Shown here: piece by piece, positions 1 to 42,967 of the stretch | Layout: each line of letters opens with the position of its first letter | Position numbering within the stretch: position 1 is the first letter of the stretch | From: Candidatus Poseidoniaceae archaeon | GTDB lineage: Archaea > Thermoplasmatota > Poseidoniia > Poseidoniales > Poseidoniaceae | DNA length: 42,967 bases | Assembly: GCA_949373075.1 (NCBI GenBank) | Contig: CASIBX010000042.1 | Span: 1 to 42,967, forward strand | Reading direction: 5' to 3' | Notes under the pieces: model-generated | What the model saw: the letters and a program-made list of their open reading frames with translations, nothing else | The model's database searches: none | Told to the model about the DNA's origin: nothing | Translations under genes and position numbers: made by a program

Positions 1-432
1 GATGGTGTAGGCGACAACTCCGACTCCTTTCCAAATAACAACGCTCCAGTCGTATCGAATGTGATTATTACACCTGAGGGAGCCTTACAAAATGATGAAC
101 TCACATGCAATTATGATGTTTATGACGCTGATGGCGATACAATAGTTGTAGATGTGACATGGTTAGTAAATGGCGATGTAGCAGGTGCGCCCGGTTCGCA
201 ATCAGATACTCTATCTTCGGCATTTAATTTTGAGGATGTAGTAGAATGTTCAGTAACCGTCAGTGATGGTCAGCAAACCAGTAATGCCGTTAATTACTCA
301 ATTACAATCTTGCCCGAATCTAGTTTTGTATCTAATGATGATGATGACGACGCGTTGCCAGCACTGGGAGCATTTGGAACCATGGCCGCAATTGTTGCAG
401 GTATTTTCGCTTCTGGTCGTAAAGACGAATGA
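1..432 (+). CDS. Surface protein C-terminus (5' truncated), TSP3-like repeat plus Ig-like domain and C-terminal anchor
   Basis: The frame is open from base 1, so the gene begins outside the window and the GTG at 61 is not its start. The first residues (DGVGDNSDSFPNN) are the end of a thrombospondin type 3-like calcium-binding repeat. An Ig/PKD-like beta domain of about 85 residues follows, with two Cys and a typical VTVSDG strand. The last 30 residues are an Asp run, LPALG, a short hydrophobic stretch and a basic/acidic end (GRKDE). This tripartite tail resembles an archaeosortase-type sorting signal and recurs in variant form on the SCO protein ending at 21218. Known for the family: such proteins are large, secreted and anchored at the cell surface. 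Inferred: an exported adhesin or S-layer-associated protein. Its ligand cannot be told from this fragment. Confidence 0.75.
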   Translation, partial: DGVGDNSDSFPNNNAPVVSNVIITPEGALQNDELTCNYDVYDADGDTIVVDVTWLVNGDVAGAPGSQSDTLSSAFNFEDVVECSVTVSDGQQTSNAVNYSITILPESSFVSNDDDDDALPALGAFGTMAAIVAGIFASGRKDE

Positions 433-531
433 GTGATTAGTCCTTCAACCGCACTGACTCGTGAATTGTATGTGCAGTGGGTAGTGTTTACAAAACAAGT
501 TTGAGTATCGAATAATTCATTTGGACCATTC

Positions 532-548
532 GCAAGGGGTCCCCTTGC
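532..548. terminator. Perfect palindrome between convergent genes
   Basis: GCAAGGGG (532-539) and CCCCTTGC (541-548) form a perfect inverted repeat around one central base. It lies between a plus-strand gene ending at 432 and a minus-strand gene ending at 552. In RNA it would fold as a six-base-pair stem with a five-base loop on either strand. Position and symmetry suggest a bidirectional terminator or end-processing hairpin. There is no long T-run, so this is tentative. Confidence 0.4.
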
Positions 549-551
549 AAT

Positions 552-890
552 TTACTCTTCACATGAAAGTTCATCTTGAGGTTGAATTAACATTCTGTAG
601 TATTCAAATAGGTAGAAAATTAGTGACAGCAAGATCAATATTGCAGAAATAATCAAGCAAACAAGCAATGCCATTCCTTGACCAAAGCCACAATAAAATT
701 GTCCATAGCATGGATTGAAATGGAAGTATATTTCATACCCAACAATCGAAATTAGTGATAATTCAGCACCAGCAAAAAAAGTCCAAAATGCATATTTGAA
801 ATTTCTTTTCTCACGAGTATAATCCTGTATCATTTTTATTAGAACTAATTGGATAAGAATACCAATTATCACATATCCAGAAGTTTGCAC
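552..890 (-). CDS. Small membrane protein of unknown function
   Basis: 112 residues starting at a GTG. The frame upstream has no ATG before the stop codon at 932-930, so GTG is the only plausible start. Three hydrophobic segments are visible at about residues 5-22, 33-52 and 72-95, with a Cys pair in the loop (NPCYGQFYCGFG) and a short acidic tail (DELSCEE). I do not recognise the family. The Cys pair sits between membrane spans 2 and 3 and could form a disulfide or bind metal. It is isolated: convergent with the surface protein on the left and separated from the next gene on the right by about 350 bases. It could be a membrane anchor or a small chaperone, but nothing in the sequence decides. 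Confidence 0.6.
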   Translation of the reverse strand: MQTSGYVIIGILIQLVLIKMIQDYTREKRNFKYAFWTFFAGAELSLISIVGYEIYFHFNPCYGQFYCGFGQGMALLVCLIISAILILLSLIFYLFEYYRMLIQPQDELSCEE

Positions 891-1247
891 AATTGATGTT
901 TCAACACTACGGAGATAAACATGCCTCCGTTATTTCGGATGAATTACAAGATTATATCCAATTACTCATTAAAACGGAAATTGAATTTCAAAGGGATTTG
1001 CGTGGGTCATTTTAGACGCTAGCCATGTAGCCGTATACATACACATGGGTCCCCTTTTTCAAGCACTCAACGAGGGTTGGATGGCACGCTCAACCACGAT
1101 AAATCATGTCCCGTCAAAAATTTAAATATTGAAATCTATATTCTCTATCATGAGTTTACCACCCACCCTTAGTATTCGCAAGGGGGGTCAATTCCGTTTT
1201 CAAACATTATGAGAATCGATAAGTTCATTGTTCAATTGACAATTAAT
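891..1247. other. Gene-free stretch with small hairpin and short repeats
   Basis: No convincing gene is seen here. It contains an inverted repeat ACGGAG (909-914)/CTCCGT (925-930) with a ten-base loop just upstream of the minus-strand gene at 890. It also holds one copy of a short interspersed repeat (1000-1019), an AT-rich patch with TTTAAATA near 1120-1132, and a CGCAAGGGG motif near 1178-1186 that is shared with the palindrome at 532. This is unusual for a genome where most neighbouring genes touch or overlap. Confidence 0.5.
1000..1019 (+). repeat. Short interspersed repeat, copy 1
   Basis: GCGTGGGTCATTTTAGACGC closely matches GCGTGTCATTCTAGACGC at 3897-3914 (two-base indel plus one substitution). 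Both copies are preceded by GATTTG. Both lie in non-coding sequence downstream of minus-strand genes or in gene-free DNA. Confidence 0.45.
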
Positions 1248-1850
1248 CTATGAAGTGCCATTATAGTGTCTATGTGACTGCCTTTGTTCTGGCGCCATCA
1301 TTGTTTTATATTTTACATCGTATGTTATTTTGCAAACACTACAATAACCTTCACTATCCTGTTCATGAATCATAAATTCCAATTCCTTGTCTTGATTTTG
1401 CCCCAGTGTGTCGCCGTGAGTCTCTGCTGTAAACTCCACGGTAATTGGAAACATGTTTTTGTTTGAGGGTGCTGTTTCCATTACAGAATCAGCATCATCA
1501 TAATCGTGATAAATTAGGTCTAGGTCAAGTTCATCGAACCAGTTTCCCCAGTCATCATTGCCTTCGTTAGGCATTTCCCTCTCTATTTCTCCATCATTAC
1601 AATCCAAACTTCCACTTGATTCTTGTCCATTGTTAGCCCTGATTGTCCAATGAAGAATGTCTGTTTCCTCCTGTGTGTTCGGTGCTCCTGTTTCACCATT
1701 GCCATCATCATTACACTCAAACACTATTGTGAAATACTGCCAAGGTTTCAGTTCCGCATCTTCGAAGAATAAAGTATCGTATGTTTCCCCATCTCCGAGG
1801 CTAATCCACTCCTCTTCTTCCACGCCACTTTCCACATCCCAATCCAGCAA
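1248..1850 (-). CDS. Acidic hypothetical protein with C-terminal CxxC, start unclear
   Basis: Up to 200 residues. Composition is strongly acidic (many Asp/Glu), as in the other exported proteins of this window, which supports it being coding. Near the C-terminus a CSVC pair is followed by a beta-rich segment. The start is a problem: the first codon available is TTG at 1850. Upstream the frame stays open only to a TGA at 1910-1908 and holds no ATG or GTG. No signal peptide or membrane segment is visible. The gene lies 63 bases downstream of, and on the same strand as, the five-span membrane protein at 1914-2801, so the two may be co-transcribed. Possible readings are a genuine TTG start, a gene that lost its 5' end (signal peptide), or an upstream frameshift. 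I do not recognise a family. Confidence 0.5.
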   Translation of the reverse strand: MLDWDVESGVEEEEWISLGDGETYDTLFFEDAELKPWQYFTIVFECNDDGNGETGAPNTQEETDILHWTIRANNGQESSGSLDCNDGEIEREMPNEGNDDWGNWFDELDLDLIYHDYDDADSVMETAPSNKNMFPITVEFTAETHGDTLGQNQDKELEFMIHEQDSEGYCSVCKITYDVKYKTMMAPEQRQSHRHYNGTS

Positions 1851-1913
1851 GAAAGATATCCATGGGATCCGAGGAAGGTCCGCATAATTTACCGAGTTAC
1901 CTCTGTTTCACTA

Positions 1914-2801
1914 TCATCGTCGTACTTGACTGCGGATTGCGGAGATGTCGGAGTAGAGGTATGCCGAAGCAACTCCCTGACCTACACCTGAAAGAACTAG
2001 TAAACTAGCAAGCATGATTATAATTGTAGTATTCAAGCGCATTGATGGCCGGTAGTCTCGCATTTCTAACTCGGCATAACCTCCTTTTAGGGGCAATAAT
2101 TTATTGATAGGTAGCTCTTGACTTCGTGTAAGAATAAAAGGCACTACTAGCAGAAAAATCCCTGCAATCATACACATAATGAAACCAGTTGATACGCCGA
2201 AACCGTCTGTTGCCCATCCGTCACCCCCGGGGATTTCATCAGCAAAATTACCACCAAACATAATCCAATTAAACCATCCCACATTGATTAATGATGCCGC
2301 AAGCCCGCACAGAATTATTCCACTTCCATGGGCTGTATCATTGGCTTTTGATAAACCAATGAGTGCCATGATAGAGCCGAGAATAGCCGCAATGAATCCA
2401 ATCCATAAAGCGATTGAGGTAGTCTTGCCAGCACTATACCATTCATCCCAATCCATGTCTAAATATTGACCGTATTCACGACCATCATTTATTTCTTCCA
2501 ATTTGGCAGTTTCTTCCATTTTCTCATCATCGTTTGAACCCGCAATAGTCATGTCTGTAAGTCCAAAAGAAACAGTCATCGAGATATCTGGAAGTTCATA
2601 ATCAAAGAAATCCGCTCCTACTCTGTCCTCAGCCGTATATTCCACCTCACCAGACATACTTGCCCAATCTGAATTCAACGACAATTGAATCAAAATACAA
2701 GATAGGAGGAGAAGAATAAGTGAACCAACCAAAGGTCCGGAGCGAATTCCTTGCTGCCCTTCCGCATCTACCATGCTGTAACAGAAATGTTTCCAGTGCA
2801 T
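1914..2801 (-). CDS. Polytopic membrane protein with extracytoplasmic domain, unknown function
   Basis: 295 residues from the ATG at 2801; the frame extends to a TTG at 2825 and GTG at 2822, and a second Met lies at 2774. A first membrane span (about residues 24-43) is followed by an acidic domain of about 80 residues containing beta-type stretches. Four more hydrophobic spans follow at about 127-150, 160-180, 205-228 and 258-282. A short cytoplasmic-looking basic end (SQVRR) closes the protein. The span 2-3 loop carries an ISLxGLSKA-like segment common in small membrane regulators, but I cannot assign a family. The next minus-strand gene, the acidic protein at 1248-1850, is 63 bases downstream, suggesting a two-gene unit. 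Plausible roles are a sensor or an assembly factor; this is inference only. Confidence 0.6.
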   Translation of the reverse strand: MHWKHFCYSMVDAEGQQGIRSGPLVGSLILLLLSCILIQLSLNSDWASMSGEVEYTAEDRVGADFFDYELPDISMTVSFGLTDMTIAGSNDDEKMEETAKLEEINDGREYGQYLDMDWDEWYSAGKTTSIALWIGFIAAILGSIMALIGLSKANDTAHGSGIILCGLAASLINVGWFNWIMFGGNFADEIPGGDGWATDGFGVSTGFIMCMIAGIFLLVVPFILTRSQELPINKLLPLKGGYAELEMRDYRPSMRLNTTIIIMLASLLVLSGVGQGVASAYLYSDISAIRSQVRR

Positions 2802-3119
2802 AACTATTCTCCCGACACTCACCAATCATCTAGCCGCTGCCAATCAATTCTGTTTGCAATAGCAAGGGTTGAAGCAGATGACCCCTCGAATCTTATGAGT
2901 GAACATAGGGTCGGTTTGATGCACCTTGTTGATAGCATCAACTAACCAACTCCGATGTGTTAAATGGATCCCAAAACCCACTTTACATTTTATTCCGATA
3001 CTATGGGGATTCAGTGGGTCGCTACTAACTCTACCCATGCGAATTTCATAGTTAGGGGGGGCTAATTATTGCTAATTGTAGGTAGAATAGTCAAGTAGTA
3101 GTTGTAAAGCGTTAATGAT
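2802..3119. promoter_or_regulatory. Divergent intergenic region with inverted and direct repeats
   Basis: About 318 bases between divergent genes, without a convincing gene. It holds an inverted repeat GTTGAT (2928-2933)/ATCAAC (2937-2942) with a three-base spacer. A direct repeat GCTAATT occurs at 3061-3067 and 3071-3077, spaced exactly ten bases (one helical turn), 45-60 bases before the start at 3120. These look like possible operator sites. No clear TATA box can be assigned. Confidence 0.35.
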
Positions 3120-3821
3120 ATGAGTTTGCTCAAACAGGTGTCAGAAGATGCCGCTATGAGTAACATTCAGAATAAGGCGAAAGATGAACTGCTAAAGGGA
3201 TTGGTTACTGGAGAAATTTCGCACCGATTTGAAGTAATCAGAGAATATACACGTAGTTTGGGTGGGCGAAAAATTGTAGGCAACACGGCGTCTACAATCT
3301 TCTTCATCCCATGGATTATTGTTGGACTGGTCTTCATTGGCGTATCTTTTTTGATTCTTTTTAGTCCTGATAGCGAAGCCCCTATTTTCTTGTCATGTTG
3401 CACGTTTGGTGCAGGCTCAATTGCTGCAATGATTGGATTTTCGGGCGTCAGGGGCTCCGTTGGAGAGATGGTTAATCCGGAAGATTATGAGAAATACGAG
3501 GCGACTGTTTACTTCAATCGTCGTGAGCGATACCTTGCAGAGGTCAAGGTTGTTCTTGATGCAACCGATGATGATTTAATTGGTGACATCACATTTCTCA
3601 ATGAGATTACTCTCTCAAAGAAAAGTGAGATTTTTTGCAAATACCGCCCAGGTTCAGACGGCGCTGTAAGGCCAGATTTCAACGATTTCATTATTTCACA
3701 TGGCAATGTATCCATACAGTTGGATGGTCATACATATTTGAAAGACAAAAAAAGAATTGCAATTGCGAAAGAATGGTCTGAAAAACTTGAAGTGAAAATT
3801 GGGGAACCTTTAGTCATATAA
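3120..3821 (+). CDS. Two-span membrane protein of unknown function
   Basis: 233 residues from an ATG. The N-terminal 55 residues are charged and probably helical. Two membrane spans follow at about 56-82 (TIFFIPWIIVGLVFIGVSF) and 88-110, with a short loop. A soluble C-terminal domain of about 120 residues alternates beta-like and charged segments. I do not recognise the fold. Topology suggests both soluble parts lie on the same side, probably the cytoplasm. It stands alone between a large intergenic region and the convergent TPM-domain gene, and is probably transcribed by itself. A membrane-attached ligand-binding or scaffolding role would fit, but no motif supports a specific one. Confidence 0.6.
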   Translation: MSLLKQVSEDAAMSNIQNKAKDELLKGLVTGEISHRFEVIREYTRSLGGRKIVGNTASTIFFIPWIIVGLVFIGVSFLILFSPDSEAPIFLSCCTFGAGSIAAMIGFSGVRGSVGEMVNPEDYEKYEATVYFNRRERYLAEVKVVLDATDDDLIGDITFLNEITLSKKSEIFCKYRPGSDGAVRPDFNDFIISHGNVSIQLDGHTYLKDKKRIAIAKEWSEKLEVKIGEPLVI

Positions 3822-3896
3822 TAATCGTTTCAAGTAAAGGTGCAAGGGGTTATCCGATTAATTACGCAATGGATTGGATGCTTGATTGAGATTTGT

Positions 3897-3914
3897 GCGT
3901 GTCATTCTAGACGC
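3897..3914 (+). repeat. Short interspersed repeat, copy 2
   Basis: GCGTGTCATTCTAGACGC, the partner of 1000-1019. It lies just beyond the 3' end of the minus-strand TPM gene (ends at 3928). A shared 3'-region element or remnant of a mobile repeat are both possible. Confidence 0.45.
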
Positions 3915-3927
3915 CACTAATGCAAAT

Positions 3928-6228
3928 TCATCTTTTGCGTCTGCCGCCGCCTTTGCGATCGCCGCCTCTTGAAGAGCCACGTGTTGAACCACCACTGCTG
4001 CCACCGCTGCTTCCGCCGCTACCTCGTGAACCACGAGATGCGCCACCGCCTCTTGATCCTCTGGAAGACCTTGAACTACGCCTGGATGCTGGAGCGGAGT
4101 CCTTCCTAGATGCTGGTGCCTGTTTTTGAGCAGGTGCTGATTGTTGCTGAGGGGTGTTGTGATGATGATGCACCTCTCTATGGTCGACGTAGTTGTTACC
4201 TCCGCCGTAAGGGTCGTAATACGGGTCCTCATATCTAGAACGAGTGAATCTGGTTCTCCATCCTCCACCGTGAGAAGTGCCTCCAGATTTGCCTACTAGA
4301 ACTATCAAGAACACGATCCCTGCAAGGATGGCCAAACAAAATACTGCCCCTATTATTAGTTCGGTAGTGCTTGCTTCGACTTCTTCGCCATCTTGGACTG
4401 TTAAGTCGTTATTCGATGGGTCTGTAACTACAGGAGGGGTTTCACAATCAGCTGGATATTGATAACATAATTCATCGTCAACCGCCCAAACTAAATCTTC
4501 GGCGATAACCAGAACTCCGTTTGCCCAATCGCCTGAATCGAAACTAGATTCGGAATCTACTCCAACATTGGAGAAGTCGCCAACGTCATCCCAAAACATG
4601 TCGGCTTGCATCCACCATTCCCAAGTGCCTGATTGATTGGTTGCTATAACTAACAAAATGGTATCTTGCCAATCGGATTCCTGAAGTTCCCACTCTTCGA
4701 ATAGAGCGACTGAGAAGTCTTGTAAGCTCATTGCCTCTTCTTCCGGAGAATCATCAGATCCGCTATCTGCTGAGGTGTCGTTTCCTGTGTTATTTCCCCC
4801 GGTGTTGTTGTCAGCTGTGTTGTCCCCACCAGTGTTGTTGCCGGTTGTCATGTACTCAAGATGACTTTGAGGGCTTTGGTCAAGATAGGTCACGTGCAGG
4901 TCATCATTCGAATCAATCGCTAATGAGGATTGATAGCCGACGTAATCTGTGCTATCGAGTGAGACCGGTGTGCTCCATGAAGAGCCATTATGAGTCATGT
5001 ACTCAAGATTGTCATTGGTATCGTCACGATAGGTCACGTGCAGGTTATCATTGGAATCAACCGCTAATGAGGATTCAATGCCGACGTCATCTGTGCTGTC
5101 GAGCGAGACCGGTGTGCTCCATGAAGAGCCATCATAGGTCATGTACTCAAGATTGTAATTGGTGTTGTCAAGATAGGTCACGTGCAGGTTATCATTGGAA
5201 TCAATCGCTAATGAGGAGCCTCCGCCGACGTCATCTGTGCTGTCGAGTGAGACCGGTGTACTCCAAGAAGAGCCATCATAGGTCATGTACTCAAGATTGT
5301 AATTGGTGTTGTCAAGATAGGTCACGTGCAGGTTATCATTGGAATCAATCGCTAATGAGGGTTCAAAGCCGACGGAATCTGTGCTGTCGAGCGAGACCGG
5401 TGTGCTCCATGAAGAGCCATTATGCGTCATATACGCAAGATTGTAATTGGTGTTGTCACGATAGGTCACATGCAGATTATCTTCAGAATCAATCGCTAAT
5501 GAGGAGGAAAAGCCGACGATATCTGTGCTGTCGAGCGAGACCGGTGTGCTCCATGAAGAGCCATTATGAGTCATGTACTCAAGACTGTAATTGGTAGTGT
5601 TAAGATAGGTCACGTGCAGGTTATCATTCGAATCAATCGCTAATGAGGAATCATAACCGACGACATCGAGCAAGACCGGTGTGCTCCATGAAGAGCCATT
5701 ATGAGTCATGTACTCAAGACTGCCATTGATGTAGTCCCGATAGGTCACGTGCAGGTTATCATTCGAATCAATCGCTAATGAGGAGTCCCAGCCGACCTCA
5801 CCTGTGCTGTCGAGTGAGACCGGTGTGCCCCATACTTGAGCGGATGAACCGTCTTCAGGGGAATTAGTATTATTATCTTGATTTTCATTTGTTGATTCAC
5901 TGGACTCTGTATTGCTTTCAGGTTCTGGTTGATAATTTGCTGTAGATTCAATCAACACGACAATAATTTCAGTGCCCCACAGATCATATGCTTCGTAAAG
6001 AACATCATCGATTGCTAGTTCATCTGTTTCATCAATCGCATCAATATCATCAATAATGAAGGTACCATTATCTTCAGGGAATGTTAACTCTGCCTGAATG
6101 GCACTAGGGATGAGTAAAGCCAAAGTTAACCCTAAAACGAACAAATACCTAGTTGTGGTTTTGGATTTGTCATTGCTTTTTGTTAACTGAAGAAGAGCAA
6201 TATTATCTGCTTTCATGAAGTGTTCCAA
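3928..6228 (-). CDS. TPM-domain membrane protein interrupted by a seven-repeat, propeller-like insertion
   Basis: 766 residues. The order is: signal peptide (about 26-46, ending AIQA); first half of a TPM (YgcG-type) domain (about 48-97); acidic Asn/Ser linker; seven tandem repeats of 45-48 residues (133-465) with the core SSLAIDSNDNLHVTY; a Gly/Asn linker; second half of TPM (about 500-590: a FSVALFEEW helix, an ILLVIA strand and FDSGDWANGVLVIAEDL); membrane span (622-645); and a tail rich in Gly, Ser and Arg. Known for TPM: a small extracytoplasmic domain linked to photosystem II repair in plants and found with similar Gly/Ser tails in prokaryotes. Seven units suggest one seven-bladed beta-propeller; the Asp-rich core resembles Asp-box-like blades. 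Inferred: a surface-facing ligand-binding module grafted into a loop of TPM. The short charged stretch before the hydrophobic core favours the start at 6228 or Met5. The exact activity is unknown. Confidence 0.75.
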   Translation of the reverse strand: MEHFMKADNIALLQLTKSNDKSKTTTRYLFVLGLTLALLIPSAIQAELTFPEDNGTFIIDDIDAIDETDELAIDDVLYEAYDLWGTEIIVVLIESTANYQPEPESNTESSESTNENQDNNTNSPEDGSSAQVWGTPVSLDSTGEVGWDSSLAIDSNDNLHVTYRDYINGSLEYMTHNGSSWSTPVLLDVVGYDSSLAIDSNDNLHVTYLNTTNYSLEYMTHNGSSWSTPVSLDSTDIVGFSSSLAIDSEDNLHVTYRDNTNYNLAYMTHNGSSWSTPVSLDSTDSVGFEPSLAIDSNDNLHVTYLDNTNYNLEYMTYDGSSWSTPVSLDSTDDVGGGSSLAIDSNDNLHVTYLDNTNYNLEYMTYDGSSWSTPVSLDSTDDVGIESSLAVDSNDNLHVTYRDDTNDNLEYMTHNGSSWSTPVSLDSTDYVGYQSSLAIDSNDDLHVTYLDQSPQSHLEYMTTGNNTGGDNTADNNTGGNNTGNDTSADSGSDDSPEEEAMSLQDFSVALFEEWELQESDWQDTILLVIATNQSGTWEWWMQADMFWDDVGDFSNVGVDSESSFDSGDWANGVLVIAEDLVWAVDDELCYQYPADCETPPVVTDPSNNDLTVQDGEEVEASTTELIIGAVFCLAILAGIVFLIVLVGKSGGTSHGGGWRTRFTRSRYEDPYYDPYGGGNNYVDHREVHHHHNTPQQQSAPAQKQAPASRKDSAPASRRSSRSSRGSRGGGASRGSRGSGGSSGGSSGGSTRGSSRGGDRKGGGRRKR
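4834..5832 (-). repeat. Seven tandem coding repeats of about 144 bp
   Basis: Seven in-frame units, six of 144-147 bp and one of 135 bp, encode the propeller-like blades of the TPM protein. Units 3 to 6 are the most alike at the DNA level, sharing long runs such as CGATAGGTCAC or AAGATAGGTCACGTGCAGG. This implies recent duplication or gene conversion. Variation is concentrated in two short windows per unit: the two residues after DxVG, and the xDxTN turn. Confidence 0.85.
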
Positions 6229-6321
6229 AACCTTCTGATGAATATGGTTTCGCCTTTTTCAGCACACATAGCATGGGTATTCGCGCGAAGGCTTCATATC
6301 TTGGAACCCCTGAATGACGCA

Positions 6322-6361
6322 TGTCCTTCGGGACACGGGATGCACGGTCTGCTTCGGCAGA
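6322..6361. promoter_or_regulatory. Two tandem TTCG-capped hairpins before the recombinase gene
   Basis: TGTCC-TTCG-GGACA (6322-6335) and TCTGC-TTCG-GCAGA (6348-6361) are perfect five-base-pair stems with stable UUCG tetraloops, 12 bases apart. The second ends 16 bases before the ATG at 6378. The rest of the 6229-6377 intergenic region contains a palindrome TTCGCGCGAA near 6280 but no clear TATA box. Possible roles are a 5' UTR control element, a terminator pair for upstream transcription, or part of a small RNA. Confidence 0.5.
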
Positions 6362-6377
6362 TTAGGCGGTGACGCCA

Positions 6378-7385
6378 ATGGGAAGAGAGCCATACAGGGC
6401 AAAGCAAAGGGCTGTACAGCAACGCCTGTACGCAGACGGTCCGGTGCTACCGCCGCGTCTTGTAACTAGAGCACATCTCCCATGGTTAGCCTGCTATACA
6501 ACTCAATTACAGACTGAAGGTAAATCGGTTAACACTCAAAAATCATACATGGTCGCTCTAAGGCATCTTATCGAAATGCCATTGCCAAGCGAGAATATTC
6601 TTAGCGAAACCGATAGAGACGGGATGAGCGTAGAGGAGTTACTGGAAAGAGTGGAGCCATTCAATGGCAGACTCGACCTGTGGGTTCATTCATTAATTGA
6701 TAGATCGCCTTCAACTGTGAAAGCAAGACTGGCTGCTGCAAACCATTTGATGAATTGGCTTGGTCAAAAATGGCCAGAGCATCTAGTTAGGCCTAAGAGC
6801 GGCAAAAAATTACCTCGTACTTTGACAAGTAGAGAATTATCAATGGTCAAGGAAGCTGCCTCTTGTAGCGAAGACCCAGTTACAAACCTAGTTGTCACTA
6901 TGATTCTAGACACTGGACTTCGAGTCAGTGAATTGTGTGAACTCAGTTTATCAGATATTGATTTACATGACCACTCAGCAATGGTAATCGATGGTAAAGG
7001 TGGAAAAGACAGGTTGGTTTTGTTTACTCAAGCAACGGTCGCTACGATACTTGCTTGGCTTCCTTTACGGGATGCAAGAGTCCCACAAGGTGAACACCTC
7101 TTAGTGACAAAGGCAGGCACTGCATTACAATCTAGAACTATTCAAAGAATGATGGATAGGCTTGCAGATGAGGCTGGAATTCCCCGTGGAAGACTTACTC
7201 CTCACGTTTTACGACATAATTTCGCAACAGGATTGCTTGAAAGAGGAGCCGATTTGGTTAGCATTCAAAGATTACTTGGACATGCTAGCATTGCTACGAC
7301 AAGAGTTTATCTCGAAATAAGTGACCAGACTTTACGAGAAATCTACAAGCGGGCTCAGACTATTGATATCGAAGACGAATCATGA
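6378..7385 (+). CDS. xerA: Tyrosine recombinase, XerA/XerC/D-like
   Basis: 335 residues from the ATG at 6378; a GTG three codons upstream at 6369 is the alternative. An N-terminal SAM-like DNA-binding domain (about residues 30-135) is followed by the catalytic domain. Numbering from the GTG, the catalytic set is R185 (DTGLRVSEL), K210 in DGKGGKDR, H279-R282 (HVLRHNF), H305 (LLGHASI) and nucleophile Y314. All are intact. Known: archaeal XerA resolves chromosome dimers at dif, while relatives move integrative elements. Length and lack of extra domains fit XerA better than an integrase. I found no convincing dif-like site in the window. It follows paired hairpins, diverges from the TPM gene, and its last six bases overlap the convergent small Cys-rich gene. 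Confidence 0.9.
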   Translation: MGREPYRAKQRAVQQRLYADGPVLPPRLVTRAHLPWLACYTTQLQTEGKSVNTQKSYMVALRHLIEMPLPSENILSETDRDGMSVEELLERVEPFNGRLDLWVHSLIDRSPSTVKARLAAANHLMNWLGQKWPEHLVRPKSGKKLPRTLTSRELSMVKEAASCSEDPVTNLVVTMILDTGLRVSELCELSLSDIDLHDHSAMVIDGKGGKDRLVLFTQATVATILAWLPLRDARVPQGEHLLVTKAGTALQSRTIQRMMDRLADEAGIPRGRLTPHVLRHNFATGLLERGADLVSIQRLLGHASIATTRVYLEISDQTLREIYKRAQTIDIEDES

Positions 7386-7562
7386 GCGCGCTTTTTTGCA
7401 CTTCTCGGTTTTTGGAGGGCCAGCCCATTCTCTATGGCTTGCTACCACATAGCCATCATGTCCTTCTATTGGGCAGTGTTTCCCACTACGGCAACGTGAA
7501 CAATTCGCTTTAGACGGCAACTCAACCGTCTTGCGCAATTTACCATACTTGCGCCTTGGCAT
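7380..7562 (-). CDS. Small Cys/His-rich protein, possible zinc-binding
   Basis: 60 residues from an ATG, overlapping the 3' end of the recombinase gene by six bases on the opposite strand. The N-terminus is basic (PRRKYGKLRK). A CSRCRSGKHC cluster, two further His and a late Cys (EKCKK) could provide ligands for one zinc ion. Composition and a convincing start argue for a real gene, but it is short and I do not recognise a family. It could be a small RNA- or DNA-binding protein. It lies 48 bases downstream of the H1-like chromatin gene on the same strand and could share its transcript. Confidence 0.5.
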   Translation of the reverse strand: MPRRKYGKLRKTVELPSKANCSRCRSGKHCPIEGHDGYVVASHREWAGPPKTEKCKKARS

Positions 7563-7610
7563 GAACGGCCTTGTATAATGAAGGTCTTACAATATAACGG
7601 TCAGATTTGG

Positions 7611-8123
7611 TCAATCCTTGCGGAACCAAGCCATGTCCTTAACCGAGCGAGGGACTTTGAGAGTCTTGCCTTTCCTACCATCATTTGCTTTTGAGGATTT
7701 GACCGATTTACTTCCACCAGTTTTTTTGATGGTTTTTTCTGCAACCTTCCTTCCCGATGCCACGGCTTTAGATGCTGCTGCCTTTGCTGTCTTGGCTGTT
7801 TTCTTTGACTTTGCCGCTGCTTTCTTAGCAGTAGATTTGACCTTAGTTGCGGCTTTAGATGCAACTTTTTTAGCGGCTGCTTTCTTAGGAGATGCCTTCT
7901 TTGGTGCTGCTTTTTTTGCTGGAGATTTCTTTGTAACTGCTGATAGTAACTTCTTTGATATTACTGCGCTCAATCCGGCCTTGACCAATCCCTTTTGGCC
8001 TGCCTTCTTGATCCCTGCTGCGGTTTTGATACCTGAATCACTGAGTTTTTTTGCTGTTGCTTTACCTACTCCAGGTAATGCCATTAGAGTTGCGAGTGGG
8101 TCCTTCTTTGACTTGGCTGCCAT
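7611..8123 (-). CDS. Helix-hairpin-helix protein with lysine/alanine-rich H1-like tail
   Basis: 170 residues from an ATG. Residues 9-60 hold a helix-hairpin-helix unit (LPGVGKATAKKL, then a second similar element GQKGLVKAGL). Residues 65-145 are almost only Lys, Ala, Ser, Thr and Pro, with KKAAPKKASPKKAAAKK-type repeats as in eukaryotic histone H1 and bacterial HU/AlgP tails. The last 20 residues (KTLKVPRSVKDMAWFRKD) leave the low-complexity pattern and look conserved, perhaps a docking end. Inferred: a nucleoid-associated protein using HhH for backbone contacts and the tail for non-specific DNA condensation. It diverges from the gene at 8219. The pI must be very high, unlike the acidic surface proteins around it. 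A ribosome- or RNA-binding role is less likely but possible. Confidence 0.75.
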   Translation of the reverse strand: MAAKSKKDPLATLMALPGVGKATAKKLSDSGIKTAAGIKKAGQKGLVKAGLSAVISKKLLSAVTKKSPAKKAAPKKASPKKAAAKKVASKAATKVKSTAKKAAAKSKKTAKTAKAAASKAVASGRKVAEKTIKKTGGSKSVKSSKANDGRKGKTLKVPRSVKDMAWFRKD

Positions 8124-8218
8124 GTGTTCACCTGATGAGGGGATGAGGGCCCACTATGATGAACCCTTCTCTCAATTAGGGGCATGATTGAAGGACAAGG
8201 CATGTTGTGACATTAGTC

Positions 8219-8941
8219 ATGCAGGAAGGTTTGGACCCGTCCAAGACGATTCTGTATGCTCAAGTTCGTAGTGCAGGGCCGACTCACGGACATGATGATG
8301 AATCATATCTCAGACCTAAAGCCCACCCTGCAAATGTATCATCAATCTATTTGGGAGACATCGGTCTTACTCTGTTGAAAGTTATGCAAGGTAATTCGAC
8401 TCCGATAGTGACAAAAAAACCCCGATTTGATGAACAGTCTTGGGAGTTTACAACCCAAATTGGCGATGTAAATTTACGATTAGAAAGTTACCCTTACTGG
8501 GGATTCGGGTTGATTACCAGATGTTATGCGAATACAATTACATTAGAAGGGCCGGTTAGCGATAGGGCTAGAATCATTTTCGACTTAGTAGCAGCCCTGC
8601 CTCACAAACCCTGGGAAATGGCTTGGCATCGAAGGTTCGATTCAAAGGTCGGCAATAGCAAACAGAACTCTACGCTATGGGCATCTCACATTCAGAGAGC
8701 GAAAGATGACCTCAATGAAATGATTGAGACCACATTAGAAGCCAAAGGTGACTCTCCTGAAATAGAAACTGCTAGAAACGCTCTTGCAGACGATAATGCC
8801 CCTGCAGTATTACGTGCTTTAGCAAGAATCGAAGCGGATTCAATTGAAATTGAAATTGAAGATGTGTCTCCAGACGGAATGACTCTAACTTATGATGAAG
8901 AGGAAATTCCATTCGTCGATTTGTCGTCTGAAGAGGAATGA
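8219..8941 (+). CDS. Conserved-looking hypothetical protein upstream of Sec61 beta
   Basis: 240 residues from the ATG at 8219 (a GTG at 8207 is possible). It is soluble, with no signal peptide or membrane span. The N-terminal 150 residues look globular and mixed alpha/beta, with aromatic-rich stretches such as SYPYWGFGLITRCYAN. Residues 155-205 are helical. The C-terminus is very acidic (DLSSEEE). I do not recognise a family. It precedes the Sec61 beta gene by 45 bases on the same strand, so co-transcription is likely, but nothing shows a role in export. It diverges from the H1-like protein gene. Confidence 0.6.
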   Translation: MQEGLDPSKTILYAQVRSAGPTHGHDDESYLRPKAHPANVSSIYLGDIGLTLLKVMQGNSTPIVTKKPRFDEQSWEFTTQIGDVNLRLESYPYWGFGLITRCYANTITLEGPVSDRARIIFDLVAALPHKPWEMAWHRRFDSKVGNSKQNSTLWASHIQRAKDDLNEMIETTLEAKGDSPEIETARNALADDNAPAVLRALARIEADSIEIEIEDVSPDGMTLTYDEEEIPFVDLSSEEE

Positions 8942-8986
8942 TGGTCGCGCGTCGCGTTCATAAAGGAAATCGGTGTCGGCGATATC

Positions 8987-9169
8987 ATGGCAAAGAAAGA
9001 CGGTGGCGGTATTCAGCAGGCTGCAGGTCTGATTCGATACTTCGATGAAGAGTCTGAAGATGCCTGGAAAATTACTCCAACTCAAATCTATCTAGCATGT
9101 ATCGGATTGTCCGGGTTCATCTACCTCGTTAACGAGGGAGTTATTTCCTGGATTATGGATATGTTCTGA
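8987..9169 (+). CDS. secG: Preprotein translocase subunit Sec61 beta (SecG-type)
   Basis: 60 residues from an ATG. The pattern is typical of archaeal Sec61 beta: a short Lys/Gly-rich start (MAKKDGGG), the conserved AAGLIRYFDEE segment, and one tail-anchor span (about residues 34-54). Known: it is the smallest, non-essential subunit of the SecYEG/Sec61 channel, lying in the cytoplasmic membrane with its N-terminus in the cytoplasm. Secretion must be busy in this organism given the number of exported proteins here. It follows the 240-residue hypothetical gene and ends one base before the convergent gene at 9171. Confidence 0.88.
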   Translation: MAKKDGGGIQQAAGLIRYFDEESEDAWKITPTQIYLACIGLSGFIYLVNEGVISWIMDMF

Positions 9170-9170
9170 A

Positions 9171-9542
9171 TCACCTTAGTGGTTCAATCAATACAACAGA
9201 GCCTTCTGTTCTAGCCATTCCTTGTGCGACTTGCATAGCTGTTTCTAAATCTAGAGTTGCTCCTAATGTTCGTGGACCTTCCGTTTCGTGGATGATTAGT
9301 CTGTGAGTTAAATGTGTTAATGTCTCTTGGCTAATACGCTCAAAAACCCACTTCTCGTTTTCGATTCTAACCATTGCTGGAACTTCCACCATCGGCCCCA
9401 TGTCTGAACCTATGTCTCTAGTACGGCCACTAAGGCCCTGTAAATCCGCTAGAGGCTTCCAAGACCTCTTCTTAGTTGTCAATTTCAGTTTATTCCCTTT
9501 GCTTACGCCGTCTGTAAATGCTCTTCCCATCAAGATCCCCAT
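9171..9542 (-). CDS. Small soluble hypothetical protein
   Basis: 123 residues; ATG codons at 9542 and 9530 are both plausible. There is no membrane span. The N-terminus is basic (KGNKLKLTTKKRSWK). The rest is mixed alpha/beta with a VPAMVRIENEKWVFERIS strand pair and a C-terminal LDLETAMQVAQGMARTEGSVVLIEPL helix-strand. It is convergent with Sec61 beta, with one base between the stop codons, and it follows the membrane protein at 9619-10557 by about 76 bases on the same strand. I do not recognise the family. Confidence 0.55.
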   Translation of the reverse strand: MGILMGRAFTDGVSKGNKLKLTTKKRSWKPLADLQGLSGRTRDIGSDMGPMVEVPAMVRIENEKWVFERISQETLTHLTHRLIIHETEGPRTLGATLDLETAMQVAQGMARTEGSVVLIEPLR

Positions 9543-9618
9543 CCTGTGGAGAATCTGAATTCTCCAAATCTCAATCCGCTTTCAACCATTGATAAGAGTT
9601 GGGGGGACTTCCCATTAT

Positions 9619-10557
9619 TCAAACCGCTTTCGCGTGGTTCTTCTCGAGAACCAACGGTGCGCTAATAGAAATCAAAATTGCAAGGGTTATTCCAAGTAAA
9701 ATGTGTGGTGATAAGTCGGTTTGTAAAGTCAAAAACATTGGACTGAGAGCCAGACTAATCCTCCACCCCCAGGCCTCAGGGCGTGGGTGTGAATCGAATC
9801 CTAAAAGCGGCAACAACATTCCAATTAATCCGATACTAGATGCTGCAAGTGTCATCCACAACGATACAGCTATTGCTCCGTTTCCCGAACCGATTCTATC
9901 TACTGTTGATACCGAGACATATGTTATTGCAAAGATTAGGAAAATGCCAACTAGAGTTGAAAATCCAAGTGAGAGTGAACGCCCTTGGCCCGAACCTATG
10001 CTGTCGTTGATTTTCTCTTCCAAAAAGGGCAGGAAAGAAATCGCCGCACATGAATAAACAATTATTGGTAAAATGTCTCTATCTAACAAATCACCCCATG
10101 CGAATAGAAGTATTATTGCCCCTAGCATTACGAAACTTATTTTTTGATTTGAAACGATTGAATTGACTAATAATTGTGCGATTAAAAGACCTATTGTTAT
10201 TGAGATTAGGATTTCTTGAGCATTTGAAATTAGAGAATATTCGGTTATTGATTCCTCAATACCGCCTTCAGGATACATTGCTAGTAACATTAGTACAATT
10301 ACAGAGCCACCAATTCCATTGAGATATTTCATCGAAATCCCTTGCCTTATACGATACTGCAAAAGTATCGCCATGCTTACTACGATGACTAAAACTGAGC
10401 CTCCAGATTGTTGAATAGATTCCAATGAAGTGCTAAGAAATGCAATGCAGCAAAACAATGCGGTCAGGCTTGCTAACCACTTCCCTCGCCCAAAGGTAGG
10501 CGACAATATCATCGCCAGAGCTGAAATGAATGCAAGGGTTACCAAGGTTTCAGCCAT
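9619..10557 (-). CDS. Polytopic membrane protein, about nine to ten spans, unknown function
   Basis: 312 residues from the ATG at 10557. An in-frame ATG at 10629 would overlap the divergent methyltransferase start and add an unlikely Cys-rich leader. Nearly the whole length is hydrophobic, with evenly spaced spans and very short loops. The clearest charged loop is FLEEKINDSIGSGQGR around residue 180. No transporter signature or catalytic motif is obvious. The even spacing recalls small-molecule transporters or polyprenyl-related enzymes. The neighbour on the same strand (9171-9542) is a small soluble protein. Function is unassigned. Confidence 0.6.
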   Translation of the reverse strand: MAETLVTLAFISALAMILSPTFGRGKWLASLTALFCCIAFLSTSLESIQQSGGSVLVIVVSMAILLQYRIRQGISMKYLNGIGGSVIVLMLLAMYPEGGIEESITEYSLISNAQEILISITIGLLIAQLLVNSIVSNQKISFVMLGAIILLFAWGDLLDRDILPIIVYSCAAISFLPFLEEKINDSIGSGQGRSLSLGFSTLVGIFLIFAITYVSVSTVDRIGSGNGAIAVSLWMTLAASSIGLIGMLLPLLGFDSHPRPEAWGWRISLALSPMFLTLQTDLSPHILLGITLAILISISAPLVLEKNHAKAV

Positions 10558-10627
10558 ACCCCTGCGACAAGTAACTGACCCATTAGACTTGCACAAGCAA
10601 GAAGAGTGAGAGGCCTGACCCACAGGC

Positions 10628-12322
10628 ATGGTGCGACCTGCCGATGAGGAGTTACTCCAAAAATTGGTTCAAACTCCGTTATCGGGTTTGGCGAGGAGCC
10701 TAGGCATCGATGTCGAAAAGTGGCTACCATTAGCATCATCACCACTTCCAGTTACCATGAGACTAACCCCCCGGAGGCATGACATGGATTGGACAAGACA
10801 AATGTTGGAGTCGGTTGGTGGCAAAAGGATACCATGGATGGTGACCTCTGAATCATGGGTTATGCCATTCTCCAAAGGCGATTTCCCAGATGATGAAACT
10901 AAAAAATTGATTGTCGTTCTTCATGCTACGGGTAGAATTACTCGACAAGAAGCGGTGTCGATGTTGCCTCCTGTGGTACTAGAGCCCGAGGATAACCATC
11001 TCGTTATGGACACATGTGCGGCACCTGGTTCCAAAGCGACACAACTTGCAGAAGCGGTTCCAAATGGATTAGTATTAGCAAATGAGCCATCTTCCGGGAG
11101 ACTCAACCTTCTGACTACCAATAGGGGAAGGCTAGGAATCGAAAATATGTTGATCATGCAACATGATGGCCGTCATATCGGAAGAATGCCCGAGCCGGGC
11201 GTTGATGGAATTGTAGTCGATGCCCCTTGTAGCGGAACTGCGACGACAAGAAAGAATCGCGAATTGTGGAACTCATGGACGCCAAAAGTTGGCAGGAGTT
11301 TGTTTAGATTACAAGCCGATATTGCTGTGCGCGCTGCTAATTTATTGCGACCAGGTGGTCGTATGGTGTACTCTACCTGCTCACTGGACCCTATTGAAAA
11401 TGAAGCCGTCGTTTGCGAAATATTACAAAAATGCCCTTGGCTGAAATTAATCGAAATAGATACTGACAGACTATTTCCTTCACTAGTTCATCACAAGGGA
11501 ATCGATAATTGGCCTATTCTAGATGAAGAATCACAAGTTGTTGAGTGGGATGGCAATATTCCAAAACTGCCGGGATTATCTCAAGAGATGCTGAACCCTG
11601 CTCAGAGAGGGATTGAGAGCCCTCCGCTTTCATCAACAATTCGAGTACATCAACATGACAATGACACCGGCGGTTTCTATGTTGCATTGTTTGAACATGT
11701 AGCGGAGAGGACACCAGAGGGCATCGCCCGTTCAATGATTTTGAAACGCGAATTAAACCGTGACCCAGTTGAGTTACCTCGACAGAATAAGAACAAACAT
11801 AGCACTAATTTAGCAACTCCAGAAATCATAGAAGAAATCTGTAATCACTGGGGAATAGATGAGTCAGTATTTTCTTGGTGGCATCGCGGAAGGAGAGTTA
11901 ACATCTCTACAAATGTGACTAATGACCGCATTTTCAAGCCAATCGTTTTCAATAAAAAAGGAGATTTCTGGCCAGGTGATTCATTCCACCCTCTGAAAGT
12001 CATTCACGTTGGGCAACCGTCCTTTACAGATAACAAAGGACAGTGGAGGACTAGACAGGAAGCATTGGAATTGCTTCGGCCTCATATCACCAAAGGATTG
12101 GTTGACATCGACAAAGATACTATGATTTCTATGCTCGAGGGCGAAGTACCAATCACTGAAGCATTTCCTGCCGAGATCGAGCGTGGGTCGGCTATTTTAC
12201 GGTGTGGAGAATATCTGCTGCCGGTATGGGTTGCGGCTAGAGTATCGCTAATGATTGATGATAATGAGCGTGATATTCTTCGAATGAAACTTGGTATTGA
12301 GAATCGAGGGGAAGAAGAATGA
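10628..12322 (+). CDS. RNA (cytosine-C5)-methyltransferase, NSUN2/Trm4-like
   Basis: 564 residues. The SAM-binding motif DTCAAPGSKATQL (about 128-140) is followed by motif IV DAPCSGTAT (Cys201) and motif VI STCSLDP (Cys251, the expected catalytic cysteine). This is the NOL1/NOP2/Sun two-cysteine arrangement. The region from about 390 to the end looks like the extra C-terminal RNA-binding part seen in NSUN2/Trm4 rather than the N-terminal NusB domain of RsmB. Known: Trm4/NSUN2 enzymes make m5C at tRNA positions 48-50. The rRNA alternative (RsmF-like) cannot be excluded. It diverges from the membrane protein gene and overlaps the next gene by four bases (ATGA). Confidence 0.9.
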   Translation: MVRPADEELLQKLVQTPLSGLARSLGIDVEKWLPLASSPLPVTMRLTPRRHDMDWTRQMLESVGGKRIPWMVTSESWVMPFSKGDFPDDETKKLIVVLHATGRITRQEAVSMLPPVVLEPEDNHLVMDTCAAPGSKATQLAEAVPNGLVLANEPSSGRLNLLTTNRGRLGIENMLIMQHDGRHIGRMPEPGVDGIVVDAPCSGTATTRKNRELWNSWTPKVGRSLFRLQADIAVRAANLLRPGGRMVYSTCSLDPIENEAVVCEILQKCPWLKLIEIDTDRLFPSLVHHKGIDNWPILDEESQVVEWDGNIPKLPGLSQEMLNPAQRGIESPPLSSTIRVHQHDNDTGGFYVALFEHVAERTPEGIARSMILKRELNRDPVELPRQNKNKHSTNLATPEIIEEICNHWGIDESVFSWWHRGRRVNISTNVTNDRIFKPIVFNKKGDFWPGDSFHPLKVIHVGQPSFTDNKGQWRTRQEALELLRPHITKGLVDIDKDTMISMLEGEVPITEAFPAEIERGSAILRCGEYLLPVWVAARVSLMIDDNERDILRMKLGIENRGEEE

Positions 12323-13455
12323 GGGCTTTGGCAGTTTTTGTCGCTGTATTATTAGTGCCCCTAGCTGCAGCAATTTCTGACCTTACCATATATTCTGAAA
12401 AGCACTATGATAGCCAAGATGAAGCTCCGATTCTAGTCGAATGGTTTCATGGGCCTGAAGATGAAGATAGAGTAGAGCAACTAGAAAGTTTAGAGAATGC
12501 TGGAGACATTACTCTACTACATTGGAGAACAGGTGCTGAAGAAGAAGATGGCGGATTACCCGACGATGATGCCAAGTCTAGAATGATGTATCATGGTTTG
12601 ACTAACACTTCAAGCGCAGCAATTGATGGTTATGCGGAGAACATTTCTGATTTAACTCCAAAAGTAAATACAAATGATGTAGAGATTGGTTGGAATATAC
12701 AACTGATTGGCTCGACTGAAGTCGAACTTCTCAATATCACCGCTACATGGACTAATCCTCACGCACTAAACGGGGCAACTCAAATGCATGTGTTCATCAT
12801 AGAAACAGAAGCTGTCGATGACAAAGGTCGACAAATAACAAATTTGGTCAGAGACTGGGCACCATCTGCATCGTTTAATTTCTCAAATGGCTCTGTGAAT
12901 AATTGGAATGAGACGATTACTAAGGAGCATTTAGATGGTGCTGGAATTGAATTGGATGATGCTAGCCATGCCAACAAATACGAAATAATACTGGTAATGA
13001 TTGGTGGATTTGAAAATGATTCTGCTAACCGGGTGTTATCAATTCAAAGAGCAGAGATGCCAACATATTGGCAATCTGTAGACCAAAACGCAACCCTTAC
13101 TCCTGCAATTCTTCTCATTATTATCATTGTATGCATTGGTTTTGTAGTCATGGCTGAACGAAAGCGAGAACTCGGATTGCCTCGATTGGAAGGCTCTTGG
13201 TCGAGCGAAGAAAAAGTCATCGAATATCGGCTGATAGTTGGAAATCCAATCGAGATCGGCGAATTGAAAATGGGGGAAGGTTGGAGAGCAAATGGCAAAA
13301 TAAAGCGAGAACGCTTGGTGGGTAGTAAAACCCATGAAGGAACTCTAAAGGTTAGCGGAAGTGGAGATTTTTCACTTCGCCTCGCGGTTACTGTTGATGA
13401 ATTAGGAGATTGGATTCTAGATCTAAATCTACCAGACCCACTGTCGAATAATTGA
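12319..13455 (+). CDS. Signal-anchored protein with large ectodomain, unknown function
   Basis: 378 residues, start overlapping the methyltransferase stop (ATGA), so translation is probably coupled. It has a signal peptide (1-19, ending AAA), an acidic ectodomain (20-255) with several N-x-S/T sequons, one strong span (about 261-282, TPAILLIIIIVCIGFVVMA) and a cytoplasmic domain of about 95 residues. That last domain is beta-rich and basic. The protein thus links an outside sensor-like part with an inside domain. Inferred: a receptor or an assembly factor. There is no enzymatic motif. Sequons could be glycosylated by products of the glycan clusters elsewhere in the window. Confidence 0.65.
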   Translation: MRALAVFVAVLLVPLAAAISDLTIYSEKHYDSQDEAPILVEWFHGPEDEDRVEQLESLENAGDITLLHWRTGAEEEDGGLPDDDAKSRMMYHGLTNTSSAAIDGYAENISDLTPKVNTNDVEIGWNIQLIGSTEVELLNITATWTNPHALNGATQMHVFIIETEAVDDKGRQITNLVRDWAPSASFNFSNGSVNNWNETITKEHLDGAGIELDDASHANKYEIILVMIGGFENDSANRVLSIQRAEMPTYWQSVDQNATLTPAILLIIIIVCIGFVVMAERKRELGLPRLEGSWSSEEKVIEYRLIVGNPIEIGELKMGEGWRANGKIKRERLVGSKTHEGTLKVSGSGDFSLRLAVTVDELGDWILDLNLPDPLSNN

Positions 13456-13481
13456 AAACCTTCTTCCTTTCGTTAAGAGTT

Positions 13482-13934
13482 ATGGTCCTCGACTCTACCG
13501 ACCGCTCCATCATTCGAGCACTTTGTGAAGATGCACGTCTATCGCAGAGGCAATTAGCGCAAATCGTTGGCGTAGCCCAAGGCACAATAGCCAACAGAAT
13601 TCGTAAATTAGAGGAAGAAGGAGCCATCCAAGGTTATGCTCCAATACTAGGTGCTGAAGAGATAGGATGGGGTATGACTGTGATGGCAGGACTTTGTATT
13701 GAAAAGGGAATGATGATGGATGTTCAGAGGCAAATTTCCGCTGACCAGAGGGTATTCAGCGTCTATGATGTGACTGGAGATTGGGACTCGATGGTACTTG
13801 CAAGAGTCAAGGACAGAGAAGACCTTGACGACCTAGCAAAGTCTGTTTTCACATTGAAAGGAATTAGCCGCTCTTACACGCACGTTGTGCTCAACACAGT
13901 GAAGGAATCAGGAGTAAGGCTCCCCAAGGAATGA
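13482..13934 (+). CDS. Lrp/AsnC-family transcription regulator
   Basis: 150 residues from the ATG at 13482; a TTG at 13452 lies inside the tail of the previous gene and adds an unlikely hydrophobic leader. An N-terminal winged helix-turn-helix (LDSTDRSIIRALCEDARLSQRQLAQIVGVAQGTIANRIRKLEEEG, residues about 3-48; shown here only as landmarks LSQRQLA and TIANRIRKLE) is followed by the RAM (ligand and oligomer) domain, with the typical DVTGDWDSM segment at about 100. Known: these proteins bind DNA as octamers and sense amino acids or other small ligands. The target is unknown; it may act on the oxidase operon that begins 760 bases downstream, but the sequence does not show this. Its 3' end overlaps the convergent TOPRIM gene by 27 bases. 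Confidence 0.9.
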   Translation: MVLDSTDRSIIRALCEDARLSQRQLAQIVGVAQGTIANRIRKLEEEGAIQGYAPILGAEEIGWGMTVMAGLCIEKGMMMDVQRQISADQRVFSVYDVTGDWDSMVLARVKDREDLDDLAKSVFTLKGISRSYTHVVLNTVKESGVRLPKE

Positions 13935-14297
13935 GGGTAAATCTTCTACACACATCGTATCCGGCTTCATTGCTTTTGATAATGCTCTGCGGCATTCATC
14001 TGAGGGGTTGATGTCCAGACTAGTCATTGATTCCATTAGTCTGCGTTGAAGCCTCCCTCCTGTCCGATCCCAATCCATCAAAACAATGCAATTCCCATAA
14101 TTTTCTGAAATATATACTACCACTCTATCTATTGGCCAGCCACGATTTAATTTTTCGATTGGACCCGTAAATCCCAACGAGCGTAAAGCGATCTCATCGC
14201 GTTGACCTTCTACAAGAATAACTACTCCGTCTGCGTTTTCTTCAATGCATGATTCCAATGCCCTATGGGCCAAATCATATCTTTGTTCACGGTTCAA
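13908..14297 (-). CDS. Small TOPRIM-domain protein
   Basis: 129 residues from an ATG. A TOPRIM fold is shown by VILVEGQRDEIALRSLG (glutamate at about 30) and VLMDWDRTG with the DxD pair at about residues 74-76. The length fits a lone TOPRIM protein like the archaeal relatives of RNase M5/DnaG TOPRIM rather than a primase. Known: TOPRIM residues bind Mg2+ for phosphodiester chemistry. The substrate is unknown; 5S rRNA maturation has been proposed for bacterial M5, and no such claim can be made here. It overlaps the DUF167 gene by 11 bases, so the two are translated together. Confidence 0.8.
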   Translation of the reverse strand: MNREQRYDLAHRALESCIEENADGVVILVEGQRDEIALRSLGFTGPIEKLNRGWPIDRVVVYISENYGNCIVLMDWDRTGGRLQRRLMESMTSLDINPSDECRRALSKAMKPDTMCVEDLPSFLGEPYS

Positions 14298-14595
14298 ATT
14301 GACCCTCCAAAATAGATATTATTTCGGTTGCAGATAAACCCTCGATACTCACTTTTTTTTGCCTAGTGGTTTGACCAGACACGACTTTTGCTGGAGCTGA
14401 AAAAATTTTGCTGAGAACGTTGCAAACTGCATGATTGGCTTTACCCTTCTGAGCTTCGGCTTTTACTGCCACTTGGATTCTACCACGCCACTCATTGAAG
14501 CCAATAATGCCCTGCCTGCTGGCGCCTGGTTGAACCTCGACTTCGATTAAAACATCACCTGCAAGGGTGGTTTGTACACAAGCGGCTAGCCCCAC
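14287..14595 (-). CDS. DUF167 / YggU family protein
   Basis: 102 residues starting at GTG 14595. The family pattern is clear: VEVQPGASRQGI near the start, WRGRIQVAVKAEAQKGKANHAV in the middle, and a C-terminal beta-alpha segment (VSGQTTRQKKVSIEGL). Known: a small fold widespread in bacteria, archaea and eukaryotes; function unresolved. Coupling by overlap with a TOPRIM gene suggests a nucleic-acid role. It lies on the strand opposite the oxidase operon, sharing a short intergenic region with coxB. Confidence 0.85.
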   Translation of the reverse strand: MGLAACVQTTLAGDVLIEVEVQPGASRQGIIGFNEWRGRIQVAVKAEAQKGKANHAVCNVLSKIFSAPAKVVSGQTTRQKKVSIEGLSATEIISILEGQFEP

Positions 14596-14629
14596 AATTT
14601 ATTCGATGGGGAGGCGGCTCATCAACCAA

Positions 14630-14644
14630 CCTCCCTACGGGAGG
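14630..14644. promoter_or_regulatory. Inverted repeat upstream of the oxidase operon
   Basis: CCTCCC (14630-14635) and GGGAGG (14639-14644) form a perfect six-base-pair repeat around TAC, 50 bases before the coxB ATG and between divergent genes. It could be an operator for a dimeric regulator or a 5' hairpin. No clear TATA box was identified, though the sequence between it and the start is AT-richer (CGCTTAATACACC). Confidence 0.4.
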
Positions 14645-14693
14645 ACATCAGGTATCCACAATCGCTTAATACACCCGTGTGACCGCTTGGGCC

Positions 14694-15680
14694 ATGGGCG
14701 CTGACCGTGAGTTGTGGCCAGATGAATATACAGTGTTCAATATTCTGTATGATAAATTTCTTTTCTGGTCAATCGTAGTTGGACTATTCACATTCGCTTG
14801 GCTAATAATTTCCATTCTTCGTTACAGAGAGGGAGTCGACCCAAATGTCAAATTAGAAGAAATCAAAGTTGGCACATTTCCTAAAGAGCGCCACAATTTT
14901 GACCTTGAATTAGCATGGTTCGTCGGTCCAACCATTTTGGTGATTTGGGTAACGATTCTCGCTTTTGGTTCAATGAACATCGTTTGGGGAGAAGTGCAGA
15001 ATATTCAAGAGGATGATGATTCATTCACTGTTGAAGTCAATGGGCAACAATGGTATTGGGACTTTTACTATCAAGATGCATTGACTTGGGAAGATTTCGA
15101 AACAGGCCATAACGTGACCTGGGATGTATTCAACGGGCTAAGTATCGATGCTGGACCGGGTGCAGCAACCGCTGATGTTAGCTATGGGAGCAATTCTGCT
15201 AGCCTTGACTTGGCCAATAACACAACGATGGATATTTTATTCAATGAATTCATATTCCAATCTGTGGATGTTTTAGATACTGACGGGAACATTCTACACC
15301 GCTGGCAACATATACCTATTGAACATAAAATGAGCGTAGACCTAATCATTCCATGTGACACGAATGTGCTGTTTAATCTCTTCAGTAACAACCCGCTAAG
15401 GGATTCTGAATTCAAGGAGACAAATATCTACCAAGGTGTTCAACACGCATTTTGGCTGCAAGAGTGGGGAATGAAAGAAGATGCAGTTCCTGGTCTCGAA
15501 GGAGGAACATGGATGTATGTTCAGCCAAATGATGCAGGAGTTTTCCCAATCAGGTGTGCGGAATACTGTGGTAACCAGCACTCGATGATGAAAGGACAGG
15601 TAGAAGTCGTAGCAAAAGAAGGCACTAGTTGCGATGTAGACTTCGGAGTATACTTCAGTAACGGAGGGGAGATATCATGA
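14694..15680 (+). CDS. coxB: Cytochrome c oxidase subunit II with CuA site
   Basis: 328 residues from the ATG at 14694 (GTG at 14679 is the alternative). There are two N-terminal spans (about 20-45 and 75-98), then the cupredoxin domain. The aromatic electron-entry motif GQQWYWDF is present. The CuA set is complete: His in VQHAFW, then C-A-E-Y-C-G-N-Q-H-S-M-M with Cys, Glu, Cys, His and Met at the canonical spacing. About 60 residues (DALTWEDF to MDILFNEF) are inserted between the aromatic motif and the strand before the first CuA His, longer than in bacterial subunit II. Known: it accepts electrons from cytochrome c or a blue copper protein and passes them to heme a. First gene of the operon; its stop overlaps coxA. 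Confidence 0.95.
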   Translation: MGADRELWPDEYTVFNILYDKFLFWSIVVGLFTFAWLIISILRYREGVDPNVKLEEIKVGTFPKERHNFDLELAWFVGPTILVIWVTILAFGSMNIVWGEVQNIQEDDDSFTVEVNGQQWYWDFYYQDALTWEDFETGHNVTWDVFNGLSIDAGPGAATADVSYGSNSASLDLANNTTMDILFNEFIFQSVDVLDTDGNILHRWQHIPIEHKMSVDLIIPCDTNVLFNLFSNNPLRDSEFKETNIYQGVQHAFWLQEWGMKEDAVPGLEGGTWMYVQPNDAGVFPIRCAEYCGNQHSMMKGQVEVVAKEGTSCDVDFGVYFSNGGEIS

Positions 15681-17983
15681 GAGGACGCGCTATTGCCATC
15701 CTAACTCTGCTATTGATTGCTTTAGCATCGACCTCCACTTTTGAGGCAAGGCAAAACGGTATTGGAAACGTTGAGCCTGCTGGTTGTAACTGTCACGGAG
15801 GAATGACTGATGACACCGTTATCACCGTAGATGGGCTTCCTGATATATTCAATGCATCAGAAGAATATCTGTTTACATTAACCATCTCTAACGACAAAGT
15901 TCCAGTAACAAACCCTGACCAAAATGGCGGTTTCAGGATATTCGTTGAAGACGGTGTTGGCACCCTAGAATCATTAGATGTTGAAGATTCAAGTGATCTG
16001 GAAATAGATGGAGGTTTGTCTCACAATATGGAAATCAATGACCGAAGGTCCTGGTCATTCAAGTGGACCGCTCCTGCAGATGATACTGCAATTGCAAACT
16101 TTGTAATTTATGGCAACGCCGTTAATGGAGACGGTGGAGCTACCGAGGCTGATGATTGGAATCGCAAAGAAGTAACTGTGTCTGGAATTAATGCTAACCC
16201 TACAGCACCAAGCGCTGAGGCTCTAACGATTCTGATGACGGTTATAGGATTGGCACTCGGGCTAATTCTAATCGGAAGCATGTGGGTATTCTACACCAGA
16301 AATCCTGAGAACTTCTCAATTGGAAACTTCTGGAGTTACCTCAAACCATGGCTAACTACTACTGACCACAAGATGGTTGGAATTCTATACTTCCTGTACG
16401 GATTCTTCTTCTTCCTAGTGGGTGGATTACTAGCATTACTATTCCGTATACAGTTGGCACTTCCTGAGAATGATTTCCTAACATATGACGAATACAATTC
16501 ATTCTTCACCTTACACGGTACAACTATGATTTTCTTGGCTGCAATGCCTATGATTGCTGGTTTCATGAACTACATCTTACCATTGCAAATAGGAGCAAAA
16601 GACCTAGCATTCCCTAGGATAAACGCCCTTGGGTTCTGGATAATTGTTGCTGCTGCACCACTTATCTTCACAGGGGTTTGGAGCGGAGAAGCAGCGGACA
16701 TCACTTGGGTTATGTACCCGCCATATTCCAGTCTAGCAGGACTTGGTACCGACCAAGGTCCCAACCCTGGAACGATTGCCTTCATATCTGGAATTGCACT
16801 ACTTGGTGCATCATCTACACTTTCTGGTGTAAATTTCGTAACCACTACCTTCACCATGCGTGCAAAGGGAGTAGGCTGGATGAGAATGCCTCTGTTTACA
16901 TGGTCTGTTCTAATCAGTGTATTCATGCTGTATGTGAGCCTACCTGCATTCGTAATAGGAGTATTCTTCTTACTATTCGATTCAACGATAGGAACGACGT
17001 TCTTCACTAGCGGTGGAGACCCGTTGCTGTTCCAACACCTGTTCTGGTTCTTCGGACACCCAGAGGTATACGTGGTGGTGGTTCCTGCATTTGGAATTGT
17101 ATCTGAAGTTCTTGCAACAAGTGCTAGACGTTCTATCTTCGGTTACAGGTCGATGGTCTATGCCATGGTTGGTATCGGCGTAGTAGGATTCATTGTTTGG
17201 GGACACCACATGCTAACAAGCGGTATGAGTCCAGCATGGCGTTCTGCATTCATGATTACCACAATGGCTGTGGCGATTCCGACTGGAGTGAAGATCTTCA
17301 ATTGGCTCGCGACTCTTTGGGGTGGAAGCCTTGTATTCAAGACGCACACGCTTTGGTCACTAGGATTCTTGATTACATTCACCCTAGGTGGACTATCTGG
17401 AATGTTCTTCCCGGTTGCTGGACTTGATACTCAATTCCACGATGGTTACTTCGTAGTAGCTCACTTCCACTATGTGTTCATTGGCGGAATCATATTTGCA
17501 CTATTCTCTGGAATCTACTACTGGTTCCCTAAGGTAATAGGTCGTAAGATGAATGAGACTCTAGGATTGTGGCACTTCCTAATCGCATTCTGTTCATACA
17601 ACGCAGCTTTCTGGCCTATGCATGCAGTAGGAATTATGGGGATGCCAAGGAGAACTCACACCTATGCAGCTGATTCTGGGTTTGCTGAATTAAACATGGC
17701 AATTTCGATATTTGCGATAATCTTTGGACTATCTCAACTAATCTTAGTTTGGAATATTATTCGCTCTGTCAAGAAAGGCGAGAAGGTTGGAAATGACCCA
17801 TGGGGTGGATGGTCCCTAGAATGGATGGTCACTTCGCCACCTCCGACACCTTCATTCGCAGTTAATCCAGTTCAACTTGACGCTAACGATGGCGATGAAT
17901 ACCATCAGACCAAGTTAGAATCGATATTACGCTCTCCATTCAGGGCGATGAATAAACTTTGGAACAAGGAGGTGGAAGAATGA
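15677..17983 (+). CDS. coxA: Cytochrome c oxidase subunit I with N-terminal ectodomain fusion
   Basis: 768 residues, about 200 longer than usual. Residues 1-23 are a signal peptide. Residues 24-175 form an acidic beta-rich ectodomain with a GCNCHGG motif near 36-42, resembling Reeler/choice-type extracellular domains. Residue 183 begins an additional span, and the canonical subunit I starts near 225 (TTTDHKMVGILY). Ligands are intact: heme a H280 and H598, heme a3 H596, CuB H461, H510 and H511, and Y465 of the His-Tyr pair. E463 in GHPEVY and a K-channel lysine near 539 mark an A1-type proton pump. The GCNCH spacing is not CxxCH, so covalent heme is not expected. Inferred: the ectodomain may bind metal or dock the electron donor. 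It overlaps coxB and coxC by four bases each. Confidence 0.95.
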   Translation: MRGRAIAILTLLLIALASTSTFEARQNGIGNVEPAGCNCHGGMTDDTVITVDGLPDIFNASEEYLFTLTISNDKVPVTNPDQNGGFRIFVEDGVGTLESLDVEDSSDLEIDGGLSHNMEINDRRSWSFKWTAPADDTAIANFVIYGNAVNGDGGATEADDWNRKEVTVSGINANPTAPSAEALTILMTVIGLALGLILIGSMWVFYTRNPENFSIGNFWSYLKPWLTTTDHKMVGILYFLYGFFFFLVGGLLALLFRIQLALPENDFLTYDEYNSFFTLHGTTMIFLAAMPMIAGFMNYILPLQIGAKDLAFPRINALGFWIIVAAAPLIFTGVWSGEAADITWVMYPPYSSLAGLGTDQGPNPGTIAFISGIALLGASSTLSGVNFVTTTFTMRAKGVGWMRMPLFTWSVLISVFMLYVSLPAFVIGVFFLLFDSTIGTTFFTSGGDPLLFQHLFWFFGHPEVYVVVVPAFGIVSEVLATSARRSIFGYRSMVYAMVGIGVVGFIVWGHHMLTSGMSPAWRSAFMITTMAVAIPTGVKIFNWLATLWGGSLVFKTHTLWSLGFLITFTLGGLSGMFFPVAGLDTQFHDGYFVVAHFHYVFIGGIIFALFSGIYYWFPKVIGRKMNETLGLWHFLIAFCSYNAAFWPMHAVGIMGMPRRTHTYAADSGFAELNMAISIFAIIFGLSQLILVWNIIRSVKKGEKVGNDPWGGWSLEWMVTSPPPTPSFAVNPVQLDANDGDEYHQTKLESILRSPFRAMNKLWNKEVEE

Positions 17984-19302
17984 GCGGAAGCCTGCATGAT
18001 GTCAAGAATAGCGTCTGGATGAAGACGGTTATGATTTCGATTGGACTCCTGTTTGCAGGAATCACTGCTTACGCTGTTTTAGCACAAGGAATTGGTACAG
18101 TCAAGCACCATGAATGGGAAGACGCCCATCATGTGCTAGAAGATGTTGAAGCCGATTGGAATTCAGCAAACGAAAGTGGTGAAACTTTTGATAACGATGC
18201 ATTCGATGCTGCATGGGAAAAGGCGCATCACGATGATGTTGATGCTCACCTTTCATACCTAACCTGGAGTACAGCAGGTAAGACGATTATGGTAATGTTC
18301 ATCGTTTATGCTGCATTCTACGGAGTGGCAGGATTCTTCAATAGCATACAGCCGGATGGAGATGATGATGAACACCATTATGGAGAGGACCATGAAGAAC
18401 ATCATGGTTCAGCTTCTCCGATTTTGATGGCAGGTGGTATTCTATTATTCATGATGGGGTTCCCTGGATTCGTAGTTACCTGTAAGTCATGGCTTGGTCT
18501 GGATTATGATCCAGATATGTCTGGCTTCATGCTTTCAGCGATTGGAATGATAATCACAATAATGGGAGTTGGAAATTGGTGGAATGAAGATCTGAAAGGA
18601 TATCCTGAGCAAATTGCTACTTCTGCGCCGTTTGAAGGACAAGACATCCGTAAGGCCGGAATGTGGATTTTCCTAATCTCTGAAACAATGGTTTTCGCTT
18701 CCTTCTTCTCCTCTTACTTGAGGATGAGAACCGGCTGGTGTACCCAGTGGGCTGTAAATGATGGAAAGTGTGATGCTGTGGATACCTTCACTGCTTCTGA
18801 TTATCTAAGGCCCGGTGGAGCAACTGGAACTGGAGACTTCTGGACATTACTACCTGGTGGAATTAACACATTTGCATTGATTATCTCGTCATACACAATC
18901 GTACTGGCGTTGAAGGTTGCTAAAGATGTAAACTGGGAACCATCAAAGAACGCTGTGATGGCTCGGTTATTCCCTACAAGACAAAAGACTGTTCGCAATT
19001 ATTTGCTAATCACTATTGCACTAGGTTCACTGTTCATCGTACTGAAGTTAATTGAATGGAGCCACTTGATTGCTGAAGGATTTACTATCGACAGCCAAGC
19101 CGGTTCAATCTTCTTCGTAGCAACCGGAGCACACGGTCTTCACGTATTCATTGGATTGCTAGTTATGCTATTCATGGTTTTCAAAGCTGACACTGTTGGC
19201 TATGACGAAGAAAATGGCCAGGGAATTGAGTACTTTGGATTGTACTGGCACTTCGTTGATTTGGCGTGGGTTGCCATCTTCCCTGCATTCTATCTATACT
19301 GA
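17980..19302 (+). CDS. coxC: Cytochrome c oxidase subunit III with extra N-terminal His-rich region
   Basis: 440 residues from the ATG at 17980 (ATGA overlap with coxA); an upstream in-frame ATG at 17959 is less likely. The C-terminal 230 residues are subunit III: MWIFLISETMVFASFF, FVATGAHGLHVFIGL and YWHFVDLAWVAIF. The first 200 residues add four spans. Two outward-looking loops are rich in His and Asp/Glu: VKHHEWEDAHHVLEDVEADW to AWEKAHHDDVDAH near 48-98, and DDDEHHYGEDHEEHH near 133-150. Known: subunit III supports oxidase stability and proton uptake. Inferred: the acidic His loops may buffer copper or zinc, or bind the neighbouring SCO protein. The next gene follows after nine bases. Confidence 0.92.
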   Translation: MSGSLHDVKNSVWMKTVMISIGLLFAGITAYAVLAQGIGTVKHHEWEDAHHVLEDVEADWNSANESGETFDNDAFDAAWEKAHHDDVDAHLSYLTWSTAGKTIMVMFIVYAAFYGVAGFFNSIQPDGDDDEHHYGEDHEEHHGSASPILMAGGILLFMMGFPGFVVTCKSWLGLDYDPDMSGFMLSAIGMIITIMGVGNWWNEDLKGYPEQIATSAPFEGQDIRKAGMWIFLISETMVFASFFSSYLRMRTGWCTQWAVNDGKCDAVDTFTASDYLRPGGATGTGDFWTLLPGGINTFALIISSYTIVLALKVAKDVNWEPSKNAVMARLFPTRQKTVRNYLLITIALGSLFIVLKLIEWSHLIAEGFTIDSQAGSIFFVATGAHGLHVFIGLLVMLFMVFKADTVGYDEENGQGIEYFGLYWHFVDLAWVAIFPAFYLY

Positions 19303-19311
19303 GGCGATATT

Positions 19312-19716
19312 ATGGGCGAACACAAGTATACAGGACCAATCGCTGGAATCTTCCAGAAAATGGCAGATATGATAGGTAAGGATGTTTACTACGTAAATTT
19401 CCTGATTTTAATGTTCTTTACATTATTCGAAATCGCTGCAGTATTCTTTGAAACGATTCCAGGCACGGATATCGAAATCACTAGAACTGCAGTTTGGGCT
19501 ATTCTAATAATTGTTGGAATAATCAAAGGATACGGCATTGCTGCATTCTTTATGCATCTGAAAGGAGACCCATTCATCTACACTCGCACGGCATTATTCC
19601 CAGTGCTATTCGTAGCGCTAATGATTTGGGGAATAGGTTTGTCGAATCCTGATGGAATAGATAGTCTTCCATCTTGGTGCACACCAAATTATGATTACTC
19701 ATATGTAACTGAGTGA
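19312..19716 (+). CDS. coxD: Cytochrome c oxidase subunit IV (prokaryotic type)
   Basis: 134 residues from an ATG nine bases after coxC. Three spans are visible (about 27-47, 59-82 and 88-110). The family signature is the segment IKGYGIAAFFMHLKGDPFIY, where the HLK turn joins spans 2 and 3. A soluble tail with one Cys ends the protein. Known: this small subunit helps assemble or stabilise the heme-copper oxidase. It closes the structural part of the operon; the SCO gene starts 47 bases later. Confidence 0.85.
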   Translation: MGEHKYTGPIAGIFQKMADMIGKDVYYVNFLILMFFTLFEIAAVFFETIPGTDIEITRTAVWAILIIVGIIKGYGIAAFFMHLKGDPFIYTRTALFPVLFVALMIWGIGLSNPDGIDSLPSWCTPNYDYSYVTE

Positions 19717-19763
19717 AATCCTGTATAGATAGGTTTCATAAATGAGATTCTGAAGGCCCGACC

Positions 19764-21218
19764 ATGCGCTGGTTTTGTGTTTTGATAGTGACTTTGCTTT
19801 GTGTATCGGCTATACCACCGGTTAGTGCAAGTGGAGATGGAGTTCATTGGAACGGGTATAATTTGGATAGAGACTCTATCCCTAACCGGGTATTAATCGA
19901 CACTGATGGAAACAATTACTCGCTTCAAACAGTAAATGCTGATGTTACGGTCGTGGCATTCATTTTCACTACCTGTGTTGATGTTTGTCCAGTAATTACA
20001 AACAACCTTTTGAGCGCACAAAGCCAGTTGGAAGATGTTGATTATGAATTCATTTCAATTACCGTGGATCCTGCTACTGATTCACCAGAAGTTCTCAAAG
20101 CATACATGGAAGATTATGGAGCAACTTGGCCTCATCTTACTGGAGAATTAGAGGACCTTGAGTTGGTATGGGATGATTTCGAAGTGTCTGTAATCACTGA
20201 AGAAATAGAATCTCACGGTCATGACCACGATGGGGATAGTGTAAATTCAACCGTCTACGATGTATTGCCTAGTGGTTGGGATCAATTGACAGCTTCCGCA
20301 TACCAAAACAATTGGACGATTAACGCAAGTGAAAGTCAATGGGGGCACTACATCACAGGAATTAATGGAGACGAGTCTCCTTCTGATTATTCCTGGTGGT
20401 GGGAATTACACTCATGGAATGAGTCATCGAGTTCTTGGGAAGGAAGTAGTTTAGGAATCGATTCAGTCGATTTCGGCCACTTGGCATTAGCTCCAAATTC
20501 AACAGATGATTCAATGATACCAATGCCCGATATGGAAAACGATTCCTTTGCGGTTATGTTTTCAGATGGCACTAATGATTCTTCCACGCTATCACAAGTC
20601 AACGCCTGGCACATGACTTTAGCTGCTTTAGATTCATTTGAGGCTCCTAGTTCACAATGGGGGCACTACATGTCTTCTATCGACAATGTAAGCGCACCTG
20701 ATGACTATTCGTGGTGGTGGCAACTTCACTACTGGAATATGACAAGTGATTCATGGGAAGAAAGTAGTTTAGGAATGGATACTCTGTATGACCAGTCGCA
20801 CATTGCTTGGGCTCCAAATAGCACTATGGATTCAATGATTCCTTCGCCTCACCAAGAAGAACATGACAGTCATGATGACCACGGCAGTCATGATGACCAT
20901 GGCAGCGATGATGGCATGCAGGAGAGTGGTGGAGAAACTGTGACGGTAGTAATGCCTGAAGAAAACCATACTTCAAGCGAAACTACTACCTCGACATCTC
21001 ATTCAACTCAAACATTCATTCTTGACGCAGATTGGAATCCGATGGTCGTATTCTTAGGGTACGATTGGGATGTCGATGACTTCGTAGAGGATGTTGAGAG
21101 AGCCGCTCATTCTGCAGATAGCCCCGGTGATGATGATTCAGGTTTACCTGGATTTACCTTTGTAACGGTCAGTGCAAGCCTAGGTCTAGCGATTATTGCC
21201 GCTAGAAGGGAAGAATGA
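19764..21218 (+). CDS. SCO-type copper chaperone interrupted by two Trp-rich repeats
   Basis: 484 residues. Signal peptide (1-22); first part of a SCO/thioredoxin-like fold (40-145) with the copper motif TTCVDVCP (C71, C75); an HGHDHDGD segment (151-158); two repeats of about 105 residues (around 180-285 and 285-360) sharing SQWGHY, DYSWWW, LHxWN, WEESSLG and APNSTxDSMIP; a His/Asp run (363-383); then the missing SCO ending HSTQTFILDADWNPMVVFLG with the expected copper His413. A Gly/Asp spacer and LPGF, a hydrophobic stretch and ARREE form a PGF-CTERM-like tail. The repeats resemble DUF4430-type domains. Known: SCO loads CuA. Inferred: an anchored copper carrier with an added ligand-binding part. 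It follows coxD by 47 bases. Confidence 0.85.
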   Translation: MRWFCVLIVTLLCVSAIPPVSASGDGVHWNGYNLDRDSIPNRVLIDTDGNNYSLQTVNADVTVVAFIFTTCVDVCPVITNNLLSAQSQLEDVDYEFISITVDPATDSPEVLKAYMEDYGATWPHLTGELEDLELVWDDFEVSVITEEIESHGHDHDGDSVNSTVYDVLPSGWDQLTASAYQNNWTINASESQWGHYITGINGDESPSDYSWWWELHSWNESSSSWEGSSLGIDSVDFGHLALAPNSTDDSMIPMPDMENDSFAVMFSDGTNDSSTLSQVNAWHMTLAALDSFEAPSSQWGHYMSSIDNVSAPDDYSWWWQLHYWNMTSDSWEESSLGMDTLYDQSHIAWAPNSTMDSMIPSPHQEEHDSHDDHGSHDDHGSDDGMQESGGETVTVVMPEENHTSSETTTSTSHSTQTFILDADWNPMVVFLGYDWDVDDFVEDVERAAHSADSPGDDDSGLPGFTFVTVSASLGLAIIAARREE

Positions 21219-21262
21219 GGGAAGATAGATTCTTGAAAGAATGGCCCCCCCCGTCAAAACAA

Positions 21263-21345
21263 GCGGAGATCGCATAGCCTGGTATTGCGGTGGACTTGAA
21301 ATCCACTGTCCCCCGGACACGGGAGTTCGAATCTCTCTCTCCGCG
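21263..21345 (+). tRNA. tRNA-Ser (UGA)
   Basis: The acceptor stem GCGGAGA/TCTCCGC pairs perfectly with discriminator G. The anticodon arm is GTGGA-CTTGAAA-TCCAC, giving anticodon TGA. A long variable arm (class II) and a T arm with TTCGAAT follow. No CCA is encoded and no intron is seen. It lies between the SCO gene and a lipoprotein gene on the same strand. Confidence 0.95.
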
Positions 21346-21419
21346 CTTAACTCGACATTGTGTAATTTTAGCCATATCCATGGAAAGGGTTCAACAACTC
21401 AAGGTACCGTAGGCACTTC

Positions 21420-22799
21420 ATGGCCCGACCTCAGGTGCGTCTTGCGATGCTGCTGGTCCTACTGATGTTCATGTCAGGGTGCATCTACTCTACTACTCCT
21501 GAATGGGGGACTGGAGACGGTCAACTCAAAGTTGAAATCAGTGAAGGTAAAGCCGATATCAAATCCAAATTAGGTGAAGGTTACGAAGAATCTGTAGATT
21601 TAATCGAGTGTGATAACCGAACGATTAAGGTCACGGGGCTACTAATATCTGCAGTGGTTTACGACGCACATCCTGACGATGATAGTATCCAATCCGCTAT
21701 GGGTGCTGCTGTAATTATTCACACTATGACTTGGAGTCAAGCAGAAGCTGTTGAAGCAGGTACTGCTGGAAAAGTCGCACTAAAGGATTGGATTTCGCCG
21801 TTGAATCCGAATGAATCACCTGGTGACGAGATTTCCAATAACGAAGATGATTGGGAAGTTATAGGGATTATCCCTGGTTCAGAATATATCGCTAATGGTT
21901 TGAATGTATTAGACCACTGGCACCAGCCGATTGAACTCACAGGGTACATTGTTGAGGGCAATGGATTAGGCGACCTCGATCCTGATAACTGCAAGAAATT
22001 AGACGGTCAGGGTCACGGCATGGTAGTTACAAAGATTCGTGCAGAACAAGGCACTGTAAGTGCAAGCGGAGATAGCGATGATGAATACGTACTGGGAGAT
22101 ACAGATATTTTTGGTAGAATCACATTCATCATGTTCTTCATAGTGGTTGGCCTTGGTGGTGGACTAGGTTTGTACACGGTTTCAACCATGATAATTCGAC
22201 AAGGAGCCAAATCAACGGCTGAAACATTGCTTGGAAGAGAAGGTTTTGCTAAGGCCGTTCAGATGAAGAAAGATTTGAGAAGGTCGAAAAAGGATGGTCT
22301 TGAAAGTACGGTTGAACGTGCTGCTAAACAGAAAAAGATGTCACCTCCTCCAAAGAAGTCAAAGAACGATGATGGTGCGATTTCAGGATTTAGCCTCGAT
22401 AGTGTGTTATCATCTGATGATAATAGTGAACCACAGACGTTCGGTTCTGGCAGTTCGGTTGTAGTAACAAACGAAGTAGAAAATATAGTTTCACAGCCAG
22501 TTGTCAGTACGGCAACTACTACAATTGGAAATACTTCAATTGGAAACTCTCCAATGCCATCCTCTAACGTAGTTACTAGTCAACCTGACTCCGGACCTAA
22601 AAGAGGGCATTTCTCAGCAACAATGACCTCTAATGTGTCTCAATCTAAGCCAAGCATCGAGCCTAAGGAAAGTAAACCTGTAAAGCGAAGAGCGGTTAAG
22701 AAACGAGCAACCGCTCCTGAGCCTGAGCCTGAACCGGTAGTTGAAAACAAAGCACCATCGGTTGCAGATGATGAAGAGTTTAGTGACTTTTCATTCTGA
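21420..22799 (+). CDS. Predicted lipoprotein with membrane span and disordered cytoplasmic tail
   Basis: 459 residues. The N-terminal signal ends in a lipobox-like MSGC (Cys21). An acidic ectodomain of about 200 residues follows. It contains a predominantly beta region with GYIVEGNGLGD and a His-rich DHWHQPIEL turn. One span lies at about 229-252 (ITFIMFFIVVGLGGGLGLYTV). The cytoplasmic part begins basic and helical (KKDLRRSKKDG) and continues as a low-complexity Ser/Thr/Pro region with Lys-rich and Pro-Glu stretches (PEPEPEP). I do not recognise the family. Having both a lipobox and a span is unusual; the lipobox may be chance. The 3' end overlaps the convergent lipid kinase gene by nine bases. 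Confidence 0.6.
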   Translation: MARPQVRLAMLLVLLMFMSGCIYSTTPEWGTGDGQLKVEISEGKADIKSKLGEGYEESVDLIECDNRTIKVTGLLISAVVYDAHPDDDSIQSAMGAAVIIHTMTWSQAEAVEAGTAGKVALKDWISPLNPNESPGDEISNNEDDWEVIGIIPGSEYIANGLNVLDHWHQPIELTGYIVEGNGLGDLDPDNCKKLDGQGHGMVVTKIRAEQGTVSASGDSDDEYVLGDTDIFGRITFIMFFIVVGLGGGLGLYTVSTMIIRQGAKSTAETLLGREGFAKAVQMKKDLRRSKKDGLESTVERAAKQKKMSPPPKKSKNDDGAISGFSLDSVLSSDDNSEPQTFGSGSSVVVTNEVENIVSQPVVSTATTTIGNTSIGNSPMPSSNVVTSQPDSGPKRGHFSATMTSNVSQSKPSIEPKESKPVKRRAVKKRATAPEPEPEPVVENKAPSVADDEEFSDFSF

Positions 22800-23819
22800 A
22801 GCCCAGGGTACATTAGCAGCACCGCGAACTAGTAATTGTTCGGTGTGCCACTCCAAAATAGCGGGGCTGAGTATGACTGGCTCACCATCTGCCTGAACCC
22901 AAGTAGAAGGGTCTAGGGGCTCTTCACAAACCTCTCCTGACTTGTTAACCGGCTTTATTTCGATACGGTTTGCTTTTTTCTGAGTAATGCCCCATTTCCC
23001 GATGTGCTTCCCTTTTTTCATAGGTCCCATCAAAGATAACATTGCTATTCTGGAAAGACGAGGAGCGAATACGATAGAACCTTCTTTATCCACTGGACTA
23101 ACTCCTGGGCATACTAGGTATCCCCCTCCAAAGGTCTGACCAGTTGTTGCTGCAAACATTGTGAAATCGCGGATCTCTCCTTCTTCGTCATCGAGTTTTA
23201 GCCAGACCTTCCTACGCTTCCAAAAAGGAATGGTTGTAACTCCAAGATATGTGTATTTCTTCTCACCTTTGATCCATTTTGCACGAGATAACTTAGCACG
23301 AGAAACCGCACTAGTAATCCCCGCATCTGATTCCAAAAAGACCCAGCGGACGACTCGGCCTTCATTTAGAGCAGGCCCATCCCAAACATTGGATTGAGGA
23401 GACGGGTAATCCCCCTCTTGGGCTGCAGGATATCCCTCTAGGCGCCATGCAGCACATCTTCTGTCCACCCCATTGACTAGTACATCGATGGCTTCATCAA
23501 TATTTTTACGGGAGATTCCTTGTGTAATCGCGTAATCATTGCCAGAACCAAATGGTAAGATCCCCATTGGGATATCGCTGCCACGCATCGCACTTGCAAC
23601 TTCGTGTACAGTTCCGTCTCCTCCAACTGCGACCACTATTCCATTCACACTCTCTTGACGTAGTTTCCAAGCTATTTCGCTTGCATGGCCGACTTTTTCT
23701 GTCATGTAGGTCTCAACTACGAAACCTCTCGCTTGTAATTTTTCAATTATTTTAGGCCACTTTCGACCACAAGTGCGGTCTCTGCTGGCAGGATTGACAA
23801 TGCAATGTAGGGGCCCCAT
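22791..23819 (-). CDS. Diacylglycerol/lipid kinase family protein (YegS/DGK-like)
   Basis: 342 residues from the ATG at 23819; the open frame continues upstream to 24029, but that part overlaps the divergent ribD start and lacks family features. The nucleotide-binding loop AVGGDGTVHEV (GGDGT at 66-70) and the GSGND motif (91-95) are those of the DAGK catalytic fold. The N-terminus (CIVNPASRDR) is the first strand and loop of the family. The C-terminal beta domain ends with the usual VQADGEPV pattern. Known: these ATP-dependent kinases phosphorylate diacylglycerol, sphingoid or other lipids. The archaeal substrate, probably an isoprenoid alcohol or glycerolipid, cannot be told. It starts within 90 bases of ribD on the opposite strand. 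Confidence 0.88.
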   Translation of the reverse strand: MGPLHCIVNPASRDRTCGRKWPKIIEKLQARGFVVETYMTEKVGHASEIAWKLRQESVNGIVVAVGGDGTVHEVASAMRGSDIPMGILPFGSGNDYAITQGISRKNIDEAIDVLVNGVDRRCAAWRLEGYPAAQEGDYPSPQSNVWDGPALNEGRVVRWVFLESDAGITSAVSRAKLSRAKWIKGEKKYTYLGVTTIPFWKRRKVWLKLDDEEGEIRDFTMFAATTGQTFGGGYLVCPGVSPVDKEGSIVFAPRLSRIAMLSLMGPMKKGKHIGKWGITQKKANRIEIKPVNKSGEVCEEPLDPSTWVQADGEPVILSPAILEWHTEQLLVRGAANVPWASE

Positions 23820-23904
23820 GTCTATCGCAGGACTGGTTGAGGAAATCAAACCTATTGTTGAAACAAGCGATGCACTCATGTCTAATGCCCAATCAGCCCG
23901 TATC

Positions 23905-24903
23905 ATGACTTGGAGCGCGGAGCAGCGGGAGCATATGCTACGCGCCCTCGAAGTTGCAGAAAGAGGAAGGGGCCAAGTAAGGCCAAATCCGCTAGTAGGG
24001 TGTGTGTTGGTTAAGGATGGTAAAATCATTGCTGAAGGATGGCATGACCATCTTGGCGGCCTACATGCTGAGCAAATGGCGATTCATGATGCTGAAGAAA
24101 AAGGGCATAACACAAATGGTTCTGTAGCATATGTAACATTAGAGCCATGTAACCATTTTGGCAGAACTCCACCCTGCACTGAAGCACTGCTTTGGGCAGG
24201 GATAAGTGAGGTAATCATAGCACATGGCGACCCTAATCCACTAGTGAGAGGGAATGGGATTTCTGTGTTAAAGAAGGCTGGAATAAGTGTTAACTCGGGT
24301 TTATTGGAAAGTGAAGCTGCTGAGCAAATGAAAGAGTTCCTGCATTGGTGTAAGAACCGAAGACCGTTTGTGACTGTGAAAATCGCTACTGACTCAAATG
24401 GTTCTGTAGATGATTTATCTGAAGACGCAGGGAGATTCACCAGTCAAGAGTGCTTACAGAAAGTCCACCAATTGCGCAAAGATTGTTGTGCCATACTAGT
24501 AGGTGCAAATACAGTCATTCGAGACGACCCCTCGCTTACTGTTCGTTTGGTAAAAACTGACAGGCAGCCATTACGGGTGATAATCGACCCTAATAATCGA
24601 ATCAATTCTGAATCTAAAGTATTGAATGATGGATTTGGAACCAGACATCTTAGTGATGACTTTAGGGGACTGTCCGCAATGCTGGATATGCTAGGAGATT
24701 TGGAGGTTCAGAGGTTACTGGTTGAAGGAGGCCCTACTACAATCAACCATTTCTTAGAACAAAATTTAGTTGACGAGTTCATCTTAGTCAAATCAAATGT
24801 TACTCACTCAAAGCCGGTATTAACTGAGTTTGACCTGTCTGGATTAAATGAGGTTTCACATTCCAAGTGGGGAGAAGAATCCGTTACTACCTACTCAAGG
24901 TGA
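23905..24903 (+). CDS. ribD: Bifunctional riboflavin deaminase/reductase RibD
   Basis: 332 residues from the ATG at 23905; ATG 23878 is also possible, and 23818 would overlap the divergent kinase start. The N-terminal deaminase has the zinc motifs HAE (H54, E56) and PCNHFGRTPPC (C82, C91). The reductase begins near 155 (RPFVTVKIA), with the NADPH-site pattern ILVGANTVIRDDP and LLVEGGPTTINHF. Some reductase positions differ from bacterial consensus (DSNGSVDDLSEDAG in place of the usual SLDGR segment). Known: it performs deamination then side-chain reduction in riboflavin synthesis. Many archaea carry only the reductase and use a different order, so this bacterial-type fusion may have been acquired. 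The next gene starts seven bases after the stop. Confidence 0.9.
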   Translation: MTWSAEQREHMLRALEVAERGRGQVRPNPLVGCVLVKDGKIIAEGWHDHLGGLHAEQMAIHDAEEKGHNTNGSVAYVTLEPCNHFGRTPPCTEALLWAGISEVIIAHGDPNPLVRGNGISVLKKAGISVNSGLLESEAAEQMKEFLHWCKNRRPFVTVKIATDSNGSVDDLSEDAGRFTSQECLQKVHQLRKDCCAILVGANTVIRDDPSLTVRLVKTDRQPLRVIIDPNNRINSESKVLNDGFGTRHLSDDFRGLSAMLDMLGDLEVQRLLVEGGPTTINHFLEQNLVDEFILVKSNVTHSKPVLTEFDLSGLNEVSHSKWGEESVTTYSR

Positions 24904-24909
24904 TGAAAG

Positions 24910-25938
24910 ATGACGGTTGAGACAACTGCGGTTATTGCTCTACGCGGATGGCACCCCGCCATTGCTAGAGCAGAAGCTGAAGCAATGTTTCCGCAATCTG
25001 ATATTGTTAGAACCGATGCTAGAAGATTAATCAAAGCCGAAGGCAGAAGTGACTGGTCTCGTGCTAGCCTAATGTCTGGATGCGAATGTGTGTTGGTTGG
25101 CGGAGGCATGACTGAATGGACAAACATCGAAGATTTTCTTGCTCTCGTCGATTATGAAATGAAAGAAGACATGGCAGTAGAATGTTGGCGCCATGAAGGT
25201 AAATTACCAGTTAGTGCAAGCGATATTGAAAGGCAAGTCGGAAGCCATTTTCATGAAAAGGGATCTACATTTAATCTTGAAAGCCCAAAGAATAGGTTTG
25301 GGATTGTACTAGATGCATCTGCAGGGCTTGTCGCCTGGGGATGGATGGTTGGACAAGGCCCTGGTAAACATGGATGGGCAACTATGCGAGCAAACAAGCG
25401 CCCGTTTTTCCGCCCTGTCAGTCTTGAGCCTCGGCTTGCTAGAGCAGCGGTGAATATCGCAGCGGGAACAAAAGAGGGGTACATCGTTGACCCTATGTGC
25501 GGCACAGGTGGTATTTTGATTGAAGCCGCATTGACCAATCGATTGACACTTGGAATCGATTTTGATCCAATAATGGTTGAAGGAACTATTGAAAATCTGA
25601 AATGGGCAGGTGTTTCGGCAGAAGTAAGAAGAGATGATGCCACTCGTTTTGAGTTACCAGAAAACCTCACTGCAATCGTAGTAGACCCTCCATATGGACG
25701 CAATTCCAAGGGCGATTCTAAGTTACTGGAAGACACTTTAGAAAATATTTCGAGTCAACATGATGATTGTAATTTAGTTGTGATAATGCCTTGTGAAGCA
25801 GGTATTGAAAATCTCGAAGAAAAAATAGATTACGAAATTAGTCTGCCTGGTTTTGATATCAAAGCAATGTATGGTATACCTGTTCACAAATCCCTTGGAC
25901 GGATTATGGTCATCGCTTCGATGTCTTCATCGAAATGA
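24910..25938 (+). CDS. trmG10: tRNA (guanine-N2) methyltransferase, TrmG10/Trm11 type
   Basis: 342 residues from an ATG six bases after ribD. The N-terminal 150 residues contain a THUMP-like region. The Rossmann methyltransferase part carries motif I VDPMCGTGGILIEAA (about 193-206), the acidic LGIDFDP after it, and the catalytic DPPYGRNS (259-266), the N2-guanine motif. Known: archaeal TrmG10 makes m2G and m2,2G at tRNA position 10. Fits with the nearby tRNA genes but that is incidental. Its stop lies 82 bases before tRNA-Arg. Confidence 0.9.
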   Translation: MTVETTAVIALRGWHPAIARAEAEAMFPQSDIVRTDARRLIKAEGRSDWSRASLMSGCECVLVGGGMTEWTNIEDFLALVDYEMKEDMAVECWRHEGKLPVSASDIERQVGSHFHEKGSTFNLESPKNRFGIVLDASAGLVAWGWMVGQGPGKHGWATMRANKRPFFRPVSLEPRLARAAVNIAAGTKEGYIVDPMCGTGGILIEAALTNRLTLGIDFDPIMVEGTIENLKWAGVSAEVRRDDATRFELPENLTAIVVDPPYGRNSKGDSKLLEDTLENISSQHDDCNLVVIMPCEAGIENLEEKIDYEISLPGFDIKAMYGIPVHKSLGRIMVIASMSSSK

Positions 25939-26020
25939 CTAGTCGCTTTACAAATCGTAGTAATCCAAGGAACACCTCACAAGGGTTTGGTTCAAGAAGG
26001 GGGGGCTATTCGGCTGGTTG

Positions 26021-26094
26021 GGGCAATTAGGGTAGTCTGGATATCCTTTCGGCCTTCGGAGCCGAAGACGTGGGTTCGAATCCTGCATTGCCCG
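26021..26094 (+). tRNA. tRNA-Arg (UCG)
   Basis: Acceptor GGGCAAT/ATTGCCC with discriminator G; T arm GTGGG-TTCGAAT-CCTGC. The anticodon arm is TCGGC-CTTCGGA-GCCGA, so the seven-base loop gives anticodon TCG. The anticodon stem could be extended by one or two pairs, making the exact register slightly unsure. No intron or encoded CCA is seen. Confidence 0.88.
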
Positions 26095-26151
26095 CTTTCA
26101 GACAGATAGTTCAGCCGTGAGGCTCAAGTGTGTCCTCTTGCAGCACCTAAC

Positions 26152-27180
26152 ATGGGCTGCAATCTGCGTGACCTTGCTGAGGCTGAGGATACGACGATGG
26201 ATGCTATGAGAGGCAAGCGCGTTGGAATCGATAGTTTCCTTTTGGCATTTCAGTTTCTGACCACTATACGTGACCGGTCTCCCACAGGAGATGGTGGCCC
26301 ACTCAGAGCAAACAATGGCAAAGTAGTGGCCCACTTGATGGGATTCCTATCGAGAGCATCTATGATGCTGTCAAAGGGTGTAAAACCTGTATTCATCTTT
26401 GATGGGAAGCACCCTGAATTGAAGAAAGATGAAATGGACATCAGAAGGGCTCGTCGAGAACAAGCTGAAGCCGAATGGAAAGCAGCACTAGAGATTGGGG
26501 ATTTCGCTACCGCTCAAAAAATGGCTCAAAGGTGTGTCAAGTACACTCCTGAAATGGTCGAAGAGTCGATTGAAATGTTATCTTTGATGGGCATTCCAGC
26601 ATTTAGGGCTGAAGCAGAAGGAGAAGCTCAAGCATCGGTTATGGCTGCCAATGGACAGTTAGATGCAGTAGCAACTCAAGACTGGGATGCATTGCTATAT
26701 GGTGCACCTGTAGTGATTCGTAACTTTGCATCTGATGGAAGTAAGAGAATGGGGAGAGTTATCCATGCACAAAGAATTGAATTAACTCAGGTTTTGAGTG
26801 ATAACGATTTATCTCGTAGTCAGTTAATCGACTTAGCAATAATGATCGGTACTGATTTCCACCCTGGAATCAAAGGAATTGGCCCAAAAACAGGATTGAA
26901 ATTGATTAAAGAATTTGACAATATTGAAGCGATATGTGAGGCTAAGGAGAAAGAAGTGCCTGAAAGATTGGATGAAATTCGTGAGATTTTCATGAACCAC
27001 CCAGTGGTAACAATCGATGACTCTGATTTGGTTCAAGGCGATGTTGATATTGAAGGACTCCAAAAGTTCCTAGTAGAAGATAGACAATTTTCACAGAAAA
27101 GGTTTGACAATGCGATGGACCTTCTTGAACAGGCTGGACTGGTTCGCACCGGTGGTCAAACCTCATTATTCTCTTTCTGA
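26152..27180 (+). CDS. fen: Flap endonuclease 1
   Basis: 342 residues from the ATG at 26152, giving the family start MG-; a GTG at 26128 would add eight residues and hide the Gly2 end normally needed at the active site. Metal-binding acids are present: D27 (GIDSF), D84 (FIFDGKHP), E156/E158 (AEGEAQAS), D177/D179 (TQDWDALL) and D235 (IGTDF). The H2TH segment GIKGIGPKTGLKLI follows. The C-terminal QTSLFSF is a PIP box (Q-x-x-L-x-x-F) for binding the PCNA clamp. Known: it removes 5' flaps in Okazaki fragment maturation and repair. Its end overlaps the convergent CoA transferase gene by 15 bases. Confidence 0.95.
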   Translation: MGCNLRDLAEAEDTTMDAMRGKRVGIDSFLLAFQFLTTIRDRSPTGDGGPLRANNGKVVAHLMGFLSRASMMLSKGVKPVFIFDGKHPELKKDEMDIRRARREQAEAEWKAALEIGDFATAQKMAQRCVKYTPEMVEESIEMLSLMGIPAFRAEAEGEAQASVMAANGQLDAVATQDWDALLYGAPVVIRNFASDGSKRMGRVIHAQRIELTQVLSDNDLSRSQLIDLAIMIGTDFHPGIKGIGPKTGLKLIKEFDNIEAICEAKEKEVPERLDEIREIFMNHPVVTIDDSDLVQGDVDIEGLQKFLVEDRQFSQKRFDNAMDLLEQAGLVRTGGQTSLFSF

Positions 27181-28185
27181 GATGAAACGTAGTGGACTTG
27201 CAAGAACGGGTTGACCGTCCCATTCCCCAATAACTCCACGTGCAATGCTTTGAATATCGGCTAAGGCTTCACTAATTTTGTTAATTGGTGAAGTAGGAAT
27301 GCCATCTAATAACTCGCAAACTTCTTTGCGCGATTTATCGCCAACCTTCGATTGGATTAGGCTTGCAACCGCTTGGCGTGAATCGACTCTTTGTTGGTTC
27401 GAAGGCCAATTATTCTCAAACTGTAAACGAATGGACAGAGTTTCGAATTGAGCATCTGAGCCTACAGCGATTACTACCCAGCCATCATTGGCTTGGAATG
27501 CCTGATATGGTACTAGATTTGGATGTCCTGAACCAAGTAGACCTGGGTCTTCCCCGCTAACGATTTGGTTCTGACCCTGATTTGCCAAAGATGCGATGGC
27601 ACAATCCCATAGCGAAATATCTAGATGATTGTTTATTCCAGTCCTCTCTTTATGGAAAAGAGAGGCTAGAATTGCATTACCTGCATACAAACCAGTGATG
27701 ATATCAATCCATGCAACTCCTACCTTTACAGGACCTCCATCAGGCTCTCCAGTTATACTCATTATACCACTCATAGCCTGAAGTGCCAAATCATAACCGG
27801 GCTCTTGCGACCTAGGTCCACTCTGTCCAAAACCGGTGATAGAACATAGAATTACGTCTTTTGAAATTGGTCCAATCAACCTCTCTAATTGACCAGGTCG
27901 GAAGTTTTCAATCACAACATCTGATTCTGAAATCAATTTTTGAATGGCCTCTTTATCTTCCTTTAGATTATGGAAAACTATCTCTTTCCCGCGATTGCAT
28001 GAAAGGTGGTATGCTGCATTTCCATCAGGAAGGAAAGGCGGGCCCCAACCACGCGTATCATCGCCCCAAGGAGCTTCTACTTTGGTGACATCTGCCCCGA
28101 GGTCAGATAACATCTGTGCACAGTAAGGACCGGCAAGAATCCGGGACAAATCAAGGACTTTAACTCCATTAAGCACAGCGTTCAT
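27166..28185 (-). CDS. CoA transferase family III (CaiB/BaiF-like)
   Basis: 339 residues from the ATG at 28185. The frame extends to 28248, but the Met at 28185 gives the usual start (L-x-G-V-K-V-LDLSRILAGP). Family landmarks include ADVTKVEAP, ENFRPG, SITGFGQSGP, the catalytic aspartate D161 in AWIDIITGLYAG, and a C-terminal domain with RQAVASL and PTSPINKISEAL. Known: these enzymes transfer CoA between acids such as formyl/oxalyl, carnitine or bile acids; the acyl substrate is not apparent. Length is a little short (usual about 380-430). It overlaps the GT-C-like gene by 17 bases and is the last gene in its run. Confidence 0.88.
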   Translation of the reverse strand: MNAVLNGVKVLDLSRILAGPYCAQMLSDLGADVTKVEAPWGDDTRGWGPPFLPDGNAAYHLSCNRGKEIVFHNLKEDKEAIQKLISESDVVIENFRPGQLERLIGPISKDVILCSITGFGQSGPRSQEPGYDLALQAMSGIMSITGEPDGGPVKVGVAWIDIITGLYAGNAILASLFHKERTGINNHLDISLWDCAIASLANQGQNQIVSGEDPGLLGSGHPNLVPYQAFQANDGWVVIAVGSDAQFETLSIRLQFENNWPSNQQRVDSRQAVASLIQSKVGDKSRKEVCELLDGIPTSPINKISEALADIQSIARGVIGEWDGQPVLASPLRFISERE

Positions 28186-29623
28186 TTTCTCCACTCCAAG
28201 TATACAAATGATAGTTCTCACTAACTCTATCAGAACCTTCGAATTCAACTTCTACCCATCCTTCAGGTGCAACTGCATGTCCTGTTGGATAATTTACAAT
28301 CCAGTTGACATCTTTTAATGTGTCACACTCTAGTAATTCATTGTGCCAATCTGTATCATTATGCCTCCAGAATCCTAAGTTGTCACCATCACTATCAGAA
28401 TCCATTGCAAACTTGATCGAGTACATCCTGTGTACAGATAATGGTGAATTTGCAATGAATATGATGTCCTCGCCCTCATCGATATCATCACCTAATTGAG
28501 CACCTATCACTTCAGTACCGCGTTCTCCTGTTGATGCTAATACTGCAGCGTTTACGAGCAACATGAAACAAACCGCTGCAACTATCATATTTCGACCCGG
28601 GCCACGAATAGTGAGTCCTTTCGATTCAGACTTCAGCATACGGCTATACCAAAATGGGATTATGAGTAGTGAAAGATATCTCGGATTATTTCTGAAAGAG
28701 CGAACTATATCGAAAAACCCTGTTTCTAAAGCGACTGCTTCGGTAACCCACAGTGCTGCAATCCATCCAATTAGACACGCTGCGACCAATGATGAGCCTT
28801 TGGTGATTAATCTTGACTCATCGGTATCTACTCCATCGTCTTTAGAAAATAGTAGCATACCGCAATGAACGAATATGAAGTATCCAATAAATGCAGATAA
28901 CAATGCAGGAATTATGTCTGGATTATTCAATGGAATTTCATTCCTGTACAGGATAATGGCTTCTACGACAATTGCGAATAGTGCGAATTTTATTTGCCCG
29001 ATTTCTATTCTCTTAACCATTAGTAAAGCAAGTGCTGCAGGAATTACATACCAAATTGGCATTCCTTTGAATGACAAAATAATAACCGCACACACAAGAG
29101 GTACTATCCACCAATAACTCAACTCTCTCTTATCCCTTACAGCCTTGATAATACAGTAAGTCGCCAAGACAACAATCATCAAAATTACTCCCTCTTGATA
29201 GAATCGTCCAGTAGCCCTAATCAAGGGAGGATAGATTGATGCCAAAGCGGTTAGACGTAATGCTTGGTCCTCGTCAAATAAATCTCTAGTCGCTAAGAAT
29301 ATCGCTGCTAGACAACCCAATCCACCAATTAATCCTAGAACATGTAATGTAGCAATAGAGGGGGAAAATATGCTGAACCACATTTCTATGAGTGAATGCC
29401 AAGCAAACCATTTGTCATCAGCGGGTACCTCTGAAGGAGTCGAACTATCAGGCGCATCAGGTCGCAGTTCACCCCATTCGAGGTGTGCTTCGCCATCATC
29501 CATTTCGTCACTGACATATGATGCATGAACATGAGCATCTAAGCCCAGGGGCATCAGTACTGCTGCAAGAATGTGCATCAGGATTCCGATAAGGAGAAGG
29601 CCCTTCCAGAACTTATTCTCCAT
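28169..29623 (-). CDS. GT-C/PMT-like polytopic glycosyltransferase
   Basis: 484 residues from the ATG at 29623 (a GTG at 29662 directly follows the upstream stop and is possible). There are about ten spans. The first loop after span 1 begins LGLDAHVHASYVSDEMDDGE, a place where GT-C enzymes keep catalytic acids, and continues acidic for about 50 residues. A further outward domain sits at the C-terminus (about 395-484). Known: GT-C proteins use polyprenyl-phosphate sugars on the outer face of the membrane. The family is assigned by topology and first-loop pattern only. It sits with polysaccharide deacetylase and acetyltransferase genes, which supports glycan assembly. Confidence 0.65.
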   Translation of the reverse strand: MENKFWKGLLLIGILMHILAAVLMPLGLDAHVHASYVSDEMDDGEAHLEWGELRPDAPDSSTPSEVPADDKWFAWHSLIEMWFSIFSPSIATLHVLGLIGGLGCLAAIFLATRDLFDEDQALRLTALASIYPPLIRATGRFYQEGVILMIVVLATYCIIKAVRDKRELSYWWIVPLVCAVIILSFKGMPIWYVIPAALALLMVKRIEIGQIKFALFAIVVEAIILYRNEIPLNNPDIIPALLSAFIGYFIFVHCGMLLFSKDDGVDTDESRLITKGSSLVAACLIGWIAALWVTEAVALETGFFDIVRSFRNNPRYLSLLIIPFWYSRMLKSESKGLTIRGPGRNMIVAAVCFMLLVNAAVLASTGERGTEVIGAQLGDDIDEGEDIIFIANSPLSVHRMYSIKFAMDSDSDGDNLGFWRHNDTDWHNELLECDTLKDVNWIVNYPTGHAVAPEGWVEVEFEGSDRVSENYHLYTWSGENERCA

Positions 29624-29662
29624 GTTTACTCCTAACGCCTTAATGACTTGAGCCCTTTGCAC

Positions 29663-30418
29663 TCATTCAATCATTAGAGGCGGTTTCCAGTTGCCATCTT
29701 GTTTACGGTGATCTAGAATATGCCAGTACACTGTCTCATCGGTCTCATCAGGACTTACGAAGGGACCGAGTTTTGACCAAACTCTTCTCGCATTCCAGCG
29801 CAAAAAAGGAATCGATAAAGCAGGACCGCACGTTGGTAGAGTAAATCTACACAACCAAGGCTTACTCTCAACCCCTGAATCCTTCAAGGCTTTCATTACG
29901 GCATTCCAATCCTTCCAAGGACCTGCCTTTTTCCTAACCAACCAGGAGGGATTTACACTACTATCTAATTCAAAACCAGCCTTGGCTATTACTGGAGCCA
30001 TCCATGGTGCGATATATCCTGCTGGGGCTCTAAACCAAGGCCTCCAAGCATCACCTGCAAATTGATGGAGTTTGACATCCGCCTCTACTATCGCTGCCAA
30101 AAAGCCATCTTCGTCTTCAGGATATGCAGACCAACAACGATGTGTTAGTCCATGGCACCCAATTGTAACCTGAGGATGGTTTTGCAAGAGATCTTTGAGC
30201 CAATGATTGAATATTGAATCGTCTAGTTGGTCAGCGATTACAAAAATTGTCAAAGTGACTTGAGTTCTATCAAGCCACCTACGAAATGCAGACATCGCCT
30301 CTAACATTTCATCAGACGTTCCTTCATGTGGAATTCCCTTTGACCTTGTTGGATGACCTTGTGAAGAAGGGACATGTCGTATGTCGTCCGAATCTACTGT
30401 CAACCAAATAGGGCGCAT
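29663..30418 (-). CDS. Polysaccharide deacetylase (NodB-like)
   Basis: 251 residues from an ATG that abuts the previous stop (TAAATG). NodB motifs: TVDSDD (D9-D12) at the first strand, GCHGLTHRCW with H89 and H93 as the zinc His pair, and WFRAPAGYIAPWM (R130 region). A late HILDH completes the fold. No signal peptide is present, so it acts in the cytoplasm or on a lipid-linked sugar. Known: carbohydrate esterase family 4 removes N-acetyl groups from sugars. Neighbour genes: GNAT on one side and the GT-C-like protein on the other. Confidence 0.85.
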   Translation of the reverse strand: MRPIWLTVDSDDIRHVPSSQGHPTRSKGIPHEGTSDEMLEAMSAFRRWLDRTQVTLTIFVIADQLDDSIFNHWLKDLLQNHPQVTIGCHGLTHRCWSAYPEDEDGFLAAIVEADVKLHQFAGDAWRPWFRAPAGYIAPWMAPVIAKAGFELDSSVNPSWLVRKKAGPWKDWNAVMKALKDSGVESKPWLCRFTLPTCGPALSIPFLRWNARRVWSKLGPFVSPDETDETVYWHILDHRKQDGNWKPPLMIE

Positions 30419-30910
30419 TTATTCACCACGATTTAGTTGAACAAGATGTAGTACATGAGGGATTGTTCTCTCGCCTATCTCGATTGGCACGTAACCCTCC
30501 ACCGCTAGTCCTTTCCACTTCGAACAAATCGCTTTACAGGCAGCTAAGCCTGCTTCATTATGAGGGTGAACTGTTATCTCGATTAGGGATTGTTCAGTTC
30601 TCTGAGATTGCCACTCAAAAATAGCATCCACGCAGGCGGCTGCAATACCTTTCCGTCTCCAATCTCGTCGCACCCAATATCCCAGATTGTATGCAGATGC
30701 AGCCAATTGCAATTCATCTCCTAAACCTATCATACCAAGGAATGTATTTCCTTCCAATGAATGTATGGCCCAGAAATGTATCGAATCTCCATTTCGGTGC
30801 ATTTCTAAATCTATCATCAAATCTGTAATCTGACCTCTTGCCTCTTCGCCTTCCTTCAACCAAGGTAAGGCGGCTTTAGCGGCATCTGGGTCTTCTTGGT
30901 ACGATTCCAT
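30419..30910 (-). CDS. GNAT family acetyltransferase
   Basis: 163 residues from an ATG. The acetyl-CoA site is the segment LGYWVRRDWRRKGIAAACV, typical of RimJ/RimL-type GNATs. A following EITVHPHNEAGLAACKAI gives the usual beta-4/alpha-4 and NxxS/A-like region. The substrate is unknown; the operon context (deacetylase, GT-C) suggests a sugar amine or sugar nucleotide, although RimJ-like enzymes often acetylate proteins. First gene in the minus-strand run, with 87 bases to the divergent or same-strand neighbour at 30998. Confidence 0.82.
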   Translation of the reverse strand: MESYQEDPDAAKAALPWLKEGEEARGQITDLMIDLEMHRNGDSIHFWAIHSLEGNTFLGMIGLGDELQLAASAYNLGYWVRRDWRRKGIAAACVDAIFEWQSQRTEQSLIEITVHPHNEAGLAACKAICSKWKGLAVEGYVPIEIGERTIPHVLHLVQLNRGE

Positions 30911-30997
30911 GACCTCAGGGAGTATACGCCGGCTAATCGGCCGCAGTATAACTTCAGTGTTGACCTTGAGTTCCGGCGTGTCCAGAATGACCCCTCC

Positions 30998-32149
30998 TTA
31001 TACATCGAGATGAGTCACTGCTGATGAAACATGCTCATTACCAGGCATTGCTAATTTTGCCCTCTCAAGCATTAATTTGACCTCGTCTATGCGGCCAATT
31101 TGTTTGAGAATCATCCCGATATGATAAATCAAATCGACATTCGCATCGCTCAAATGCGGTCCAAGTGTATCGATTGTAGAGGTTGCTTCAGCAATATGCC
31201 CGCTCTTGACTTGCTCCAAAGCAGACACTACTTCTCTGTGGACGATTCTTGCATCCCAAGAATCGCTTGGAGACCATGGCCAAATGCCCACGTCCACTTC
31301 AGGAGCTGGTGCAACAACTGGTGTTTCGATTACATCTTCAGGAATATTTGGAATCACTTTGACTTCAGGAATAATAACTTCTGGTTCCACGATTTGTGGT
31401 TCCACTATTTCTTGGGGTTTTTCAAAATCCTGTGCCATTGGAGCATTTACTGGAACCTCGGCTATTGGTTCAGGAACCGTGGTTGTAATTGGTTTGTAAT
31501 CTGGTAAAACTACCGCCGGTGTTGGAGCAGGAGCTTTCTTGACTGTCAAATCTATCTTATTCTCATATAGGTCGTCGGAAGGAAGAGATGGTAATTCTGA
31601 ACCTCCAACATGGCCTTGCAAATCATCATCAATTTTGGCAGGAGAGCTAGGAGAAAACACCGCTCCCTTACCTTGAGGCACTGGTTCAGGTACAGCAGCG
31701 AATGGGTCTTCCTTGGAAAAATCTAATTTTTCTACATTTAAAATTGCTTCACCGACATCTTCCACAGTTACTTCGACTGGTTTATGCGATACCGTATTCA
31801 ATAATTCAGGAGAGGATGATTCCATGAAGCCAATCTTCTCAGGATCTTCTGATTTGAAATCAGTAACATCATACTGGCTTACGTCAAGAGGGTCTGCATC
31901 AAGAGTTAAGACAACATCCAAGGCTTCAGTTTCTTCCCAGGTATCATCATTATCAGACATCAATTCATCGAATATCGAATCACTTACTTCAGTAGTTATT
32001 TGCTCACCCTGGTCCCTAGGTGCCTTGTTTAAGTCGTAGTAACACTGAGTGCATGTGTCCGAGCCGGGAGGGTTTACAAACTCGCAATAAGGGCAAACCT
32101 CACCCTCAATATCTGCGGCCGCCTTACGTCGGAACATCCCCATCAACAT
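30998..32149 (-). CDS. Zinc-ribbon protein with disordered linker and C-terminal TPR-like helices
   Basis: 383 residues (ATG 32149; Met3 and Met5 also fit). A zinc ribbon near residues 19-37 reads CPYC then CTQC, followed by YYDLNKAPRDQ. Residues 50-300 are acidic and low in complexity, with Pro/Val/Glu-rich runs (PQIVEPEVIIPEVKVIP). The last 80 residues are helical pairs (REVVSALEQVKSGHIAEATSTID, VDLIYHIGMILKQIGRIDEVKLM) resembling tetratricopeptide units. Inferred: a scaffold that links a nucleic-acid or protein partner at the ribbon to another through the TPR end. It diverges from the IGHMBP2-like helicase, sharing a 112-base promoter region. Confidence 0.65.
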   Translation of the reverse strand: MLMGMFRRKAAADIEGEVCPYCEFVNPPGSDTCTQCYYDLNKAPRDQGEQITTEVSDSIFDELMSDNDDTWEETEALDVVLTLDADPLDVSQYDVTDFKSEDPEKIGFMESSSPELLNTVSHKPVEVTVEDVGEAILNVEKLDFSKEDPFAAVPEPVPQGKGAVFSPSSPAKIDDDLQGHVGGSELPSLPSDDLYENKIDLTVKKAPAPTPAVVLPDYKPITTTVPEPIAEVPVNAPMAQDFEKPQEIVEPQIVEPEVIIPEVKVIPNIPEDVIETPVVAPAPEVDVGIWPWSPSDSWDARIVHREVVSALEQVKSGHIAEATSTIDTLGPHLSDANVDLIYHIGMILKQIGRIDEVKLMLERAKLAMPGNEHVSSAVTHLDV

Positions 32150-32261
32150 ACATTCCGCGTCTCATTTCCTTGTTAAGTCTCACCTATTCCCGACCACCGG
32201 CAGCATGCTATACAAGCAGCACTCCCGTTTTGATATGGCCGAGAAAGGAGGAGTGCACAGG

Positions 32262-34214
32262 ATGAGCACTCGCTCTACTGGCCAAAGTAACAGTAAAACA
32301 CCTCATGAAACCAAATGGCGTAAGTCTCAAGACCACTTTGATTGCTTTACTAATTTGATAGGAATTGAATTGGAAGATGAATTAAATCAAGTCCAAGATA
32401 GATGGAAGAATTGGTCAAAACAAAAAATGATAGGCGCTGGTCTAGCACTTTTTGACCTGGTTGGAAGAACATCTGGGAGATTCTTTGGAGAACCAATTGT
32501 TGTTTTCGAAGCAAGGGGCGGAGGACCGCTTCCTTTCCATCGGTTTGGCCACGGCGACATGGTCATCATCTCAAGAGCGAGGCCGTGGGGAGAGAAAGTA
32601 ATCGAAGGAGTGGTTTTGGACAGATCTAATACCAGAATTAGAATTGTTACTAAAGAAAAGCCTAGCGATTTACGCAAGGGAGGTTGGAGATTGGACCGTG
32701 GCGCTAATCGTGTAGCTCATGACAGGATGCATGAGGCTCTAATGTCATTCCATTCTACTGAGGGAGATGGCGGTACTGTATTACGCGATTTGCTATTATG
32801 TCAGCCACATGATGTCGTAGCATCGGCTCAAATGCCACCTGAAATTCGCGGTCAAAAATTAAGGCCCCTGAGCCTCTCAGGAATGATGCTTGATGAGAGT
32901 CAAGCCAAAGCGATTGAAACAGCGGTGGGTCAACGACTAACTATGATCCAAGGACCACCTGGAACTGGTAAGACCCATACCGCAGTTCACCTATTACGTT
33001 CACTAATAGACATGGGTAGAGGGCCAATTCTTGCTTGCGCTGAATCAAATGTCGCTGTCGACAATTTACTCGAAGGACTGTTAGACCTAAATGTGAAAGC
33101 GATACGATTAGGAAGACCTGTAAAGGTAAGAGAGAATCTCAGAGAAGCAACACTAGACGCCCAAGTTTCTAGCCACCCCAAGCAAGATGAAATAGCATTC
33201 ATTCGAGAAGAAACTGAAGCCATGCGCTCTAAACTTCACGACCTTAAGGGTAAAGAAAAGGGCCTTGCCCATCGAGATATAAACAAAAATTATCGAGAAA
33301 TAAGAGACCTAGAACAACGCATTACGGATGAGGTAATAGGGGGTGCTGAAGTATTGTGCACTACCAATATCGGAGCCGGACATTTTACTTTGGCAAGTCG
33401 TAAATTCTCAATCGTTTTAATCGATGAAGCGACACAGGCTACTGAGCCTTCTGCGCTTGTTCCAATCGTCAAAGGAGCGCGTCAGTTAATTCTGGTTGGA
33501 GACCACAAGCAATTGCCTCCAACTGTAACTAGTCAGCGTGCTGAAGAAGGAGGTTTGGATATTCCATTGTTTGAAAGATTACTCTCTAATGGTCTAAATG
33601 CTCATATGCTTACTACACAGTATAGAATGCACCCCACCATCCGTGAATTCCCGTCATCTAGATTTTATGAAAATCGACTCGACGATGGTTGTAGTTCATC
33701 CGACAGACCCCCGGTGGCTGGATTTTTATGGCCAGACTGGGACAAACCGGTTGCTTTTGTTCCCGTTCACGGTGTTGAAATCGAAGAAGAGTCTGGCTCT
33801 TCACGTTCAAATATGGACGAAGCAGCTGTAGTTGTGAAAGTTGTGAATGATTTATTGTTACCTGGAGATTTGTCCAGCGAAGACATCGGTGTCATCTCAC
33901 CTTATGCAGGCCAGGTAAGGCTCATACGAAGTATGGTCGATGATGAAATTGAAGGCCTAGAAGTCAAATCTGTAGATGGCTATCAAGGTCGAGAAAAGGA
34001 GATAATTGTCCTTTCGACCGTTAGGGCCAATGAAGAAGGTAAGGTTGGATTCCTGTCTAACTATCGGCGCTTGAATGTCGCGTTGACTAGGGCTAAGCGA
34101 GGATTGATTGTAATTGGAGATGACAGGACACTTCGTAACGACCCCACATGGGCAAGTTGGCTAGATTGGATTTCAGAATCTAACCTGATGGCATGGCACA
34201 TTGTAAATTCTTGA
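32262..34214 (+). CDS. Superfamily 1 helicase, IGHMBP2/UPF1-like
   Basis: 650 residues from the ATG at 32262, which has AAAGGAGG nine bases upstream; ATGs at 32235 and 32205 are in frame. It has an N-terminal beta-barrel region (about 50-150), then the helicase core: Walker A QGPPGTGKT, motif II VLIDEATQATEP, motif III LVGDHKQLPPTV, motif IV/V QYRMHPTI and SVDGYQGREK, and motif VI NVALTRAKRG. The set and order match UPF1/SMUBP-2 helicases, which move 5' to 3' on nucleic acids. A helical insert (about 300-350, HDLKGKEKGLAHRDINKNYRE) corresponds to the 1B stalk. It probably acts on RNA or DNA replication intermediates. The RDD gene starts 20 bases after its stop. Confidence 0.92.
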   Translation: MSTRSTGQSNSKTPHETKWRKSQDHFDCFTNLIGIELEDELNQVQDRWKNWSKQKMIGAGLALFDLVGRTSGRFFGEPIVVFEARGGGPLPFHRFGHGDMVIISRARPWGEKVIEGVVLDRSNTRIRIVTKEKPSDLRKGGWRLDRGANRVAHDRMHEALMSFHSTEGDGGTVLRDLLLCQPHDVVASAQMPPEIRGQKLRPLSLSGMMLDESQAKAIETAVGQRLTMIQGPPGTGKTHTAVHLLRSLIDMGRGPILACAESNVAVDNLLEGLLDLNVKAIRLGRPVKVRENLREATLDAQVSSHPKQDEIAFIREETEAMRSKLHDLKGKEKGLAHRDINKNYREIRDLEQRITDEVIGGAEVLCTTNIGAGHFTLASRKFSIVLIDEATQATEPSALVPIVKGARQLILVGDHKQLPPTVTSQRAEEGGLDIPLFERLLSNGLNAHMLTTQYRMHPTIREFPSSRFYENRLDDGCSSSDRPPVAGFLWPDWDKPVAFVPVHGVEIEEESGSSRSNMDEAAVVVKVVNDLLLPGDLSSEDIGVISPYAGQVRLIRSMVDDEIEGLEVKSVDGYQGREKEIIVLSTVRANEEGKVGFLSNYRRLNVALTRAKRGLIVIGDDRTLRNDPTWASWLDWISESNLMAWHIVNS

Positions 34215-34233
34215 GGGCCACACTTTCAAAGGC

Positions 34234-34812
34234 ATGCCCCAACCCCCCGCCATGGCGGACTCTGCTGTCAGCATACACAACCCTGGAACTATGGCACAAG
34301 CAGCTGTGGCTGCGACTGCCCCCGAAGGCATGTTAATCACTCCAATATGGAAGAGAGTTGTCGCATTATGCCTCGATGCTTTCCTAATTACTCTAGTCGT
34401 CGCATTATTGGACTCTTCGAGGGGAGACTTCTATCTTTCTTTGATGTCAATTCAATCTCTGATAACAAAAGACGCCCCGTATGTCATTGCTGCTTGGGTT
34501 ATACACCTAACTTTCTACTGGCTGTACTTCAAATATACAGGTAGATATTATGGACGAAGTTTGGGCCAAAGGGCTATGAGAATTGCAATCGTACATGATG
34601 ATGGTAGCCTCTTGGGTGAGAACCATTGGGGAAGAAGGTCGATTCATAAAACAAAATATGTAATCCCATATATCGGCGTGTTATTGGGTCTTTTAGATGT
34701 CTACAGGACTTGGAAGCATGAAACTAAGAGAAGTCCAGTCGACCTCGCCAATCATACTGTTGCGGCTGTTGATTGGTCGCTCCCTGCAAATACCCGCGGT
34801 GGGCTACGTTAG
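34234..34812 (+). CDS. RDD family membrane protein
   Basis: 192 residues; the first ATG at 34234 gives a 33-residue Ala/Pro-rich leader, and later ATGs at 34252, 34291 and 34330 are possible. The RDD pattern shows as WKRVVALCLDAFLI at span 1 and the conserved GRSLGQRAMRIAIVHDDG loop between spans 2 and 3. Spans lie at about 42-60, 82-102 and 145-160. Known: a widespread small membrane family of uncertain function, in some cases tied to ion transport or stress. It follows the helicase closely on the same strand. Confidence 0.8.
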   Translation: MPQPPAMADSAVSIHNPGTMAQAAVAATAPEGMLITPIWKRVVALCLDAFLITLVVALLDSSRGDFYLSLMSIQSLITKDAPYVIAAWVIHLTFYWLYFKYTGRYYGRSLGQRAMRIAIVHDDGSLLGENHWGRRSIHKTKYVIPYIGVLLGLLDVYRTWKHETKRSPVDLANHTVAAVDWSLPANTRGGLR

Positions 34813-34872
34813 ACGGACCAGCCACGGTTGGCTTCAAGTATGGTTGCGTTAGTGGCAAACTAGGCGAGCGGC

Positions 34873-35984
34873 ATGAGTGTACCAACTTCGGGAAGTAGTG
34901 GTTCATTGCAAGCGGAAGTTCTCGATGTCAAAATGGACATCAATGATGATGATGAGGACGTCATTATCGCTACCATCTCAATTTCTAACGAAGCACCCGT
35001 CCCCATGGGTGGATTAGATGTTTCAATAATCACAAACTCTGGCGCCAAACACAATTCAAAAGAAGGGGTTACAAGTCTTGGCCCTGGTGTTGAAAGAGAA
35101 TGGATTTTTGAATTCCCTCTCGACTCGGGAGAATGGACTTTCGTACTAAAGGGCGGTTCTGATGAAATAAAAATGGGCCCTTATGCTTTTGATTTTGAAT
35201 ATAGCGCCACTCAAGGTAGAAAACTTTCTAGCAATATTGGCTCATCTCTATTCTCTGGGGCATTTGGTGATAACTTAGGAGACTTTGGAAATATCCAAGA
35301 ACGTGAGATGATCGATGCGTCCAAGGTCGTGATGACTTCCTATGCTGCCGAAAATTCAGAAGGAGGAGATACTCTAATCAAAACAGATATCGATAAATTA
35401 TCAACTGGATTAACCTCAACATCTAGTGAAGGTGCCTATGATGCACCGATTCTAAATCCTAATCCAATCAGAGAAGCGCCTATGTCTCAGCCATCTCGAG
35501 CCGAGAGTGTTCCAACAACTCCCGCTGTACCACTTACCTCACTCGCAGGTCCACCAACCCCTCCTGCAGGTCCACCAACTCCTCCTGCTGTACCACTTAC
35601 CTCACTCGCAGGTCCACCAACTCCTCCTGCAGGTCCACCAACTCCTCCTGCTGTACCACTTACCTCACTCGCAGGTCCACCAACTCCTCCTGCAGGTCCA
35701 CCAACTCCTCCTGCAGGTCCACCAACTCCTCCTGCAGGTCCACCAACTCCTCCTGCAGGTCCACCAACTCCTCCTGCTGGTCCACCAACTCCTCCTGCTG
35801 GTCCACCAACTGGTCCACCAACTCCTCCTGCTGGTCCACCAACTGGTCCACCAACTGGCCCACCAACTCCTCCTGCTGGTCCACCAACTGGCCACCAACT
35901 GGCCCACCAACTGGCCCACCAACTGGCCCACCAGATAGCAGCACTAAGCCAAAGATAGAGATGCCTGAAAAACCTGAGCTTTGA
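34873..35984 (+). CDS. Beta-domain protein with Pro-rich heptapeptide repeats, frame broken by one base
   Basis: As written, the frame from ATG 34873 ends at 35958 with an unrelated HQLAHQ-type tail. A single missing C near 35891-35893 (GGCCACC where the repeat elsewhere reads GGCCCACC) explains this. Restoring it gives 370 residues ending DSSTKPKIEMPEKPEL at 35984, nine bases before the next gene. The N-terminal 110 residues form a CARDB/Ig-like beta domain (SISNEAPVPMGGLDVSIITN), then an acidic linker, then GPPTPPA heptads and VPLTSLA-containing 21-residue units. No signal peptide is seen. Whether the break is a sequencing error, a real mutation or phase variation cannot be settled here. 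Confidence 0.7.
35527..35935 (+). repeat. Pro-rich coding repeats: 63-bp units and 21-bp heptads
   Basis: Three 63-bp units (35527-35715) encode VPLTSLA plus two GPPTPPA heptads. They are followed by about ten further 21-bp or 12-bp units (GPPTPPA and GPPT). DNA identity among units is nearly complete (CCACCAACTCCTCCTGCAGGT-type), a substrate for slippage. All six frames stay open, which creates several spurious reading frames. Confidence 0.9.
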
Positions 35985-35993
35985 GGGATTACC

Positions 35994-36269
35994 TTGACTG
36001 ATGACTCGTTTGTTATGGAAATGTGTGGCAACAGGTCTGCATGGCAAATTAAAGTAGATGGTATTGACAAAATCAATCTTGAAAACGTAGGCCTAGAAAT
36101 AGAATCTGCAGGATACACTATTGGAATTCGTACTCGACTGGCATGGACATTTTCGGGACCTGCAGATTTGACATTGTACCCGAGTGGGAAACTATTGGTC
36201 AAAACCGAGGATAAGGAATTAGCAGCACAGATCGCTGAAAATCACGTCAAAAAATGGGTCAGGGCGTGA
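35994..36269 (+). CDS. Small protein with TBP-like sequence pattern
   Basis: 91 residues. The start is TTG 35994, with GAGGG just upstream and nine bases after the corrected end of the previous gene; ATG 36015 is the alternative. The C-terminal half reads FSGPADLTLYPSGKLLVKTEDKELAAQIAENHVKKW. This resembles the strand-turn-strand PSGK pattern of a TBP repeat (xLTIFPSGKxxxTG) followed by a helix. One repeat only, so it cannot be a normal TATA-binding protein. It may be a lone TBP-fold domain as found in several nucleic-acid enzymes. It precedes tsaC by four bases, so the two are likely co-translated. Homology is suspected, not proven. Confidence 0.55.
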   Translation: MTDDSFVMEMCGNRSAWQIKVDGIDKINLENVGLEIESAGYTIGIRTRLAWTFSGPADLTLYPSGKLLVKTEDKELAAQIAENHVKKWVRA

Positions 36270-36273
36270 TTGA

Positions 36274-36855
36274 ATGAAGGAACACCTGCAATCAGGTGGG
36301 CTAATCGTCTACCCTACAACTACGCTACCAGGACTAGGCTGTTTACCTATCAAGGAAGGATTAGATAATTTGTTTTCAGTAAAATCTCGGCCTGATAGTA
36401 TGCCGGTTAGTCTTGGAATTGCTGATTTAGAACAGGTTTCAGATTTAGTGGTCATTCCAAATTTTTTAAGCGAACTGTTAGACTCATTTACCAAAGGAGG
36501 TATTACTACAATTTTACCTGCCATCTTTCCCTTAGACCAAAGGTTAGGGGGAATGAATGTTGCAGTAAGGGTTTTTGCTCATCCAGAGGCAATCGAACTA
36601 GCAAAGAAAGTAGGGGCTATTACTGCAACTAGTGCCAATGAATCTGGAATGGCGCCCGAGTGTAGTACAGAAGAAGCAGCAAAAAAATTAGGCATCGGAA
36701 AATTTGTCCCTGGGACCTGTCCAAACGGGCTAGGTAGCACCTATATCCTATTGGAAGAAGACGGTGTGGAAGAACGTGGTTGGAGGCTAACTGTTATCAG
36801 AGAGGGCGTTGTACCTCAATCAGACGTGATGAAATGGTGGACGATTCCAGTCTGA
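36274..36855 (+). CDS. tsaC: Threonylcarbamoyl-AMP synthase (TsaC/Sua5/YrdC)
   Basis: 193 residues. YrdC landmarks: GGLIVYPTTTLPGLGC near the start, the KSRPDSMPVSL lysine-arginine segment, NVAVRVFAHP and ITATSANESG for ATP and threonine binding. Length fits a TsaC without the Sua5 C-terminal domain. Known: it makes threonylcarbamoyl-AMP from threonine, bicarbonate and ATP for tRNA t6A37; KEOPS finishes the transfer. It shares translational coupling with the small protein before it and overlaps the methionine aminopeptidase by 22 bases. Confidence 0.92.
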   Translation: MKEHLQSGGLIVYPTTTLPGLGCLPIKEGLDNLFSVKSRPDSMPVSLGIADLEQVSDLVVIPNFLSELLDSFTKGGITTILPAIFPLDQRLGGMNVAVRVFAHPEAIELAKKVGAITATSANESGMAPECSTEEAAKKLGIGKFVPGTCPNGLGSTYILLEEDGVEERGWRLTVIREGVVPQSDVMKWWTIPV

Positions 36856-37847
36856 AATATTGGCACGATGCAGGCCATGTTGCACGTCGGACTTTAGAAG
36901 CGATGAAAGATGAAATCGTTGTTGGGAAAAGTTGGCATTCAGTTATCGAATCTGCAGAGAGATTCATCAGACGGAATGGTGGCAAACCAGCATTCCCTGT
37001 CACAATAGCTGTTAATGAATTTGCAGCCCATTATACAACAGACCACGGACTAAATGCTCCTGAAGGCTGGGACAGAGACACCATATTCGAAAATGGCGAC
37101 CTTGTAAAACTCGATGTAGGCGTACATATCAATGGCCATATCGGAGACAATGCATTGACTCTAGAAATTGGAAACAAGGGTAAGCATACTGAGCAAATCA
37201 ACGCAGCACGTGAATCTCGTGACGCCGCTATTGAAATGCTACATCCGGGCACACCATGGTACAAAGTAGGCGCTGCAGCAGCGCAGCCTACCATCGATGC
37301 GGGATTCCAACCGATTCGCAATCTATGTGGCCATCAATTGAAACCATGGGAATTACACGCAGGAGTTAGCGTTCCATCATATGCCTGTGGCGCAGATAAT
37401 CTCGGATTCAAAGGGGTCGTTGAGGAAGGTGGAGTCTATGCAGTAGAGCCATTTAACACTACAGGAGATAGTGGTATGATCACAAATATTGGAGAAAGGA
37501 ATTCTTCAAATATTTATCGCGTTACTAGTAAAGGACTTTGGAGAAAGGCTCTTTCGAGAAAACAGCTCAAACCTCTTGGTGCCCAATTAGCGCGTAATCT
37601 AGAAGAGAGATATTCAACACTACCATTTGCTGAAAGATGGGCATTCCCAATGTTGGAAAAACCGTTCCCTGAAGCTGATGAAGAAAGTAGACAGAGTAAG
37701 TGGAATGCTTTAGTTAAGAAATTGATCAGTATTAGATTTTTAGAAACATACCATGCACTAGGTTGCAAAGATGGCGGCATGATAGGACAATTCGAACACA
37801 CAGTAATGGTAAATTCGGGCGGCCCAGAGATTCTTACCGTAGAATAA
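36834..37847 (+). CDS. map: Methionine aminopeptidase, type 2
   Basis: 337 residues from the ATG at 36834, overlapping tsaC by 22 bases. Pita-bread fold metal ligands: D94 (VKLDVGVHING), D105 (IGDNALT), H167 (CGHQLK), E205 (AVEPFNTTG) and E321 (GQFEHTVMV). H66 in NEFAAHYTTDHG is the substrate-side His. The H-x-T pattern and the insertion between E205 and E321 mark type 2, as in archaea and eukaryotes; it is about 40 residues longer than typical archaeal forms. Known: it removes the initiator Met co-translationally. Confidence 0.93.
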   Translation: MVDDSSLKYWHDAGHVARRTLEAMKDEIVVGKSWHSVIESAERFIRRNGGKPAFPVTIAVNEFAAHYTTDHGLNAPEGWDRDTIFENGDLVKLDVGVHINGHIGDNALTLEIGNKGKHTEQINAARESRDAAIEMLHPGTPWYKVGAAAAQPTIDAGFQPIRNLCGHQLKPWELHAGVSVPSYACGADNLGFKGVVEEGGVYAVEPFNTTGDSGMITNIGERNSSNIYRVTSKGLWRKALSRKQLKPLGAQLARNLEERYSTLPFAERWAFPMLEKPFPEADEESRQSKWNALVKKLISIRFLETYHALGCKDGGMIGQFEHTVMVNSGGPEILTVE

Positions 37848-37852
37848 GTCTG

Positions 37853-37863
37853 AAATTTATATT
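37853..37863 (+). promoter_or_regulatory. Candidate TATA box for the structured RNA
   Basis: AAATTTATATT lies just after the map stop codon. An archaeal TATA box here would place transcription start near 37886-37890, just upstream of the helices at 37921-38037. Confidence 0.4.
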
Positions 37864-37886
37864 CCGTTTAATCGCTAATAATCGTG

Positions 37887-38056
37887 ATTCTTGCGTTAGT
37901 ACTCGACAAAATGGTTATTTGCCGTGACACCTTCGGCTTGAACTGAACAGGGCTGTTGAAGTTCCCGTTGAGTGCATCCCATCCCCTCTCCGTTGGCTCT
38001 CACCCTGTTCACCTCAACATGAATTAGCCGTAAGGCTGAATCGTTTTGTTACATTT
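37887..38056 (+). ncRNA. Candidate structured RNA in a 419-base gene-free region
   Basis: The region 37848-38266 holds no convincing gene. Three helices can be read in order. First, GCCG (37921-37924) pairs with CGGC (37934-37937). Second, GAACAGGG (37945-37952) pairs perfectly with CCCTGTTC (38003-38010), extended beyond a three-by-three loop by TTGA (37938-37941)/TCAA (38014-38017). Third, AGCC-GTAA-GGCT (38026-38037) has a GNRA loop. GTTGAG (37967-37972) could also pair with CTCAAC (38013-38018), which would form a pseudoknot competing with the TTGA/TCAA pair. A T-rich run (TCGTTTTGTTACATTTT) follows near 38040-38056. I do not recognise it as RNase P, SRP or a box C/D RNA. Ends are guesses. 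Confidence 0.45.
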
Positions 38057-38204
38057 TCAAGAAACAAAGTTGTTAATGCGTTTTTCGCGCCTACAAATTG
38101 TATGTACCAACGAGTTCGGTGTTACTTTTTGTAAATGGGTACGCGCGTGGACAAGTCCGCAGTAAGGCGTTTTTTAGGGGTCAAACCGACTTTAGTGGGC
38201 GGAG

Positions 38205-38266
38205 AGGTTAAATATGGCGGCTGTGGTGGAGAACCTATCCCCCGCTTGGGGGAGGAGGACAAAAAT
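38205..38266 (+). promoter_or_regulatory. Pilin promoter, 5' hairpin and Shine-Dalgarno sequence
   Basis: A TATA-like GTTAAATATGG lies at about 38207-38216. A hairpin TCCCCC-GCTT-GGGGGA occupies 38238-38253, about where transcription should start. GGAGGA (38254-38259) follows directly, eight bases before the ATG at 38267. A strong Shine-Dalgarno sequence next to a stable 5' hairpin suggests high or controlled translation, or protection of the mRNA end. Confidence 0.65.
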
Positions 38267-38782
38267 ATGAACAACGAAAACCGAAACGAAGAGGCAGTCA
38301 GCCCAGTTATCGCTACCATCCTAATGGTTGCAATCACTGTAGTTCTGGCTGGAGTACTGTATGTATGGGCATCCAGCCTTGCTGGAGATTCAACTGGTAG
38401 TGGACTTGACACATATCAATTCACTGACAGAGATGCATCAGACACAATGAGCAGCGAAAGCGGCGAGGACCTGGTCCACGTCAAGATGACACAAGGTAAC
38501 GGCCTATCATGGGCTTTGCTATCTGTTAGCATCGTTGTAGACGACGGAGCATCTTACACCTGTGAAGAAGCAGGTACAGCAGATGCACAGTGCACATACA
38601 CAATAGACGACGACAAGAGCTGGGAAGTATCTGAAGAGATCACTATCGGCGAAGGTACAGTCGACCATTGTGATGGCATCAACGGAGGATGTACTGTAGA
38701 CATCACCCTAACCAAGATTGGTGTAGGTGGCGAAGACAGTAAGGTTCTTCAAGAAGTATCAGCTTACGCTGATGCTAACTGA
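38267..38782 (+). CDS. Archaeal type IV pilin-like protein
   Basis: 171 residues from the ATG at 38267; an in-frame ATG at 38135 lies upstream of the promoter elements and is rejected. The N-terminus is a class III signal: a short charged leader (MNNENRNEE), then AVSPVIATILMVAITVVLAGVLYVW, the hallmark of archaeal pilins. Processing by a prepilin peptidase is expected before the hydrophobic stretch. The ectodomain (about 40-171) is acidic, with four Cys that could form two disulfides (YTCEEAGTADAQCTY and DHCDGINGGC). Known: such subunits build adhesion or archaellum-like filaments. It is a single-gene unit with its own promoter and terminator. No pilus motor genes are in the window. Confidence 0.9.
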   Translation: MNNENRNEEAVSPVIATILMVAITVVLAGVLYVWASSLAGDSTGSGLDTYQFTDRDASDTMSSESGEDLVHVKMTQGNGLSWALLSVSIVVDDGASYTCEEAGTADAQCTYTIDDDKSWEVSEEITIGEGTVDHCDGINGGCTVDITLTKIGVGGEDSKVLQEVSAYADAN

Positions 38783-38830
38783 AGTCGGATAACATCTGAT
38801 AGCCTTTAGTAACGAGCCTCGCTCGAATTT

Positions 38831-38869
38831 GCCCTTCTGGGAACTTCGGTTCTCAGGGGGGCTTTTTTT
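38831..38869 (+). terminator. Intrinsic-type terminator after the pilin gene
   Basis: GCCCTTCTGGGAAC (38831-38844), TTCG loop, GTTCTCAGGGGGGC (38849-38862) form a 14-pair stem with a few G-U pairs, followed by seven T (38863-38869). A small CGAG/CTCG hairpin (38813-38825) precedes it. The T-run is only downstream on the plus strand, so it serves the pilin gene. Hairpin-plus-T terminators of this quality are uncommon in Archaea. Confidence 0.85.
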
Positions 38870-38890
38870 AATTTTAATTTCCTTACATGT

Positions 38891-40075
38891 TTACTGCTCA
38901 GATAGAGTTTGTCTGACATCTGTGTGCTGTTCCCACATGTGTAAACTCTTACCCCGGCCTGCAAGTAATAATGCAATTAGAAGGTTTTCGAGACCGCATA
39001 GGATTGTACCTGCTGTTTTAATTCCCGTAAAAGAACGGTTCATTCGAGTTAGGAACCAGGCTAGTAAACAGTATACCTCTGTAATAGAGAGGGCCAACAT
39101 TAGATTGGACTCTGGCAGGTATGCAATATTGCGCATTATAGCCAATACCGCCCCTCCAGCGATTGCTAATGGCGAGAGGATGTGCATCCAAGCATTACGC
39201 CTCAAGATTTTTGCAAAGCGGCCTTGGCGTTTGGAGAACCAAAACTTACGTTTGCGTGAGAGAAGGCGAATCAAACCTTGGGCTCTACGAACTTTCTGAC
39301 GCCGTTGCCCCTTAGATGTCAATGGCATTTGGTCGGTAAAGGTCAACTCCGAGTCTTGAATTGAGCGAAGCCCACCTAGCCTTACCGCAGTTGCAATTTG
39401 AGCATCATCGGCATTGGAATTGGAATAAAGATCGGAGGAATTGACTGAATTAGAACGCCATGCTAGTAATGACCCTTCAAGGAAAGGGGTACTATCATGT
39501 GAAGATTCACCTGTTCTCAAAAGATTGTAGATATTCCTGTGAGCCTCTTCTTCCCCTAGAATCCCTTTCCTCCTAGGCGAGCCCCCTACCGCTCCTACCT
39601 GCGGGTCACTAAACCAATTTCGAATACGATTGAAAGATTGTGGCATGATTGTAGCATCAGCATCAGTCATCACGATTATTCCTTGAAAGTCTTTCAATTC
39701 ATCAAGACCTAACATTACTGCAGTTGTCTTTCCGAGCCGCTTTGGCATAGCAATTATCTTATGCGAATTGAAGGCATTAGGGAAGTCTTGCAACCATGAC
39801 GTTGCTATTTCTAAAGTATCATCTGTTGAAGCAGAATCAATTAGAAGTAAATCCGCTTTGATTTCTTGTTTAGCAAGGTTTGCTAACTTTTTCTCAATTA
39901 TCAAACCTTCATTCCAAACGGGCAATAGAATTGTTATTGGAAGCATTGAATCTTTTTCAGGTATTTTGACTTCTTCCTTAGCCCATGAGCCACATGATAG
40001 GCGGTGGAGTGCAAAAGGAGCGAATCCTATGACGGCCAATCCAAGTTCGCCGTAAGCTAACCAAGTATCTGCCAT
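38891..40075 (-). CDS. Family 2 glycosyltransferase with membrane spans
   Basis: 394 residues from the ATG at 40075 (ATG 40129 is possible). One span at the N-terminus, then the GT-A domain: ITILLPVWNEGLIIEKKL, a LLLIDSASTDDTLEI strand, RLGKTTAVMLGLDEL and the metal motif TDADAT. A DDAQIA acceptor-side acid follows near 270 in place of the common ED. Two or three C-terminal spans (about 310-365) make it membrane-bound. Known: such enzymes transfer sugars from nucleotide donors to lipid or polysaccharide acceptors at the cytoplasmic face. It diverges from the GT4 gene at 40164. Confidence 0.88.
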   Translation of the reverse strand: MADTWLAYGELGLAVIGFAPFALHRLSCGSWAKEEVKIPEKDSMLPITILLPVWNEGLIIEKKLANLAKQEIKADLLLIDSASTDDTLEIATSWLQDFPNAFNSHKIIAMPKRLGKTTAVMLGLDELKDFQGIIVMTDADATIMPQSFNRIRNWFSDPQVGAVGGSPRRKGILGEEEAHRNIYNLLRTGESSHDSTPFLEGSLLAWRSNSVNSSDLYSNSNADDAQIATAVRLGGLRSIQDSELTFTDQMPLTSKGQRRQKVRRAQGLIRLLSRKRKFWFSKRQGRFAKILRRNAWMHILSPLAIAGGAVLAIMRNIAYLPESNLMLALSITEVYCLLAWFLTRMNRSFTGIKTAGTILCGLENLLIALLLAGRGKSLHMWEQHTDVRQTLSEQ

Positions 40076-40163
40076 ATGAAAGCCACAATACGACCTTCTC
40101 TTCAACAAAACCCATGATGATGACGGCATCAAGGCTATTGCTGTGTAGTTAGAAGCAGCCGAT

Positions 40164-41057
40164 ATGCGAAGGGTAGTGCATGTTGGTCCGACGATGGCTA
40201 AGGGCGGTATGGCATCTGTAATCCACCTTCTAGCAGCAAACCCGCCTGAAGGGTGGAGATCTTCATCCTGTAACACATTCTCGACCAAGGGTCTGCGAAG
40301 AAAAATGAAGCGTTGGAGAATTGCAAAAAAGCAAATCAAAAATGGTGATTTCGATTTAGTTCATATCCACAGCGCAGCAGGTTGGTCTTATCGAAGGAAG
40401 TTATCTATTGCTAAAGTTGCTAATGCTCCGGTGATTTTCCACATTCATTCGGGACAATTTGATATCGACACCAAATCAGACCTAGATGATTATCAGGTCG
40501 TTTGCTTATCTGAAGGATGGAGTGATAAATTGCAAACTTTAGTCGGTGATTCTTTATCGGTGCAAAATCCAGTAGATGCAAAATTAACGGATGGGGTCAA
40601 AAGAGAAAATTTCACTCTTCTAATGGGGAGAGATGACCCGGTTAAAGGACACGAATTCTCCTATTCTCTAGGCCTAGATGACCTTCGAGTAACGGGTGTT
40701 GATTCAGCTCCTGAAGGAGTTACTGCTCTTGGATGGGTGAGCGAAGAAAAAAAATGGAATCTACTACAAACAGCAGGTTGTCTGATTGTTCCTTCTGGAT
40801 TTGAGGGTCAGCCGATGGTAATACTAGAGGCGCTTGCAGCTGGTTGTCCAGTTGTCGCTTCAACAAATGTTCCTGATTTGCCTGCGTGTGTAAAAGCCGT
40901 TGATTTAGAAGATGTTGAAGGATGGAAAGATGCTATTGCTAACCCAATTACTGAAGGTTTAGAGGACGCAGTAGCAAAAAACCACATCGGCATTGTAACC
41001 ACAAAATGGGGCGAAATCTATGACAATATCATAGATTCTAGAGCATCCACTGAATGA
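40164..41057 (+). CDS. Family 4-type glycosyltransferase
   Basis: 297 residues from an ATG, shorter than the usual 350-400. The N-terminal Rossmann half shows VVHVGPTMAKGGMASVIHLL (GG loop) and FDLVHIHSAAGW. The C-terminal half has LLMGRDDPVKGHEFS and the donor-binding FEGQPMVILEALAAGCPVVAS (E-x7-E pattern). The linker region between halves is compact. Known: GT4 transferases are retaining and use nucleotide sugars. Its 3' end overlaps the convergent gene by 40 bases. Confidence 0.88.
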   Translation: MRRVVHVGPTMAKGGMASVIHLLAANPPEGWRSSSCNTFSTKGLRRKMKRWRIAKKQIKNGDFDLVHIHSAAGWSYRRKLSIAKVANAPVIFHIHSGQFDIDTKSDLDDYQVVCLSEGWSDKLQTLVGDSLSVQNPVDAKLTDGVKRENFTLLMGRDDPVKGHEFSYSLGLDDLRVTGVDSAPEGVTALGWVSEEKKWNLLQTAGCLIVPSGFEGQPMVILEALAAGCPVVASTNVPDLPACVKAVDLEDVEGWKDAIANPITEGLEDAVAKNHIGIVTTKWGEIYDNIIDSRASTE

Positions 41058-42061
41058 CTCCATGACAAATAATCCTCTGCATAATCCCTAGATTCTTTTT
41101 GCAGTGCAGTCAATAATTGTCTGTCAAGACTTGTAAGCCAACTGACCGAGAGGGAGATAAACTCTTTTTGAGGGAATAGTTGCATCCAATCCTTGGATTC
41201 TTTGATTTGATGACCTGCATGAGCGATGCCACAAATCACTATACCGCTTGCTAAGTATTCTGAACGCTTCAATGGACTTGCAAGATTCCAAACCTTATTC
41301 TCAGGCATAGGTAAGAATCCTACATCGTATTTTGAAAGTAACTGGGAGATTTCATCTTGAGGTATTGCATCTGTAATTTCAAGACCAGGCATCCCAATAT
41401 TCTGTAATCTTTTTACTGCGTCTCCTGAACCGTGAATATGTAATGATGCATCGATTCCATTTGATTGCAAACCTGCTAGAATCATTGGAAGAGACATTAC
41501 TCCACGGTTAACGTCTACGCGCCCATGATAGACCATCCTAATGGGCCCATCTTTGGCTCCTGGCTGGAATAGTTCTAGATCTACTCCTGCTGGAATTACT
41601 CCGATTGATGCTTTTGGAGTTTGAGTTTCATCTGCAACGAAACTGCGATGGGCGTCGGATACTACAGTTCCACGAACTGCTTTCGACCACGCTTTTGTCC
41701 ACATGGGCCATTGCAATTTAGCAAATATCCCCCTATCTGCAGGTGGACTCCGGTCCATTAAAATCACAGGCGCATCGATTAACGGGGCTAATTTGAAAAT
41801 TGGCCAATCAATCAATACAACATCTGCTTTTTTGAATTCACTAACTCTTTTCTTCAGGTTTTTCATCACGCTACTCGCTTGAAAGCCTCTCGTTTGGCTA
41901 CGCTCTATTGGATGATGTGTAAACTGATTACCAACCGATTTCCCAGGAGAGTAGAAATCTACAGTGTGACCTTTAGCAACCAATCCATTGGCTAAATGGA
42001 TTTGAGTAGTGGAACTCAAATCTCCCCCTAAGTAACGAGAGGAAAGCCAAGTTATCTTCAA
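41018..42061 (-). CDS. GT-B glycosyltransferase (family 1/4-like)
   Basis: 347 residues from an ATG. N-terminal half: ITWLSSRYLGGDLSSTTQIHLANGLVAKGHTV; C-terminal half: MVYHGRVDVNRGVMSLPMIL and LHIHGSGDAVKRL, with a SPLKRSEYLASGIVI donor segment where the classic E-x7-E is reduced to K-R-S-E. Known: GT-B fold, nucleotide-sugar donor. The sugar is not identified. It overlaps the epimerase gene by four bases (ATGA), so both are translated from one message, and it overlaps the convergent GT4 gene by 40 bases. Confidence 0.82.
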   Translation of the reverse strand: MKITWLSSRYLGGDLSSTTQIHLANGLVAKGHTVDFYSPGKSVGNQFTHHPIERSQTRGFQASSVMKNLKKRVSEFKKADVVLIDWPIFKLAPLIDAPVILMDRSPPADRGIFAKLQWPMWTKAWSKAVRGTVVSDAHRSFVADETQTPKASIGVIPAGVDLELFQPGAKDGPIRMVYHGRVDVNRGVMSLPMILAGLQSNGIDASLHIHGSGDAVKRLQNIGMPGLEITDAIPQDEISQLLSKYDVGFLPMPENKVWNLASPLKRSEYLASGIVICGIAHAGHQIKESKDWMQLFPQKEFISLSVSWLTSLDRQLLTALQKESRDYAEDYLSWSHSVDALESMILS

Positions 42062-42912
42062 GAAAGGCCCTCCTGAATACTAATCATTTCACCAACTTCG
42101 AACTTTGATGTGAGAAGAGAGATGTCTGCCAATGAAGTATGAATGTCTCCTACGCGTTCTTCTTGGAAAACAGGAGCAAGCATTTCAGGGTGCAAGAACT
42201 TCAGGTTTTCAATCAAGTCTAGCAAACTCGTGGCTTCTCCTGATGCAATGTTTAGTTCCGCTGGCAATTCCTTTGCTTCGATGGCTAAACCAATAATTCT
42301 AGTAAGATCTGTGACATGAATAAAATCTCTAACCTGAGTTCCATCACCAAAAATCGTGCACTCTACCCCTTCTGATATTGCTTTCTTGAAGGCTGGAATA
42401 ACGGCAGCATAGCCTCCTTCTGCTGATTGATTGGGACCGTATACGTTGAAAAACCTGAAAGAACAAGTTTCGATGCTTGACCGTTTTAGTAATTCTTCTC
42501 CAACTATTTTGGAAACTGCGTAAGGAGACTGAGGGATTAATGGAGCATCTTCTGGAATAGGAATTTGTTGTGAATCTCCGTATACTGCTGCACTAGAGGC
42601 GAATAAAATCCGCTTAACCCCAGAAGCCTCTGCTACTGAGAGAATTGATGATGTGCCATCAACGTTGATTGAAAGGGTCTCGTCGGGATTGTCGATAGAC
42701 CTAGGTACTGAGATTTGAGCGGCAAGATGCACGATGACATCAATCCCATCAAGTTGCAAATCATCACGAATATCGCCAGTTACACATTCCCATGACTGAT
42801 CGCCAACTTGGTTAACATCTAGGGAAATTACTTGATGACCACAATCGTGTAAATACCTACACAAATGGGTGCCGATGAAGCCGGCTCCACCCGTCACAAG
42901 GACACTCGCCAT
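42058..42912 (-). CDS. NAD-dependent sugar epimerase/dehydratase (GalE-like)
   Basis: 284 residues from an ATG. The Rossmann glycine motif VTGGAGFIGTHL lies at the N-terminus, followed by VIVHLAAQ, the catalytic SSAAVYG Ser and YAVSK (Tyr and Lys), then RFFNVYGPNQ and FIHVTDLTRI. Length is short compared with the usual 310-340, the C-terminal substrate part being trimmed. Known: extended SDR enzymes acting on UDP- or dTDP-sugars. Supplies an activated sugar for the adjoining glycosyltransferases. Sequence beyond 42912 shows no gene before the window ends. Confidence 0.9.
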   Translation of the reverse strand: MASVLVTGGAGFIGTHLCRYLHDCGHQVISLDVNQVGDQSWECVTGDIRDDLQLDGIDVIVHLAAQISVPRSIDNPDETLSINVDGTSSILSVAEASGVKRILFASSAAVYGDSQQIPIPEDAPLIPQSPYAVSKIVGEELLKRSSIETCSFRFFNVYGPNQSAEGGYAAVIPAFKKAISEGVECTIFGDGTQVRDFIHVTDLTRIIGLAIEAKELPAELNIASGEATSLLDLIENLKFLHPEMLAPVFQEERVGDIHTSLADISLLTSKFEVGEMISIQEGLS

Positions 42913-42967
42913 GTCAATCGGTTATCCCAATAGGTGAACATACCTTCGCTTGAATAAGCCATTGGAT

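Follow-up and report, generated by a model that had tools for sequence, protein, structure and literature searches.

A predicted seven-bladed propeller cassette inserted in frame within the TPM domain of a Poseidoniales membrane protein

Introduction

How does an archaeal membrane protein come to have its TPM domain interrupted by seven near-identical repeats, and what might such an interruption serve? The question is raised by a gene in the 42,967-nucleotide stretch of contig CASIBX010000042.1 analysed here (hereafter the window), which belongs to a metagenome-assembled genome (MAG) of Ca. Poseidoniales (Marine Group II; 1.62 Mb, 60% complete). Recognition of particles, prey, partners or viruses by the most abundant surface-ocean archaea is, to our knowledge, poorly understood. 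Membrane proteins of the PF04536 family include those of the TLP18.3/Psb32, YdjH and YgcG type. The activity of the TPM domain is disputed, some authors favouring a role in the assembly of membrane complexes over that of a phosphatase (PMC11237479, PMC12419801).

Organization of the gene and of its product

The features of the gene are listed in Table 1. An alternative ATG, located at 6216, lies four codons past the TTG start and is common to the orthologues. Judging from its signal peptide and transmembrane helix, the protein would be membrane-anchored and expose the TPM domain and the repeat array on the outside. The same Arg/Gly/Ser-rich tail is carried by the family-level orthologues. This organization resembles that of ordinary TPM membrane proteins, which comprise a signal peptide, an extracytoplasmic TPM domain, a transmembrane helix and a low-complexity tail. 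Unlike in these proteins, the TPM domain is here broken by about 400 residues, and this subfamily has 'NQSGTWEWWMQADMFW' where ordinary TPM domains have a 'DRKARIELGAGWG'-like segment. An antisense ORF (4731-5597, + strand) was set aside as a mere mirror of the repeats. Elsewhere in the window, positions 35512-35933 hold a long, Pro-rich-looking tandem array of the GGTCCACCAACTCCTCCT type (periods 12-63), and positions 7611-8123 encode a Lys/Ala/Ser-rich protein whose N-terminus weakly matches a helix-hairpin-helix and whose tail resembles histone H1.

Table 1. Features of the TPM gene (window coordinates).
Feature	Residues	Position	Strand	Basis and remarks
Whole coding sequence	766 aa	3928..6228	-	TTG start; start region kept in the MED870 and AG-461-G23 orthologues
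Putative signal peptide	about 24-46	6091..6159	-	Hydrophobic stretch TRYLFVLGLTLALLIPSAIQA
TPM domain, first half	48-97	5938..6087	-	Alignment to contiguous-TPM orthologues; Pfam on orthologues
5' linker, Asn/Ser/Glu-rich	98-131	5836..5937	-	DNA alignment with empty-site orthologues
Segment without counterpart in empty-site orthologues (1,114 bp vs 55 bp)		4747..5860	-	blastn segments
Predicted seven-bladed beta-propeller	132-463	4840..5835	-	TRF; AlphaFold2; Foldseek to seven-bladed lectins
3' linker, NNTGG motifs (GNNTGGDNTADNNTGGNNTGNDTS)	464-499	4732..4839	-	Motifs typical of Poseidoniales cassette borders
TPM domain, second half	500-590	4459..4731	-	PF04536 on residues 500-541; identity to orthologues
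Transmembrane helix	about 621-646	4291..4368	-	Sequence; helix 622-646 in the AlphaFold2 model
Basic Arg/Gly/Ser-rich tail, presumed cytoplasmic	647-766	3931..4290	-	Sequence

The two halves of the TPM domain

Pfam analysis of the protein reports a PF04536 match that passes the gathering score (23.8 bits versus 22.1) and is confined to the start of the second half, while the N-terminal half aligns with the TPM N-terminal half in all orthologues. In the orthologues devoid of propeller, PF04536 reaches 30.8, 34.7 and 42.4 bits; the last value belongs to the L006 orthologue, in which the TPM domain is found in one stretch (profile positions 1-117 of 125), and the G064/L069 orthologue covers profile positions 1-122 (E 2.2e-16). 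The proposal of a preliminary description of this DNA that the first and second halves of a TPM domain lie on either side of the repeats is thus borne out by Pfam and by the orthologue alignment. Once the insert is ignored, both halves read at the sequence level as one contiguous TPM domain. That they also rejoin across the insert, as had been suggested, is consistent with the contiguous domain of the orthologues. Both halves stay below pLDDT 50 in the two AlphaFold2 runs, one of which, on the TPM ectodomain of an empty-site orthologue with a four-row alignment, reaches a pLDDT of 32. These alignments being too shallow for a direct model of the rejoined domain, the packing of the halves rests on orthology. 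No other propeller-split TPM domain was found in other genomes by a domain search that would largely miss split domains and that missed the present one.

Comparison with empty-site orthologues

A search with the C-terminal half of the protein identified five genomes, all from one genus, in which the TPM gene is patchy (5 of the 27 genomes sampled, all incomplete). The nearest orthologues, from the congeneric genomes G008/MED870 (L009) and G012/AG-461-G23 (L012), are devoid of propeller, and their open frames comprise 422 and 418 residues, respectively, versus 776 here. Both can be aligned to the present gene at the DNA level (blastn), the 3' flank being 95.6% (MED870) and 89.8% (AG-461-G23) identical and the 5' flank 88%; the second TPM halves are 99% and 93% identical. 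Where MED870 has 55 bp between the flanks, the present gene has the 1,114-bp segment; the net difference of +1,059 bp, or 353 codons, keeps the frame. The propeller is also missing from the more distant congeners G013 and G025 (about 42% identity), whose linkers comprise about 20-25 residues, and from six family-level orthologues of the sister genus, which exhibit at the same place the canonical short loop 'NYTTENDTNMSL' or a similar one. Since the series runs from a short loop to an Asn/Ser linker and then to a linker with a propeller, gain of the propeller is the simple reading. The empty-site orthologues, therefore, directly document the grafting into a loop that had been proposed from the sequence.

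The two Asn/Ser/Gly linkers claimed in the preliminary description do flank the units, but they are not wholly new: in the nearest relatives an Asn/Ser-rich linker, about 50 residues long, already occupies the loop, so that part of the linker predates the propeller. The 5' linker is accordingly ancestral in part, and its end coincides with the cassette border SAQV. A single MAG is so far seen to carry the insertion.

Synteny with the two nearest genomes ends straight after the TPM stop codon (window positions 3900 and below), where the present window holds a gene at 3120-3821 (+ strand) and the two relatives other small membrane proteins. On the other side, 88% identity is kept from position 6369 onward. 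The gene adjoining the TPM gene on this side encodes a tyrosine recombinase or integrase (PF00589, XerC/D-like; 6369-7385), and, among the four congeners with a TPM gene, three have such a recombinase beside it (tblastn, 1.5-kb flanks).

The repeat array and its predicted fold

The units start at W133, W181, W226, W274, W322, W370 and W418 and comprise, in order, 48, 45, 48, 48, 48, 48 and 45 residues. TRF analysis of the array reports a period of 144 and 6.7 copies with a score of 1369, which excludes a chance origin of the repeats; the seven near-identical units first read from the translation are confirmed by this analysis and by the unit listing. AlphaFold2, run with an alignment of two empty-site orthologues and eight homologous propellers, predicts four strands per unit (7 x 4 in total) with pLDDT values of about 80-95 across residues 131-463. 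Foldseek analysis of the model returns as best PDB matches the seven-bladed PLL/PHL lectins from Photorhabdus (E 6.5e-19), among which 8q82_A exhibits the highest TM score (0.81 normalised by target, 2.3 Å), followed by other lectin and sialidase propellers. The array opens with the strand 'WGTPVSLD' and stops just short of repeating it, being one strand out of phase, so that this first strand is able to close the last blade. The seven four-stranded blades are thereby predicted to join into a closed ring by velcro closure. The closed propeller postulated earlier is hence predicted at high confidence and matches solved seven-bladed lectins, and the predicted chain does not follow the open solenoid that had been named as the contrary outcome.

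At the sequence level, the relation of this propeller family to known families is weak. Profile analysis reports the Aleuria fucose lectin (E 0.027), and the SBBP repeat PF06739 sums to 34.3 bits (cut-off 20.5), with 15-16 of 38 residues matched and no single significant stretch. Pfam matches of the repeats to Gp5_trimer_C, Glyco_hydro_30, RCC1 and similar families are sums without a significant stretch and were discarded as artefacts, and membership in the NCBIfam family PDIAV_lipo was rejected (44.7 bits, cut-off 90). Neither WD40 nor NACHT is returned by a domain scan of the protein, and no match to PLL is found by sequence.

A variable edge on a conserved scaffold

A search pattern in which some positions are fixed yielded 67 blades from ten loci. 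Within these blades, positions 12, 15, 16, 32, 34 and 37 each accommodate 7-14 different residues (entropy 2.0-3.2 bits), with Tyr, Asp, Asn, Leu, Gln and Trp being frequent, while nearly all other positions are almost fixed. The pN/pS ratio reaches 1.51 at the six positions (locus bootstrap 1.37-1.84) versus 0.18 for the scaffold, or 0.36 when the scaffold is restricted to positions that the pattern does not fix; when one blade is drawn per locus, the ratio of the six positions stays above 1 in 192 of 200 draws. Because the blades are paralogous repeats that exchange sequence, these ratios are descriptive and do not constitute a formal selection test.

In the model, the strands cover blade positions 5-8 (d), 13-21 (a), 27-33 (b) and 38-44 (c). 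From this strand order, the six positions would all fall at the d-a / b-c end, the top face by propeller convention, and the chance of all six falling within the top-edge half is about 0.017. On the opposite face, the a-b and c-d loops hardly vary. Since both ends of the propeller chain lie at the c-d end of the blades, both linkers are predicted to attach to the bottom face. The suggestion that the insert is a recognition module thereby gains indirect support from six hypervariable positions per blade on one face. As to a possible diversity-generating retroelement, the W, E, Q, M and K codons present at the variable sites are not those expected from a simple adenine substitution in one AAC template codon.

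Related cassettes in other surface proteins

Seven-bladed propellers 76-81% identical to this one over their whole length are present in unrelated Poseidoniales surface proteins, namely NEW3/Ig-type proteins, a surface cyclophilin, and proteins with Asp-rich (DxDxDG-like) repeats. The cyclophilin-type peptidyl-prolyl isomerase bearing the cassette is encoded at L013:4020-8240. GC3 is 0.53-0.58 in every cassette and 0.28-0.46 in most host proteins, L007 being an exception. In several of these proteins the borders are alike, with 'SQVWSTP' (CAA GTA TGG) before the cassette and 'LEYM..(S/G)N..GGN' followed by NNTGG-like residues after it; the border codons CAA GTA TGG of the present gene are common to the L007 and L017 cassettes. 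No second propeller copy or donor was found in the host's own genome, which is 60% complete, and no match indicating a phage or viral origin was found in a phage collection or, with the patterns used, in viral contigs. The locus L007:5126-7162 contains two tandem propeller arrays joined by SSNNTGGNNSGGNTSQVW, the first of which seems to start in another frame, possibly owing to a frameshift.

A second pair of filled and empty sites is found in a different gene, the filled one belonging to another species. The G025 protein contains a propeller inside an (NNTGG)n linker, with 422 residues between landmarks, and nine orthologues of it, including one in the present genome, possess a linker of 74-131 residues and no propeller. 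In the G014 NEW3-type surface protein (L084:727-1497), the linker holds a DUF4886 domain (33.6 bits) where G025 has the propeller. From this comparison of filled and empty sites and from the DUF4886 domain of G014, Asn-Thr-Gly linkers look like sites of domain exchange, and the linker DNA itself may mediate recombination. The longest exact DNA common to the junction or 3' linker and the other tested propeller or NNTGG loci is 15-18 bp, too short to prove this recombination route.

Origin and possible role of the cassette

We consider it likely that a membrane-anchored, extracytoplasmic TPM protein gained a pre-formed seven-bladed cassette by in-frame insertion, the target being a flexible Asn/Ser linker that had replaced a short loop in the middle of the TPM domain. 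The two flexible linkers would keep the propeller raised above the TPM core and turn the face opposite its termini outward, an arrangement allowed by the location of both termini at the c-d (bottom) edge. The outward face, formed by the d-a and b-c loops and diversified over a frozen scaffold, would be the likely binding face, and the cassette would add a new extracellular binding specificity to the TPM protein and to any membrane complex that it helps to assemble. On particles, other cells or viruses, the ligand may be a glycan or a protein. Glycans of particles or cells are plausible candidates, since adhesion genes are frequent in these archaea, for which attachment to particles has been proposed (PMC6461757); proteins or viruses are also possible. 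The cassette would belong to a family whose members are shuffled from one Poseidoniales surface protein to another, probably through recombination within or close to the NNTGG linker DNA.

Alternative origins of the split gene appear far less probable. One could imagine a metagenomic mis-join by which the TPM gene received the propeller array of a different Poseidoniales gene, given a single MAG, 60% complete, and propeller families that are widespread in Poseidoniales, with repeats that favour mis-joins. Such a chimera is nevertheless very improbable: it needs two independent joins, both within the linker and frame-keeping (net +1,059 bp), the short exact matches between the junction linkers and other tested loci fall short of an assembly overlap, the linker residues next to the insert are not those of either orthologue, which is what an aged junction would show, and a similar insertion is present in a second protein from another genome. 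Slightly more improbable still is a split form that would be ancestral, the propeller having been lost in the relatives. No propeller is present in any nearer or more distant orthologue seen and the GC3 of the cassette is unlike that of the host gene, even if loss is always possible and the gene is patchy within the genus.

As to function, the propeller might bind no specific ligand and act as a spacer or scaffold only, by which the TPM domain or an interaction partner is lifted above the surface layer. Near-identical blades, flexible linkers at both sides and the presence of other spacer-like repeats in these proteins agree with this idea, which we regard as distinctly unlikely because a spacer would hardly be expected to gather replacement changes on six sites along one edge (pN/pS above 1), and because the nearest folds are lectins. 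A lectin of the PLL/AAL type with a conserved specificity for fucose or a similar sugar, instead of a diversified receptor, is also unlikely, if to a lesser degree: the best fold matches are fucose-binding propeller lectins and the weak profile similarity to the Aleuria lectin points the same way, but the residues of the candidate edge vary both among blades and among proteins. The insertion of a cassette with a diversified, outward face is thus the reading that we retain, and it suggests that, in these archaea, a recognition cassette is handed ready-made from one surface protein to another. The broader proposal, that a Poseidoniales family of seven-bladed cassettes moves between genes and species into Asn-Thr-Gly linkers with its top face under diversifying selection, thereby forming a shuffled extracellular recognition repertoire of planktonic archaea with this TPM protein as one recipient, is more tentative, and we would place it a little short of evenly balanced.

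A propeller located within the core fold of an unrelated domain, together with empty orthologues that can be aligned base by base, offers a rare snapshot of a domain insertion in progress. In the literature searched, no description was found of the combination of domain insertion with a diversified, highly repetitive propeller.

Comparison with known systems

The Photorhabdus PLL/PHL lectins share with the present propeller the fold of seven four-stranded blades. They differ from it by a sequence identity of about 18-20% in the structural alignment and by being soluble and uninserted. The PLL sugar sites are located between adjacent blades and depend on a conserved Trp (PMC6943638); no conserved Trp was found at the six variable positions here, and the blades do possess an invariant Trp at position 1. 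WRAP and other highly repetitive propellers, with blades more than 60% identical, have been attributed to recent amplification, and Euryarchaeota are among their carriers (PMC9218822); as far as the available part of that survey goes, it deals with amplification of whole propellers, whereas here a finished propeller is inserted into a loop of an unrelated fold. VARTIG from Thermococcales is likewise a hypervariable secreted archaeal protein, apparently diversified by inter-strain recombination (PMC8416519), but it is made up of Ig domains encoded in a dedicated gene module, and is devoid of propellers.

The closest likeness in mode of working may be that of the HNWD proteins of Podospora anserina (het-d/het-e/het-r), in which concerted evolution maintains near-identical WD40 blades while a few codons per blade, subject to diversifying selection, map to the top-face loops (PMC2873952). 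The present array likewise combines homogenised repeats with replacement changes at a few codons that the strand order of the model places on the top face. Unlike in HNWD, the blades are not WD40, the protein is archaeal and extracellular and has no NACHT/STAND switch, most arrays comprise seven blades, and the cassette would move between genes; the likeness would hence be an analogy of working and not one of membership. If the variable face does bind ligands, the cassette family would represent an archaeal counterpart of the diversified propeller receptors of fungal non-self recognition.
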